Below, piece by piece: positions 1 through 64,000 of a stretch of 64,000 nt of DNA. Position numbers and translations under genes: made by a program. Position 1 is the stretch's first letter; the number at the start of each line of letters is the position of its first letter. Source of the stretch: Mytilus galloprovincialis (lineage: Eukaryota > Mollusca > Bivalvia > Mytilida > Mytilidae); the NCBI RefSeq assembly GCF_965363235.1, contig NC_134840.1, positions 310,001-374,000 on the forward strand. Direction: 5' to 3'. Below the pieces are notes generated by a model that was not told where the DNA came from, searched no databases, and saw nothing but the letters and a program-made list of their open reading frames with translations.

Positions 1-1000
1 AAGACTAGACATACTTGTGTTAAACTTTCTGTGCTTATAAAAAATTCTAGCTAAAATACACCAAACGCAAATTCACTTTTAATATACGGAGAGCGAACCC
101 ATATTAAGAATAAGGTACTATATTTTAGATCTTCAAAACAATCTCCGTGAAGATTTTTTTTTCTTTTTTATAATTGCTTCTTAAAAGTGAAATTACAATC
201 AACACAAACAGATTCCACCGTTTAAAATATTAGCGGGAGTTTGACGTTGCAAAGCATACGTAACCAAGCAGAGTAGTCAATGAAATCATTATCGTCCAAT
301 GAAAAAGAAGCATGAAAAAGTACGGGAAAGATGATTATGAAACTATTCACCGGGGCAATAGTCTTTAAAACTATTGACTGGCAAATGGTTCTGTGAAATG
401 AAATAGCACAACTATTTCATTACTTTTTATATAGAAAAAACACACTGAAGTATAATAAAAGTAAATATTAACTAACCTGATCGAGTATAAGACTTCGTGT
501 CGATTGTTTAATCCTCTTCGTGCAATAGTTTTAAACGCTAGACCTTCCTTCTTCCGAACAGATGAAAAAATTAGTAGCAAAAAATATATGATATGGATCT
601 TGAAAACAGATATTTTTATTCTATTAGCAGTAATATGTAGACATCTAGTAGAAATGAAAATCGAAACAGGGATTGCATCAAAGAGACAACAACCCGACCA
701 GTACAAAACAATTCAAGGTCACCAATGGAAGATGCATTTCATTATTGGCATAAGTTATTGATAAATATAACAGAAATTCGTATTCATTCATGTCTCAAAC
801 GAAATAAAGAAGATTAAACAAATACTAAACTCCGAAGAAAAAAAAATAAACGGGGCAAAGTTCATGATCAACTGGCAAAACCAAACGCTCAAAAACATTA
901 ACCAGCACAACGAATGGAAACAACCGTCATATGTTTAAACACAGACATTTAGTTTGGTCTCCTCCCGTTTAAAAAGGCCGTAAAAAGAGTTGCATAGCTA
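1..1000. repeat. Repeat debris, no gene
   Basis: No credible exon. Positions about 455-560 match the conserved end of the minisatellite-bearing Rep-G element (compare 39790-39890 and 42090-42190). Positions about 620-745 are a minus-strand scrap of Rep-H, with the words seen in full at 57110-57250. Positions about 820-1000 are a worn minus-strand scrap of Rep-F. The two overlapping open frames at 371-761 lie across these scraps and share nothing with a known protein. Confidence 0.5.
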
Positions 1001-2439
1001 TCGTGTCCTAAACATGTCAAGTGGAGCACATTAAAATGTTATACCCCCAATTCCTTCCACCGAAGTTAGTGATGGCGTTTTATACCCAGACATTGTTATT
1101 TACATACGGAACACTCGAAAATGTTAGACCAACGTGTATTTTGGTACGTTGTATTGACCTTATTTATGATGTTAACCAACGTTTTCTTGAACTGGTTGTA
1201 AAGCAAAAACTGTAGATTAAAATCGGATACAAAACATGTTATTTATCAATCTCTACTTCAGCGACCAGTGCGCATTCCTCCCGCCTTAGAAAAAGGAGTG
1301 AACTTTAAAAAAAAGGTATTTGGCGTATACATGTAATGACATATATATTGTCGGTGAAATTTATGGCATACATTTTTTGGAGTTTTCTCCTGCTATCAAT
1401 GTCGGTTAAAACATTTTGCATAGCAAGGTGGAACACATGCTAAAATTGTACCAGGAATTTTAATATTTACCAGTATATCTTGGTACAATGTTTTCGAGTG
1501 ATCACTGTTTAAATCACAATGTATTCTTATTAATGCAGAGAGCAATCTCATGAGACTTGTACATGCTGTTAAAAAGGGGGAAAATTTCTAATACAAACAT
1601 ACCAAACTGAATCAGCAGTAAATTAGTAAAAATCTTAAAAAACATGAATGTCAATATTACACAACAAGAAGGAGAACTTATTGTATGTTTCTCTCACCTA
1701 AATATCTAGTTACCATGGAGACAACACGAAATGGTAAGTGCATGTTAAAGGGGTCTGTGATTATTTTATCTTAAGATAATACGTATTACCTGACAGTTTG
1801 TTGTATTTTTGGCCGACATTATGACAAAAAATGAGATTCAACACTTCTCATCAAGATACACCTTGGAACAAAGATCTTCTGAGCTCCATTATTAATAATT
1901 GATCTACTTAAACAATTGAAGAAATCTATCGCCTCTGATATCTCCATTTTGAACTAAAGGGCTAATTCCTACCTGTACATACCACAGTACATAAGTGTCT
2001 CTATGTTTTCAATCTGAAGGAAGCCAACCATTAGTTTTACTTTTCTTATTCATGGTACAACACAACCATGTGCTCCATCTATTCATCAAATATACAATGA
2101 CCATGAATGTTCTTAATCAGCATTAAATACAGAAACTACTCAAGTTATTGTCAGAAACCCATATAGCATTTTTAACAGTTGGTAATATCACACCAGTTAC
2201 AAAATGCGCAAAAGTTTGGAGCATATAAGACGTGTATATCTAGCGGGGTAATTGAGTAACAACATGAAACGTGTTTGAACAAAATCGATGAAAGTAGAAA
2301 TACGCCGGCTATTTCACACCGTCCAAAAGAATTTGTCATCGTTTCTCTCTCTCAGAATAAGGTGTGTAAAAATTTAAAATGTGTGGCTCACTTCCAAAGA
2401 GGAAATCAATATAGTTAAAAAAAAATTTAAACAAATCTT
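1001..2439. other. Spacer with no recognised feature
   Basis: AT-rich sequence without convincing exons, tandem repeats or inverted repeats. A 64-residue open frame at 1021-1215 has no splice context or recognisable similarity and is treated as chance. Confidence 0.5.
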
Positions 2440-3160
2440 TCAAATATCAGTGACGTCATCGAATGCAGCCGTACACTTCAAATGATATCAATACGTTTTC
2501 ATCCTCTAGATCGCCTTTCCATCTTTTAGGAACAGTTAACTTTAAGAAAATATCTCTATTCAATTCCATTCTACATCTGTTTGAAGATTGAAGTCAAAGG
2601 CCACCATTTTCTACATTAGAGAACGCCTGTACCAAGTCAAGAATATGACAGTTGTTATCCATTCGTTTGATGTGTTTGGACTTTTGATTTTGCCTTTTAA
2701 TTTTTGATTTTCCTTTTTGAATTTTCGTCGGAGTGTTTTTACTTTTTTCATACTCTGTACTTAGAAATATTTTTGGAAATTTCTGACGCATGCGCAGTCA
2801 CAAAAAAGGTCAGACATGCACAGAAGTGAAATAGGTCACCTCACTAACCCTCGCCAAAGTACACTACCTTAACTCTAACCCAAACCCTGACCTTGACCCT
2901 AACTCAAACCCTAACCCTAACCCTAACCCTAAGTCAAACCCTAACTCAAACCCTGACCCGAACCAAAACCCTAACCCTGACCCTAACCCAAACCCTAACC
3001 CTGACCCTAACCTAAACCCTGACCCTAACCCAAACACTAACCCTAATTCAAACCCCAAATGTGTTAAAATTGTTGATTTGGAGGCCTTACTTTATCTCGG
3101 AACGGGTAAGTCTAGGAGGGAAACGATTGGATTTTCGTATAAAGTGTTTCCACGAACTTC
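2440..3160 (+). repeat. Rep-E copy 1 with CCCTAA-like tract
   Basis: Dispersed element whose copies share the order: cytosine-rich words near a 'ctctagatcgcctttcc' string, a run near 'gacgcatgcgcagtcac', then a tract of degenerate CCCTAA, CCCTGA and CTCAAAC units at about 2868-3058. Compared with copy 2 at 3310-3770, this copy holds extra sequence at about 2598-2755 that belongs to Rep-F, so it appears to be a nested insertion. The tract makes an artificial Gly/Leu-rich open frame on the minus strand, which is not a gene. Confidence 0.75.
2598..2755 (+). repeat. Rep-F fragment nested in Rep-E
   Basis: Shares the words 'gaatatgacagttgtt' and 'ccattcgtttgatgtgtt' with the Rep-F copies at 25985-26170 and 31480-31725. 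It is absent from the second Rep-E copy, so it most likely inserted after Rep-E did. Confidence 0.65.
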
Positions 3161-3309
3161 TTAAAAAAAAGAGTTTTGGAAGAATGGGGGTCAGGTTATT
3201 GTTTTTGTTACTTTTTATAAGCGATCTTTTCAATAGTTAAACATGATCCTATGCTTCGATCGGCTTGAACATAAAAAATCAGCCCCGTAACAGGTAGTAC
3301 TTTTTGACA

Positions 3310-3770
3310 ATTAACCCCGTTGCGAAGACCGTAAGTCTTTTTTCTGCAGTTTGATAGTTGGGATAATTTCGGGGTTAGGCTTCACTCTCGCACAAACGTT
3401 TCTTCAGAGAGGTCGGAAAGTGCGGCCGTACACTTCAGTGATACCAATAAGTTTTCATCCTCTAGATCGCCTTTCCATCTGTTAGGAACAGTTAACTTTA
3501 TGAAAATATCTCTATTCAAATCCATTCTACATCTGTTTAAAGTCAAAGGCACTTTTCATACTCTGTACTTAGAAATATTTTTGGAAATTCTGACGCATGC
3601 ATAGTCACAAAAAAGGGCAGACATGCGCAGAAGTGAAAAAGGGCACCTCACTAACCCTTGTCAAAGTACACTACCCTAACTCTAACCCTAACCCTAACCC
3701 TAACCCTAACACTAACCAAAACTGTCCACAAGAGACCAAAATGACACAGAAATTAACAAATATAGTTAAC
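3310..3770 (+). repeat. Rep-E copy 2 with short CCCTAA tract
   Basis: Same element as 2440-3160, without the Rep-F insertion. It begins in the 'ggggttaggcttcactctc' region and ends in a short (CCCTAA)n-like tract at about 3675-3715. The two copies lie head to tail less than 1 kb apart, which suggests tandem duplication or repeated insertion at a preferred site. Confidence 0.7.
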
Positions 3771-4446
3771 CGTACGTAATAGTCAGCTATAAAAGGCCCC
3801 GAAATGACAATGTAAAACAATTCAAACATCTGTGTCATTGCTTAAATACAAAATACACAAATTGATCAATAACAATGAAATGACTTTTATTTTACATATA
3901 TATAAATTTATTTTTACATATGATAAGGCAACAAAGATACGTGTTTAACATAATATTTCAACCTTTGGTTTGAACATTTGTTTATTATCATTGTAATCAT
4001 CAGAGGGGATGGTGAAAGGACAAGGATGATATTTAAACAAAATGATGGGCTAATTAAATCATCAATGATCATTCATCTAAATGCAGGATATGTGTCCATG
4101 AGCCTTAGTTTATATTGGAAATAAATGTCAAATATGGAAGATCTAACCGTTTGTAAAAAAGGAAAGCTATTAGTATTGAACCTAGCAATATTTTGTTCCC
4201 TACTTGCTGCAAAATTAATTGAAACTTTAATAAAACAGTAGCATCTTCTTTTTTGAGTAATACTTCATTTGCTAGAACTGATGGCAATATAATTTGTCTA
4301 TTGAACAAAAACGAATTTAAACTTACAATCAAAATACATGTTAACTTTTAAACTCTTTTTAAACAGAAATCAATTCCTCATCAACTATAACATAATTATA
4401 TTCATTCACAAAATAACAATAGCGAACATCATTCTTGGTTTACAAT
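3771..4446. other. 3' flank of the 4.4-7.9 kb gene
   Basis: Lies downstream of the stop codon of the minus-strand gene D and would contain its 3' UTR. A 75-residue minus frame at 4105-4332 has no supporting splice sites. No other feature was recognised. Confidence 0.4.
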
Positions 4447-7400
4447 CTATTTTCTTCGCTTTCTGTTTTCAGTTGTCAAATTTTTTTCAGTATCCTGGCA
4501 GATTGCATTAATTAACTTATAAGGTAAGTAGTTTCCGGCAATGTGGATTCCTATTATCATTTCCTTGACAAGCACATAAGTCAGATATTGGGAAGCCAAT
4601 CTGAAAAGAAAAATTGTATACAAATATTAACACATTTACCTATATACTAAACATTTCATTTTAGCATGTACTAATATATTAACTTCGTGTAATACTTTTT
4701 TCGGGGTTATGCATTTTATCAGCGTGTATACACAATAATAGGCAAGTTACAAGTTTAAAGTTAACTGTTTTTGTTTATTAAGTTTAAAAAGTAGCTTGAG
4801 AACTCGTGTAACTCAATAAGTCCATTACTGTTTTGGTTTATGCATCTCATGTTGTTAAACGGAAACTTTTATTCAGTAAATTGTTAGATAAATCTGATTT
4901 CTACTATTAAGTCTTATATTGAGGGACAGTTTTCATGTTGTTTACCGTATTTTGTGTTTTTCTCATAATCACTCTTAAGGTTAAACATAGTTTTGCAATA
5001 AAACGCATATCACAAGGAATGGTCATGTGTTGTCATGAGAAGTTCTCAAGAACAAGAATGATGTATGTATTTCCTTAAGGTATTAAATAAGTATCCTGTA
5101 GGCCATTTCATATGCCAAATTGCCAAACATAAAAAAAAAAACACTATAGTGGTACAACCAGTTAAAAGACAGTTTTCTTTATTATCAATTTTGAATATTA
5201 CTTAAGGTATTTACCTGTACACTTTAAATGTTTGATTCAATTGTTTGTTGTCCATTCTAAAAATCGTTGCATGTCCTGGATTAGTGTATGGATGTCTGAA
5301 AACTCAAAATTGAAAACAAGCATGATATATGATGCTACTGTTGCCGATTTTAGGTCGGAAATGATTGTTGTTTAAAATATATTATTTTTACAATAATCTT
5401 AAGATGAAACCCATAAGATAAATTGCATTTTGTTTTCTGTATAACTTGAACAAGCCTCTAATTGGTTTCAGATCTAAAATCAGTATTCTAATTATTTGTT
5501 GTGTTCTATCACGAAATGAGCAATACTATATGATATGTAATTTGAAGACTTGATAGTTATTACTTCGATTTTCATGATTGGATCTGAAAAGAAATAGATA
5601 ATGAAAAAGACACGCAATGACAAATATATACTGAATACTTTATAAACTTTGTTTTTTTATGTGAAAAGTATCTATCATGAAATGTACAATTCTAAATGGT
5701 ATGTAATTCGGAAGACACAATTTGATTTAAGGCTCTTCGTGAAATATATTAAACAAATGATCAAAAACATAATGAGACGCAAGGAATAAGAACGGAGAAC
5801 CATCAGAGCGTAAATATTTAGATTGTTGTGTTACAACTAAATAAAAGAATCAGTATATCAATTCTTAGAAATATATATTTTAAATCTAATTATTCTATCA
5901 ATAAACTCACTTTGGATCCCGTCCTGTATTACACAGCAGATCATTGAACAAATTATCATGTACATACTCCATGGCCTAGATATTAAAAAAAAAGAACAGC
6001 CATTAATGAACAATGAGGACACCATTTTAAAATGACATTTAGTTACGTATCCTTATGATTTGAGTTAAACATATCTTTGAAATAAGACTGGAAAAAAAAT
6101 GTTGTTTAAAAAAAGATTAAAAGTGACATGTGTACAACAACAGTTAATCACAATGCATAGTTAGGTGGTGATGCAGTAACAAAGTTCCAGCATGATGTTC
6201 CGTTTATATGTTATTTTACTTTCGTTGTGTAATTTTGTAAATCTCTGAATATTTTTCATAAAAGTTCACATGACACATGTGACCGATTGTTTGTGTGATT
6301 CCATATTTGGTATGGAAATTAAAAAAAAAATAACACCAGTCACAACATATAACTTTACGAACCCTCTGCTTGATCACATTCATTCCAAAGCCGACCGTCA
6401 CTCTCTCCCGCTGGTAAATGTTCAGGGGATTGGTTATAAAATCATGATGTCTAGCATGGTTTTCACGTTCACTGGAAGACAAATTTAAACAAACGATCGC
6501 ATATCAATTGAAATAGACCGAAATTGTTCTTGTTGTGTTGTTCGTTCAATATGAAATACTAACTCGAACATTATAAGAATGTTTTATATCAACGAAAATC
6601 GTATTGACAGGTCCGCTTACATTCTGATTGAAAGAATGAAATAATGGACAGACGAAAACATGCAACAGCGAATGCAGATTAATGAATAACCGCCTCGACA
6701 TGTTGTCGAGGGGATACATACTTGGTAGTATCTTTCTTTTGTATCAAATGGTGACATATAGATTCTTACTCTGCAACAAGTGTATTACGATATTTCTCCA
6801 CTCGAGACAGTTAAATTTTATTATTTAAAGCGCGAGGCTTGCCGAGCCCTTTAAATAATAAAATTTAACTGTCGAGAGTGGAGAAATATCGTAATACACG
6901 AGTTATAGTGTCGGAATCTGTTTCTCTGATGCTTTTTATCGTTCTTTTTCAAAGATTTTCAGAAAATTGTGCTCTTTATATGCGACGTCATCAGGCAAGG
7001 TCGCCTTTTTTCATGACGTCACAATAGGAAAATTGAGAAGAAAACAAAACATTTTGACGTCATAATCAAATTTTGACTAATCATTTGCCGAGAACAGATT
7101 TTTCACTAGTGAGGAGAAATATTTTTCTCACACCGGTCAGGAAATGTGAAAATAGCACAAAAATTAGAGAAAATATTTATTCAACTCTGTTAATGGTGTC
7201 GACCACCACAAAAAAAAAAAAACATTTCTGTACAGCCAATTTTTTTCAATTGATGGGACCAATTTTGTTTGTCTTGAGCAATTTTTTTTTTTTTATAAAA
7301 TATTTTAAGGAAAAAAATCGTTAAATAAAGATACGTTACCATGAAATGTCTTGGCAGTTAATTATTTCATAAAGTTGTTCTTTACAAGTCAGGTACTGAA

Positions 7401-7889
7401 ACAAAAGAAAATCAATCAGGTATATTGGAAACAGAAGAATAAGAATGAATCAATGAATTTACATTCGCAATATTATTAACATTTTCAATATATAAGAGCA
7501 TACATTACATTGCACAGGTTATGCATCCAATAACAGAACATTAAGAGGAATGTTTGCCTCTCCAACTGATAATTAAAAGACAGTAGACAACATTTTCTTT
7601 GCTCATATTAAGATAAATAATATGATCTGTTAGACATTTTTAATTGAAATTCTCAATAATTATGTTATTATTATCAAGGCTTGATGTTCTAAACTGTATA
7701 AATAGATTTAAAGAATATCCGTGTTTCTCTCAGATATACACAAACAATACATACGTGAAGCCTACAAGTTTCCAATGAAATTTTACTTTCATCGTTATCA
7801 TCTGTATAGTCTTCTTCATAACTTTCATTTTGTTCATCAGGACCTATTATCTGAGTTTGTGCCATCTCTTGAATATTATCTAAATTCAT
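4447..7889 (-). CDS. Gene D: spliced gene with faint HECT N-lobe likeness
   Basis: Six exons join in phase on the minus strand: 7889-7755 (starts MNLDNIQEMAQ, then Asp/Glu-rich), 7395-7340, 6471 to about 6376, 5975-5911, 5295-5215 and 4600-4447, ending TAG. Acceptors end in AG and most donors are good (GTATGT, GTAACG, GTGAGT, GTAAAT). The donor of the third exon is weak (GTTATA or GTTCGT), so its end is uncertain. The last three exons read ...GRDPK, HPYTNPGHATIFRMD... and ...LASQYLTYVLVKEMIIG..., finishing in a basic tail TENRKRRK. The stretch RERVTVGFG, then LFNDLL, then VYRLASQYLTYVLVKE recalls the start of the HECT ubiquitin-ligase N-lobe, a family expanded in bivalves, but no C-lobe or catalytic cysteine follows. 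It may be a truncated HECT relative or an unrelated lineage-specific gene. The true 5' end may lie further right. The exon chain is well supported; the family is a guess. Confidence 0.55.
6780..6899. repeat. Near-perfect foldback element in gene D intron
   Basis: Two arms of about 50 bp (6780-6830 and 6849-6899) are almost exact reverse complements, starting 'gtgtattacgatatttctcc', around a GC-rich loop of about 18 bp at 6831-6848. The low mismatch count implies a young foldback MITE or an end-to-end dimer of a shorter element. It lies between the second and third exons of gene D and should form a strong hairpin in the pre-mRNA. Confidence 0.8.
6900..7330. repeat. Probable repeat flank with three ACGTCA motifs
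   Basis: Contains the CRE-like core TGACGTCA or a close variant at about 6984, 7013 and 7054, beside the foldback element. The block reads like part of the same mobile unit rather than a promoter, because it lies within an intron of gene D. The open frame at 7073-7324 is low complexity. Confidence 0.35.
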
Positions 7890-8299
7890 TCATATTAACA
7901 TTATTTCAACTTATTCTTTAAAGTATATGTATGACATATTATAGCCGTGACAACACAATTTGTAACACATCACAGGTCTAAACACTATAAAAAGCAATAC
8001 ATTTACGAACCTCGTTGTAGACGCATGAACATGTCAAGTTTCGTGGAACGTCGAGACTGATTTTGTTAAAATATATGTACAAAACAATTTCAATAAATGT
8101 CAAATAGGGTCGAAAAATACCCAAAGGGACTGTCAACGTGGTTATTTTTGGCCTAGGTATGATGGTCTTATCAGTTTGAAAATTAATTTGATAATTGATG
8201 CGGTTCTTCGGATTCACATTAGCGTTGCAATACAAAAAGTGATATATTACATATTAAGTGAAACGCATTTTAAGCCGATATTAAACTTCGTGTGTAACA

Positions 8300-9250
8300 T
8301 ATGCAAAATATGTGTGTATATGTGAAGGTGATATAATTTCCCTCCGGACAATAAATACACGAGGAAGTAATGCAAAATAACCTGATCTGTTTACAGTGTA
8401 TGACAAACCTCAACAAACTTTATTGATAAGATCCCTCTTTTATCTTCAAATAATCGTCCAAGACGCCAATAGGGTTACGTGTAATAAAAGTATGGCACCA
8501 TTTAACTGAATTACTTACCACAGTTGTCCATAATTTAAATGAACGATTTGTTATAAAAATAATCGTTTGAGATGCAACTTGGCTTATGTTGGATAAATAA
8601 AACAAGTAATGTATACTGTCCTTTTCGCAGTGTATGATAACATTCAATTGACTTATGGTTACCAAGTCTCCCCTAATATAAATTGCGATAAAAATATATC
8701 AATTGACTGAACTTCTTACAGTGTACGACAAACATATTCATAATACTTTTATGCATTTATAAAAAGAAAGGCGTATTCAGTTTTACCCAAAGCTGTGATT
8801 GTATAGCGATCAATGTACACTTTAACTGATATTTATGTACACTAACGCTTCAGTCTGATTCCTTTTTTGATGTGCTGATTATCGTGCAGAAGCACAAGGC
8901 GTCCCGAAAATGCAGGTCAACCACCTTTTTCGGCATGAAAATGTCCTGTCGGACGAAAAATACACGATTAAGTAATGCAACATAACAACATAAACGTATG
9001 TAATCAAAGTGTATGACAAACCTCAACAAACTTTATTGGCACAGAGTCCTCTTTTCTATATAAACAATCGTTGGAGACGTTAATTCGGTTATGTATAATA
9101 AGAAATGTGTAGTAGTTAAGAAATAAGAAACGCAATGTGAAATGTCCTTTTCGTGCGGTATGACAACATTCAACTGACTTACGGTTACCAAGTCTCCCCT
9201 AATATAAATGACAATAATATATATAATACAATGCTTCGCTGAGCGCACTT
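8300..9250. repeat. Tandem duplication, two units of about 0.6-kb spacing
   Basis: The unit near 8341-8690 recurs at 8935-9230. Both carry 'gtatgacaaacctcaacaaa' followed by 'ctttattg', then a variable stretch, then 'ggttaccaagtctcccctaa'. On the minus strand the last part reads RGDLVTVSQLNVVIP or RGDLVTISQLNVIIH in both copies, but no usable exon boundaries hold in both. It is more likely a duplicated non-coding or mobile segment than two genes. Confidence 0.6.
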
Positions 9251-9700
9251 GATACGACCTCAGTGGTCAAAACCCTGAACAGTAGGGGCAAATTTGAACA
9301 TAATATTCAATCTTGATACTATCTGAATTTGGAGTGTGATCACATGTTTGCTATTATATTTTAAAGATTTCTGACAAAAATTAAATGTGGTCAAAGATTT
9401 AACAAACTTAATGCGCAATACTGTGCAATTGAAAATACCTCTTCTTGAAACTTTTCATAAATTTGATCTTTGAAAAAATGTTGAAAAAAATATGAACCGT
9501 TTAAACAATATTGGACCCTAACCCACCCCTATCCCCAACTCTTTTAAATCCATCTTAAAAGTATAAGATAAAAAAATTACATCATAGTCATGGCTAAAAT
9601 TAGAAAACCTTGTTCAGCAAAATTTGATAGTGATATCTAAAAAATAAATTCCTTCATCAAACCAAGCCCATTTCAGGTGGCTTGGTCTTATTCAAAGTTT
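9245..9700 (+). repeat. Worn Rep-J fragment
   Basis: Positions about 9248-9350 resemble the reverse complement of the right end of the intact Rep-J element (45550-45692): a 'tacgacc' start, a cytosine-poor spacer, then 'gaatttgga-tgtgat'. Positions 9580-9660 share 'catagtcatggctaaaa' with the Rep-J fragment at 16440-16530. Confidence 0.45.
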
Positions 9701-10240
9701 CTGTCAGAAGTGCCATTTTTGTTTAATCTTTACAGACAGTGAATCAAATTGGTCGAAAAAACGGATGGTCCCGGACCATATAAGCACAAAATATTACCTT
9801 TAAACCGGTATGTTAAAGGGACCATTTTCAATGAAATGATAGTAAAAATTGAGGTGTTCAAATATTTTTATCGGAAAATGAAAAAAAACTGTCTATGACA
9901 CTTGGTCCAAAACTGTAATATGAAAATTGAAATATAGCGCGGGTAGGTTAATGCGGTTTCAAATAATTTTTTACAATTTTTGGTGATTGCATCGAAATCT
10001 CATCTATTACGTCATTTTCGAAACTATACGAATTTTGATTGGCTAAATCGGACGTTGGGAGAATTTGCTATAGAGTGGTGATTTTTTGGCTTCACCGAGG
10101 TCAAAGATTTATCAACTTGTTGTTTTTCGACAACGGCATTGCGACATTAACAATGTCTTCATACATGATCATTGTTCCCTTGAACACTTACAGTTTTAAG
10201 TAAGAAAATCGCCAAAAACTAAGATTCATCAACGTCAATG
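9701..10240. other. Possible upstream region of the 10.2-kb transcript
   Basis: No repeat was recognised. An inverted CCAAT-type word (gattggctaaat) lies at about 10037. If the short gene that follows is real, its promoter would be here. This is inference only. Confidence 0.2.
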
Positions 10241-11922
10241 TTTAGCTTGTCACGTCAGTCATTATTATCAGCTGTTGAGCACCTTGTCACAGAAGTCGGC
10301 ACATGGAAATCACAATGGAAAGGTGGATTTAGCATACATTTTGAGGTAAATACGTTGTAAATTGTAACTCTTTATCACCGGTACCCATTTCTTCTTATTG
10401 AATTTGTTGAAGTGAATCAAAACATTTATAATTCGTCATTTATTTGGATAACCGACGACGAAAACCGTTGACCTATGAATCAATCAACGAATCAATAAAG
10501 TTAGCTAAATGGAAACAATGCTCGGAGAAAGATTGTTTTAATATTAGTTTTATTAGACTTGATTTTTCCCAAGCTAACTGTTACATAATAATTACAACCC
10601 CCCCCCCCCCCCCCTTAATTCCCCCTTGGTTTAGTGTATACATGTAATAAATTAAAACTATTCATTTTTACTTTGGTAGTAAATTAAGGGGTGCACCCCC
10701 TATATTATCATACCCAGTCTACCTATCCTTAAGCTTAGTCATTTTTTGTTTATACTTTTATACACCACCTACGCAAATGAACAGTGTTGGTGTTTTTACA
10801 TTTTAAACAGCGAATGACATTGTTTCAATTCAGAATTATTTTTTTTCATTGTGATTTAAGCATAAATTTTATTAAAATAAAACATGGATTTGTTTCACAA
10901 AGAGTATTTATATATCCATTGTCATTTCTAAGTTTATAAAAAATACCAGAATTTATAAATGCATGTTCAAACAAATAAAATGTACTATTATTAAAGTTAT
11001 ATTTCAGTTATCAGGCTACTGAGATTTTACAAAATGAGAGAATTTTTCATCTCAGTTAATATATTATCCAATTTAATTTTTAGTAATAGACATGAACATT
11101 TTAAATTGATCACCACTTTCATTCAATTGACATAAAGACTATTGATTACTTGTAGGATTTGCTAATCCAAATAAGTGACTTTAAAAGGTGTCAATCTACA
11201 TTGATGTAAATATTTCAATATCATACAGATTAAATACCTAACAGTTTTTTTTAAGTATCTCCTTTATTGCCTATTTCCTACATGTTTAACAAAAAACTTT
11301 TGGTGTGTTTATTGCTTTAAAGTTTTGACTATGCAATTTTATATTTGTCTTTTGCAGAATTTGTATTCACTGGTTTTTTTTACTGCTTCCAAGTGAGTTG
11401 ACATGTAGGAAGTCTGCATTTTGATGTAAGCATTCAAATATTATATTATTGTTACTGACACTTTAATATTTTTTAGTCACATGAAGTGATATGAAAGCTA
11501 TTTTAAGATTAATTGCTTATGAGTTTAGATTACTCTGTCTATCATATTTATGTGTTAAGAAAGTAAACAAGCATGGCAATTATTTTATTACAAACATGTA
11601 AGTTTACTATTAGTTTTACCAACCACTGCTGATACTAAGGGCTATAGCTATTAAGCTTACTAAAATTTGATTATATTGAAGTTCTCTTTTTGTATCAGAA
11701 TAAGAATATAAATAAGATAATTGTTATGTTCAAAATATTAATAACAGGGCACATTAAGAGCATATTATTATATAAATCAAGTTCAATGATTGAAGTAATA
11801 GATATTATGCATATATATAGCAATGGGGCTTATAAATTAATTATATTGTGTATAATAATATCATTTTTTTTGCAGGATTTTAAGATGAATGAGAAACAAT
11901 GGCTACTTCCAATACAATAGCA
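10241..11922 (+). CDS. Possible short spliced gene or lncRNA
   Basis: Exon 1 (10241-10348) opens with ATG and reads MFSLSRQSLLSAVEHLVTEV then GTWKSQWKGGFSIHFE, and ends at a consensus GTAAAT donor in phase 0. Two acceptors downstream could follow. The one at about 11877 (tttttttgcag) gives DFKMNEKQWLLPIQ and a stop, for a protein of about 50 residues. The one at about 11359 (cttttgcag) leads into a 36-nt exon with a GTGAGT donor. The N-terminal peptide looks coding and has an amphipathic helix character, but I do not recognise the family. The rest of the transcript is too AT-rich to be convincing, so a lncRNA with a small ORF is equally possible. Confidence 0.3.
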
Positions 11923-13331
11923 CAATTGATAAAATGAATAATACACAAGGACTGCACTTTTCATTCTAAGGAAGATCAACAAATGATACCCAAGCAAGGA
12001 TATTATTTTCATATCAGATTCCTGTACATGAGATATAAAGAGAAAATTCATTTTCCTGAAAAGACAACTCTTTACTTATAAATATGTGTGACAAAATTAA
12101 TGGAATCAAGACTGTTTTAACTGTGCTAAAAGGAATACAAATTAGAAGTTAATTGACTGTATTAAAAAAAAGTGAGAAAAAATTTACTGTATGAAAAAGC
12201 AGGTTCAGCAAAAGGAAATATGTTGAAATGAATGAATAACTAACTGCAATGATTCTGGAACATGTGTTAGTTCATGATCAAACTTTAACAAAGGAAAAAT
12301 TTATAAGAAAGTGGAATACATATGTGATATTGTGTCCTAATTATGATCACTGAGGAGAGGATGTTTCACAGAACTTTTACTTCATAAATGTGTCACTGTG
12401 TACAAATTGTGATTTCATTCAGTGGATGAATTATATTTAGCTGTGCTCCATGGAATATTAAAATCAAAATCATTAATAGTGTTTATTAATAATAATGTGA
12501 AACAAAAGCAAAAGTGTTAGGAATGATGAAATGTTTTCACATACAAATTAGCATATAGATTCATCAATAGGAACACTCATTCCCTAATTTCAATGATTGT
12601 GAAACATGTTTTATAACAAAAACAAAAAAAAATCTATGTTATTTGGTTATGATGGTAAGTTGTGACACATTGAAAAACATACCACATGAAGTAAAATAAG
12701 TCATGTTAGCTGCATTTAATACACAATTTCAAATCAATCAATCAGTGAATGTATATTTTAAATTACTTGGGTTAAATGAAAAACTTTAAGGTTTTCAGAC
12801 ACTGATCATATATTCCCTTACAAAAACATTCACACCCCCTTTTCAGAAAGTACCAAATAATGCTTATTGAGGAGCAATTATCAATATTAATTCAATTATC
12901 TAATTACATGAAGCTTTCACTGATGATAAATATTATAATAACTTTTCTTATTCAGTTCAACATGATTTAAACTGATGTCTGCTAGTTTTATGCTGTTTTA
13001 TCCTTAAAAATAAACAACTCATTGATGGTTAGCATTGCAATTATAAAAGATAATATATTATATTGATATTAATAAAATATAGATAATCAAAACAGTTGTC
13101 CAAGTTCATGATTTTTCTAATTTATACAGATTTAGGCCACAGATTCATTAATTGGGATCTGAACTGGGGGTGAGGGGGTTGTCAATTAGTTGCTATGAGA
13201 ATTTTTCTCTATTATTTTTATTCAAATAGCATCTTTTCTTTACCCTGCAAAATTATTATTATATATTCTTTAAAAAAAACTTTACACCCTATATATACCT
13301 ATATTTCTGTTTCCTGTACCTTAAAAAGAGA
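11923..13331. other. AT-rich spacer, nothing recognised
   Basis: Very AT-rich sequence with many short direct and inverted scraps but no open exon with proper splice sites and no known repeat family. Confidence 0.5.
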
Positions 13332-13593
13332 TTACAGCTAATTTCCTAAAGCATGTAGAGCAAGACTTAGGTTACCTTGCTTGCTTTGTTTGTATATTGT
13401 ACAATAATAATTTAGATAACATCCAATAGTGAATTTCACTATAATATTTACAGGTTTAAGTTTGCCTATATTTATTGTTTGAAGATGACAACCTTAAGTG
13501 CTTTAAGCTTTAAGCCTGGGTAAATATTTATACAAACAAGACAAGCAAGTCAACCAAAGTTTTACTCTACAAGCTTTAGGAAATTAGCTGTAA
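13332..13593. repeat. Foldback MITE-like element, 262 bp
   Basis: The left arm starts 'ttacagctaatttcctaaag' and the right arm ends with its near reverse complement, 'ctttaggaaattagctgtaa'. Similarity continues inward for about 65 bp (for example 'gcaagact-aggttaccttg' against 'caag-tcaaccaaagtttt') before a central loop. No target-site duplication is obvious. Confidence 0.65.
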
Positions 13594-14164
13594 AAGAAAA
13601 TATTCTGCAAATTTATAAGTTACAGAGATAATGGTACATATATACATACATAGAATAAATACATATTTTGGAGTTTTAAGTATGCTTGAATGAGACACAG
13701 AATATTCATTGAATGTGTACATGGTGTATAAAGGGTATGTGTGAAAAAAATGTTGCAGGATTTAAAATATAATTAAATTTCCATTAGCTCTTGCACTATC
13801 ATATTTGGTATAAATTGATTTAATGGTCCCATACTTACTGACCATGGCACCATAAGTTTTTTTGTTATGAAATCATCATCTATTTTTCTTAAAGTATGTT
13901 TTCTATCAGCATGTGGTTGTTAAATTTATTGAGAGAGAGAAAAAGCAGGACATTGAATATATATTTCAAGCTGTCATTTATATATGGTGTGATTGCCACT
14001 GTGACCAACGACTGAATAATGTACAGTGTATGGGTCTGTATGATTTATGAAGAATGAGCAAGATTCATGATTTTATTGTACACTCTAAATGTTTACACTG
14101 TTACAAGTGGCAAAACCCAAACATGAGAGGCACCTCACCTGACAAAATAGAATGCAAAGAGCTA

Positions 14165-14260
14165 TCTGATTGATTGAATGGTGTTTAACGACACTTCCCA
14201 CACTGTTGTGCGAATACACGGAGGTCATGTTTTATTGGTAGATAAAGCTACAGTGTCCGT
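14165..14260 (+). repeat. Scrap of a bivalve GATTGATT / TGTTTAACG repeat
   Basis: The words 'gattgattgaatggtgttta' and 'acgacac', followed by 'ggaggtcatgttttattggt', match a dispersed repeat I recognise from many bivalve sequences. Only part is present and its boundaries are unclear. Confidence 0.45.
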
Positions 14261-14581
14261 AGAAAAATTCAATACATAATTTTTTTGCCAAAAAATACCA
14301 AACAGAAAGAAAAGGGGCTTCATACCCCAAGCCGATGTGTAATTATAATCATTCTGATCTATTCTCCGAGTAAAATATATATATTTAAATAGTTTGTTTC
14401 CTTTATTAAATATTTGGTTATGGAGAAGATGCAACAAAAAGTACATTTAAATAAAGATCAGCAATAATTTCCCGATGACTGAAATTTTTATTTCTGTTTA
14501 CAGAATTACTTCCCTTTGAAAGTCACTTGTGCGTTTGTAAACAATGTCGGACACAAAAAATTGTGAAACACGTTAACTTTG

Positions 14582-14883
14582 ACTCAAAAGTGCTAGCGTG
14601 TAGAAATGATGAATTTTTGGGTCAAGTTAACGTACAGAAAGCTGAATATTAATATTTTTCGAAAACTCGGTTCATGTTGTTAATACCGTTTAAGTGTTAG
14701 ACGTTGTAATATCTGAAGGTCAAAGTATTTTTGGCACAATTCAGTCGAAAATCTCCGTTTATGTATTTAATCTTTTTATTCAAAGGAGGCGAGTAGCACT
14801 TTTCTAATACTTTGGTATATAAGCTATCCACAGATAACAATATTTAGAAAAACAAGACTGTCTAGACGCTAGCACTTTTGAGT
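14582..14883. repeat. Short TIR element, 302 bp
   Basis: Exact 18-bp terminal inverted repeats: ACTCAAAAGTGCTAGCGT at 14582-14599 and its reverse complement at 14866-14883. The interior has no ORF. The size and structure suit a non-autonomous DNA transposon. No clear target-site duplication was found. Confidence 0.55.
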
Positions 14884-15139
14884 TTACTGTTTTCACGTTT
14901 ATAAATAGATTTTGAGTGTCACGTGATAACCACGTGATAATTTGAGAATGTTATTTTTGAAAACGAAAATTTATATTGTCAACTTACTAGCAAAACTAAA
15001 AAATATAACAAATTACACTATTAATGAGTCAAAAAGTCTTTTTATTAAAAGTCGAAATTTAAGTATCATTTTTTCATTTTTTCGAAAATACAGCATTAAC
15101 ATACCCGCGAGCTTCAAAGAAAAAGCCAAAAAATATATA

Positions 15140-15536
15140 GGTCATTCCTTCGTAAATTTTACGGACGCCATCACGAGTTGGTTGACCGTTATGAAATAAC
15201 CGTTTCAGAAATGATATCGGATATGTTCCTTCCTTAACTACAATCCCCTTCCCTTTCATGAATGTGACCTACCGAATTAGACTATTTACCAGATTTGTTA
15301 TCACATGAGCAACATGACGGGTGCCACATGTGGAGCAGGATCTGCCTACCCTTCCAAAACACCTGAGATCACCTCGTTTTTGGTTGGGTTCGTGTTGTTT
15401 TTATTCTTTAGTTTTCTATGTTGTGTCAATTGTTCATCTGTTTGTCTTTTTCATTTTTAGCCATGGCGTTGTCAGTTTATTTTCCATTTATGGGTTTGAC
15501 TGCCCTTCCGGTATCTTTCGTTCCTCTTTTATCGGG
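15140..15536 (+). repeat. Rep-A, most complete copy
   Basis: Dispersed retroposon-like family. Its 3' half is recognised by 'ccatggcgttgtcagttta' and 'ggtatctttcgttcctcttt'. This copy extends upstream through 'gcaggatctgcctaccctt' to a short frame ending SFVNFTDAITSWLTVMK, which resembles the tail of a longer element's ORF, so Rep-A may be the 3' end of an autonomous retroelement. Other copies are at 22108-22264, 26426-26790 (minus), 30742-31135, 34398-34509, 37621-37757 (minus), 56295-56480 and 63211-63439 (minus). Two of the truncated copies have clear 6-bp direct repeats at their ends, as expected of target-primed insertion. Confidence 0.75.
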
Positions 15537-16379
15537 TCAAAATATTAGGCTGCATCCATGTCCTTCCTTTTTCTTAAAGGGCTCATGTATCGACAAAGGA
15601 GGAAACTTCGTAAATGGTTTTCTTTTACCCGTGAACAAGAAAGATTTTATAGTTTGTTTGAGGTTTGGTGATTTTGAGTTGAAGGCTATGAATGGAAATT
15701 CTTTGTGAAGGTTTTATTGGATTCTTCGAACAGACATTGTTTACATATTGCTTTAGCGCACTTGTGCAGTGATGCTTGTCGATACCCTGTTTTTGGTATT
15801 GTTTTCACGTGTTCTCATCATTTCAGTCAATTTGCAGTACTGAAACTTTTAGTAATTTTTCCGCACTGAAAGTTTCAATCCCTTTTAAGTAATAACGATT
15901 TCAGTCTTTTATGAGGACTGAAATTGTCAGTTGAAAATATTCCAAGACATATGAATAAATGAAATTAAACAGGCAAAACACACACATGCTTTATTGCCGT
16001 TTTAATCTGGCTGACGACAACTTCAAAATGTACCATTGTGATGAAAATTACAGACTGAGAACTGTCAACAGATTAAGAAAACTGAAAATTTCACATAACG
16101 AATTACGACTTAAAACAAGGAAGTTTACATTGTAGGATGATAAAGTTGAATAACATCGACAAGGAAAAAAAATCTTTTGCCCTTTAACCCTAGATTTTGA
16201 CAGGGAAATGGTGAAATTTGGTGAAATGTCATTTTAGCCTTTTACAGGCACACATTACACCGATAACATTTTTTTATTGACAAAAATATCAATTATTTAA
16301 CGTTTTTATCACTCAAAATATTTATAAAATAATAATGACTTTACGACACAAACTGTTCGTGTGCTTGGTAATTCATGGG
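15537..16379. other. Spacer, nothing recognised
   Basis: The start is the continuation of a Rep-A-derived frame (15418-15708) with no protein likeness. The rest has no exon, repeat or inverted repeat that I can support. Confidence 0.4.
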
Positions 16380-17400
16380 TGAAATTATACGCTGTCAAAT
16401 ATTCCCGATTCCCGATTTTTAAGTACATCATCAAAGTATTAAATAGAAAATGACATCATAGTCATGGCTAAAAAAAGAAATTCTTGAACAGTAAAATTTA
16501 ATAGTAATATCTAAAAATAAATTCCTGTATCAGCATTTAACGCACATAAACAACAAAAAAATGAATTCCTATATCAGCATTTAACACACACAAACAACCA
16601 AACAACCCCACCCAAAATTTTTTTTTTTTTTACCACAAACCTTTTTTTACAAAAGATTTTTAACCTCCTACCGTTGTTCCAAACAACCTCAACACAAAAA
16701 ATGTCCCCTTTTTCATCCCTCTCCCAAAATTTCTTTTTTTACACCCCCCCTCTTTTTCCAAACAAAACATTCTTCCCCTCAAGTGTGGTCAGAATATCCA
16801 AATTGCTATTGGAATTTGCAACCATAATTCACCATTTAAATAAGTCTAAAAATAGAAAATGACATGCAAAACAATGACTAAAATCAATATTTCTTAATCA
16901 TAATAAATTTAATAGTAACTTGTAAACCTTAAAATTACAAAATTTCTTTATACATTATGTAAAAGGTATCAAACATAGTATATTTGAATTACGGTTTTTG
17001 CCTCAATTTTCCTTTAACCAGAAAAACCCTTATATTCCCCTTGTTTTGACCCTAGTTTCCAAATGATTTGAGCCATAACTTCCCAAAGTCAATCATAACC
17101 ATCATTTTATGAAATGAAAACTTGTGGTATAATTTCAGAGAGATTCATACACTTCAACACAATTTATTGTGGAAACTACAAACATGATTATTTGGGCGCC
17201 CTTTTAAGCCTCTAATTCTTAATTATTGGGACCATAACCCCAAAAATCAATCCAAACCTCCCTTTAATGGTTACAAAATTGTCTTCAGACGACGCTGACG
17301 ACGACAACGACGACGACGACGATGACGAAGTAATACCAATATACGACCAACCTTTTGTTTAATTCAAGTGGTCGTATAAAGACAGACCTTCTGACAGTGT
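16380..17400. repeat. Rep-J fragment with (GAC)n microsatellite
   Basis: Shares 'catagtcatggctaaaa' with 9580-9600. It ends in a trinucleotide run of GAC/GAT at about 17285-17325, followed by a cluster of 'tacgacc' and 'gtcgtata' words, the same order as the microsatellite and terminus of the intact Rep-J at 43723-43815. Two ragged internal direct repeats of about 80-100 bp lie at 16480-16600. Confidence 0.5.
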
Positions 17401-17579
17401 TTGAAAAACCTATTTTGGTTATTTACATAAATTTTCCTTTTTATTGTGACAATTACCTTCCTCTTTCCAATTGTTGCCGCATACATTCTTCTTCCATCAA
17501 TAACCACATTCGTTTACTCTTTCTCTTGAAAGAACCCTAACCTTTACATATCCCTATCCCTAACTTAAAACCTCAATCT

Positions 17580-18045
17580 AATCAGAATGTGGCATGTCAG
17601 TAACTACTATTAGTCCTTCATTAATTAATGTATTAATCTACTTAGTTTCTTCTTTTACCTATGTTGACATCCGAGTCGAAATTCTTTTAAACTGAGATTT
17701 TACTATGCGTATTTCTATGTGAATTAATAAAATGCTACAGAGGAGGGAGGAGATTTCATAATACACATTGACCCCGTTGCATATATGCGCCTGTCGAAAG
17801 TTAGTGGCCGCCAGTTTTTTAAAGTCTTTAGTGAGTTTTTTTTAAATTTGTTCATCTATATTTTTCGGAGTTTAATGTGACAACCTTTTCCACTGAACTA
17901 GGACGCATGTTTATTGCTTGAGCCAATTGAAGCTTGTATGTCAGTGCTGTATGTTCTCGTTTTTGGGATGTCAAATTGTTGGACTCTTTTCTGTTTTTTG
18001 GTTTTTGACTCTTTAACGCATACGCCGTTTCATTTTCCATTAGCT
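17580..18045 (+). repeat. Rep-H fragment inside the duplication
   Basis: Carries the Rep-H words 'tgtcagtaactactattagt' and 'atatgcgcctgtcgaaag'. The same fragment lies at 35340-35820, so Rep-H inserted before the segmental duplication. The best preserved copy in the window is at 57110-57790 in the opposite orientation. Confidence 0.65.
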
Positions 18046-18063
18046 GGGATATAACGATATAAT

Positions 18064-19276
18064 TTACCAATGACAGATAGATACATATAATACTATCTTG
18101 TTTAATTGCAGCATCTGTATGTTACTGCTCTTTTCTATTTCTACATCATCGTTATCAGTGTTATCATCCTTACCTTCCTCATCATGAATATCACAACGAT
18201 CCCTGCTGTCTTCTTCAGCATCATCCTCCTCACTGTGTTCGTGTTCAGTCTTTCCTTGGTAATGCATGTATTGACTATCTTCATCCTCATTTGATGTTGT
18301 GTCAGCCGTCTGCGTGCTGTCTTTTTGTCCGCTGTTCTCACGTTTGGTATTTGCTGTTAAAACAATTAAATTATCAAACAGATTCGATATCAACAACATA
18401 AGTAATTAACTAATTATAGCATTAGTATCTATAACTACAATGAACTTTTGAACAATAGCCTGTTGCGTTGTGGATTCTCTGTACAACTTTAGTTCTATTT
18501 TTATATCAAAGGTTTATTTCACGGAGAAATGTTAAGAAATGAATATAGTATTAAGCGATACAAAATGACAAAAACATTTACTGTTGATAAGATCTGTCAA
18601 CATTGCTCTCAATTCCATGTTGCCATTCGTAACTTCTGCTTTCATTTCTTCTGCATTAAAGCTGTTCATCAAGTCTTTCAATTCCATGTTCCCGTTTCTT
18701 ATTTCCGCCTTCAATTCATTTCTCTGAAAGTTATAAAACTGCGTTTTATTTCAGTATTTCATCGTATTTTGAATAAATGATATATATCTTGTACAAGTTG
18801 CACAGCGCATTTCATAATAAAAATAAAACACAAAATTAAGTTACATAGGCGCCTTCATAAACAGATCAATTAAATTTTTAAGAATAACCTTCAGAAGAAA
18901 GAACAAACCCAAGGGTCAAGCAATACATATTACAATTTAGTAGAAAAGTAGCCAAAGTGTGCACATTACTTAATTTCATTTCTGTTCAATCATTTTAGAT
19001 GTGATATTTCTATAAAACACGCCAAAATCCATTATTTCGTTATGTACGCAGTTCAAATTGCATACATCTCATTTCAATATATCTGCATGTAGATGGTCCA
19101 ACTGTCTTATATTTTGTCATTTCATCTTATATTATCATAATTAAATTATTGTTTTGCATTAGCGTCGCCAATATCAAGTGAGTACGTTCTACTGAATAAT
19201 TCTTATTATTTTGACAGAATAATTCCCTCCTTTGACTTACCATGTGTTTCATGTGTATTGTCATCCAATTATCCAT
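18064..19276 (-). CDS. Gene C: 5' partial paralogue of gene A
   Basis: Three coding exons correspond one to one with the first three of gene A: 19276-19241 (MDNWMTIHMKHM), 18723-18582 (RNELKAEIRN... coiled coil with the repeated word NGNMEL) and 18353 leftward (acidic, ...TTSNEDEDSQYMHYQGK...). Phases agree (0, then 1). Gene A's exon 3 ends at a GCAG|GTAAAA donor; here the aligned bases are GAGCAGTAAC, so the donor has shifted or been lost. Reading on gives a stop at 18064-18066 and an intact 155-residue frame. No counterparts of gene A exons 4-8 were found to the left. It may encode a short acidic coiled-coil protein without the C-terminal basic domain, or be a decaying partial duplicate whose exon frames are still open. 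Confidence 0.6.
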
Positions 19277-19400
19277 TTCTGCAACAACAAAAAACAAGGA
19301 ATACAAGTGTAAAATAACAATGTCATAGATACGGGTAGTTGAGCATGAAATATTTATTACATCTCATAGTTTTGATTTGCAGTCGTGCTAATTATTGACA

Positions 19401-20109
19401 ATGCAAACATACGTATAAGGTCTATTCAAAGTGATAGGTGGAACACAGACAGATAAAATGTTTGTAATTTATCTAATTTTTCTAGAGGTTTTTGTTAGAC
19501 TTATATACCTATTCTTATTTTCCGGTTTGAATATTTGGTAGAAGATACATGTATTTAAACACTAATATTGTATACTACGTTGTCACTTAGCTACCACTAG
19601 TTAATATTTAGGTAAGCTTTTTGTAAAAGCTACATTTTTCTATACAACTCTTTATTAAAAAAAAAAACATCAATTGATACAGCCCTTGGATGGTGTAAAC
19701 TTCCAAAAAGCAAAGCACTGTAAGCTCTGAAGACAGTTAGTTAAACACCCAGGCAAACATGATCGTGAAAACTGTATTGCGTCACTTATTTTTTAAGATT
19801 TGAAAGAAAAAAAAAAACATTAATAGATATAAAGATTTGGTTTTGAAGTTTGGTTTTACTTGTAGAAAGCTTATTTCAAACGGGATAGCACATCCTCATT
19901 TTTACGGAAATGTTGTTAACCGTGCCCGGAAATTTTAAATGATCCATGTAAACTTATCGCTCCTTTAAATAAACTTATTCTAAAAGGTTACCAATTCAAC
20001 ACTGTAATAAGATCATTGAATATAGTTTTTATTGGTATAAATATTGATTTTGTAATTAGTAAATTAAAAGCAAACTAAATATTACCAGTATGTTATATAC
20101 ATATAGACA
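19401..20109. other. Spacer, nothing recognised
   Basis: Would contain the promoter or 5' UTR exons of gene C if it is expressed; an acceptor-like 'gttgcag' just upstream of its ATG implies at least one upstream untranslated exon. Nothing specific was identified. Confidence 0.35.
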
Positions 20110-20785
20110 TGCAATCTGTCGATACCTGTAACTTGGCATTGCACAAGGTCATTTGTTCTCTGGCTATTTATGACGTCTTTACACTGAATCCATTGGATGT
20201 TGGATTTGTATGGATTGATAGTTTAGTCTTAGATGCATGATATTTTTTTATTAGTTGTTAGTGGCTTTGCACTAGCTGTCAGATAACTGCGAGTACTCTC
20301 AGATCTGTTCCTAGTGTCCTTTTGTTGTCGGGATGTACAAGTACCCGGCCACGTCCTCTTGTATTTTTGTCCATCTGATGAGTTAATCCTTTTTCAACAG
20401 ATTCGTTCTTATGTTGTACTGTTATACCACTTTCCAAGGTTAGGGAGAGGGTTGGAATCCCGCTAACATGTTTAGCCCCTCCACATTATTAAAGTATGTG
20501 CCTGTTCGAAGTCGGAAGTGGTAATTCAGTGGTTGTCGTTTGTTTATGTGTTACATATGTGTTTTTCGTTCATTTTTTTAATATAAATAGGGCCGTGAGT
20601 TTTCTCGTTTGAATTGTTTAACATTGTCTTATCGGGGCCTATTATAGCTGACTATGCGGTATGGGCTTTGCTCATTGTTTAAGGCCGTACGGTTACCTTT
20701 AATTGTTAATGTCTGTGTCATTTTGGTCTCTTGTTGACAGTTTTCTCATAAGCAATCATACCACATCTTCTTTTTTATATTAAAC
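20110..20785 (+). repeat. Rep-C, LINE-tail-like repeat
   Basis: A long dispersed-repeat block that I recognise from mytilid sequence. It ends in 'gtcattttggtctcttgttg' and 'aatcataccacatcttcttt', the kind of fixed 3' terminus typical of a non-LTR retrotransposon tail. No coding part is present. Confidence 0.5.
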
Positions 20786-20845
20786 ATTTATTGTACATGT
20801 TTCTTTATTTAATGAATTATTTAGTAAGGCAAATTAGTCAATAGT

Positions 20846-21080
20846 TATCAAAGGTACCAGGATTATAATTTAGTACGCCAGACGCGCGTTTCGTCTACAT
20901 AAGACTAATCAGTGACGCTCATGTCAAAATATTTATAAAGCCAAACAAGTACAAAGTTGTAGAGCATTGAGGATCCAAAATTCCAAAAAGTTGTGCCAAA
21001 TATGGCTAAGGTAATCTATGCCTGGGATAAGAAAATCCTTAGTGTTTAGAAAAATTCAAAAGTTTTGTAAACAGGAAATT
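20846..21080 (+). repeat. Rep-B copy
   Basis: Begins near 'acgccagacgcgcgtttcgt' and contains 'agactaatcagtgacgctca' and 'gagcattgaggatccaaaa'. The same words, in the same order and strand, occur at 56793-56952 and 59944-60172. Confidence 0.7.
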
Positions 21081-21109
21081 TATATATGTTTTTTTAGCAA
21101 TGTTCCCTT

Positions 21110-21510
21110 AATTCGTCACTCCTATAGTCGCTTGCCATTGGGCAAAGTTCAGTACACATTGAATTGGTCTAGTAAAGTGATATGAATATGTGACGCCTAG
21201 GAGATTGACCCTGTATATCATTCAAATCTTTTTGAAATGACGAACAGGAATGAATAAGGTGTAGTAGTGGATATTTCTACTGTTTAAAAGTTATCAAACA
21301 GCAGGGGGTGTGATGACCCTAGGAACTCAATTTATATTTCATTTATTTTGTTATATTGTCCCATACATTAATACATATGGTTGGGGATCTTGACCGTTTA
21401 CAATTTCTCTTACAGGAGGGGGTAGTACGACCCCTGATATGATTTGCTATATTGTCCCATACATGAATACGTATGGTTCAGGATCTGAGGATCTTGAAAG
21501 AGCAAACGTT
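21110..21510 (+). repeat. Rep-M, short tandem units with 'atattgtcccatac'
   Basis: At least two units carry 'tattgtcccatacat-aatac' and 'ggatcttga', preceded by a leader with 'cctatagtcgcttgcc' and 'tttgaaatgacgaacagga'. The leader and units recur at 55670-56290, which has more units. Confidence 0.6.
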
Positions 21511-22107
21511 TAACATGCATATATTGTAGATGTATGTTAATTTAATGAATTGATCATTAAAGGGAACTAGCTATGAGATATATGAAGTATACAAAGTATG
21601 ATTGTTTTTGTTCAATCATTAATAAAAGTGAAAAAGTGAAATAATGGTTTACTCTTAGCAGCCAGTATGGTACAATTCTGCCAAAATAAGCTAGGAAACC
21701 TCGATTTTAAATTATTCACTTGCCAGTAAGTTTTTCAACCTCGTTGAGTGCGTATTCGTGGGAACTTTAATTAAACTCCTTAGCTCGAGATGGATAACGC
21801 ATGCATTGTGTGCCTGTTTGATTTAAAAAAAAAAAAAACAAACATTGAAAGTGAAATAAAGGTCAATCCTTTGATTGACACATTCAAATCTCCAAAAAGT
21901 CACTTAAATACACGTATTAAACGTGCTTGTAAGCTCTGAATGGTAACTATTGGTTCAATTTATCGGTGGGAAGTAAAATTAATCATTGCATTGGTATAAG
22001 TTGATTAAACAGCAATTATAGACAAAGGAAGATAAATCCGATTTTTTAAAGATGTTTTTAACAATGACATCATGTTTCATGTAAAATCATCAAATTTTGC
22101 CAGAATT
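21511..22107. other. Spacer, nothing recognised
   Basis: AT-rich, with a poly-A run near 21825. No exon or repeat family recognised. Confidence 0.4.
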
Positions 22108-22264
22108 TGCAAGATTTTAAAAACTCTAACAATTTGTTGGATTTGTCATCACATAATCAACACGACGGGTACCAGGAGCAGGATCTTCTTACCCTTCCGG
22201 AACACCTGATATCACCCCTAGTTTTTGGTGGGATTCGTGTTGTTTATTCTTTAGTTTTCTACGT
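22108..22264 (+). repeat. Rep-A internal fragment
   Basis: Contains 'gagcaggatcttcttaccct' and 'gggattcgtgttgtttattc', then stops short of the usual Rep-A 3' end. Loss of the 3' part suggests later deletion rather than a simple 5'-truncated insertion. Confidence 0.65.
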
Positions 22265-22329
22265 ATCAGGACTGGGAAAAGGTATAAATAACAATGAAAA
22301 TCTCTTTCATTGCAAATAACATAATGGTT

Positions 22330-22930
22330 CCAAAATAAATAAAACATTTTACAAATAATTCATTAGCAAAGTGTTCAATGAACACAGTGGTAGTCATAAG
22401 AGTAGTAAACAGTTACTGACCTGATTTCAATAAGTCTTCGTTCTTCTTTCTAACGTTTCAAATGATCAACCTTCCTACTTCTATTTATGAATTTTGACAT
22501 TCTTCCTCCTTCCCTTTCTGACGTAAGGGAAGGAAGGAAGAATGTGTCCTTCCAGAAAAAGGAAGGAAGGTATGCGGTACCAAGAGGTAGGATTGAGGTC
22601 TGTAGAGAGAAGCTGAAGGATCAAAATATTTTGTGATAAGAGGAAGGAGGATGGTTTGTGGTTACAAGTAGGAAAAAGGAAGATGTGTATAAAAAGAAAA
22701 AGAAAGGTGTGTTTATAAAGAAAAGGGAAGGGGGAAGATGTGTTTTATGAAAAAGAAGGAGGAAGGTATGTGGTATCAAGAGGAAGAGGGTCAAACAGAA
22801 GGAGGAATGTGGGTTTTAAAAGAAAAAGGAATTGGGAAGATGTGTTTTAGGAAAAGGAATTCAGAAGATGTGTTTTAGGAAAAGGAATTAGGAAGATGTG
22901 TTGAGAAAAGACAATGAGGTATTTTGTAGC
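22330..22930. repeat. Rep-G, purine-rich array
   Basis: The left part resembles the Rep-G leader (compare 39000-39060 and 45830-45900). A hairpin at about 22498-22540 (cttcctccttccct, short loop, agggaaggaaggaag) marks the switch from pyrimidine to purine on this strand. The rest is a degraded GGAAG/GAAGATGTGTTTT array. It is paired with the pyrimidine-rich array at 23280-23730, so the two form a long imperfect inverted arrangement. Confidence 0.6.
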
Positions 22931-23279
22931 AAAACAAAAAGAGAGGATGTGTAAGTAAATATTAAAGACATGACCGACATGGTCATTTCAGTTGTTCGTT
23001 AATTGTCCGTTAGACTTTTAAATATATATTTTCAGCTAGTGTGTACAAAAGTCTTGACGTAGGTAATTTTTTAAGACTTTGATAAATACTTGGCAGACAT
23101 GATGAACTGTTTAGATACAAGTTTAGACATAGAATAAAGACTAACGAGAGTTAACCAATTTGGGCGTGTTTGAGCTTTGGGCGTTTGGTCTTTATCTGGT
23201 ATTTGCATCCAGTGGACATTTACTTTATAATATGTATTATATTAGTCAATAAATCATTTACAAACCATTTCCTTTGATT

Positions 23280-23905
23280 CACACACCACACTCCTCTTCC
23301 TCTTGTTACATCATATTCTCCTGTTATCGCCAACCTTCCTACTTCCTTTTATTACCGCACACCTTCCTCATCGCAATTCCTCTGGTTATCGTTTACCTTC
23401 CTCCTTGCACTTTTCCTTTGTTACTGCACGCCGTCTGTTTTCATCTTGTTACGCACATATTCTTGTTTTATTTCTTTTTCTTGTAACCGATTATCTTCCT
23501 CCTTTTTTCTTATTACTACATGACTCATCCTTCCTCTTGCAAACGCACACATATTAAACCTATTCCTAACCCTAACTCTAATCCTTACCTTAACCCATTC
23601 TTCCTTTTTTCTTGTTTCGGCATGTGTCATCCTTCCTCTTGCGAACGCACAAATACATCTTTTGTCCTTCCTCTTGTTACAGCTGTTGTCGTCATCCTTT
23701 CTCATCCTTCCTTTTGTTTCCAAACATAATCATGTCCCTTTTGACCTTTGACACCTTCCTTCGTCCGTCCGCCTACGTCAGAAAAGCAAGGACGAAGAAT
23801 GTTAAACGTCATAAATGGAAGGAGGAAGATCCATTATTTAAATCTAAGAGGGATTAACAATATAAACAATTGGTACGAAGTCTTACGTAACAGTTTAGTT
23901 AATAT
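23280..23905. repeat. Rep-G, pyrimidine-rich array and conserved end
   Basis: A CTTCCTC-rich degenerate array with words such as 'ttaccgcacaccttcctc', the complement of the purine-rich arrays at 39.9-43.6 kb, followed by the conserved Rep-G end (23795-23905). That end corresponds to the reverse complement of 39790-39930 and reads KNVKRHKWKEED in one frame. Overlapping open frames on both strands here are products of the biased composition. Confidence 0.6.
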
Positions 23906-25150
23906 TAACTGCTGGAATGACTACCATTTTATTGAACAATACAGAAATGAGGAATCTGAAGACATGTTTTTTGTTTGTTTTAAAAACCGAAGTTCTTCTA
24001 TTAAAGAAATTGACAACGGTTCCAATACGATGTGATATTTAAAAATAATACTAATATGCTGTTACATCTCTTCTATGTTCCACTACCAGTATATTACTGT
24101 GATATTTTATGACATATTTTATATACAAAAAATAAAGATTGGGCTGATAACGGTATTTTGTTGATTAATGATCTTGTAGATAATGAGGGTAAACTAATGT
24201 CTTTTCAGCAATGCAAAAATATGCATGAAATTAAATCTAGTTTAAAATGGAGTTATTCTCTTAAATATAATATCTCTAATGAAAATCTTTATACAGTTCA
24301 ATTCTACCAAATAATATAAGAATTTTTTTTTATCAAATAACGGACCAAAAGATGTGTATTATGTTTTCTTAGAAAAGGGCAATTCAAGGCCTAGCTGTGA
24401 AGATAAATGGTCTCTAAGATCAAACCAAAATAAAATGATTTAAAAAAAGCGCATAATACATGTATGTCTTTTTACGCCACAAAAAAAACTCTAAACTTCA
24501 TCGGTTCCAATACAGAACAGTGCACAGAATCATAGGCACAAATGAATTTTTATTTAAAATTAAGATAAAACAATCAGATAAATGTACTTTTTTATGAAGC
24601 TATTGAAGATCTTGAGAAAAATTTTAAACATGCCATAAAATATAAGATTGATGGATTGAACTTGGTGATTTGATTTATAACCAAACACAAATATTTATTC
24701 CATTCAATATAGATATTATTTATTTGGAAATTTAGGTAACAAAGGATATAATATGAGAACAAAACTTAATAATACTCCTTACAAAACTCTATATGTACAG
24801 AACAAAACTCTGTGAAAATAAGGTAAATTTTACAGGACTAAAAAACTACCTAAAAAAATCTCTTGCATTATAAAAGAATGTATTTTTTAAAAGAAACCGT
24901 TTTTACATGGCCAAGATCTGTTGGGACCCCTGGCTTCCAATTTTAGAGGAATAATTTTGATTATACAAAAATTAGGTACATTGTGTACCGGAATTACTTT
25001 CATGTACAATTCTTTACCTTATCCATATTGTCATCTACGTTATGATTTGATACTGTTATCTGTTGGCTTAAATGTAGGCTGAATGTTTTGTCTATGTTTA
25101 TAACTACATTTATGTTCGTCTAAGTTTTTACCTGTACGCAAAAATTTAAA
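23906..25150 (+). mobile_element. Dead LINE, C-terminal part of the ORF
   Basis: Broken open pieces on the plus strand read as the C-terminal part of a LINE polyprotein downstream of the reverse transcriptase core: WADNGILLINDLVDNEGK at about 24140-24193, then LQYRTVHRIIGTNEFLFKIK at about 24510, with a degraded cysteine-bearing stretch DKCTFYEAIEDLEK after it, and further broken pieces to about 24960. The RTxHRIxGTNEFLFKI block is characteristic of this region. The pieces lie in different frames with stops between them, so it is not functional. The 5' portion (RT and endonuclease) is absent, as expected of a 5'-truncated insertion. The 3' end is probably near 25150. Confidence 0.65.
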
Positions 25151-25984
25151 TAAAAAAATCCTTTGCAAACTATATTATGAATGCTGTAAGTAAAATATAT
25201 TTATCATTTTTTTACTTGATTTTTTTTTTGTTGCTTTTTCCAAAATTCTAAATTTCTGTGATTTTTTTTATTCTTTATTTTTTCTTATCTATTCAGATTT
25301 GTGGATCATTTAAGTTTATAATGTATTAGTTGGATATACTATAATTTATAAATGTATATATTACAGTTTAAAAAACTAACAAGTACTAACCAAATTGGTT
25401 ATATGCTATTAACGGTTAACGAGGACGGGATAGGGTACCGGTATTTGATGTATTCACTAACAAAGGTCGAAACTATCGATAAAGTATGATTTACTAAAAT
25501 AAGAAAAACAAATCAGTAAAGATAACGGTGAGGGTTTTGATTAGGGCAAAGGTTAGGGTTGAGGCTGAGGATTAGGGTTAAACAAATATAAGTACAACAA
25601 AAAGTATATTGCAAAGGCACAATCGCGTGTTTTTTTTACCAGTTGGAGTTTAAATGCGCCTTTCAACTGCTATTGCACACTGACATACGTTACCAGCTGT
25701 TAAACGTTAAAAAGATATTTATTTTGACATATGTTGTGTCTATTTCGTACAATTTTGCAATCCGAAGATATTGCGTCATAACTAGATATTTTTTGGTCTA
25801 TAACTATAATAAACATTTACTTGCATCATCCCTGTGTTTGTGGTTTAAAGGATATTCTAACACAGTGATAACTGCTGTACCCATATTTTGATTATTTCAT
25901 TTATTATGTCTGTTTTGTTCACGCATCAATGTAAAGATAAAGGAATTTGATGAGACTGTCGTAAAAGTGAGAGGTTTAGTGCTA
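25151..25984. other. Spacer with a short TTAGGG-like tract
   Basis: Positions about 25530-25585 carry degenerate GGGTTAGGG-type words, the opposite strand to the tracts at 2.9 and 3.7 kb, suggesting a worn Rep-E tail in minus orientation. An 82-residue frame at 25643-25891 has no recognised likeness. Confidence 0.4.
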
Positions 25985-26170
25985 TAAATCAGGTCACCAT
26001 TTTCTACATTTAAAAAAGCCTGTACCTAGTCAGGAATATGACAATTGTTGTCCATTCGTTTGATGTGTTTTGTCATTTGATTTTACCATGTGGTTAGGGA
26101 CTTTCCGATTGAATTTTCCTCGGAGTTCAGTATGCTTGTGATTTTACTTTTTCTATTACCATTGGCTGGA
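25985..26170 (+). repeat. Rep-F copy
   Basis: Contains 'aggaatatgacaattgttgt', 'tccattcgtttgatgtgttt' and 'ttttcctcggagttca'. Same family as 2598-2755, 31480-31725 and the minus-strand copies at 820-1000, 34290-34390 and 48545-48800. Confidence 0.65.
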
Positions 26171-26425
26171 AATATCCTAGGGATTTTCAGTTCACGTTTA
26201 ATATTCTATTAGCCGATGAAAAATATCTTATGCAATTTTACTAGAAAATCACGGAGGGAAAACACATAGAAAACATTTACGTTGCAATTCAAATTAGACA
26301 AAAAGAAATGCATGTTTCCATTAAATTGCTAAGATTGAATGTTTTACCTTAAATCTGGTTGTGAAAGTGTATAGCTTTGGAATATCTAGAAAGAGATGGA
26401 AAGAGGAGTTAAAAAAAACATTAAA

Positions 26426-26790
26426 AAGAGGGGCGAAAGATACCGAAGTAACAGTCAAATTCATAAATCGAAAATAAACTGACAACGCCACGGCTAAAAA
26501 TGAAAAAGACAAACAGACAAATTATAGTACACAAAAAACAACATAGAAAACTAAATATTGAGCTACAAGAACCCACCAAGAAATTGGGGTGATATCAGGT
26601 GGTACGGAAGGGTAAGCAGAGTCTGCTCAACAGATGATACTCGTCGTGATGCTCATGTTATTAAAAACACGGTAAAAAGTCTAATTTGGTAGATCACATT
26701 AATGAATAGGGAAGCGGATTAAAGTTACGACATAAAAAACATATCCGATATCATCTGTGAAACGGTTATTCAATAACGGCCAACAAATGG
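26426..26790 (-). repeat. Rep-A, long minus-strand copy
   Basis: Reverse-complement copy running from the Rep-A 3' words (right after 'aaagaggggcgaaagatacc') back to the 'aaccgtttca-a-atgatatc' block that is also present at 15200. Next to the 15140 copy this is the second most complete. Confidence 0.7.
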
Positions 26791-26985
26791 ATTTGTTAAA
26801 GATAATGAACTGAGACCTACTGTGAAGGACACCACATTGCTGAGAAGGATACATGTTACGTTTTCTGACTATTTAGTAAATAAATATGCATTTGTAAACA
26901 TTTCAAGGTCTGGGGAACCAAGACCAACCGTTCAAATATTAACAAAAGCGTTGTCATATTGATTGTCACTACACGATCCGTCTAT

Positions 26986-29022
26986 CACTGGTGGTAAGCG
27001 GATGGTCGTAACTAAAAGTTATGACCATCCGGAGATGGGAGACAACTCTAGGGATAAGTTTTTCTTTTCCGATTTTCGTGCAGTAAAATGTTCATTTGAG
27101 TCAAACCGCTTGTCTCATACATACTATTCGGTGGTTCGGAGATATTGAAACCAAATTTGATGCATTAAAACATTCCAATTTTCGTGAAATAGTCATTCAA
27201 ATTTCTCAAAAGCGGAGAATTCATTTTAAAACAAGAAACACAGCCTTGGTTATGATAATTCTTAGTTAGAAATAAAAAGCACGAAATGTATCAAATCATT
27301 TTTAATTACAAAATAAATTATTTTAAGGAAAGGCATTTTTAGTAAAATGGACATCAAATGAAATAACAGTATCCTGGTTTTTTTTCTTATTTAGATTTTG
27401 CATCTTTGTTAAAAATAAACATTGTAAAAACTTTTTGAGGATGTACTACTAGTTGATTTTTTTTAAAATCTACAATTTAAGATTGATACATTAAGTCGAA
27501 AGAGCATTAGTAAGGAGTCAAAATAATCTAAAAGTTGATATTGATAGGTTATGAAGGTCGTTATCTAGACTAGACCATTCCCGCGAATTCGCAGGTCCGT
27601 ACCTGAGTTAAAGAACATACGCTTTATTTTTAGCCTGGATTTTTAGAAGTCATTTTGTTATTTGGTGAAATCAAGCTGATAATAAGGTGGACAGTTATGT
27701 CCATTTCGAAGTCCATGAGTAGCGTGTAGCCATTCATACAATATAAACATATAACCTACACATAATGTTCAATCTGCATACCGTGGGGTTTGTATGTGAT
27801 AGTTGCCGCAGTACATTTAGTTCTACCTAAGTCTCTGACATATTAGCTTAAGTCTGGCTTCAAACTAGTATTTTATTTTACTCTTAAAGTCAGCGCGTGT
27901 AGAAGTGTAAAATATATATATCAACAATATTCCTACTTTCGAGAGATTAATACAATTTTCATTGCGACACAATGGATTCAGTTTTCATTCCGTACCAATA
28001 CTTAGAACTAATATCAATGATATACCGCTATATATAATCGTTATGTAATCGATAAACAATAGACAGCACGTTAAAAAATCCTGGGTTGAGTTCAATATCG
28101 TAGCTGCTACGTAGCTGCTATCAATATCTATGTAGCAACTAGTCTATAGCTACACGTTCAATAGTCAAAATCTACGTAGCACTATACCTAGCTGCTACGA
28201 TATTGAACTCAACCCAGGACTCCGAAGTGTATTTGTGGATTTAATTTCCGCATGAACCACCTAAAGCCGAATATTTGAAGGCCTATAGTTTATAAGAACT
28301 GCAATAGCTGATTAAAAGTTAACGATGATTGTTCAGAATTGTACGTTTAATAATTTCATCTGCCGACATGATTGCAGAAAAAAAATCTAAAAATAAAAAA
28401 AAAATATGAGGGAACACACGTGTATTTGATAATTTTATGCCCTAACGTACAGTAAAAAAATATTAATACTCAACCCAAACATACTTTTTTGCTTAATGCG
28501 AGTTGACAGTTTTCACTGTTCCTCCTAAATGATGAGCGTTTTGAATGCATCAGAACTGTGTGTGTTTAATAATTCTCTAGCTTAATTTCTGCATACTATT
28601 ATCATGGTAACAAAAATTATTGTTTGTAACAAATCATGTATGACATCTGAGTTTATTACTTTTACTTTTAAAATACATTAATAAAAGTTTGTCTAAATAC
28701 TCGAGTTACGGTCATCTTTCAAAGTTACGACCATCATCCAAAATATTATAGTTGAATTTAAGACCATCACACATTTAAAGTTACGACCATCATGCATGCT
28801 CCAACTTTTGAATGACTATTTTACGAAAATTGGAATGATTTTGTCTATCAAATTTGGTTTCAATATCAACGCACTCACGATAAGTGTATATGAGACCAGC
28901 GGTTTGGCTCAAATGAACCTTTTACTGCACGAAAATATGAAAAGAAAAACTTATCCCTAGAGTTGTCTCTCATCTCCGGATGGTCGTAACTTTTAGTTAC
29001 GACCATCCGCTTACCACCAGTG
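26986..29022. mobile_element. Foldback DNA transposon, 2037 bp, with 6-bp target duplication
   Basis: Terminal inverted repeats of about 217 bp (26986-27202 and 28805-29022) start CACTGGTGGTAAGCGGATGG and end with the reverse complement. They are flanked by exact 6-bp direct repeats GTCTAT at 26980-26985 and 29023-29028. Each TIR also carries an internal palindrome, GGATGGTCGTAAC...GTTA(T/C)GACCATCC. Subterminal 'ttacgaccatcat' words recur at 28733-28796. No transposase frame is visible, so it is non-autonomous. The interior has acquired another palindromic element (28079-28220). Family not identified; long TIRs with a 6-bp duplication do not match the common Tc1 (TA) or hAT (8 bp) patterns. 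Confidence 0.8.
28079..28220. repeat. Palindromic element nested in the foldback transposon
   Basis: Ends TCCTGGGTTGAGTTCAATAT (28079-28098) and the exact reverse complement at the right, with similarity continuing inward through CGTAGCTGCTA. The interior is built of repeated GTAGC/GCTACG words (tagctgctacgtagctgcta), so it folds in several registers. About 142 bp; no obvious target duplication. Confidence 0.75.
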
Positions 29023-29079
29023 GTCTATAGGTTACATTTCTGTGAATATCGACAATGCATTTGCCCCTAGGAACTCCCT

Positions 29080-29879
29080 TTACGACTAAAACTGTACCAC
29101 TTTAATTCAGAAATTTTGATTAATAAAAAAAAATCCTATCCTAGAATAAAAAGTTCATATGCATCAATTTTTTTCCAAAGGTCAACATATAGGGCTTTAT
29201 GGCATATTTTCAACGTTTATATGCCTCGAACTTCTCTGAGTTTAAACTTACACTACATGTCTTAACTACTCATATCTCGACTGTATGGTTACACCATATT
29301 CAAATATAAACAATCTACTCATTCATATTTACTGGTAACATTCCCAAGGTAAGTCTCTATGAGATGCAACATAGAAATCATTACTTAGAACCAGCATGTA
29401 AACAAAACTAATTATCTATGAATATTCTATATCTCTCAAAAAGAGTCGTGGTTTGAGAAACAGCTGCATTTACAGAGTGCAATCTTTAATTTATGTCATG
29501 TTGAAACTTCTAAATACATTTTTCTGGTGTTGATTACTTCTCTTTTGTACATTCTGATAGATACCAAAATGGAACCCTGAAAACCGAGACAAAATAAAAT
29601 GACTTATAGCTATCCTTACGATCATCACAACGTTTCTTTTTCTAACAAAAAATGCATTTTTCAATTATGTGCAAACAATTTTACCGCATGTTTCTTCCCG
29701 ATAAAGAATATAACTCCCGAAATAAGGCAGACGACTGTGGCAGGATTTAGCTTAACAGCGATAGTAAATATCTTTACCGCAATAAATTATAAAACTGTGG
29801 TCAAAAGTAAAATTCTTAAAAACTCTTTCTTTGCCTTACAGCGATAAAAAGAACAATTTTACCTAATCAGGTAGAATTC
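29080..29879. other. Spacer, nothing recognised
   Basis: An 82-residue plus frame at 29599-29847 has no splice context or recognisable motif. No repeat family was identified. Confidence 0.4.
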
Positions 29880-30560
29880 TGAAGTTAGGTGTTGGGATAA
29901 AGTATCATAAACCCTAACCTGACGCTTCCAAATTGTGATTTTGAAAAGTTCGTGAAAAAAAAATAATTTCGAAAATCCAATCGGTTACCCCTTAGCCGTA
30001 CTCGTTTCAAGACAAGTAAAGCCTTTAATATAAACAATTTTAGCAAATTTGGGGTTTTAGAAAGGATTGAGGTTTAAGTTTGGTTTATTGATAATGTTAG
30101 GGTTTGGGTTTTGTCAAAAGATGAGTTGGGGGATATACATAAATGGCAGAATATATTATGACTGGTAAAGCTTGTGTGTAAATATATAGAGTTAGGGTTA
30201 CGGTTATGGTAAGGCAGAACTTTTTTCCCAAATATATGCTAAGTACAGTGTGCTTGTGAATTCAGTTTTCCAACAAGTGTTAAATGGATTCGAATAAAAA
30301 TAGCGTATTACAGTTTACTACTTGCATTCCAAAAAGTAAAAAAAGCACTCTGAAGACGAGACGGTATTGTATCACTAAAGATAATAGGCGTACTTTCCGA
30401 CCCAACTGAAGAAGCGTTTTTGTTAGAGTGAAGCCTAATCCCGATATTAATCCCAACTCCGAAAATACAAAAGATAAAGACTCACGGTCCTCTTCATAGA
30501 CTTGCTAGTCCAAAAAAAAAACACCATGGAACCGATCAGACAATATGATCGTGTTGAAAT
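29880..30560 (-). repeat. Rep-E, minus-strand copy
   Basis: Reverse-complement Rep-E: 'ttagggtttgggttttg' and 'gagttagggttacggtta' at 30097-30205 are its telomere-like part, and 'agagtgaagcctaatcccga' at about 30427 is its leader. The order is inverted relative to 2440-3770, as expected. Confidence 0.6.
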
Positions 30561-30741
30561 GTGGGAGAGATTGACTGCAAAAATTAAATGGGTAGCCCTG
30601 ACCTCAACTGCGAAAAAATAAAAATCTGCGATTTGATCGTCGAAAAATATTGTACTAATGGGTGATATAATTAAATTTTAAATGTAATCATATTTGGATT
30701 GGGAATATACTAGTTTTATTAAAAAAAATTGAACACAACTT

Positions 30742-31135
30742 CCGTCGCAACTACAATCCCCTTTCTTTTCAGGAATGTGACCTACCGAATTAGACTATTT
30801 TCCGGATTTGTTATCACATAAGCAATAAGACTGGTACCACATATGGAGCAGGATCTGCTTACCCTTCTTGAACAACTGCGACCAACCCTTGTTTTTGAAG
30901 ACCTGTTGGTGACCTTTGCTGTTTTCTGTTCTATGGTCGGGTTGTTGTCCCATTTCCATTCTCCATTTTTTTATTTGATTGGGTTCGTGTTGCTAATTCG
31001 TCAGTTTTCTATGTCGTGTCATGTGTTTTATTGTTTGTCTGTTTGTCTTTTTTCATTTTTAGCCCGGCGTTGTCAGTTTACTTTCGATTTATGAGTTTGA
31101 CTGTCCCTTTGGTATATTTCGTCCCTCTTTCAAAC
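30742..31135 (+). repeat. Rep-A copy with a Rep-H scrap inside
   Basis: The outer parts are Rep-A ('tacaatcccctttcttttca' through 'ggtatatttcgtccctcttt'). Positions about 30899-30985 ('gacctgttggtgacctttgc' to 'cattctccatttttttat') are Rep-H words that interrupt Rep-A between 'cttgttttt' and 'gggttcgtgttgc'. This is either a nested insertion or a template switch during reverse transcription. Confidence 0.7.
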
Positions 31136-31479
31136 AATGTTTTATTGGTATGAATACTATAGTGCTACTGTCTGTTTACATTATAGGGTTAACCATGGTT
31201 TTAGGTAGCACAAATTAGAATACAAAAGGTTTATAATCTCTTATAAAACAAATACCTTACGATCTTTAAGCTGACGTGTTTCAGCATATACACTACAGTT
31301 CATGTGAAACTTGCCCTTCAGTTACAGGACTCCAACTATTTGGGTTGATTTAATATACATGTAGAAGTAAGCAATGAATGTGGTTGTTAAATTTGATATA
31401 TGATTTTTTTGTAAATTTTTGTTAAATATTTATTTGTTTTTGTTCTTATTGCGATTGTGTCACGGTTTTACCTATTATG

Positions 31480-31725
31480 TCTGTTTTATTCCCGCATCGT
31501 TATAAATATAATGCGACTGTAGTACAAGTGAAAGGTTTAGCGCTATATACCGGGTGCAATCCACTATTTTCTACATTTATAAATGCCTGTACCGAGTCAG
31601 GAATATGACAGTTGTTGTCCATTAAAACAATGTGTTTTATCATTTGATTTTGTCATTTGATTAGGGACTTTCCGTTTTGAGTTTTCCTCGGAGTTTAATA
31701 GTTTTGTTATTTTACGTTTTACTTA
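31480..31725 (+). repeat. Rep-F copy
   Basis: Contains 'gaggaatatgacagttgttg'-type and 'ttttcctcggagttta' words in the Rep-F order, preceded by 'gtacaagtgaaaggtttagc', which also precedes the copy at 25985. Confidence 0.65.
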
Positions 31726-31839
31726 ATAACTTACTAAGTCTTTAGTGTTTCATGTTGTTTCTTGTGTACAATTTTTAGGTCTGTTGTTTTTTGTTCATTT
31801 TAAGCCATTTTGTTGTCCGTAGTCAATGTTGATGAAAAA

Positions 31840-32130
31840 AACCTTGTTTGATATTAAATTGCAAGTAATTTTTACAGGGAAAAAACTAATTAAGGTATGT
31901 TTAAGAGCATGTATGTTTCGTTCATCAATGTATTGTATTATGTACATTTTGTAGGTAAGTAGGTAAGTAGCAGTATATTTTGATGTGACTGACTCTGAAT
32001 TAATTGAAAACTAACAAGCTAGAATATTCACATATAGTTGATTTATTCAAACATAGATATCGAAATTTATTTTATCATCATCTGTTTTAAGGTTACACAA
32101 ATTACCCTATTTTCCATTGTACAGCACAAA
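31840..32130 (+). repeat. Rep-L, shared 3' flank of gene A and the SET gene
   Basis: Similar in order to 49570-49850: 'gatattaaattgcaagtaa' at the left, 'atttattcaaacata-ata' in the middle and 'tctgttttaaggt-acaca' at the right. Both copies lie just beyond the 3' end of a minus-strand gene (gene A and the SET gene). It could be a shared mobile element or a remnant of a larger duplication. Confidence 0.5.
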
Positions 32131-32228
32131 CAGAGCGATATCGTAAAAAAACAGCAAACTTATACAAAAAAACTTTAACAAAACTGTTTTATTTACACTA
32201 TGGTACAGCCGAAGAGTAAATTCTTCGC

Positions 32229-35200
32229 TCAACATTTTGGACTTCTAACATTTTTCCTCTCTTTCTTGTCCTCTGACCTGTAAAAAAGATATGAAATGTT
32301 ACAAATGCATTACACTATAAAACATTGCATAACAATTTTCAATAATGTGGTCAATTGAATGAAATGTTAAGAGAGTTACAAATGAGGCAAAACTTCATTG
32401 TTAGACATACAAATCTATATTTCAGTATAAAACATACATTTTCAAGTGTTTGAATTTATCTTTTTTTTTGTTTTACGAAAAATTATTACACGTGTAATAC
32501 ACAATAAATAATCCATACCATTTTTCAATAATGTACTTAATTTTAAATTTTAAAATTAAATTTAAAAAAATTAAAAAATGTACGCAATTGTTTTCCATGA
32601 CACATACAATCCTATATTTTAGCATAAAGCATACCTTTTCAAGTTTTTGACTTTATCTTTCAGCTGCTTTATTGAAAATTCGTCCTCAATCCATATACTC
32701 AAGCGCTCACCAGTCAGTTTTAAGTTCTGCATTACATGATCGGCTGACGACCAGGTTGGATTGCAATTACTATTGTACTTTATTATGTATGTTGTTTGTT
32801 CATCTGTGAAATGTCCTGAAATTAAAGTCAAATGGGAATTATTTTATCATAAATGATAGCAACATTACGCAAATGAAATTAATATAGATAGAAATCACAA
32901 CCACGACATAAAGTACCTACACCTTATTGTTAGCCTGGTTTGTATTTTCGTATTGGTTTTTGATCATGCCATGCTGATAATAAGGTGGAAAATTTCATCT
33001 GCTTTCAAAATTAATCTGTTTGAGTACGTACTGATTTACTAACAATAATTGGCAATTATTAGATATAAATATTTGATCAATGAGTAGATGTAGTAGTGTC
33101 AACGTCTGTGTACTGTTGAAGTATAGGTGATGACGCGTGTAAATAACAAATCTCAAATAATACACAGTTTAGTGGTGTTCCTGACAGATTAGTTTACTGG
33201 TATAAATAGTTTTGGGATTGGTATCGGATTCGACCTGGAACATGTGATTTTTTTCCCAATGATAACTATGTAAACAACTTGAGGGCATTATGTGTCATTA
33301 TTTCTATTGATAATAAATAAAGATGATTTCTTGAATTGTCTTTTATAAGTCATGCCCGCTATCAAGTTGCCACTCATTCTTTTATTGGTATAGATGGCTA
33401 TTGGCATATGCTTTTGTATTATATAACAAACATACCTTTAGATTTGATCTTTGACTTCGATGAACTTGGTTTAGATGGTGTTTGGCTCGGGGTAAACAAT
33501 TTCGCTTTTACACTCATAGTGCCTGACAAAAAAATATGTTGGTTCATTTACTGATTGTTTCTTACCTTACGCAAACATCTGCTGACGATTATAATCCTTG
33601 TACGATCTTCCATTCATATTTGATCGTATTTACAAACGCATTTGTTTCCTTGTTAATTTTAGTCTTTTTAAAAAAATAATTAAGGAACAAATACATAACA
33701 TCTGGTTATATCAATACCAACAATCCTATACATTTTTTCTTTTTTTTGTGTTGAAATGGTACTGTATGGCAATTACAAGGCATTGTTGAACACTACACTT
33801 GATTTTAAATGTCTTAAAAACATATTTTGCCACAAATGCATGTGTCATCTTGTTTAATGAAATGCTTTGTAATTATTATGTCATCATTACCTTAATTTCC
33901 CATTAATAAACTTATAAATTATATAATAATAGTGATTACAAGTCGTTAACGATGAAACTACAAGATAACAAACCTTCCTTTACAAATTCTTTCTTGTCTG
34001 TTTGACAGAAGTTATGTTTGGTCAGCGGAATCACAAAACAAAAGATTTTTCGATATTTTTTGGTTTAAACATTCTAAGATAAATTAGTAGTTTAGATAAT
34101 TTGACCAATATACTCTAGTTTGTTTTACATACCAGTTGCTTTGGGTGTGTCGGACTGTTCCTTTGTTTTTAATTTCTGTAATTTGTGTGACTCTGTGAAT
34201 ACAAATTAGCAGTTAATTATCGGGAATTGTCATTTACAAATGCAATGACCAATTATCAGTTTTATCAAATTTATTGAAGTTCTAGTAAAAAGTAAAATCA
34301 CAAAATACTGAACACAAAGCAAAATTCAAACCCGAAAATCCCTAATCAAGTTGCAAAACCAAAAGCTCTAACACATCGAATGAATGGATTTAGGATGTCT
34401 GTATACTATTGTTTTTCTGTTTGTCTTTTTCATTTTTAGCCATGGCGTTGTCAGTTTGTTTTAGATTTATGAGTTTGACTGTCCCTTTGGTATCTTTCGT
34501 CCCTCTTTGAAATCAATTACTAATGTTATGCAGTACGATTTGTCCAGACGATTGCACTAAATCATGTGATTAAGCACGTTTTGGTTTTATATTCTGACCA
34601 TAGAATCGTAAATGTATTGTTTCAAAAATTATTAGCTTTTTCTATTATACGTACTTTGCAGTTCATCAAACACCTGTGTCAAGCTTTTTCCTAAAAAACA
34701 CAAATAGAAAATGTTGTTTTTCAATGTTGCTATCTACACATTACATGCAATTCAAAACACAATTCGCGCACCTAAATAGTCAATTATAATATATATTCTT
34801 ACTTTTTGGCTTGCCTTTGTCCGGAAGTATTGGTTCTAGTGGACTGTTTTCTCTTGGCGAAATGGTATGCTTTGAAGGAGGTGTCCAATTCACTGGTTCC
34901 ATAAATAACATTTCCATCTCTGTTGAAGGTAAAGTAGACTAGGTTATAAAATATAAAACTTGAAGATACATGTTAAAAGTATGCAAGGAAATACATTTGA
35001 TATACACACATTTCTCCCAAAACTGCTCTCCAAACATACTGTCTCTAAAAAAAGAGAATGTTGGTCAACTCATGAGTTCGATTCACTCGTGTATGTAACA
35101 ACGTATTTGATTTGACCAAAAGAAATCTAATAACTGCAAACATTTACTACATTTCATAATCGGTTATTATCACATTTATTCTGATATCAATTGTTAGCGT

Positions 35201-37261
35201 TTTATGGGTTGTGTTTTTCACCTATATATTAGGATGGTTTTACAAAACCCATAAACGGAGATTGTACTTAATTGTCATAGATTGAAGACATATCCCTAAC
35301 TCTAAGCACAACCCTCACCCTAATCTTTCATCAATGTTAATTGCGATCTTAAGCTTTCATGTCAGTAACTGCTAGTAGTCTGCTCAATGTCCTCTTTTAC
35401 CTATTCTGAAATCCATCTCGAACATCTTTTTTAATAGTTTTTTCTGTGCGTATTTCTATTTGCCTTGGCTAGATATTCAGAGAGGGTTGATATCTCACAG
35501 TACACGTTGACCAAGCCGCATATTTACGCCTGTTCCAAGTTAGGAGCCTCATATTTTTGCTAGTTTTGCTAGTTTTTTATTTTAATTTGTTCATCAATAT
35601 GTTTCAGAGTTAGATGTGGAGCCCTTCTTTATTCAACTAGATTCCATATCACATTTTTGTTTAATGGCCAGGTCAAGCTTATTCCAGTGCTGTATTTTCT
35701 CGTTTTGGGGGGAAGTCTAATAGATATGCTTGGGCTGTTTTCTGCTCTTTGGTTTGGTTGTTGACTCTTTGACGAATACGTTGACGAATAGGCCGTTTCC
35801 ATTCTCAATTTGCCTGGAAATAACGATATAGTTTAGCAAAGGAAGGTAGATCTATATAATATTATAAGTTTTACCTGCTCCATCTGTCTGTTTCTGTTCT
35901 ATTTCTATGTCTACATCATCGATCTCAATCGTATCATCCTTAGCTTCCTCTTCATGAATATCACTATGATCACTGCTGTCTTGTTCAGAATCATTCTCCT
36001 CACTTTGTTCGTGTTCAATGTTTCCTTGGTAATGCATGATGTATTGACTATCTTTATCCTCATCTGATGTCGTGTCAGCCCTCTGCGTGTCTTTTTGCCC
36101 GCTGCTCTCAGTTTTAATATTTGCTGTTCAAAAAGATCTGCAATATTATCAAACACGAAAACAGCTTCGATATCAACAACATAAGCAATTAACTAGCTAT
36201 AATAGTAATTTCTATAAGTGAACTTCTGAGCAATAGCCTGTTGAGTTGTGGATTCTCTATATAACTTTATATCTACATTTTTATCAAAGGTCTATTTCCT
36301 TGAGAAACGTTAAGAAATGAATGTAGTGATACAAAAAGATATTTACCGTTCATAAGATCTGTAATCATTGCTCTCAATTCCATGTTCCCTTTCGTTACTT
36401 CTGCTTTCAATTCGTCCACCTTCAAGCTGTTTAACAATGCTTTCAATTCCATGTTTTCTTTTCTTATTTCCGCCTTTAATTCATCTGTCTGAAAGTAATA
36501 AAACTATGTTTTATTCTGTTATTTCATCTGATTTCGAATTGAATGATATGAATCTGATACAAGAAGTAATGTGCATTTTATAGTTAAAATAAAACTGGAA
36601 TTAAATTGCCTATATTAAAAGATTCATTTGAGTTTTTAAGAAAACCTTCAGAAGGACGGACAGACCCCAGTGTAAAGCAATACAAATTACAATCTAGTAT
36701 AGAAAGTAAACGAAGTGTGCACATTTACTGAATAAAATTTCTGTTCATTTAAAGGTCAGATATTTATATGAAACACGCGAAAATCGATTATTTTGTAATG
36801 TTCTCAGTATATATTCGTTTTATTTCTCAATTCAGTTTATCCGCCTCTAAATGGTCCAGTTGTTTATATTGTGTCATTGTATCTTATATTTTATATTATG
36901 ATTGAATTATAATTTTGCCTTTGCGTCCGCAATATATAATGAGTACAAAATTGAAAACAACACGTTGGATTATATCTTACGTCCGACGCTCTTTTCTGGA
37001 TTTAGCTTCACCAGGAACGCTCAAAGCCAAACATTTGAAATCCGAAGATAAATAAGTAGCGAAAATTGTTGAACAGCTATATGTCAAAAATACCTAAAAT
37101 AAATAGCTAAATTCAGCTAAAGCCAACTTTGCCTGCGGGAGTTTTTACCTTAGTTTCATATTAATTTTAGACTACATAACAATTCTTAATATTTGTATTG
37201 AGTTATTTCCTTGTTTTACTCACCATTTGTGTCATCTGTATTTTCATCCAATTATCCATTT
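32229..37261 (-). CDS. Gene A: nuclear-type coiled-coil, acidic and SANT-like protein
   Basis: Eight coding exons join without a break to a 306-residue protein: 37259-37224, 36488-36347, 36123-35875, 34919-34803, 34192-34133, 33522-33436, 32815-32635 and 32277-32229 (TGA). An acceptor two bases before the ATG (gatttcag) implies an upstream untranslated exon. Boundary phases are 0, 1, 1, 1, 1, 1, 2. In order: MDNWMKIQMTQM; a coiled-coil pair (DELKAE..., ...NMELRAM); an 83-codon Asp/Glu-rich exon; Pro/Ser-rich and Lys-rich exons (FTPSQTPSKP...SKSKIKSK, a likely nuclear localisation signal); then HFTDEQTTYIIKYN... to KQLKDKVKNLKR, a 60-residue module whose last helix resembles Myb/SANT helix 3; and a basic tail. 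Gene B ends in the same module. The function is unknown; nuclear DNA or chromatin binding is inferred. Gene C copies exons 1-3. Confidence 0.75.
32635..32815 (-). CDS. Gene A SANT-like exon
   Basis: 181 nt, phase 1 in and phase 2 out, the same phases as the 175-nt exon of gene B at 59032-59206. Shared positions: F-x-x-E-Q-T near the start, a Trp in the middle (NPTW against LNW), E-E/D-E-F in front of the last helix, and Q-(L/I)-(K/R)-D-K-V-K-N-L-(K/R) at the end. Identity elsewhere is low, so the two genes are old paralogues. Confidence 0.75.
34290..34509. repeat. Rep-F scrap joined to a Rep-A 3' end in a gene A intron
   Basis: Positions 34290-34390 are a minus-strand Rep-F fragment (aaatccctaatcaagttgca, tcgaatgaatgg). 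It joins directly to a plus-strand Rep-A 3' terminus at 34398-34509 ('tgtttgtctttttcattttt' to 'tctttcgtccctcttt'). Both lie in the intron between exons 4 and 5 of gene A. Confidence 0.65.
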
Positions 37262-37400
37262 CTGAAATCAAACAAGAAATATAAATGTAAAAAATAATGT
37301 CATAGATACGGTAAGTTGACAATGAAATATTTTATACAGTTGACAATGAAATATTTTATACATGTCAACGTTTGAATGCAACTGTAAAATTTGCAGTCGT
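35300..37400. repeat. Segmental duplication, copy A (pairs with 17560-19400)
   Basis: Contains exons 1-3 of gene A plus the intronic Rep-H fragment at 35340-35820. See the partner copy at 17560-19400. Gene A keeps the full downstream exon set, so this copy is probably the parent and gene C the derivative. Confidence 0.75.
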
Positions 37401-37572
37401 GCCGATTATTGATAAAGAAAACAGATGAATACAATTCCACTTAAACTAATAGGCAGACAAACAGACAGATATGATATAAGCAGATCATCTCATTTTTCAT
37501 TTTATAAAATACATGTATTTTAAAACTGTCTTTAAAAAAATCCAATGAATAAATGATTTTTTTGTTGATTTA

Positions 37573-38427
37573 AGGTAGCACAATACAAAGATTTTTCATC
37601 CCCGATCTGACATCGTTAAAAAAGAGGCACGAAAAATACCAAAGGGACAGTCAAACTCATAAATCTAAGACAAACTGACAACGCCATGGCTAAAAATAAA
37701 AAAAAAACAAACAAACAACAGCACACATGACACAACACAGAAAACTAAAGAGTAAAGTTAAACTGATGTAATTCCACTCATCTCTCTTTAAATTTTATAA
37801 ATGAGGTACCAAAAGAAAGACGAAGGATTAGTCTTTCAAATTGTGATAATTTCATTATGACATAATTATTACATAATTAATTGTTATGTAATTAAATGCC
37901 ATATTGTTATGTCCATACTTGAATGAATTAGCTTCTTTGTTATTTATAGCATCCCAAAATATTTTATAGATTCTTGCACAACACAGTTTGACCTCCAAAA
38001 CAGTGTCTCAGATTTTTCCTATTGTATGTCAACCTCTCATAAATCTTCAATGAAGTTTGCAACATCAATTCATAAGGGACCACGAAATTCAATTGGGTAT
38101 AAAATTTGTTCTATTGATGTTTTTGGAAATCTGAGACACGGTTTTGGAGGTCAAGCTGTGTTGTACTAGAATCTATAAAATATTTAGGGATGCTAAAAAA
38201 ACAAAGACGCTAAATTCATTCAAGTATGGACATCACAATAGAGCAATTAATGACATAATAATTAATTATGCAATAATTATGTTATGATGAAATTCTCACA
38301 ATTTGAAAGATTAATCTTTCTTCTTTCTTTTGGTACCTCATTTATAAAATATAAAGAAGGATGAAATGAATTACATCAGTTTAAAGTTGTCTAGCTGGGA
38401 GTGAAAAAATCTTTGTATTGTGCTACC
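37573..38427. mobile_element. Foldback element with TTAA target duplication
   Basis: Ends GGTAGCACAATACAAAGATT (37573) and the exact reverse complement (to 38427), each flanked by TTAA (37569-37572 and 38428-38431). Apart from an insertion the two arms are complementary over several hundred bases and meet near 38040, so almost the whole element is one imperfect palindrome. TTAA duplication is characteristic of piggyBac-type cut-and-paste elements; no transposase is present. The left arm has been split by Rep-A at 37621-37757. Confidence 0.8.
37621..37757 (-). repeat. Truncated Rep-A inserted into the TTAA foldback element
   Basis: A 137-bp minus-strand Rep-A 3' end flanked by exact 6-bp repeats GTTAAA (37615-37620 and 37758-37763). 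The intact right arm of the host element lacks it, which gives a direct empty-site comparison. This shows that Rep-A moves as a 5'-truncated retroposon and is younger than the foldback element. Confidence 0.8.
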
Positions 38428-38681
38428 TTAACTACCCTTTTTTGAAAGTATACGTTCCTCTTATTTAATATAGGGTGTCACACATGTCAATTCTTTTTGT
38501 TTTGTTTTGATTCATTATGTTTTGTGTTTCCCAAAGGAAATACAATTTTCAATAAAACATTAATTATTTAAGTATTCAATGACAATCATGACATTAATGT
38601 ATACAACTGGATTTTGATTGGTTGATACCCAGTGTATGTGTCACCAATTTACTGTTAACAAATGAATATCGTTCATTTGGA

Positions 38682-38885
38682 GACGCCACCGGGGTTTATG
38701 CATAAAGGAAATGCCTTTTTTACCATCTCTGCCGTGGTATTTGCCAAAAAATACGCTTTTTTATATAGATTAGACCGTTGTTTTTCCCGTTTGAATGGTT
38801 TTACACTAGTAATTTTAAGTCGCTTTATAGTTTGTTGCTTCGGTGTGAGCCACAGCTCCTTGTTGAAGGCCGTACATTTATGCCC
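38682..38885 (+). repeat. Rep-D fragment
   Basis: Contains 'cccgtttgaatggttttaca' and 'gttgaaggccgtaca'. Same family as 42725-42990 and 56630-56995. Confidence 0.6.
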
Positions 38886-38899
38886 CTTCCTAACATGAT

Positions 38900-40800
38900 A
38901 TATTTGTTTAATACTTTATAACATACATAAAAGGGTATAACATGTATACATAACACTGAACACGTTTTTTCAAGCATTTTTGTGTTTCCCAAAATAATTC
39001 AAATAACAATTCAAATAATTCATCATTTAGGTATTAAAAAAAACCAATGTTAATCATACCAGTAGTGGAAAATGAAAGATCATTTTTTTCCCACCATTTA
39101 TTAAGTTCAAAGTACTCGAAAAGAAAACAAATATCATCCAGTTTATACAAATCATCATTTAAAAAAATACGGTTGTATGAAGTAAAAACACAAAAATACG
39201 GAACTCCGAGGAAAATTCAAAAAAGGAAAGTCCAAAACAATAATATTGTATAATATTCTGATAGAATTAAAAATATTAGATATTCTACAATGAAAAAACA
39301 TGTTTTGCAATTGTCAACTAAAAATTCTTCACTTTTATGTGTAGCAAAGCAATCTGATGTATAAAATGGACTGAAATATCAGGCCAGTACAAACATATTA
39401 ATTAAAACGAGAAATATTGTCACTTTTTATCATTATCGACATACATATTGCTAACCTTAGACTTATACACTTCTTGATTTTTGTAAAACTATTTACCATT
39501 GGCCACAAAAAGAACATAATTTAAATATTGTGCAGTTTTGTCAATTTTATCATTTTTTTTTGTAGAATATATGAATGAATGTCGATGAAAAATCTCAAAC
39601 AATTTAATGGTACAGTTACTCTTAGTTTACATTGAAAAAAATGAGTATGTAAAATTTTAACATTTTCTTATTTAAAATCGTTCTGAAACCGCTGTCAATT
39701 TCTTTTTAGCAGAACCTTGGTGTTTAAAATCAAAACATGAATTCAGATTTTTCCTTTCTTACCTGTTCAATAAAATGATAAAATGAAAGTAAATATTAAC
39801 TAACCTGATCGTGTATAAGACTTCGTGTCGATTGTTTAATCCTCTTCGTGCAATAGTTTTAAACGCCAGACCTTCCTTCTTCCGTTTGTGACGTTTTACA
39901 TTCTCCCTTCCCGATTTTCTGAAGGTATAAGGAAGATGTCAAAAGTCAAGAGGAAGGAGGATGATGTTTGGTAACTAGGAGAAGGACGGATGAGGAAGGA
40001 TGCAAGCATGACATAACATATGGAAAGAAGAATGAGGAAGGTGTGTGGTCGCAAGAAGAGAGAGAAAGACATTCCGTAATAAGAGAAAGGTCAGCAATTA
40101 CAATAGGAAGGAAGAATGAGGAAGGTGTGTGGTCCCGAGGGGAAGGTAAAAGACGTACCGTAATAAGGGGAAGGTCAGAGGTTACAATAGGAAGGAAGAA
40201 TGAGGAAGGTTTGTGGTCGCAAAAGGAAGGAGAAAGACGTACGGTAATAAGAGGAAGGTAAGCGATAACAATAGAAAGGAAGAATGAGGAAGGTGTGTGG
40301 CCGCATGGGAAGGAGAAACACGTACCGTAAATGGTCGCAAAGAGAAGGAGAAAGACGTACCGTAATAAGAGGAAGGTCAACGATTGATAACAATAAGAAG
40401 GAAGAATGAGGAATGTGTATGGTCGCAAAAGGAAGGAGAAAGACGTACCGTTATAAGAGGAAGGTAATCGGTTACAGTAGGAAGGAAGACTGAGGAAGGT
40501 GTATGGTCGAAAAGAGAAGGAGAAAGATGAACCGTAATTAGAAGAAGGTAAGCGGTGACAATAGGATGGACGAATGAGGAAGGTGTGTTGTCGCAAAGGG
40601 AAGGAGAAAGACGTATGGTAATAAGAGGAAGATCAGCGGTTAAAATAGGACGGAAGAATGAGGAAGGTGTGTGGTCACAAAGGGAAGGAGAAAGACGTAT
40701 CGTAATAAGATGTCATGTATGGAAGGAAGGTCTACGGTTTTATAAAGATCTTATGCTTATGTATATGTGTTGTTTAAACATTTGGTTCATTACTTGTCCT
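38900..40800. repeat. Rep-G unit 1 of a tandem duplication
   Basis: The leader at about 38900-39220 (ends like 'accagtagtggaaaatgaaa'), an AT-rich middle, the conserved block 39780-39930 ('ctaacctgatcgtgtataag', 'cttcgtgtcgattgtttaat') and the 84-bp minisatellite at 39940-40710. The same order recurs at 41000-42670, so this is a tandem duplication of about 2.1 kb. Confidence 0.7.
39940..40710 (+). repeat. 84-bp minisatellite, array 1
   Basis: About nine imperfect units containing 'gaagaatgaggaaggtgtgt', 'ggtcgcaaagggaaggagaa' and 'agacgtaccgtaataagagg'. Neighbouring units in a sister array are 84 bp apart (43371 and 43455), which is 28 codons, so frames stay open on both strands (a 216-residue minus frame at 39946-40596; plus-strand words NEEGVWSQREGERRTVIRGR). 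The strand is almost entirely purine apart from the 'acgtaccg' words. These frames are a consequence of the period and are not supported as genes. Confidence 0.8.
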
Positions 40801-40999
40801 AAAATAAACATATCAAGGATATGTCTTTTTACCCTCTCTGTCGTGGTATTTGCATACCACATCTTCCTATATTTATCTATCTATCTATCCGACTGGACAC
40901 TTGTAACGTCACCATCATCAATGCGTTTTTGAACGTTAATATTTGGTGTAATTAAACAGATATAGCATGGTCTTGAGGGGCATTAGCGAAAAATAACCT

Positions 41000-42670
41000 T
41001 CCTTAACATGATATATCTGTTTAATACATTCTAACATACATAATAGGGTACAACATGTATAAATCACTCTGAAAACGTTTTTTAAGTATTTTTTGTGTTT
41101 CCCAAAATAATTCAAATAATAATTCAAATACATCATTTAGGTATTAAAAAAACAATGTTAATCATACCAGTAGTGGAAAATGAAAGACCAATTTTTTTAC
41201 CACCATTTATTAAGTTCATAGTATTCGAAAAGAAAACAAATATCATCCAGTTTATACAACTCATCATTTAAAACTGATAGTTGAAGTGTTTTATTCTACA
41301 AACTGAGGTATAAAATGGACAAAAATATCAGGCCAATACAAAAATATTAATGAAAAAAAGAAATTTTGTTACTTTTTAGTTTAAACATATTATGTATAGT
41401 TGATTGGGAGACACGTTTTGCAACTTATATTAATCCCTTTCCACTTTGCGTGTGCGAGTACTGCCTTGTAGAGGCATTAGCCTGTTCTTTTTCGAAATCT
41501 ACAAGGGTGTCTTTAACATGAAAGAGATATGGCTCTCTCTTAACACGGATCAGCCATTTATCATCTCCTTCCGACGGACTATCATCGTTTCTTCGAGACC
41601 ATACTCGCAAAAGGTGTCAAGGGAGAACCGAATATTCAGTTCCTGAAATGTTCATCCCAGACGGGAATCGAACCAGGACCTTTGTGTTAGTAGTCCAATG
41701 CACTAACCACTTCAGCACGGCTCTCTTACACCACTTGTCACTTGTTATCATTATCGACATAAATAATGCTAACCTTAGACTTATACACATCTTGATTTTT
41801 ATAAAACTATTCACCATTGGCCACAAAAAGAACATAATTTAAATATTTTGCAGTTTTGTCAATTTTTATCAATTATTTTTTGTAAAATATATGAATGAAT
41901 GTCGATGAAAAATCTCATACAATATCATAGTACAGTTACTTTAAGTTCACATAGTATTTTCTTATCTAAAATCGTTATTTAACCGCAATCAATTTCTTTT
42001 AAGCAGAACCTTGGTGTTTAAAATAAAAACATGAATTCAGATTTTTCCTTTCTTACCTGTTCAATAAAATGAGAAAATTATACTAGAAGTAAATATTAAC
42101 TAACCTGATCGTGTATAAGACTTCGTGTCGATTGTTTAATCCTCTTCGTGCAATAGTTTTAAACGCCAGACCTTCCTTCTTCCGTTTGTGACGTTTTACA
42201 TTCTCCCTTCCTGATTTTCTGAAGGTATAAGGAAGATGTCAAAAGTCAAGAGGAAGGAGGATGGTGTTTGGAGAAGGACGGATGAGGAAAAATGAGGGAA
42301 AATGTGGAAGGTGTGTGGTCGAAAAGTGAAGGAGAAAGACGTACCGTAATAAGAGGAAGGTCAGCGGTTACAATAGGAAGGGGGAATGAGGAAGGTGTTG
42401 TCGCAAAGGGAAGGAGAAAGACGTACCGTAATAAGAGGAAGGTCAGCAGTGACAATAGGAAGGACGAATGAGGAAGGTGCGTTGTCGCAAAGGGAAGGAG
42501 AAAGACGTACGGTAATAAGAGGAAGGTTATTGGTTACAATAGGAAGGGAGAATGAAGAAGGTGTGTGGGCGCAAAAGAAAGGAGAAAGACGTACCGTAAT
42601 AAGATGTCATGTATGGAAGGTAGGTCTACGGGTTTGTAAATATCTTATGCTTATGCATATGTGTTGTTGA
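41000..42670. repeat. Rep-G unit 2 of the tandem duplication
   Basis: Repeats 38900-40800: 'accagtagtggaaaatgaaa' at about 41167, 'ccttagacttatacac' at about 41772, the conserved block at about 42090-42235 and a shorter minisatellite of about four units at 42280-42600. It differs mainly by the SINE inserted at 41430-41728, which unit 1 lacks. Confidence 0.7.
41430..41728 (-). mobile_element. tRNA-derived SINE
   Basis: On the minus strand the head (about 41727-41648) reads as tRNA-like with A-box TGGTTAGTGCATTGGA and B-box GGTTCGATTCC, the internal promoter of RNA polymerase III. The acceptor arms do not pair, so it is not a working tRNA. The body follows with CACCTTTTGCGAGTATGG and CGAAGAAACGATGATAG, conserved words of the tRNA SINEs common in molluscs, and the tail ends near 'cgcaaagtggaaagggatt'. 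It appears nearly full length. The exact SINE family is not assigned. Confidence 0.75.
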
Positions 42671-42724
42671 AATGCATTTGGTTCATTACTTGTCCTAAAA
42701 AAACAAAAAAAAAAGGATATGCCT

Positions 42725-42990
42725 TTTTACCCTCTCTTTCGTGGTATTTGCCTAAAAAATTTTTTTATATAGATTAAATCATTGGTTTTCCCGTTTGAAT
42801 GGTTTTACAAAAGTAATTTTAGGGCCCTTTATAGCTTGTTGTTCGTTGTGAGCCAAGGCTCCGTGTTGAAGGCCCTACATTGACCTATAAAGGCAACAGT
42901 AGTATACCGCTGTTCAATGGTGTACTTTTATAAATTGTTATTTGGATGGAGAGGTGTCTCATTGGCACTCATACCACGTCTTCCTATATC
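42725..42990 (+). repeat. Rep-D copy with intact 3' end
   Basis: Runs from 'ggttttcccgtttgaatggt' through 'gttgaaggccctacat' to the terminal words 'gatggagaggtgtctcattg' and 'gcactcataccacgtcttcc'. The fixed 3' end resembles the tail of a non-LTR retroelement. Confidence 0.65.
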
Positions 42991-43059
42991 TATCTATCCG
43001 ACTGGACGCTTGTAACGTCACGATCGTTAATGCCTTTTTGAACGTTAACATTTGGTGTA

Positions 43060-43600
43060 ATTAAACATATATCGAATGTTCTCGAGGAGCATTTGCGAAA
43101 AAAGACCCCTCCTTAACATGATATATCTGTTTGAAACATTTTAACATACATAATGCGGACGGATGAGGAAGGATAAAAGCATGACACAACAAATGAAAGG
43201 AAGAATGAGGAAGGTGTGTGGTCGCAAAAGGAAGGAGAAAGACGTACCGTATAAAGATGAAGGTCAGCGATTTCAATAGGAAGGTAGAATGAGGAAGGTG
43301 TGTGGTCGCAAAGGGAAGGAGAAAGACGTACCATAATAAGATGAAGGTCAGCGGTTACAATAGGAAGGAAGAATGAGGAAGGTGTACGGTCGCAAAGGGA
43401 AGGAGAAAGACGTACCGTAATAAGATGAAGGTCCGCGGTTACAATAGAAAGGAAGAATGAGGAAGGTGTACGATCGCAAAGGGAAGGAGAAAGACGTACC
43501 GAAATAAGATGAAGGTCAGCGGTTACATTAGGAAGGTAGAATGAGGAAGGTGTGTGGTTGCAAGAGGCATAATGAAGGCAAGTTATGTTATGTATGGACG
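43060..43600 (+). repeat. Rep-G unit 3, partial, with 84-bp minisatellite
   Basis: A third partial unit: the leader words 'tccttaacatgatatatctg' (compare 41004) join directly to about five minisatellite units at 43155-43565. The leader-to-array junction skips the AT-rich middle found in units 1 and 2, which indicates a deletion. Confidence 0.7.
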
Positions 43601-43722
43601 GAAGGACTAAGATTTTATAAAGATCTTATGCTGATGAATATGTATTGTTTAAATGCATTTGGTTCATTACTTGTTCTTCAAAAGTAAATGAAATTTGATT
43701 TGTTCATAGTCAGGAGCTATTT

Positions 43723-45692
43723 TTATACGACCGCAAAATTTGAAAAATTTTTCGTCGTATATTGCTATCACGTTGGCGTCGTCGTCTGCGTCGTCGTCGT
43801 CGTCTGCCTCGTCGTCCGAATACTTTTAGTTTTCGCACTCTAACTTTAGTAAAAGTAAATTGAAATCTATGAAATTTTAACACAAGGTTTATGACCACAA
43901 AAGGAAGGTTGGTATTGATTTTGGGAGTTTTGGTCCCAACATTTTAGGAATTAGGGGCCAAAAAGGGCCCAAATAAGCATTTTCTTGGTTTTCACACTAT
44001 AACTTTAGTTTAAGTTAATAGAAATATATGAAATTTTGACACAAGGATTATGACCACAAAAGAACGGTTGGGATTGATTTTGGGAGTTCTTTTTCATCAG
44101 TTTAGGAATTAGGGGCCAAAAAAGGGCCCAAATAAGCATTATTCTTGGTTTTCGCACAATAACTTTAGTTTAAGTAAATAGAAATCAATGAAATTTAAAC
44201 ACAATGTTAATGACTACAAAAGGAAGGTTGGTTTTGATTTTGGGAGTTTAGGTCCCAACAGTTTAGGAATTAGGGGCCAAAAAGGGACCCAAATAAGCAT
44301 TTTTCTTGGTTTTCGGACCATAACGTTAGTATAAGTAAATAGAAATCTATGAAATTTAAATACAAGGTTTATGACCATAAAAGGAAGGTTGGTATTGATT
44401 TTGAGAGTTTTGGTCCCAACAGAATAAGGGGCCCAAAGGGTCCAAAATTGAACTTTGTTTGATTTCATCGAAATTGAATAATTGGGGTTCTTTGATATGC
44501 CGAATCTAACTGTCATGACTGTGTATGTAGATTCTTAACTTTTGGTCCCGTTTTCAAATTTGTCTACATTAAGGTCCAAAGGGTCCAAAATTAAACTTAG
44601 TTTGATTTTGACAAAAAATGAATCAGTTAGGTTCTTTGATATGCTGAATCTAAAAATGTACTTAGATTCTGGATTATTGGCCCAGTTTTCAAGTTGGTCC
44701 AAATCGGGGTCCAAAATTAAACTTTGTTTGATTTCATCAAAAATTGAATAAATGGGGTTCTTTGATATACCAAATCTAACTGTGTATGTAGATTCTTCAT
44801 TTTTGGTCCTGTTTTCAAATTGGTCTACACTAAAGTCCAAAGGGTCCAAAATTAAACTTAGTCTGATTTTAACAAAAATTGAAATCTTGGGGTTCTTTGA
44901 TATGCTGAATCCAAAAATATACTTAGATTTTTTATTATGGGCCCAGTTTTCAAGTTGGTCCAAATCAGGATCTAAAATTATTATATTAAGTATTGTGCAA
45001 TAGCAAGTCTTTTCAATTGCGCAGTATTGCGCAATGGCAAGAAATATCTAATTGCACAATATTGTGAAATAGCAAATTTTTTTTTAATTAGAGTTATCTT
45101 TCTTTGTCCAGAATAGTAAGCAAGAAATATCTAATTGCAAAATATTGTGCAATATCAAGATTTTTTGTTAATTGGAGTTATCTTTCTTTGTCCAGAATCA
45201 ACTTAAATCTTTGTTATATACAATATACAATGTATATTCACTTTTTACTACCAACTGATAAATTAAAATAATATTTACCATTCAGTGATAACAAGCAGTT
45301 TTTTTTTACATCTTAATATTTTATGATGTATTTAAATGAGTAGTTATTGTTGCAAACTCCATTAGAAATTTTAATTGAGATTAGTTTTGGAATAAGGGAA
45401 AGGGGGATGTGATTAAAAAAATTGGGTTCAATTTTTCTCATTTGAAATTTCATAAATAAAAAAGAAAATTTCTTCAAACATTTTTTTGAGAGGATTAATA
45501 TTCAACAGCATAGTGAATTGCTCTAAGAGAAAACAAAAATTTTAAGTTCATTAGAACACATTCATTCTGTGTCAGAAACCTATGCTGTGTCAACTATTTA
45601 ATCACAATCCAAATTTAGAGCTGAATCCAGCTTGAATGTTGTGTCCATACTTGCCCCAACCGTTTAGGGTTCAACCTCTGCGGTCGTATAAA
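43723..45692. mobile_element. Rep-J, TIR element with internal tandem repeats
   Basis: Exact 14-bp terminal inverted repeats TTTATACGACCGCA (43723-43736) and the reverse complement (45679-45692). Inside, from the left: a (GTC)n microsatellite at about 43775-43815; four units of about 160 bp ('ggttttcgcac-ataac', 'ttgattttgggagttt', 'aattaggggccaaaa') from about 43830 to 44450; then units of about 145 or 290 bp with 'ggggttctttgatatgc' to about 44990; then short 'attgtgcaatagcaa' repeats. No transposase is visible. Open frames such as 44535-44963 (minus) come from the in-frame tandem units. Confidence 0.7.
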
Positions 45693-45922
45693 GCTACGCC
45701 CTGCGGAGCATCTGGTTATATAATAAAAAGATGATACATTTCAATTATACACCATATAAGACAAAAAAATGTATAAATCACACTGAACATGTTTAATGCC
45801 TTTTGTTGCTTTTCAAAAAATAATTAAAGCAATAATTCATTATCTAAGTGTTTAATGAAAACAATGGTGGTCATACACATAGTGGAAACCGAAAGACCCT
45901 CATATTGTATACCACCGCTTAA

Positions 45923-46385
45923 GGTGGGATACCACCAAATCATGGTACTTCACATCCGGTTGTATACGAAAGTAGGTCTAAAAATATATTCCCTTAAATT
46001 TGGCAGTTGTAGAAAATTAACCCTGCATTTTGATACACTTAAATTTTTCTGAGTCATAAACATGTATGTTCGGTGTCTGAAAGCATCATTTCTTTTTTGT
46101 TTGATGGTCTTATATAATATTTTGAAAAGTTAACGTTACATAGTTACCAAAGCAGGTAACCAGTAAATAGCAGTGTAAAATTTAGGTTGTTTACTTCCGG
46201 TGATGGTTACTGTCTTATATGCAATGAAATGTAGTGTGAAATTTTCACTATAGCACTGGAAAGGATTAAACTTTATTCATGCAAAGTATTTCTTTGGTTG
46301 AAATAAAGGTAAATACTGTACAATTTTTTTTTAAATGCCAATTTATCAAAGACTAATAGGGGAAAATCAATGGTAGTATTACACC
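45923..46385. mobile_element. Small TTAA-flanked TIR element
   Basis: Left end GGTGGGATACCAC and right end GTAGTATTACACC are inverted repeats of about 13 bp with a few mismatches, flanked by TTAA at 45919-45922 and 46386-46389. The left part, 'accaccaaatcatggtactt' with 'ggttgtatacga', is shared with 51237-51360. This suggests a second piggyBac-type non-autonomous family in the window. Confidence 0.6.
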
Positions 46386-46739
46386 TTAAGTGATAGGGTC
46401 ATAACAGAACTTTGAAATAGTTGTATAACGGAAATTAGAATACAAGAAGACGAACTATAACGCGTGAAGGTATTAGTAAGAAATTAATACGTAATATATG
46501 CACTATCTTTTTTATAACGTTTTCATCAAAACATTTCTGGTGTGAAAAGTACAAAAAAAAAAAAAAAAAAAAAAACACAACAAATAGAAAGCCAGTAATG
46601 AACTATGTTTATATTCATAATGTAGAATAATAATCAAACATAGACATATACAATCTTCTATATACTGAAGGAGTCACTCCTTAGTCTTTAAGTTTTAAAG
46701 ACAACTGTTCCGAATAGCTGAAAAGGTGATCTACAAGAC

Positions 46740-47260
46740 AGGACCTTACTGGTATCACTGCGGGTACGACCGGATTTTCCGACCTCATCCGTGTGATAGT
46801 GAAGCCTTACCCGAACATTAACCCGACACTACAAGAGATATAGAGATGCAGTGTTTACCATAGGCTTGCTCGTCAAAAGGTAACGGGGTCGGGTTTTTTT
46901 TTCATTTTGATCCGATCGTAAGATAAGTTCATGTTGAAATTTTGATAAAGATTGACTTTGAAATGAGTTCAGTTCAAACCCGATATTAAGTACAATTCCA
47001 AGACTACAACAGATAAAATCTTGCAGTCTTCACTATAAGCATACTCGTCGAAAATCATTTCCGCTAATCGGCCTATTTTTCGTATGTCAACGCAATCGAA
47101 GCATAGAATCGTGTTTAAGTTAAAACAAAAGGTTGTTATGAAAAAAATCATAGAGACCTACCTCTCATATTCTTTGAATTTTGATAGGTTCGTGAAAAAA
47201 ACTAATTGCGATAATTCAATAGTTTACCCCTAGGCTTACCCGTCTAGAAATTAAGGAAGG
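46740..47260 (-). repeat. Rep-E, minus-strand copy
   Basis: Contains 'gtgaagccttacccgaacat' and 'ataggcttgctcgtcaaaag', the reverse complement of Rep-E words at about 53045 and 53110, plus a second round of the same words at 46975-47110. No telomere-like tract survives. Confidence 0.55.
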
Positions 47261-48544
47261 CCTTCAAATGTTTATACACGCATCACTCCCTGTAGAGAAC
47301 AATCAACGATACTTGAATCTCACAAATCAATATTGGTATCCCGGGGTTCGAGATTCATGCAGTACATGTAGTTGTTAAAAAGTGAATTAGTAAATATTTC
47401 TGTTAAAACATATTTCAACCTTTATCATTCTACTGAGTATTAAGATGTTTAATATGTGGGATTTTTGTAGCATATGTCGCTGTTGTTAGTTAGCTTACGG
47501 TTATTGAAAAACTATGAAATAATAATTAATGAAATTTTAATAATCTAAAAAATCATTGCCATTTTTTTCTGTGAAAAAATATAACTGGTGCAACCAAAGA
47601 ACCTTATCCAAATGATGTTTATGCATGGTGACGATATATGCAATAACGATGAAGCTTATTCTTTTATCTGAAGGACGATTTTAATTTCGACATGCATCCG
47701 TTACACCAGTCTTTTGTCAAAGTTTTTCTCGGAAACTTCCAGCAAATTTATATTTGTCTTTATAATGAAAAATATATTGAGATTGTTAATTGTTGGAAGT
47801 TCACTTTTCAACATACTGATTCCTTTGTATACTTTATCCTCTATCATGATTGGAAAGGGGAAAGTACACAAAAAACGTATACTTTGTGTATTCTAAGTAT
47901 TTCTACTTTAATGTCACATGTAGAGTAAACATGTATACCTTCAAAATTATATTGTATATCAGCATCTTAAAAGATGTAATCGTACTAATTCATATAGTAT
48001 AAGTTTTTTTTTCCGATGACTTCGTATCCAAGCGTGTAAAATTCTCTTTTCCATGACAATTTTTCAATTTTCAACCATAAAAAGACGGGAGAATTACAAA
48101 AGTTAACTTTTAGACAAAAATACCTTTTTATTGCCCTGTCTTTGGAGATTATTAAAATATCCACGCAAAATAAGAAAATAACGAATACTATTTGTTATTG
48201 AAGCAAACTGATGTCAGGGGTTCGCAAAACAATGCCTTATCTGTGTACATTAAAAGGGCTACTTTGCTATCTAAATTTCAAATCAAAAGTGACGGATGTT
48301 TAAAATATCTGACTTTCATAAAATTTACATCATTAAACAGTTCAAACCTTTAAGAAACTATATTAAACCACGCAAATGTTAACATTAAGTAATACGCATA
48401 TCCGTAGCCAGGGGGTGGGTTTAGACGACCCCTCCCCTTGAAACCAAATAAACACTGTTATAGTCAACGTTCTGTTCAAATTGTGACTGTTAAATTCGAG
48501 TTCATGCGTCCAATTACCCCCCCCCCCCCCCCCCCCCTTGTACA
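47261..48544. other. Spacer with a C-run
   Basis: No exon could be supported; the 60-78 residue frames at 47692-47928 lack splice sites and likeness. A run of about 20 cytosines lies at 48519-48538 and is the source of a glycine-run frame on the minus strand. Confidence 0.4.
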
Positions 48545-48830
48545 TGCATCACACAATTACTGAACTCCGAAGAAAATCTAACCGGAAAGTCCATAATCAC
48601 ATGGCAAAATCAAATGACAAAAACATCAAAAACGAATAGACAAGAACTGTCATATTCCGGACTTGTAACAGGCATTTTTGAATGTAGAAAATGGTGGATT
48701 AAACCCGGTTTTATAGCGCTAAACATCTCACTTTGATGACAGTTTCGTCAATTTCCGTTATAGTTATAATGATGCGTGAACTAAACAGACACATAAGTTG
48801 TTTCTGCCGTTTCGGGGCGACAAATGCCCT
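48545..48830 (-). repeat. Rep-F, minus-strand copy
   Basis: Contains 'aactccgaagaaaatctaac', 'aagaactgtcatattccgga' and 'aatgtagaaaatggtgg', the reverse complement of the Rep-F words at 25985-26170. Confidence 0.65.
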
Positions 48831-49319
48831 CCACAGGACAATTTTTTTCAACTAGACTATCACATACTGCTCATCATGTTTCTACATAATATAATAAAAA
48901 GCTTGTTATTGAATTTTCGGTTTGTTTGTCATTAAGATAATTACTTTTATGATACTTCGTCCATATGGTACTGTTTGTATCAGCCCTACATGTTTTGATT
49001 GTCTTTGTCTTGATTTTTTAATCAATATCCAACAAGCCTGTACATATCTACAGTATATATCCCTTGACAACGAATTTTCGGGGTCAAACTATTCAACCTT
49101 ATCTAAACTTTTAAGTGTTTTCCATATTTGAGTTGTTTGATAATTGGCATTTTATTGTGTGGTTAAACAATGACAATTTTTCGTATATTTGTAAATATTT
49201 GTTTACTATTTTTGATAAAGTACATAGAAATATGTCGAAGTTCAATCATATATTAAAGAAATGGAAATCTGTGTTTTGCAATTAAAATTAGTAATTAGTA
49301 TGTTTGAGTCTTTGTTTGT

Positions 49320-49850
49320 AACGAAATATCCTATTGAAGAACACCTCGTTCTTCCTTTTTTGTTTTGAAAGAAGGACCAACGCAAAGGCAAAGGCAAAAG
49401 CAAAGAAGGGAACTTCGCTTTGATGGATAAAGGGAAGATGACTTTACCTCAGACAATGCAAGATAAAGAATGTCAACCGTCATGTATTACAGAAGAAAGG
49501 TCCACAGTTCAAAATCGATAATAGGGATAGGTATATTGAAAGCCGATCGTGCAAAACCTTTTTTTGTGGTGGTGGATATTAAATTGCAAGTAACTCTTAT
49601 AGAACAGAAAATCATTAACGTGATTTTAAAAGCATAGGTAGTTTGTTGGTTAATGTATGTGTCATGTATTAGCTACCCTTTGCAGACAAGGCATAGTCTA
49701 TTTGAAATTTTCTTTACCCTGAATCAATTGAGAACCATAAAGCTGGTATAGCTATATATACGTAATTTATTCAAACATATATACATTGGAGTATATTTTG
49801 TCATGATCTGTTTTAAGGTAGCACACATTAAACAATTTTCCACAATCACC
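49320..49850. repeat. Rep-G end remnant and Rep-L copy
   Basis: Positions 49340-49530 hold purine-rich words and a worn Rep-G end ('agaatgtcaaccgtcatgta'). Positions 49570-49850 are the Rep-L copy that matches 31840-32130. They lie immediately 3' of the SET gene. Confidence 0.45.
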
Positions 49851-50010
49851 CAAAGCCAGATGACTGATGTTAAATAGTGACTACCTGCAAAGGTACTGAG
49901 GTAAACATTCACTCTAAAAATTAAATAGCTTTGGTTGAAGATTATAGTTAAAACTTATCCATATTACATCTTACATAGCATGTAAAATAACATCAATCAT
50001 ATAAGTGAAA

Positions 50011-50799
50011 CTAAGAGGCTAACCATCTATTATCTGCTAGGACATCAAGTCTACGTTCGTTATAATCCCAAACGCATTCACAACCTTTTGGAATTGAAAA
50101 TTTTGAAACGATGTATAGCTGTATATCATTTCCGTGATGTTCGGCTAAAAGTTTACAGTTCGGAAATCTATAGGAATGATTAACAAAACGTCCAATATTC
50201 TCATCAGCGTTAAACAGTCTCCCATTTTTATTTCTATTTCCATCTAGAACTGTGTGTTTGTTAGAGTTGGAAATGGCTACAGGTGGCAAACCTTGTCTTG
50301 CATATATACTATCTCTCTGGCGATGACTTTCTTCAGTAATCCATTCACCCATGTATTCTGTTATTTTTGCACCCTTTGCAATGTTGACTGAGGCAAACAC
50401 CCCTCGTCCTTTCCGTGAATCAATTGAAAGTCTGTGTATTAAGGAGGTAGCCGGTCTGTTAATATGGTCATATTCGACAGAATGAAAACTATGACGTGAG
50501 TACCGCTTTACCCGTATAAAGTAACCCCGTGGTTTCGTTGATTCTTTCCATTTATTAATTATGGCTACTTTTTTGAATGATCGTGGAAATCCAGACTTGA
50601 ACTGCTTTTTTATGTCATTAGATAACGAATTATCTGTCCTTATATTTACAAATTCTGTATAAAGTGTCTGAATTTCAGCGGACTTTATCGGACTCTCGGA
50701 GACTTGAATCAATTTGACAAAATCCTCCAGATATGGCGTAAAACTCCCTGTGTCTCTAGGATGGGCTGATGTTCCCCTCAGTAAACGATTTCTTGGCAT
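50011..50799 (-). CDS. KMT5A (SETD8)-like SET-domain protein
   Basis: A 262-residue protein in one coding exon. The start at 50799 (MPRNRLLRG) was chosen because an acceptor-like 'gtagatttacag' lies just upstream, so the longer frame to 50835 probably reads into an intron and the first exon is untranslated. The C-terminal half is a SET domain: KGRGVFA at residues 130-136 (AdoMet-binding strand), EYMGE at 148-152, RFVNHS at 204-209 with PN at 213-214 (cofactor-binding and knot motif), and WDYNERR at 244-250 (catalytic tyrosine). The spacing, the HRQRDSIYARQ helix and the short tail ending NRWLAS resemble KMT5A, the histone H4 lysine-20 monomethylase, whose tail ends HPWLKH. The N-terminal 120 residues are basic and unlike anything I recognise. 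All key SET residues are present, so activity is possible; the substrate is inferred. It is probably a lineage-specific paralogue, possibly retro-derived. Confidence 0.85.
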   Translation of the reverse strand: MPRNRLLRGTSAHPRDTGSFTPYLEDFVKLIQVSESPIKSAEIQTLYTEFVNIRTDNSLSNDIKKQFKSGFPRSFKKVAIINKWKESTKPRGYFIRVKRYSRHSFHSVEYDHINRPATSLIHRLSIDSRKGRGVFASVNIAKGAKITEYMGEWITEESHRQRDSIYARQGLPPVAISNSNKHTVLDGNRNKNGRLFNADENIGRFVNHSYRFPNCKLLAEHHGNDIQLYIVSKFSIPKGCECVWDYNERRLDVLADNRWLAS

Positions 50800-50835
50800 C
50801 TTAGTAAGAATTTCTCCTGTAAATCTACAATACAA

Positions 50836-51236
50836 CTGTTATATTGAGATTATGCCCAACATTTTATGAGTCTTACAAGTTAACTCCTAGAGGCAAAATC
50901 TCAGTTTCAATAAAAAAATGGAAAACTTCATAGGACAAATCTTGATTTTACTTAGGTCGTTTAAAAAAATGTGTCAACAATTATGAAATACTTAATGCCT
51001 ACTAGGTCAGACTTAATGGCGAGTAATCAACATGAAATTTGAATATAGCATGGCATGACACGACTCTCCCTTTTCTTGGAATCGTGATTAGCAATTATTA
51101 AAACATAAGATTACTTGAAGAATATCACCATATGATTTTATGTAAGCTTCAAACACATCTGTGTCAATAATTCACCGTTAAAACAAACTTGAACAGAAAC
51201 ATAAATATCAACTGCTGCTGAACTCATCATTAAGAA
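50836..51236. other. Upstream flank of the SET gene
   Basis: Should hold the intron and possibly the untranslated first exon of the SET gene. No clear donor or promoter element could be picked out. Confidence 0.3.
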
Positions 51237-52270
51237 CTAAAGATGTAATACCACCAAATGACAGTACATCACATACGGTTGCATACGAACAAATAGTTGA
51301 ACAAATTATTTCTTGAATTTGACAGTTGTAAGAAATTGATCAAACACTTCATTGCAGTAAAAAATTGCAGATGTATATTTTGGATGTAGTTTCATATTTA
51401 TATAGATGTTATATGTTCTTCGTGTCTCAGACAAGGTGTATACTGTGACATTCCCGGCTTAGAGTTTATATCCACTGAGCCGAAGGGTTGGCCCTATATG
51501 ACAAATATTTTTCCTTGAACGATAGCGAGGGAAAAAATAAAGGCATAAAGGGAAAACTCGTGGTAAAATCACGATATATTCAAGCCCCCATTAATTGTGT
51601 CGATTCTAATAGAGCAAATATAATAATTTGTTTTGGATCAAAGCGCTCTAGGTTGAGGTAAACAATTTGCCGTTCCAATGAATAAACGCACTTTCAAATT
51701 GGCTTAAAGAACGGAGCAAACTTAATTTGTGACATGCTTAAAATATTAACAATAGCGTATTTAGATAATTTTGGATGAATCTAAATGTTAATTTACTTAT
51801 TTGTCTTATACGTTTAAAAAATGTCTATTATCCCAATTCAACATCGTTAGTTAACGTTTCCTTGTTGAGATGATTTTCGGTTTCACAAGCGTGTTTTTTC
51901 CCGTAAATGCATCGTTCCATGACGAGGGGAAGCTCATTCATAAAAAAACAACATATGACGTAGGTGTACAATCGAAACAGCCTCGGCAATATATTCATTA
52001 TTTACCAAGTGTGTGTACTGAACGCGTTTGAAGAACGTCATGTCAGAATTGAATTTCGACAATAGATAGAATAAATCATCACTATACCGTCTATATTAAG
52101 TATGAAGGAATAAGAAGGTTGTATGCAAAGATTAGTATTTGCTTGTGAACAAATACAATGAAAGCGCTGTAAAAGAAATATGGCATAATTTAGTGTTTCA
52201 CAAATTAAAATAGAAGATATTTTTAGAATATTCACTTTAAAATGTTCAAATAAATGCTAATATCAGTTAT
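51237..52270. repeat. Fragment of the 45.9-kb TTAA element and unclassified repeat
   Basis: Positions 51237-51360 match 45930-46040 ('aataccaccaaatgacagta', 'cggttgcatacga', 'tttgacagttgtaagaaatt'). The remainder (51400-52000) reads like worn repeat sequence but no second copy was found in the window. Confidence 0.4.
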
Positions 52271-52950
52271 ACGATGGGTAAATTTAAACTGACCTGATTT
52301 TCTATAATGATTCGTCCCTTCTGATTCTCTTCGTTTTTATCATTTGAAACAGTCGATCTTAATTCCATTATTCTATTCATTCCAATAGACAGCCTTCTCT
52401 TTACTTTTTTCTTTTATCTAACAGAAGAAGGAAGTATGTATGCGGAAACATTACAAAAGGAACAGCCACAGCTTCCTCTTTACATCTTGTTATTGTGTAC
52501 TTACCTATTTCCTTCAATTTTTACCGCACACCTTCCTCCTTCCTGTCCGAACCGTACACATTCCTAATCCTTCCTTCATCTTGTTATTACGTACCTACCT
52601 ATTTCCTTCCAATTGTTACCGCACACCTTCCTACTTCCTGTCCGAACCGCACACATTCCTAATCCTTCCTTCATCCTGTTATTGCGTACTTACCTATTTC
52701 CTTCCACTTGTTACCGCACACCTTCCTCATTCTTCCTTCATCTTGCTATTGCATACTTACCTATTTCCTTCCACTCGTTACCGCACATCTTCCTCCTTCC
52801 TGTCCGAACCGCACACATTACTCATCCTTCCTTCATTTTTATTTCTTACCTAAATATTTCCTTCCACTTGTTACCACACACCTTCCTCCTTCCTCTTCGA
52901 ACAGCACTCTTTTTTCTTTCGGCTGTTTTATTGTTATCGCTTTTCCTCCT
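52270..52950. repeat. Rep-G copy, pyrimidine-rich array
   Basis: The leader at 52280-52440 is a worn version of the conserved Rep-G block (compare 39800-39920). The array at 52500-52910 has four or five units with 'ttaccgcacaccttcctcct', 'tcctgtccgaaccgcacaca' and 'ttcatcttgttattgcgta'. It is the opposite strand bias to 39.9-43.6 kb. Frames at 52440-53103 are composition artefacts. Confidence 0.65.
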
Positions 52951-53883
52951 TTGATACTTATCAAAGTCGATCTACTAAGTATTCAAAATATGAACATGAT
53001 CCTATGCTCCGATTGGCTGGAAGCAAGACTTTTAGGGGCAGTTCCTTTTGACGAGCAAACCTATGTTGCTAATCGCAAATTTGTAATTTCGCAGTTAGGA
53101 TAATTTGTCGGGGTTAGGCCTCACTCTTTTCAAAGTCAATGTTTTCCAAATTTGACCCTGTGTCCCGACATGATTGAAAAAGCAATTCGAACAAACAGAG
53201 ACAGTATTGTTGAGAAAGCAGGCATATTATGACTTAACGTCTTTATCAATTGTAGTTTCGGAGTTGGGGTTACTGTCGGGGTTATACTTCATTCTCAAGT
53301 ATCTTCAGTGCGGCTGAACACAATAATGCGAGTCCCGTCCGCAATATCGCCTTTGTTAAGTTTCTGAACAGTTAACTACAAGGAATTATCTCTATTTGAA
53401 TCCTTTGTATACCTGTTTAAACATTGTTTTCAATGACACACTTTACTTGGCATTTTTTTTTTGGGGGGGGGGGGGGGGAAACAAGAAGTGATAACTTAAC
53501 AAAACCCTAACTATAACCTTTATATATTCATACACCAGCAATATCACAACCATAATACATCCTTTCATTTATGTCTGTAACCCAAGTTTTTAGACAGACC
53601 TAGCCCATACCCTAAGCCATACCCTCTCCTAACCTACATCCAAACCTGAACCCCAGTCTTAACCCGAACCTAAAACTCTTGACAATTGGTAGTTTGAAGA
53701 CTTTTTTTTTACATTGGAGCGGGTAGGTCTAAGGGGTAACTGACTTGATGTTCATATGGCGTTTTTCACGAATTTCCGCATTATCAAAGTTTTGGAGGGG
53801 TAGAAGGTCAGTTAGAGGTTTTTTGTACTTTTCAAAGTGGATCCTCTATGAATATCTACATCATCCTATCGGCTTGAATGAGC

Positions 53884-54373
53884 ATCGAACTTTCAGGTGC
53901 AGTATTTTTTTGTCGAACAAGCCTTAGGTGAGGAAAGCACATCGAACCTTCAAGTGCAGTATTTTTTTGTCGAACAAGCCTTAGGTGAGGAAAGCTCATC
54001 GAACCTTCAGGTGTAGCAATTGTTATTGAACAAGCCTTTGGAGAGGAAAGCTCATCGAACCTTCAGGGTAATATTTTTTGTCGAACAAGCCTTAGGTGAG
54101 GAAAGCTCATCGAACCTTCAGGTGCAGTACTTTTTGTCGAACAAGCCGCAGGTGAGGAAAGCTCATCAAACCTTCAGGTGCAGTATTTTTGTCGAACAAG
54201 CCTTAGGTGAGGAAAGCTCATCAAAGTTTCATGTGCAGTAATTCTTGTCTAACAAGCCTAAGGTGAGGAAAGCTCATCAGACCTTCAGGTGCAGTTTTTT
54301 TTGTCGAACAAGCCTTAGGTGAGGAAAGCTCATCAAACCTTCAGGTGTAGTAAGTTTTGTCAAACAAGCCTTA
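53884..54373 (+). repeat. 55-57 bp minisatellite inside Rep-E
   Basis: About eight units of 'gaggaaagctcatcgaacct', 'tcaggtgcagtatttttt' and 'gtcgaacaagccttaggt'. The word GAGGAAAGC begins at 53930, 53987, 54043, 54098, 54154, 54209, 54265 and 54321. The unit resembles single-copy Rep-E sequence at 53020-53070 ('aagacttttaggggcagttc', 'gacgagcaaacctatg'), so the array grew from the element itself. Confidence 0.8.
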
Positions 54374-54585
54374 AACTCAACATGATCCAGTTCTCCGATA
54401 GGATTGAGATTAAAAAAATGATCCAAAGGAATAGTATTTTCATTAATAAAGCACGCCTATTGTAAATACTGCATGTTTTATCAGTTATAGTTTCGGAGTT
54501 TCTTCAGTGAGGTCGGAAAGTGCGGCTGTATACTTCAGTGATACTACGGAATCATTATTATTTGTTGAATAGCAGGTAAACCAGT

Positions 54586-55267
54586 CAGGGGCATTACTTA
54601 AACAAGTAACCATTAAAATTACCTATTCAGGTAATGTTGAAAACGAGGCTTTTTCAAATACTACTTATGAAAATAACTTTTCTGAATATTGTTTTCATAG
54701 GTGTCCAGTAATACAGATTTTAATAGCTTTGACAAATTTTGACAGTCATCTGGTTATTTTTCTCATGAATTATAAAATCTTATCCTTCTGAAACACTAAT
54801 TAGATTTCTGACGCACTTATCTTTCATACCGACGCTTCTGGATCAACAATTGGTCTCTTGGGACTATTAAATTATCATTTTCCTCCAAAATCCTGAAGGT
54901 ATATTGATATAAATAGATAGATACTTGTGAATGAATCAAGACTTGAAGACAGTTATAACTTGTAAACCAAATCAATTACACCTGTTCCTTAAATAAGTGT
55001 TATTACTAAAAAAAATTGTAAATGTATAAAAATAACCTATTCAAGTAATATTTTTTTTAAGTAACCCTTTATCTCTATACTAGTTTCAAATATCATTCAT
55101 TCTTTATTTTATGATATAAAATGATGTAAAAATTCATGAAAACTACATTAAGTCTATGCTTTTATTGAAATGTAAAATAACACTATTAAGTATTTTTTTT
55201 ATTTTCATAAACAAAAAATACTAATATAAGTAACTTAAAGAAAATACTTGTTTAAGTAACGCCCCTG
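54586..55267. mobile_element. TIR element of 682 bp inserted in Rep-E
   Basis: Ends CAGGGGCATTACTTAAACAA (54586) and TTGTTTAAGTAACGCCCCTG (to 55267), about 20 bp with one mismatch. Subterminal 'acctattca-gtaat' words repeat at both sides. CAGGGG termini are common in hAT-type elements, but no 8-bp duplication is visible, so the family is open. There is no ORF. Confidence 0.65.
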
Positions 55268-55669
55268 ACTTCGAATTTAGATGTTCAACTAAAACATAGC
55301 GTCTATTAGGTTGTAAGCGGACTTTTACAAAACCACAAAATCACATATCCACGAAAAGGCATTTTGTCTGCAATCCAGGACAATTGCTACCAACGAAAAT
55401 ATATGAATTCACAGCACATGTACCAATAAGGTCCCATCCTCTAGATCCACTTTTTAGCAATTCTGAACTGTAAGCAAATTTCTCTTCTTGATTTTATCCT
55501 ACACATGCTTGACCATTCTTTACCTGTTTGAACATACCGTTCAAAGGCACACTGTACAATCACTATTTGAGAGAAAAGCAATGTTCTACCTAACCATAAC
55601 CCTAACTATAACACCTCTATTTGCATACACCAGCCATACACAACCATAATATATCCCTCTATCTATGCC

Positions 55670-56290
55670 ATCCCCATAGTCGCCTGACACTGTCCAATAC
55701 AAATTGGTTTGGTCTTTAGGTGAGGTTAAGGAATTGAACATGCATGACATTCAAATCGTCTTGAAATGACGAAGAGTAAAATTATATGGTTTAGGAGTAA
55801 AGATCTCGACCGTTTACAAATACTCCAAAGGGGGGATCCCAAGAGAACTCACACTTTAATTCATTTGATATGTTCTGTTGTCCTTTACAAGCATATGTAT
55901 TGTTTCAGGGTGGTGATCACGACTTATCAGAAAAAAAAGCTTGACTGACCCCCCCCCCCCTTTCCTTGTTATCTAATTTGATAGGTGTATTGTCCTGTAC
56001 AAAATAATCGTTTTGAGGCGGATATCTCAATCATTTTCATGTTTTTCAGCATGAGGTGTTTAGGTGTCCCCAGGGACTTGACCTATTTTTCATTTGATTT
56101 GTTTTATTGTCCTATACAAGATGATATATGATTTAGGGTTGGGGATCTCGACTGTTTACAAATTTGCAAATATGAGGGGATTGAGTTACCCCCTGCACTT
56201 CCATATATTTTATTTGATTTGTTTATTGTCCCATACTAGAATAGTTGTGGTTAAGGGGTTGGGATCTTGAACGTTTACAAGTTTTTAAAC
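55670..56290 (+). repeat. Rep-M tandem units
   Basis: The leader ('atagtcgcctgacac', 'tcttgaaatgacgaagagta') is followed by about four units of 120-150 bp, each with 'ttgtcc-atacaa' and 'gggatctcgac-gtttacaa'. Same family as 21110-21510. A C-run of about 10 lies at 55950. Confidence 0.6.
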
Positions 56291-56294
56291 AGGA

Positions 56295-56480
56295 AAACAC
56301 CACGGGTGTCACATATGGCACAGGATCTGCCAACCCATCCGAAGCACCTGAGATCATCCCTAGTTTTTTTATGGGGTTCGTGTTGCTTATTCTTTAGTTT
56401 TCTATGTTGTGTGTGCTATTGTTGTCTGTTTGTCTTTCATTTTTTGGCCATGGCGTTGTTAGTTTATTTTCGAATTATGA
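56295..56480 (+). repeat. Rep-A copy, partial
   Basis: Carries 'acgggtgtcacatatggcac', 'tggggttcgtgttgcttatt' and 'ggccatggcgttgttagttt'. It lacks the terminal 3' words, so the 3' end is worn or deleted. Confidence 0.65.
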
Positions 56481-56629
56481 AACAACTGCTGATTCGGTTT
56501 ATTTTGTTTTGATTTTTATATTCTTTTTTTAACATCAGATACAATTGTGACGAGGTATTTTCCCTATTTCTAAGCAAACCGTTTGGTTAATTGGTTCATA
56601 TTGTTTATCGATACTTTTTTTAATTTAAA

Positions 56630-56995
56630 TTAGACCACTGGTTTTCCCGTTTGAATGGTCTTACACTAGTAATTGTGTTGCCCATTGAAAGCTTGTTGTT
56701 AGGTGTGAGCGTTGGCTTCGCGTTGAAGACCGTTCCTTGACCTAAAATGGTTTACTTTCATAATTGTGAATAAACTCATCATAGATATCCGGACTAAATT
56801 TAGTATATAAACCAGACGTGCGTTTCGTCTTCAACAGACTCATCAGTGACGCTCGAATCTAAAAACGTTTAAAAAGCCAAATAAGCACGAAGTTGAAAAG
56901 CATTGAGGACCAAAATTCCTAAACGTTTCGCCAGATACAGTTAAGTTTGATTGAAAAGTGTCTTATTTGCACTCAAACCACATCTCCCTAGAACT
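56630..56995 (+). repeat. Rep-D copy interrupted by Rep-B
   Basis: The Rep-D 5' part ('ggttttcccgtttgaatggt' to 'acctaaaatggtttactttc') is separated from its 3' terminal words ('aaaagtgtcttatttgcact', 'caaaccacatctccct') by Rep-B at about 56793-56952. The uninterrupted Rep-D at 42725-42990 supplies the comparison, so Rep-B is the younger insertion. Confidence 0.65.
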
Positions 56996-57109
56996 ATAGA
57001 TATTTTAATCACACATGGGTCAATCGAAATGTGTGTACACAAGTATCATTTGTCATGTAATGTTCATATATTTGAGATGAATGTGGAATGTTTCCCTGCA
57101 ATCTTGTTT

Positions 57110-57790
57110 TAAATAAGATTGAGAATGGAAATGGGGAATGTGTCAAAGAGACAACAACCCGACCAAATAAAAAACAACAGCAGAGGGTCACCAACAGGTC
57201 TTCAATGTAGTGAGAAATTCCCGCACCCGGAGGCGTCCTTCAGCTGGCCCCTAAACAAATATATACTAGTCCAGTGATAATGAACGCCATACTAATTTCC
57301 AAATTGTACACAAGAAACTAAAATTAAAATAATACAAGACTAACAAAGGCCAGAGGCTCCTGACTTGGGACAGGCGCAAAAATGCGGCGGGGTTAAACAT
57401 GTTTGTGAGATCTCAACCCTCCACCTATACCTCTAACCAATGTAGAAAAGTAAACGCATAACAATACGCACATTAAAATTCAGTTCAAGAGAAGTCCGAG
57501 TCTGATGTCAGAAGATGTAACCAAAGAAAATAAACAAAATGACAATAATACATAAATAATAACAGACTACTAGCAGTTAACTGACATGCCAGCTCCAGAC
57601 TTCAATTAAACTGACTGAAAGATTATGATTTCATCATATGAACATCAGGCACAATCCTTCCCGTTAGGGGTTTAGTATCATACCATCATAACATATATGA
57701 GAAGAACATAACCCGTGTCATGCCAACAACTGTTTTTAGAATAAATGTGTTTAGTTCCGATGCAAAGACCTTATAATGTATATTATTGTA
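57110..57790 (-). repeat. Rep-H, best preserved copy
   Basis: On the minus strand it carries 'gggttgttgtctctttgaca', 'acctgttggtgaccctct' and 'cctgtcccaagtcaggagcc'. I recognise this as an abundant mytilid repeat that looks like a retroelement 3' tail. Fragments in the same family lie at 620-745, 17580-18045, 30899-30985 and 35340-35820. Confidence 0.7.
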
Positions 57791-58748
57791 TTTCTGTCGG
57801 TACAGTTTAGTTGCAACTAAAAGAAAATCTAGTGAAAATGACATCATAACTCCATTTGTAAAATAACAATAAATCTTACTCCCAATATAAAGGAATTAAT
57901 AAATTGTAAAACAGGGCAAGAGACATGTTTTTTTGTATCTCCTGTACTTAAAGTCTGCAATTATTTGACATAAAGCACCGTCACAGATATTGACGGTAAC
58001 ACATTCGAAAAACGAAAAGTGTCGGTAGGCTTTCTCTGTAGTTTTGCTTTTACTAGTAACTGAAAGAATATTTTATTCCTAAAACCAGGAAAAACAAATT
58101 AAGATTGACCTATTGTGCGTCTAACATACAAAGTGTGTCAAATCAGGTTACATATCTTGGAGCAAGGGCTATTATATACTACAGACGAAGAAAACAGTCA
58201 TTCTACTATTCAAGAGAATATTATGTTTGAACCCCCTGCAGTCCCTATCAAGAAACAACATGACACTCAGAATATTCCCATATAAATTGATGCATTTCAG
58301 ACTCAGTATACAATATTCATTTTAATTAATTTTATTTTAATGAGATCAAACACATTATAATCTAATACTTGTTCTGTATAGATGAAAATGTCTCACGTTA
58401 AAGCATGCTAGTAAAGAAAAAGAAATCAATAGACTACATCTAATCACGTATAACAATGTGCATTTAAGAGGCACTTTACCTATAAACTATATAAATAAGT
58501 TGGAAAATATGTAAACCATTATTGTCACAAAGTTCAATGAATCGTGCATACAACAAGTGGGATAAATAAATGTTAAAATGCAACACTGTCAATAAGACAG
58601 GCTTTAAGATGTTTTTAATGCATCGTTGTAGAAAAACATATAAATCATTTAACAGAAATGAGGACTGTCACAATGTTAAAATCTGTATGGGACATCATGG
58701 TCGTTCTTGTAGCGTTACGTGCTTACAAGTAAATGTCTATTAATCATC
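57791..58748. other. 3' flank of gene B, nothing recognised
   Basis: Would contain the 3' UTR of gene B on the minus strand. No repeat, exon or inverted repeat could be supported. Confidence 0.4.
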
Positions 58749-61700
58749 TTATAGAGAGTGCTTTAATGGCTGCCTGAAACGAAAAAAATATTAATTGTAT
58801 AACATGTGTGGTATATCGAATGGTTTATGAAATAATCGATCAATCTAGAAATGTTTTTGTTCATGTCATAAAACAGAGTCTGTCGCGTGAAAAGTGTCAA
58901 AGTGAAATTTAAAACTCATATGCTTGAATGCAGTAGAATTTAAGTGACCATACATGTCTAACACTGAACAATTGGACCAAGCATGAAGCACATTACATTT
59001 AAAATATATTACAGTATTACAATAAACTTACTTTCTCAGGTTTTTCACCTTGTCCCTTATTTGGGACACTGTGAATTCCTCCTCCTTGAACACTCCTTGT
59101 TGCACCCCTTTGGAAATCATTGTTCGTAAGGCAGTTTCGTTTACAGTCCAATTCAGTTTGACAGCAAAGGATCTCACAAATTTAGTCTGTTCTTTGTTAA
59201 AACAAACTGTAATAAGTTAAAACAGATAAAAAGGTTAAATATTCACCGATATGTGTTTCTTTCGTTATTCTGAACTGCTGTGCTCCGATACCTACAGATG
59301 AATTCTCCGGAAATTAAAGTTTATTAACATGTAATACAATGTGTAATGCAAATGAGTGAGAATATTGTAAGATCAGGTGGAAAAAATCCTTATGTTTCTC
59401 CTCAAACGAAAATGTGTTGGTAACATAGTATTATGAAATCTTGAACTTTCGAAGATATATGTTTACAAGGAAAATTGTTAAAAGCCCTTACCTTTACTGT
59501 TTGAATGACATGATGCTGGAAAAAAAACGTACACAATCTTACAACATAATTATTGCAAAATATGGAAAAGAAAGTGTAGTATACTGCTCTTCGAAATTCA
59601 TAAATCAATAAAGAAAAAAAAACAATCCGGGTTACCAACTAAATCTGATGGAAACGCATCAAATATAAGAGAACTACGACACAACAGAAACACAAAACTG
59701 GAATGTTACACACACACGGAAACGAACAATTATATAACGATGACAATTTTCTTGACTTGATACAGGACATTTTAAGGGGGACAAATGGTGGTTTTAACCT
59801 TGTTTTGTGGCATGCCAAGCCTCCCGCTTTAATGACAATATTAAATATAACATCAAAATGACAACATTAGATGACAGGACTACAATACAAAAAATTAAAA
59901 GAAACTAAAGAACAGAGAAATACACGAATAATAGCCAACAAAGGGTACTAGGTTTAAAATGTAATACGCGTTTCGCGCGTTTCGTCCACACCAGACTAAC
60001 CAGTGACGCCCAGATGAAAAAAAGATTGAAAACTAAAACATGTTCAAAATTGAAGAGCACTGAGGACCAACAGTTCCAAAAAATTGTAACAATACGACTG
60101 AGGTTACCTGCCTCGGATAAGAATATCCTTATCATTTAGAATAGTTCAAAATTTTGCAAACAGTAAATTCTATAAAATGACTATATAATAGATATACATG
60201 GAAAAAAAAATAAAAAAAAACATACCTAGTTAATTTGGAACGCAGAACTACTGTTAGAAAGTCTAACCTCGTTAATCTACACCTTCGTTCCTGTGGTAAT
60301 TATTCCTTAGTACACATTAATTAGAACGGATTTAATTGATGTGTGTATCAGTTTACATAGCCTCTTTTTCCAGTAAATTCGGTAATATGTATACGCGTAT
60401 AACTGTTGAAAAGTCTAAATTTAATCTTATGTTTAAAACAAACCAATATAAAATTTAACTTAAAATAAATATTCATTTGTTAACCTAAATTCGTCTGTGA
60501 TATTAAAACAAATAATTTCAAATGATTATGATTGAGTCGTAGGGTCGATATTTGCTAGATTATTTTAATGATAACTAAATCAGAGCTTTACATACAGTCT
60601 GGAAAAAACTTACCAGAAGGCTGTACGTCAACTTTACCTGAAATATGCCGGAATTGGGATGTATGATATAAAAAGAGAAAACCAAAAAGTCTAAACACAA
60701 GGAATAATTGACATGTATACATATGCTGTTAACCAATTTATTTTCGCGGATACTTTTTTTTTTGTTAAGCTCATTCTAATAGAATTCGCGGCGTTTTAAT
60801 TTCGCTATTTTCAAATTTACTTTAAGTAATTAGACAAAGAGATCCAAGATATTCACTTTTGAGACAATTTATATTTGTTTTATTGTTCTTCTCTCCTACC
60901 TCGCCAAATACAAATTGTTCGCAGAAATAAGTTGGTTTACAGCAACATCCCGAAAGTTTACTTAAAGTCTTCATTGAAAAAGTCATATATTCTAGTATTT
61001 TACACGTACACGTATAACTTTGCAATATACGCCTATAGTTCTATTTTTACCTGTTAGCACACAACAATGTCAGTTATAAAATATTGTAAAAATTAATATT
61101 TTATAACTGGTGAATATTTTCCCAAATCTTAAATGTACTCTTTGCATGTTTAATACTGTCATGTTCATGTACTTTGCAGTTTTATATGTGCTTATAACGT
61201 CATATAGATAAACCTACTACTTGTTCCTTCCATTTCTTTCAAGGCTGTTTTAACAACATTTGACCCTATATTATAAAGAAACAAATGCCATGTCAGAAAA
61301 AAATATCAATCAAAACTATGTAAAGTTGAACCAATAACATTAAATAAGTTACAGGTGGCTCATGTGAAAATTGCATGTTGTATTTTAAAAAGCATGAAAT
61401 GTTATTTCAAATGATTGTTTTTTCATTCTGAATTCAACAAATTAAGAAACACTTGAAAAGCGCACGTGTAAAGGCATCGGTAGATCATTGTATTTATGTG
61501 CTATTATCTACTTTGTTTACAATCAAGCAATCATAATAAACATAAATGTTATCTAATTGGAATGGTTGTTACAGGCAGACGATATGCATAGAGGTCAGTG
61601 GAAATGTTAACTTCATTAAATTTATCTTCGTATGTCAAAATGCATCTTTACTAATTATAATTTTGATTTGATAGAGTAGTTTCGTCGATGTTTGCTGTCT

Positions 61701-63725
61701 TTAACATTGCACTTCAATTTAAACTTTTAATATGATCTGAAAAATACCTACCAGATGGCTGTTGTATAACTTGACCTGAAATATACAACAACGCGGATAT
61801 CAGATGTAATGGCGAAAACGAAGAAAAATATGAACATAAGGAAACTTGTTCAATAATTTAGTAACACACGTGTAACCGTAGACATTTCGACAGTTAAATT
61901 TTTTTCTCTCAAATGTTAACACACAATAATGTTCTAATTGTATTGTTAGCATACAGCCATGCATTCACATACAAAACTACCATACTCATTCACATTTAAC
62001 AGTGAGGTTATATATATTGCAGCTGTATATGTGTTCATTACAACATATGTATAAACAACTTACTGCTTTTTCTTTTCGGTGCTTTTGAGGATGCATTTAG
62101 GACATCAAACACTAGAATATAAAAATACAATGACAATGTCAGAGAAAAAGTAGAAAACAAAATTATATAAAGTTTTAACAAATTCGAGGCATAATGTATA
62201 AGTGACTCATATGAAAACTGATGTATTTAATACAGCATATATTTTTTTTTTTAATTTGGTAGAAAGGAACTGTCGATGTTTGCTCTTTAGTTAACAACAC
62301 ACTTCAATTTGACCTTTTAATATGATCTGGAAAACAAATTACCTATTGGCTGTGGTTTAGTTTACCTGAAATTTACAACATTTCGGATGTCATGGATTAC
62401 AAATCCAAACACAAGAACAGTTGTTTAGTACTTTAGTAACACGCATATGACTGTGGAATTTTCTCCTTTAAATCTGTATTTTACTGTAAGCACACAACAA
62501 TGAAAAATGCATAAAAAATCAATAGTTCATAATTAAATGTATCTATTGATCTTTATTTACATAATTACCAACAAAGTTGAGGGAATAGTACTGTTAATGT
62601 TTGCTTTTTTCTTTGCATTAGTATGTAGTGATATAAATACAGCTTTAAATAGTATTAAAGAAAACTTACCAGACGGCTGTATTTGGTAGTTACCTGAAAA
62701 AAACAATACTTTGGATGTCAAAATCAATAGATCAAACCAGAAATTCTGAACACAATGACATTATTTACATTGATATATATTACATCTGTAAGTTTGTGTG
62801 TATCATTTTGTTTAGCCACTTCATTCAGAAAGTCATATTTTTCAGTACTTGGGTAAACCGCCTCCGCGTAGAGCTGTTGAATATTATCCTATCAATCTTA
62901 TAGAACTGTTTGCACAAACCAATGTCAGATGGCACTTAAATAAAAAAATATACTTCCATATCAAACTTCAATTGATCGACTGATGTTTATAAAGATTATT
63001 ACAAATGATTCTAATAGAATAGTAATGTCAACGTTTGCTTATTAAAATCACGCTTTCATTTGAATTTAAAGACCATTGGAAAAGAAATAGCTCACCAGTT
63101 GGCTGTCGTTCACCTTGGCCTAAAATAAACAAAACTTGCATATCAGATAAAATAAATGAAACTAAACATTCCAAATACAAGAAAATTATATAGATTGATA
63201 AATCGTACATTCAAAAGAGGGACGAAAGATACCAAAGGGACAGTCAAACTCATAAATTTAAAACAAACTGACAACGCCATGGCTAAAAATGAAAAAGACC
63301 AACAGAAAACCAATAGTACACATGACACAACATAGAAAACTAAAGAATAAACAACACGAACCCCACCAAAAACTAGGGGTGATCTCAGGTGCTCCGGAAG
63401 GGTAAGCAGATCCTGCTCCACATGCGGCACCCGTAAAAAGTACATGTGGATCAGTTAACATACTCTACTTACAATGACTTAAACTTGATAATTTAGTCGT
63501 ATGACATGTAAATAATAGTTGAATATTCGCTCATAAATTCCAATTACACTGTTTTCGTACAGCCATGTAAATCGACATTCACATTCAATTTGGCCTTGTT
63601 CATTCATATTTGCTACCAATGGAACATATGTGGAATGCAGTTACATGTGTGTTTATGTCTTGATAGGATAAACTTACTACTTTTTCTTTTATTGACTTTA
63701 GAGGCTGCAATTAGGATATCTGACA
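58749..63725 (-). CDS. Gene B: SANT-like protein with tandem microexon array (3' part)
   Basis: Visible exons on the minus strand, 5' to 3': 63725-63678 (48 nt), 63119-63096 (24), 62693-62670 (24), 62365-62343 (23, decayed), 62111-62064 (48), 61775-61752 (24), 61265-61218 (48), 60637-60614 (24), 59515-59492 (24), 59206-59032 (175) and 58773-58749, ending TAA. All microexons have AG acceptors and GT donors and are phase 1 on both sides, so any can be skipped without changing frame except the 23-nt one, which would bring in TAG. Peptides: 48-nt type VSDILIAASKVNKRKS, VFDVLNASSKAPKRKS and GSNVVKTALKEMEGTS; 24-nt type SQGERQPT, GNYQIQPS, SQVIQQPS, SKVDVQPS and ASCHSNSK. The 175-nt exon reads FNKEQTKFVRSF... 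to QIRDKVKNLRK, the module shared with gene A. The 5' exons lie beyond 64 kb. A nuclear role is inferred from the basic KRK motifs. Confidence 0.75.
59032..59206 (-). CDS. Gene B SANT-like exon
   Basis: 175 nt, phase 1 in and phase 2 out. Reads VCFNKEQTKFVRSFAVKLNW, then a segment ending FKEEEFTVSQIRDKVKNLRK. The final helix matches the Q-x-(R/K)-D-K-x-K-N-L-(R/K) pattern of Myb/SANT-like third helices. Counterpart of 32635-32815 in gene A. Confidence 0.75.
59492..59515 (-). CDS. Gene B microexon, 24 nt (ASCHSNSK)
   Basis: Acceptor ttttttccag, donor GTAAGG, phase 1/1. Its length and phase fit the 24-nt class but the QPS motif is lost, so it is the most diverged member. It directly precedes the SANT-like exon. 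Confidence 0.65.
59640..60172. repeat. Repeat block in a gene B intron, including Rep-B
   Basis: Positions 59640-59840 resemble a worn minus-strand Rep-F relative ('cttgatacaggacatttt', 'aaatggtggttttaacctt'). Positions 59944-60172 are Rep-B ('cgcgcgtttcgtccacac', 'accagtgacgcccaga', 'agcactgaggaccaac'). Both lie in the intron between the microexons at 60614 and 59492. Confidence 0.6.
60614..60637 (-). CDS. Gene B microexon, 24 nt (SKVDVQPS)
   Basis: Acceptor atatttcag, donor GTAAGT, phase 1/1. Typical member of the QPS class. Confidence 0.75.
61218..61265 (-). CDS. Gene B microexon, 48 nt (GSNVVKTALKEMEGTS)
   Basis: Acceptor ataatatag, donor GTAGGT, phase 1/1. Same length as the exons at 62064 and 63678, and its intron flank (aatcaaaacta, then 'acaggtggctcatgtgaaaa') resembles that at 63740-63840, so it arose by cassette duplication. 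It has lost the KRKS ending. Confidence 0.7.
61752..61775 (-). CDS. Gene B microexon, 24 nt (SQVIQQPS)
   Basis: Acceptor gtatatttcag, donor GTAGGT, phase 1/1. Its downstream intron ('cttttaatatgatctg' on the plus strand) matches that beside 62343, which supports recent duplication. Confidence 0.75.
62064..62111 (-). CDS. Gene B microexon, 48 nt (VFDVLNASSKAPKRKS)
   Basis: Acceptor tattctag, donor GTAAGT, phase 1/1. The basic KRKS end is shared with 63678-63725. Confidence 0.75.
62343..62365 (-). pseudogene. Decayed gene B microexon, 23 nt, ends in a stop
   Basis: Acceptor gtaaatttcag, donor GTAATT. In the phase of its neighbours it reads GKLNHSQ then TAG, and it is one base short of the 24-nt class (GCCAATAG where the others have GCCATCTG or similar). 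Inclusion would truncate the protein, so it is either always skipped or acts as a poison exon. Confidence 0.65.
62670..62693 (-). CDS. Gene B microexon, 24 nt (GNYQIQPS)
   Basis: Acceptor gtttttttcag, donor GTAAGT, phase 1/1. Typical member. Confidence 0.75.
63096..63119 (-). CDS. Gene B microexon, 24 nt (SQGERQPT)
   Basis: Acceptor gtttattttag, donor GTGAGC, phase 1/1. The first residue is Ser when it follows the 48-nt exon at 63678; the codon is split across the junction. Confidence 0.75.
63211..63439 (-). repeat. Rep-A copy in a gene B intron, with target duplication
   Basis: Minus-strand Rep-A from 'tcaaaagagggacgaaagat' to 'catgcggcacccg', flanked by GTACAT at 63205-63210 and 63440-63445. 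The clean ends and good sequence make it one of the youngest copies here. Long open frames on its minus strand recur in other copies but show no host protein likeness. Confidence 0.75.
63678..63725 (-). CDS. Gene B microexon, 48 nt (VSDILIAASKVNKRKS)
   Basis: Acceptor tatatcacag, donor GTAAGT, phase 1/1. First visible exon of gene B; at least one further upstream exon must lie past the window edge. The leading residue depends on that exon. Confidence 0.7.
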
Positions 63726-64000
63726 CTGTGATATATATAAAAAAAACACTATATCAGTGACAAAGTAGCAATCAAAACTGTACAAAGTTATAACCAATTA
63801 GATACAATATGTTATAGGTGGTTCATTTAACAATTGCATTGTATATAGAAGACAGCATTAAGTGTTATTAAATATGTTTGCCTCATTTTTACATTCTGAA
63901 GTCAAAAAAGTAGAAAACTTGTGTACACTGTTCAGGTATCAGTTAAATTTTATTCAAATTATCTTCTAATACATCTTTACAAATGACACCATTTTTTCCT

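Follow-up and report, generated by a model that had tools for sequence, protein, structure and literature searches.

A run of nine very short exons, nearly all of them exactly 24 or 48 nt long, can be proposed on the minus strand of the window (the whole stretch of DNA analysed here, 64,000 nucleotides). The run raises two questions: whether a rule of length is at work in it, and what such exons would do for the protein of the gene in which they lie, which we refer to as gene A.

A run of predicted symmetric microexons

The nine microexons placed on the minus strand by the original prediction were all recovered: five intact exons of 24 nt, three of 48 nt and one of 23 nt, each with an AG upstream and a GT downstream (9/9). 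In order of transcription these are a 48-nt exon at 63678–63725 (peptide SDILIAASKVNKRKS), 24-nt exons at 63096–63119 (QGERQPT) and 62670–62693 (NYQIQPS), the 23-nt exon at 62343–62365, a 48-nt exon at 62064–62111 (FDVLNASSKAPKRKS), a 24-nt exon at 61752–61775 (QVIQQPS), a 48-nt exon at 61218–61265 (SNVVKTALKEMEGTS), and 24-nt exons at 60614–60637 (KVDVQPS) and 59492–59515 (SCHSNSK). As sequence, the array is real. Eight of the nine have lengths of 24 or 48 nt, are entered and left in phase 1 and have an open frame, and for these the original claim of frame neutrality holds. It does not extend to the 23-nt exon, a decayed copy with a 1-nt deletion that breaks the frame: its phase-1 reading is KLNHSQ and then TAG, so that its inclusion would terminate the protein, and the idea that any combination of exons keeps the frame has to be given up. 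The 16-residue peptide, said usually to end in KRKS, does so in two of the three 48-nt exons and lacks that motif in the exon at 61218. By simple residue counts the 87-residue array peptide has 64% disorder-promoting residues and a net charge of +7.

Downstream of the array, also on the minus strand, a 175-nt exon at 59032–59206 would encode the C-terminal three-helix module of gene A, and the terminal exon, from its start to the stop codon, lies at 58749–58773 (KQPLKHSL and stop) with an ATTAAA downstream at 58619. A further 45-nt candidate at 59247–59291 (phase 1/1), absent from the original prediction, is doubtful because its sites are weak and it would leave an intron of 40 nt after it. 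All of these exons are predictions from sequence, and the window does not reach the 5' part of gene A.

We scanned the window blindly for candidate exons of 9–60 nt with a summed splice score of at least 8, using generic matrices drawn from textbook knowledge. In the array the scan returned five candidates, every one exactly 24 nt long; outside it, nine candidates on the minus strand and ten on the whole plus strand included none of 24 nt (0/19) and one of 48 nt (1/19). Among 300 first-order Markov sequences of the length of the array, the mean number of candidates of 24 or 48 nt was 0.0033 and the maximum 1. The 24-nt exons of the array are more than chance. The exon at 59492 has splice sites of 6.6 and 7.4 bits, and its sum ranks second of the nine, behind that of the exon at 62670. 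The scan also recovered a 38-nt exon at 37224–37261 and its copy at 19241–19278, both of which lie in paralogues of gene A. When the threshold was lowered to a sum of at least 4, the array gave 13 candidates, the 48-nt exons at 62064 and 61218 among them, while the 48-nt exon at 63678 and the 23-nt exon at 62343 were missed and non-cassette candidates were picked as well (for example a 24-mer at 62303, plus others at 60638 and 61010); outside the array, 100 candidates appeared, of which three measured 24 nt and one 48 nt. The splice score does not single out the 48-nt exons, since two of the three are found only at the lower threshold and that at 63678 not even then, and these exons rest on cassette homology, open frame and the AG and GT at their ends. 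Recursive splicing, with a donor (AG/GTAA) regenerated at microexon starts, was rejected, the best junction scoring 2.9 bits and only after a 24-mer. Elsewhere in the window, at 53883–54373, four units of a tandem array of 56-nt units yield exon-like candidates of 29–30 nt on the plus strand.

The C-terminal module and the paralogues of gene A

Gene A appears to be one member of a small tandem gene family. Its 58-residue module matches the stretch at 32634–32813 with 29% identity (tblastn 4e-8), and this second copy belongs to a gene, gene B, that the original prediction did not contain. Both module exons are entered in phase 1, and in the alignment both end after the second base of the same codon. 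Identical nucleotides at the first, second and third codon positions number 36, 30 and 19 of 58; in this alignment third positions are the least identical, which is the signature of coding sequence.

Gene B (32.6–37.3 kb, minus strand) has predicted exons of 38, 142, 249, 117, 36, 60, 24, 87 and 181 nt. Its acidic exon of 249 nt (35875–36123) is followed by five linker exons, of 117 nt (34803–34919), 36 nt (34655–34690), 60 nt (34133–34192), 24 nt (33974–33997) and 87 nt (33436–33522), the three shortest being microexons, and then by the 181-nt module exon (32635–32815), which has the entry phase and donor position of its counterpart in gene A. All six exons from the acidic exon to that of 87 nt are phase 1/1, including all five of the linker. 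The linker itself (108 residues) has, again by simple residue counts, 62% disorder-promoting residues and a net charge of +10. Since the symmetric exons of gene B have other lengths, phase symmetry is the family trait and the lengths are not. Genes A and B, the two with a C-terminal module, would both place phase-1 symmetric linker exons before it; on the predicted exons, phase-1 symmetry is the ground plan of the family and gene A expanded one part of it. Downstream of the acidic exon, on the same strand, gene B may have an alternative terminal exon (35629–35813), which reads KLRMETAYSS...WNLVE and whose stop overlaps an AATAAA.

A third member, gene C (17.9–19.3 kb, minus strand), is a partial copy in which the first three exons of gene B are matched at 84–89% and the introns and flanks at 74–80%. 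Differences from gene B by codon position number 5, 4 and 14 in one exon, an excess at third positions; in the other two they are 7, 10, 10 and 0, 2, 2, and the excess is not clear. The alignment reveals decay: close to the end of the acidic exon a deletion shifts the frame, and a donor is lost. A profile search found no C-terminal module near gene C. Nor did the two-module profile find a third module anywhere in the 64-kb window, the next match having an E value of 0.08.

AlphaFold, run on the alignment of the two modules, returned three helices with a pLDDT of 94.6, and the C-terminal module is thus a confidently predicted three-helix domain. The original prediction had called it SANT-like. 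An in-frame helical module is indeed predicted, but no significant match supports the SANT label: neither module reaches the Pfam cut-off (the only match, to the kinase family PF18762, has an E value of 0.093 and was obtained with a longer gene A query), the best matches in a PDB sequence search with the module have E values of 0.67–1.6, and none of the 15 Foldseek matches to the module model has an E value of 0.001 or less. The weak Foldseek matches include homeodomains (E 2.2, 3.9 and 4.7, with TM scores to the query of 0.55–0.66) and the Mos1 transposase (E 3.1). A helix-turn-helix role for the module would be a reasonable proposal. Whether the query was one sequence (2 pattern stretches) or the two-sequence alignment (80), tblastn confirmed no relative in viral contigs, and none was confirmed among 111 stretches in bacterial and archaeal genomes, a result that is uninformative on animals. 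A repeat pattern used to test the mussel origin of the DNA occurred in none of the papers and viral contigs searched. A search of Rfam gave no match at gathering score.

Several other features of the window were recorded. An uninterrupted frame of 275 residues at 50011–50838 on the minus strand has a SET domain (Pfam PF00856, 7e-12) and is possibly a retrocopy or a mobile-element gene. Purine-rich minisatellites with an 84-nt unit occupy 40022–40710, 42295–42604 and 43197–43563, the first and last of them inside long minus-strand open frames, and degenerate, telomere-like repeats of the ACCCTA type lie internal to the window at 2866–3046 and 3673–3717.

Duplication and constraint of the cassettes

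Profiles built from the two kinds of cassette found five 24-nt and three 48-nt cassettes above threshold and no others in the 64-kb window, the members matching by construction. The three 48-nt cassettes align in blastn with 68–72% identity over 188–289 nt (E 2e-14 to 2e-27), and parts of the 24-nt cassettes with 66–74% identity over 80–231 nt. These alignments confirm the duplication of exon plus intron for four intact 24-mers, the 23-mer and the three 48-mers. The original prediction had placed the exon at 59492 in the same tandem array. Neither profile recovers that exon in the window, and by this comparison it is an independent 24-nt exon and not a cassette copy. Further decayed cassettes appear in the 64 kb only as sub-threshold profile matches (E 2.4–6.8).

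On this evidence the eight cassettes, seven of them intact and one decayed, go back to two founder exons. The first, of 24 nt and encoding an octapeptide with QPS or QPT, would have given five copies, and the second, of 48 nt and encoding the 16-residue peptide, three; both would have been duplicated along with their introns, one copy decaying later. Two copied founders and one independent 24-mer are enough to account for the uniform lengths, and the rule of exactly 24 or 48 nt that had been proposed dissolves, the more so as gene B has exons of 249, 117, 36, 60, 24 and 87 nt. The least probable of the readings we considered derives the cassettes from an interspersed repeat whose ends happen to look like splice sites. 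Such a repeat does sit at 63207–63434, in the intron that separates the first 48-mer from the first 24-mer, and recurs at about 15.3, 22.2, 26.4, 31.0, 34.4, 37.6 and 56.3 kb; above threshold, however, the cassette profiles match only their own five and three members in the 64 kb.

What has been protected since the duplications? Between cassette copies the exons are 52–75% identical and the flanks 54–79%, so that the exon copies are conserved no better than their introns. Differences at the three codon positions number 20, 13 and 17 in the 24-mers and 16, 16 and 17 in the 48-mers, and there is no synonymous excess in either (24-mers, 8 against 6.5 expected, p = 0.32; 48-mers, 4 against 6.7, p = 0.92). 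The lengths behave differently: across its three copies the 48-nt exon is free of gaps, a state reached by 0 of 115 flank windows of 48 columns. The four intact 24-mers lack indels too, and here 13 of 163 flank windows are gap-free. Because the flank windows overlap, so that the counts are not independent, and because the four 24-mers were selected as intact, these figures lend only moderate support to a protection of length. In the four intact copies the splice core of the 24-mers is invariant at 11 of 16 positions against 54 of 193 in the flanks (p = 0.0014), and with the decayed copy added at 8 of 16 against 41 of 193 (p = 0.015); the core of the 48-mers has no significant surplus of invariance over their flanks (10/16 against 93/193, p = 0.20). 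The four intact 24-mers contain no stops, and a pairwise simulation was stop-free in 4% of runs, a figure to be read with the dependence between pairs and the selection for intactness in mind; for the 48-mers it was 43%, which is uninformative. Taken together, residues as variable as introns and intact exons without indels make only exon length and frame look protected, and this in the intact copies. The array is in this respect a case of apparently protected exon length and frame with drifting residues, and the broken 23-nt copy is one path of cassette death.

A harsher reading of the same data is that the array is a relic, its cassettes, especially those of 48 nt, decaying and unspliced, with only the exon at 59492 and the C-terminal exons in use. 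The lack of any amino-acid-level constraint between copies would fit, as would the one cassette of eight already broken and the presence in the same cluster of gene C, itself partial and decayed. We nevertheless judge it unlikely, for all eight cassettes retain AG and GT, seven of eight retain exact length and open frame, indels are rarer in the intact exons than in the flanks, and the four intact 24-mers are free of stops, with the qualifications given above for the simulation.

Possible use of the array and comparison with known systems

We consider it rather probable that gene A is a member of a tandem family, built of duplicated frame-neutral cassettes, whose linker varies by cassette turnover and optional skipping. 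Because all introns of the stretch are phase 1, intact copies could be gained or lost without change of frame, each adding or removing 8 or 16 residues in a linker that is basic and probably disordered, and such frame-free units would let the linker vary both in evolution, by gain and loss of cassettes, and in the animal, by optional skipping. The likeliest reading of the peptide is a disordered basic linker of interchangeable units of 8 and 16 residues. We infer from the predictions that the exons are spliced in and that skipping occurs; the linker may then govern the spacing or the nuclear targeting of a DNA-binding module.

The alternative closest to this scheme shares its anatomy and denies only the skipping, for which reason the probabilities we assign do not sum to one. 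Every intact microexon would always be included, and the number of cassettes would matter only over evolution; the probability of this we put somewhat short of even. The five 24-nt exons are flanked by strong sites (acceptors of 3.7–7.5 bits, donors of 5.0–7.4 bits), the introns separating the nine proposed exons measure 231–1098 nt, and the most conserved intronic element has no consistent complementary partner, all of which suits constitutive inclusion. Against it, the donors of the 48-nt exons are weak (0.0–2.4 bits), the profile expected of skippable exons, and a full-length protein requires that the decayed 23-nt copy be skipped. The weak 48-mer donors are what favours regulated combinatorial splicing of the array, which is possible on these scores; constitutive inclusion is an almost equally good fit.

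A stricter form of regulation, in the manner of Dscam, would have one 24-mer and one 48-mer chosen per transcript by competing intronic pairing. The exons are homologous and in tandem, and five exons of the 24-nt type share an intronic element, starting AGCAAA, 56–65 nt downstream. This element, the one type checked, has no consistent complementary partner: among its five copies, only the one after the decayed exon at 62343 outdoes the best of 20 shuffled elements (−26.3 against −22.8), and the other four do not. Moreover, with exons that are frame-neutral nothing compels exclusivity, and we regard mutually exclusive choice as very unlikely.

Returning to the favoured scheme of turnover and optional skipping, a fuller version of it appears improbable to us. 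Here a family outside the flatworms would use microexon cassettes to vary the length and charge of a linker ahead of a three-helix module acting in the nucleus; individuals would differ in the number of their cassettes, and combinatorial splicing would decide which are included. Were it true, a micro-exon gene would encode a presumed DNA-binding protein and not a secreted one.

The original prediction knew of no earlier description of such an arrangement and thereby overlooked the micro-exon genes (MEGs) of flatworms, which have several micro-exons that are symmetric and divisible by three and are subject to exon skipping (PMC7653826, PMC4015677). In open-licence PMC papers nothing comparable was found for micro-exons in mussels (a paper on LSD1/RCOR was not relevant), and no title describing such an array stood among the matches listed for exon duplication or tandem microexons in Mytilus; for exon duplication in bivalves, an oyster alternative-oxidase case was among the matches listed.

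By the operational rule of PMC7653826, a MEG has at least seven exons, of which at least half are shorter than 70 nt and divisible by three, with a run of at least four such exons. Visible gene A has eight intact microexons and two exons downstream, all predicted. In this visible part eight of ten exons are of the required size without the 23-mer and the 45-mer, and nine of twelve with both, and the run is eight if the 23-mer is skipped, or three and then five if it is counted. Gene B as predicted falls outside the rule, with three of nine exons qualifying and a run of three. On its predicted exons, then, visible gene A resembles flatworm MEGs by this rule, and we claim no membership of their superfamily. 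The likeness to schistosome and tapeworm MEGs lies in consecutive short symmetric exons divisible by three and in tandem gene duplication (PMC7653826, PMC4015677, PMC10526429). The differences are that MEGs are genes of flatworms and that most have a signal peptide (PMC4015677), whereas gene A has two founder exons, KRKS patches and a predicted three-helix C-terminal module; the first predicted exon of gene B (MDNWMKIQMTQM) does not, by eye, look like a signal peptide.

A parallel to the repetition itself is the schistosome 10.3 antigen (MEG-4; Davis et al. 1988), in which, as in the array, a repeat is reported to be encoded by tandem exons (PMC4015677, PMC10526429). The repeats of the antigen are reported to be 81 bases long, whereas gene A interleaves exons of two kinds, 24 and 48 nt in length. 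Exons 4–8 of fast skeletal troponin T (TNNT3) are small, and their splicing is said, in the title of a cited study, to follow 'combinatorial patterns'. They offer a likeness in that an alternatively spliced run of exons varies one region of the protein (PMC2447309). The troponin is unrelated to the protein of gene A, and its splicing is known where that of gene A is predicted. If the predicted splicing of the array is right and the animal stands outside the flatworms, micro-exon genes would be no peculiarity of flatworms.
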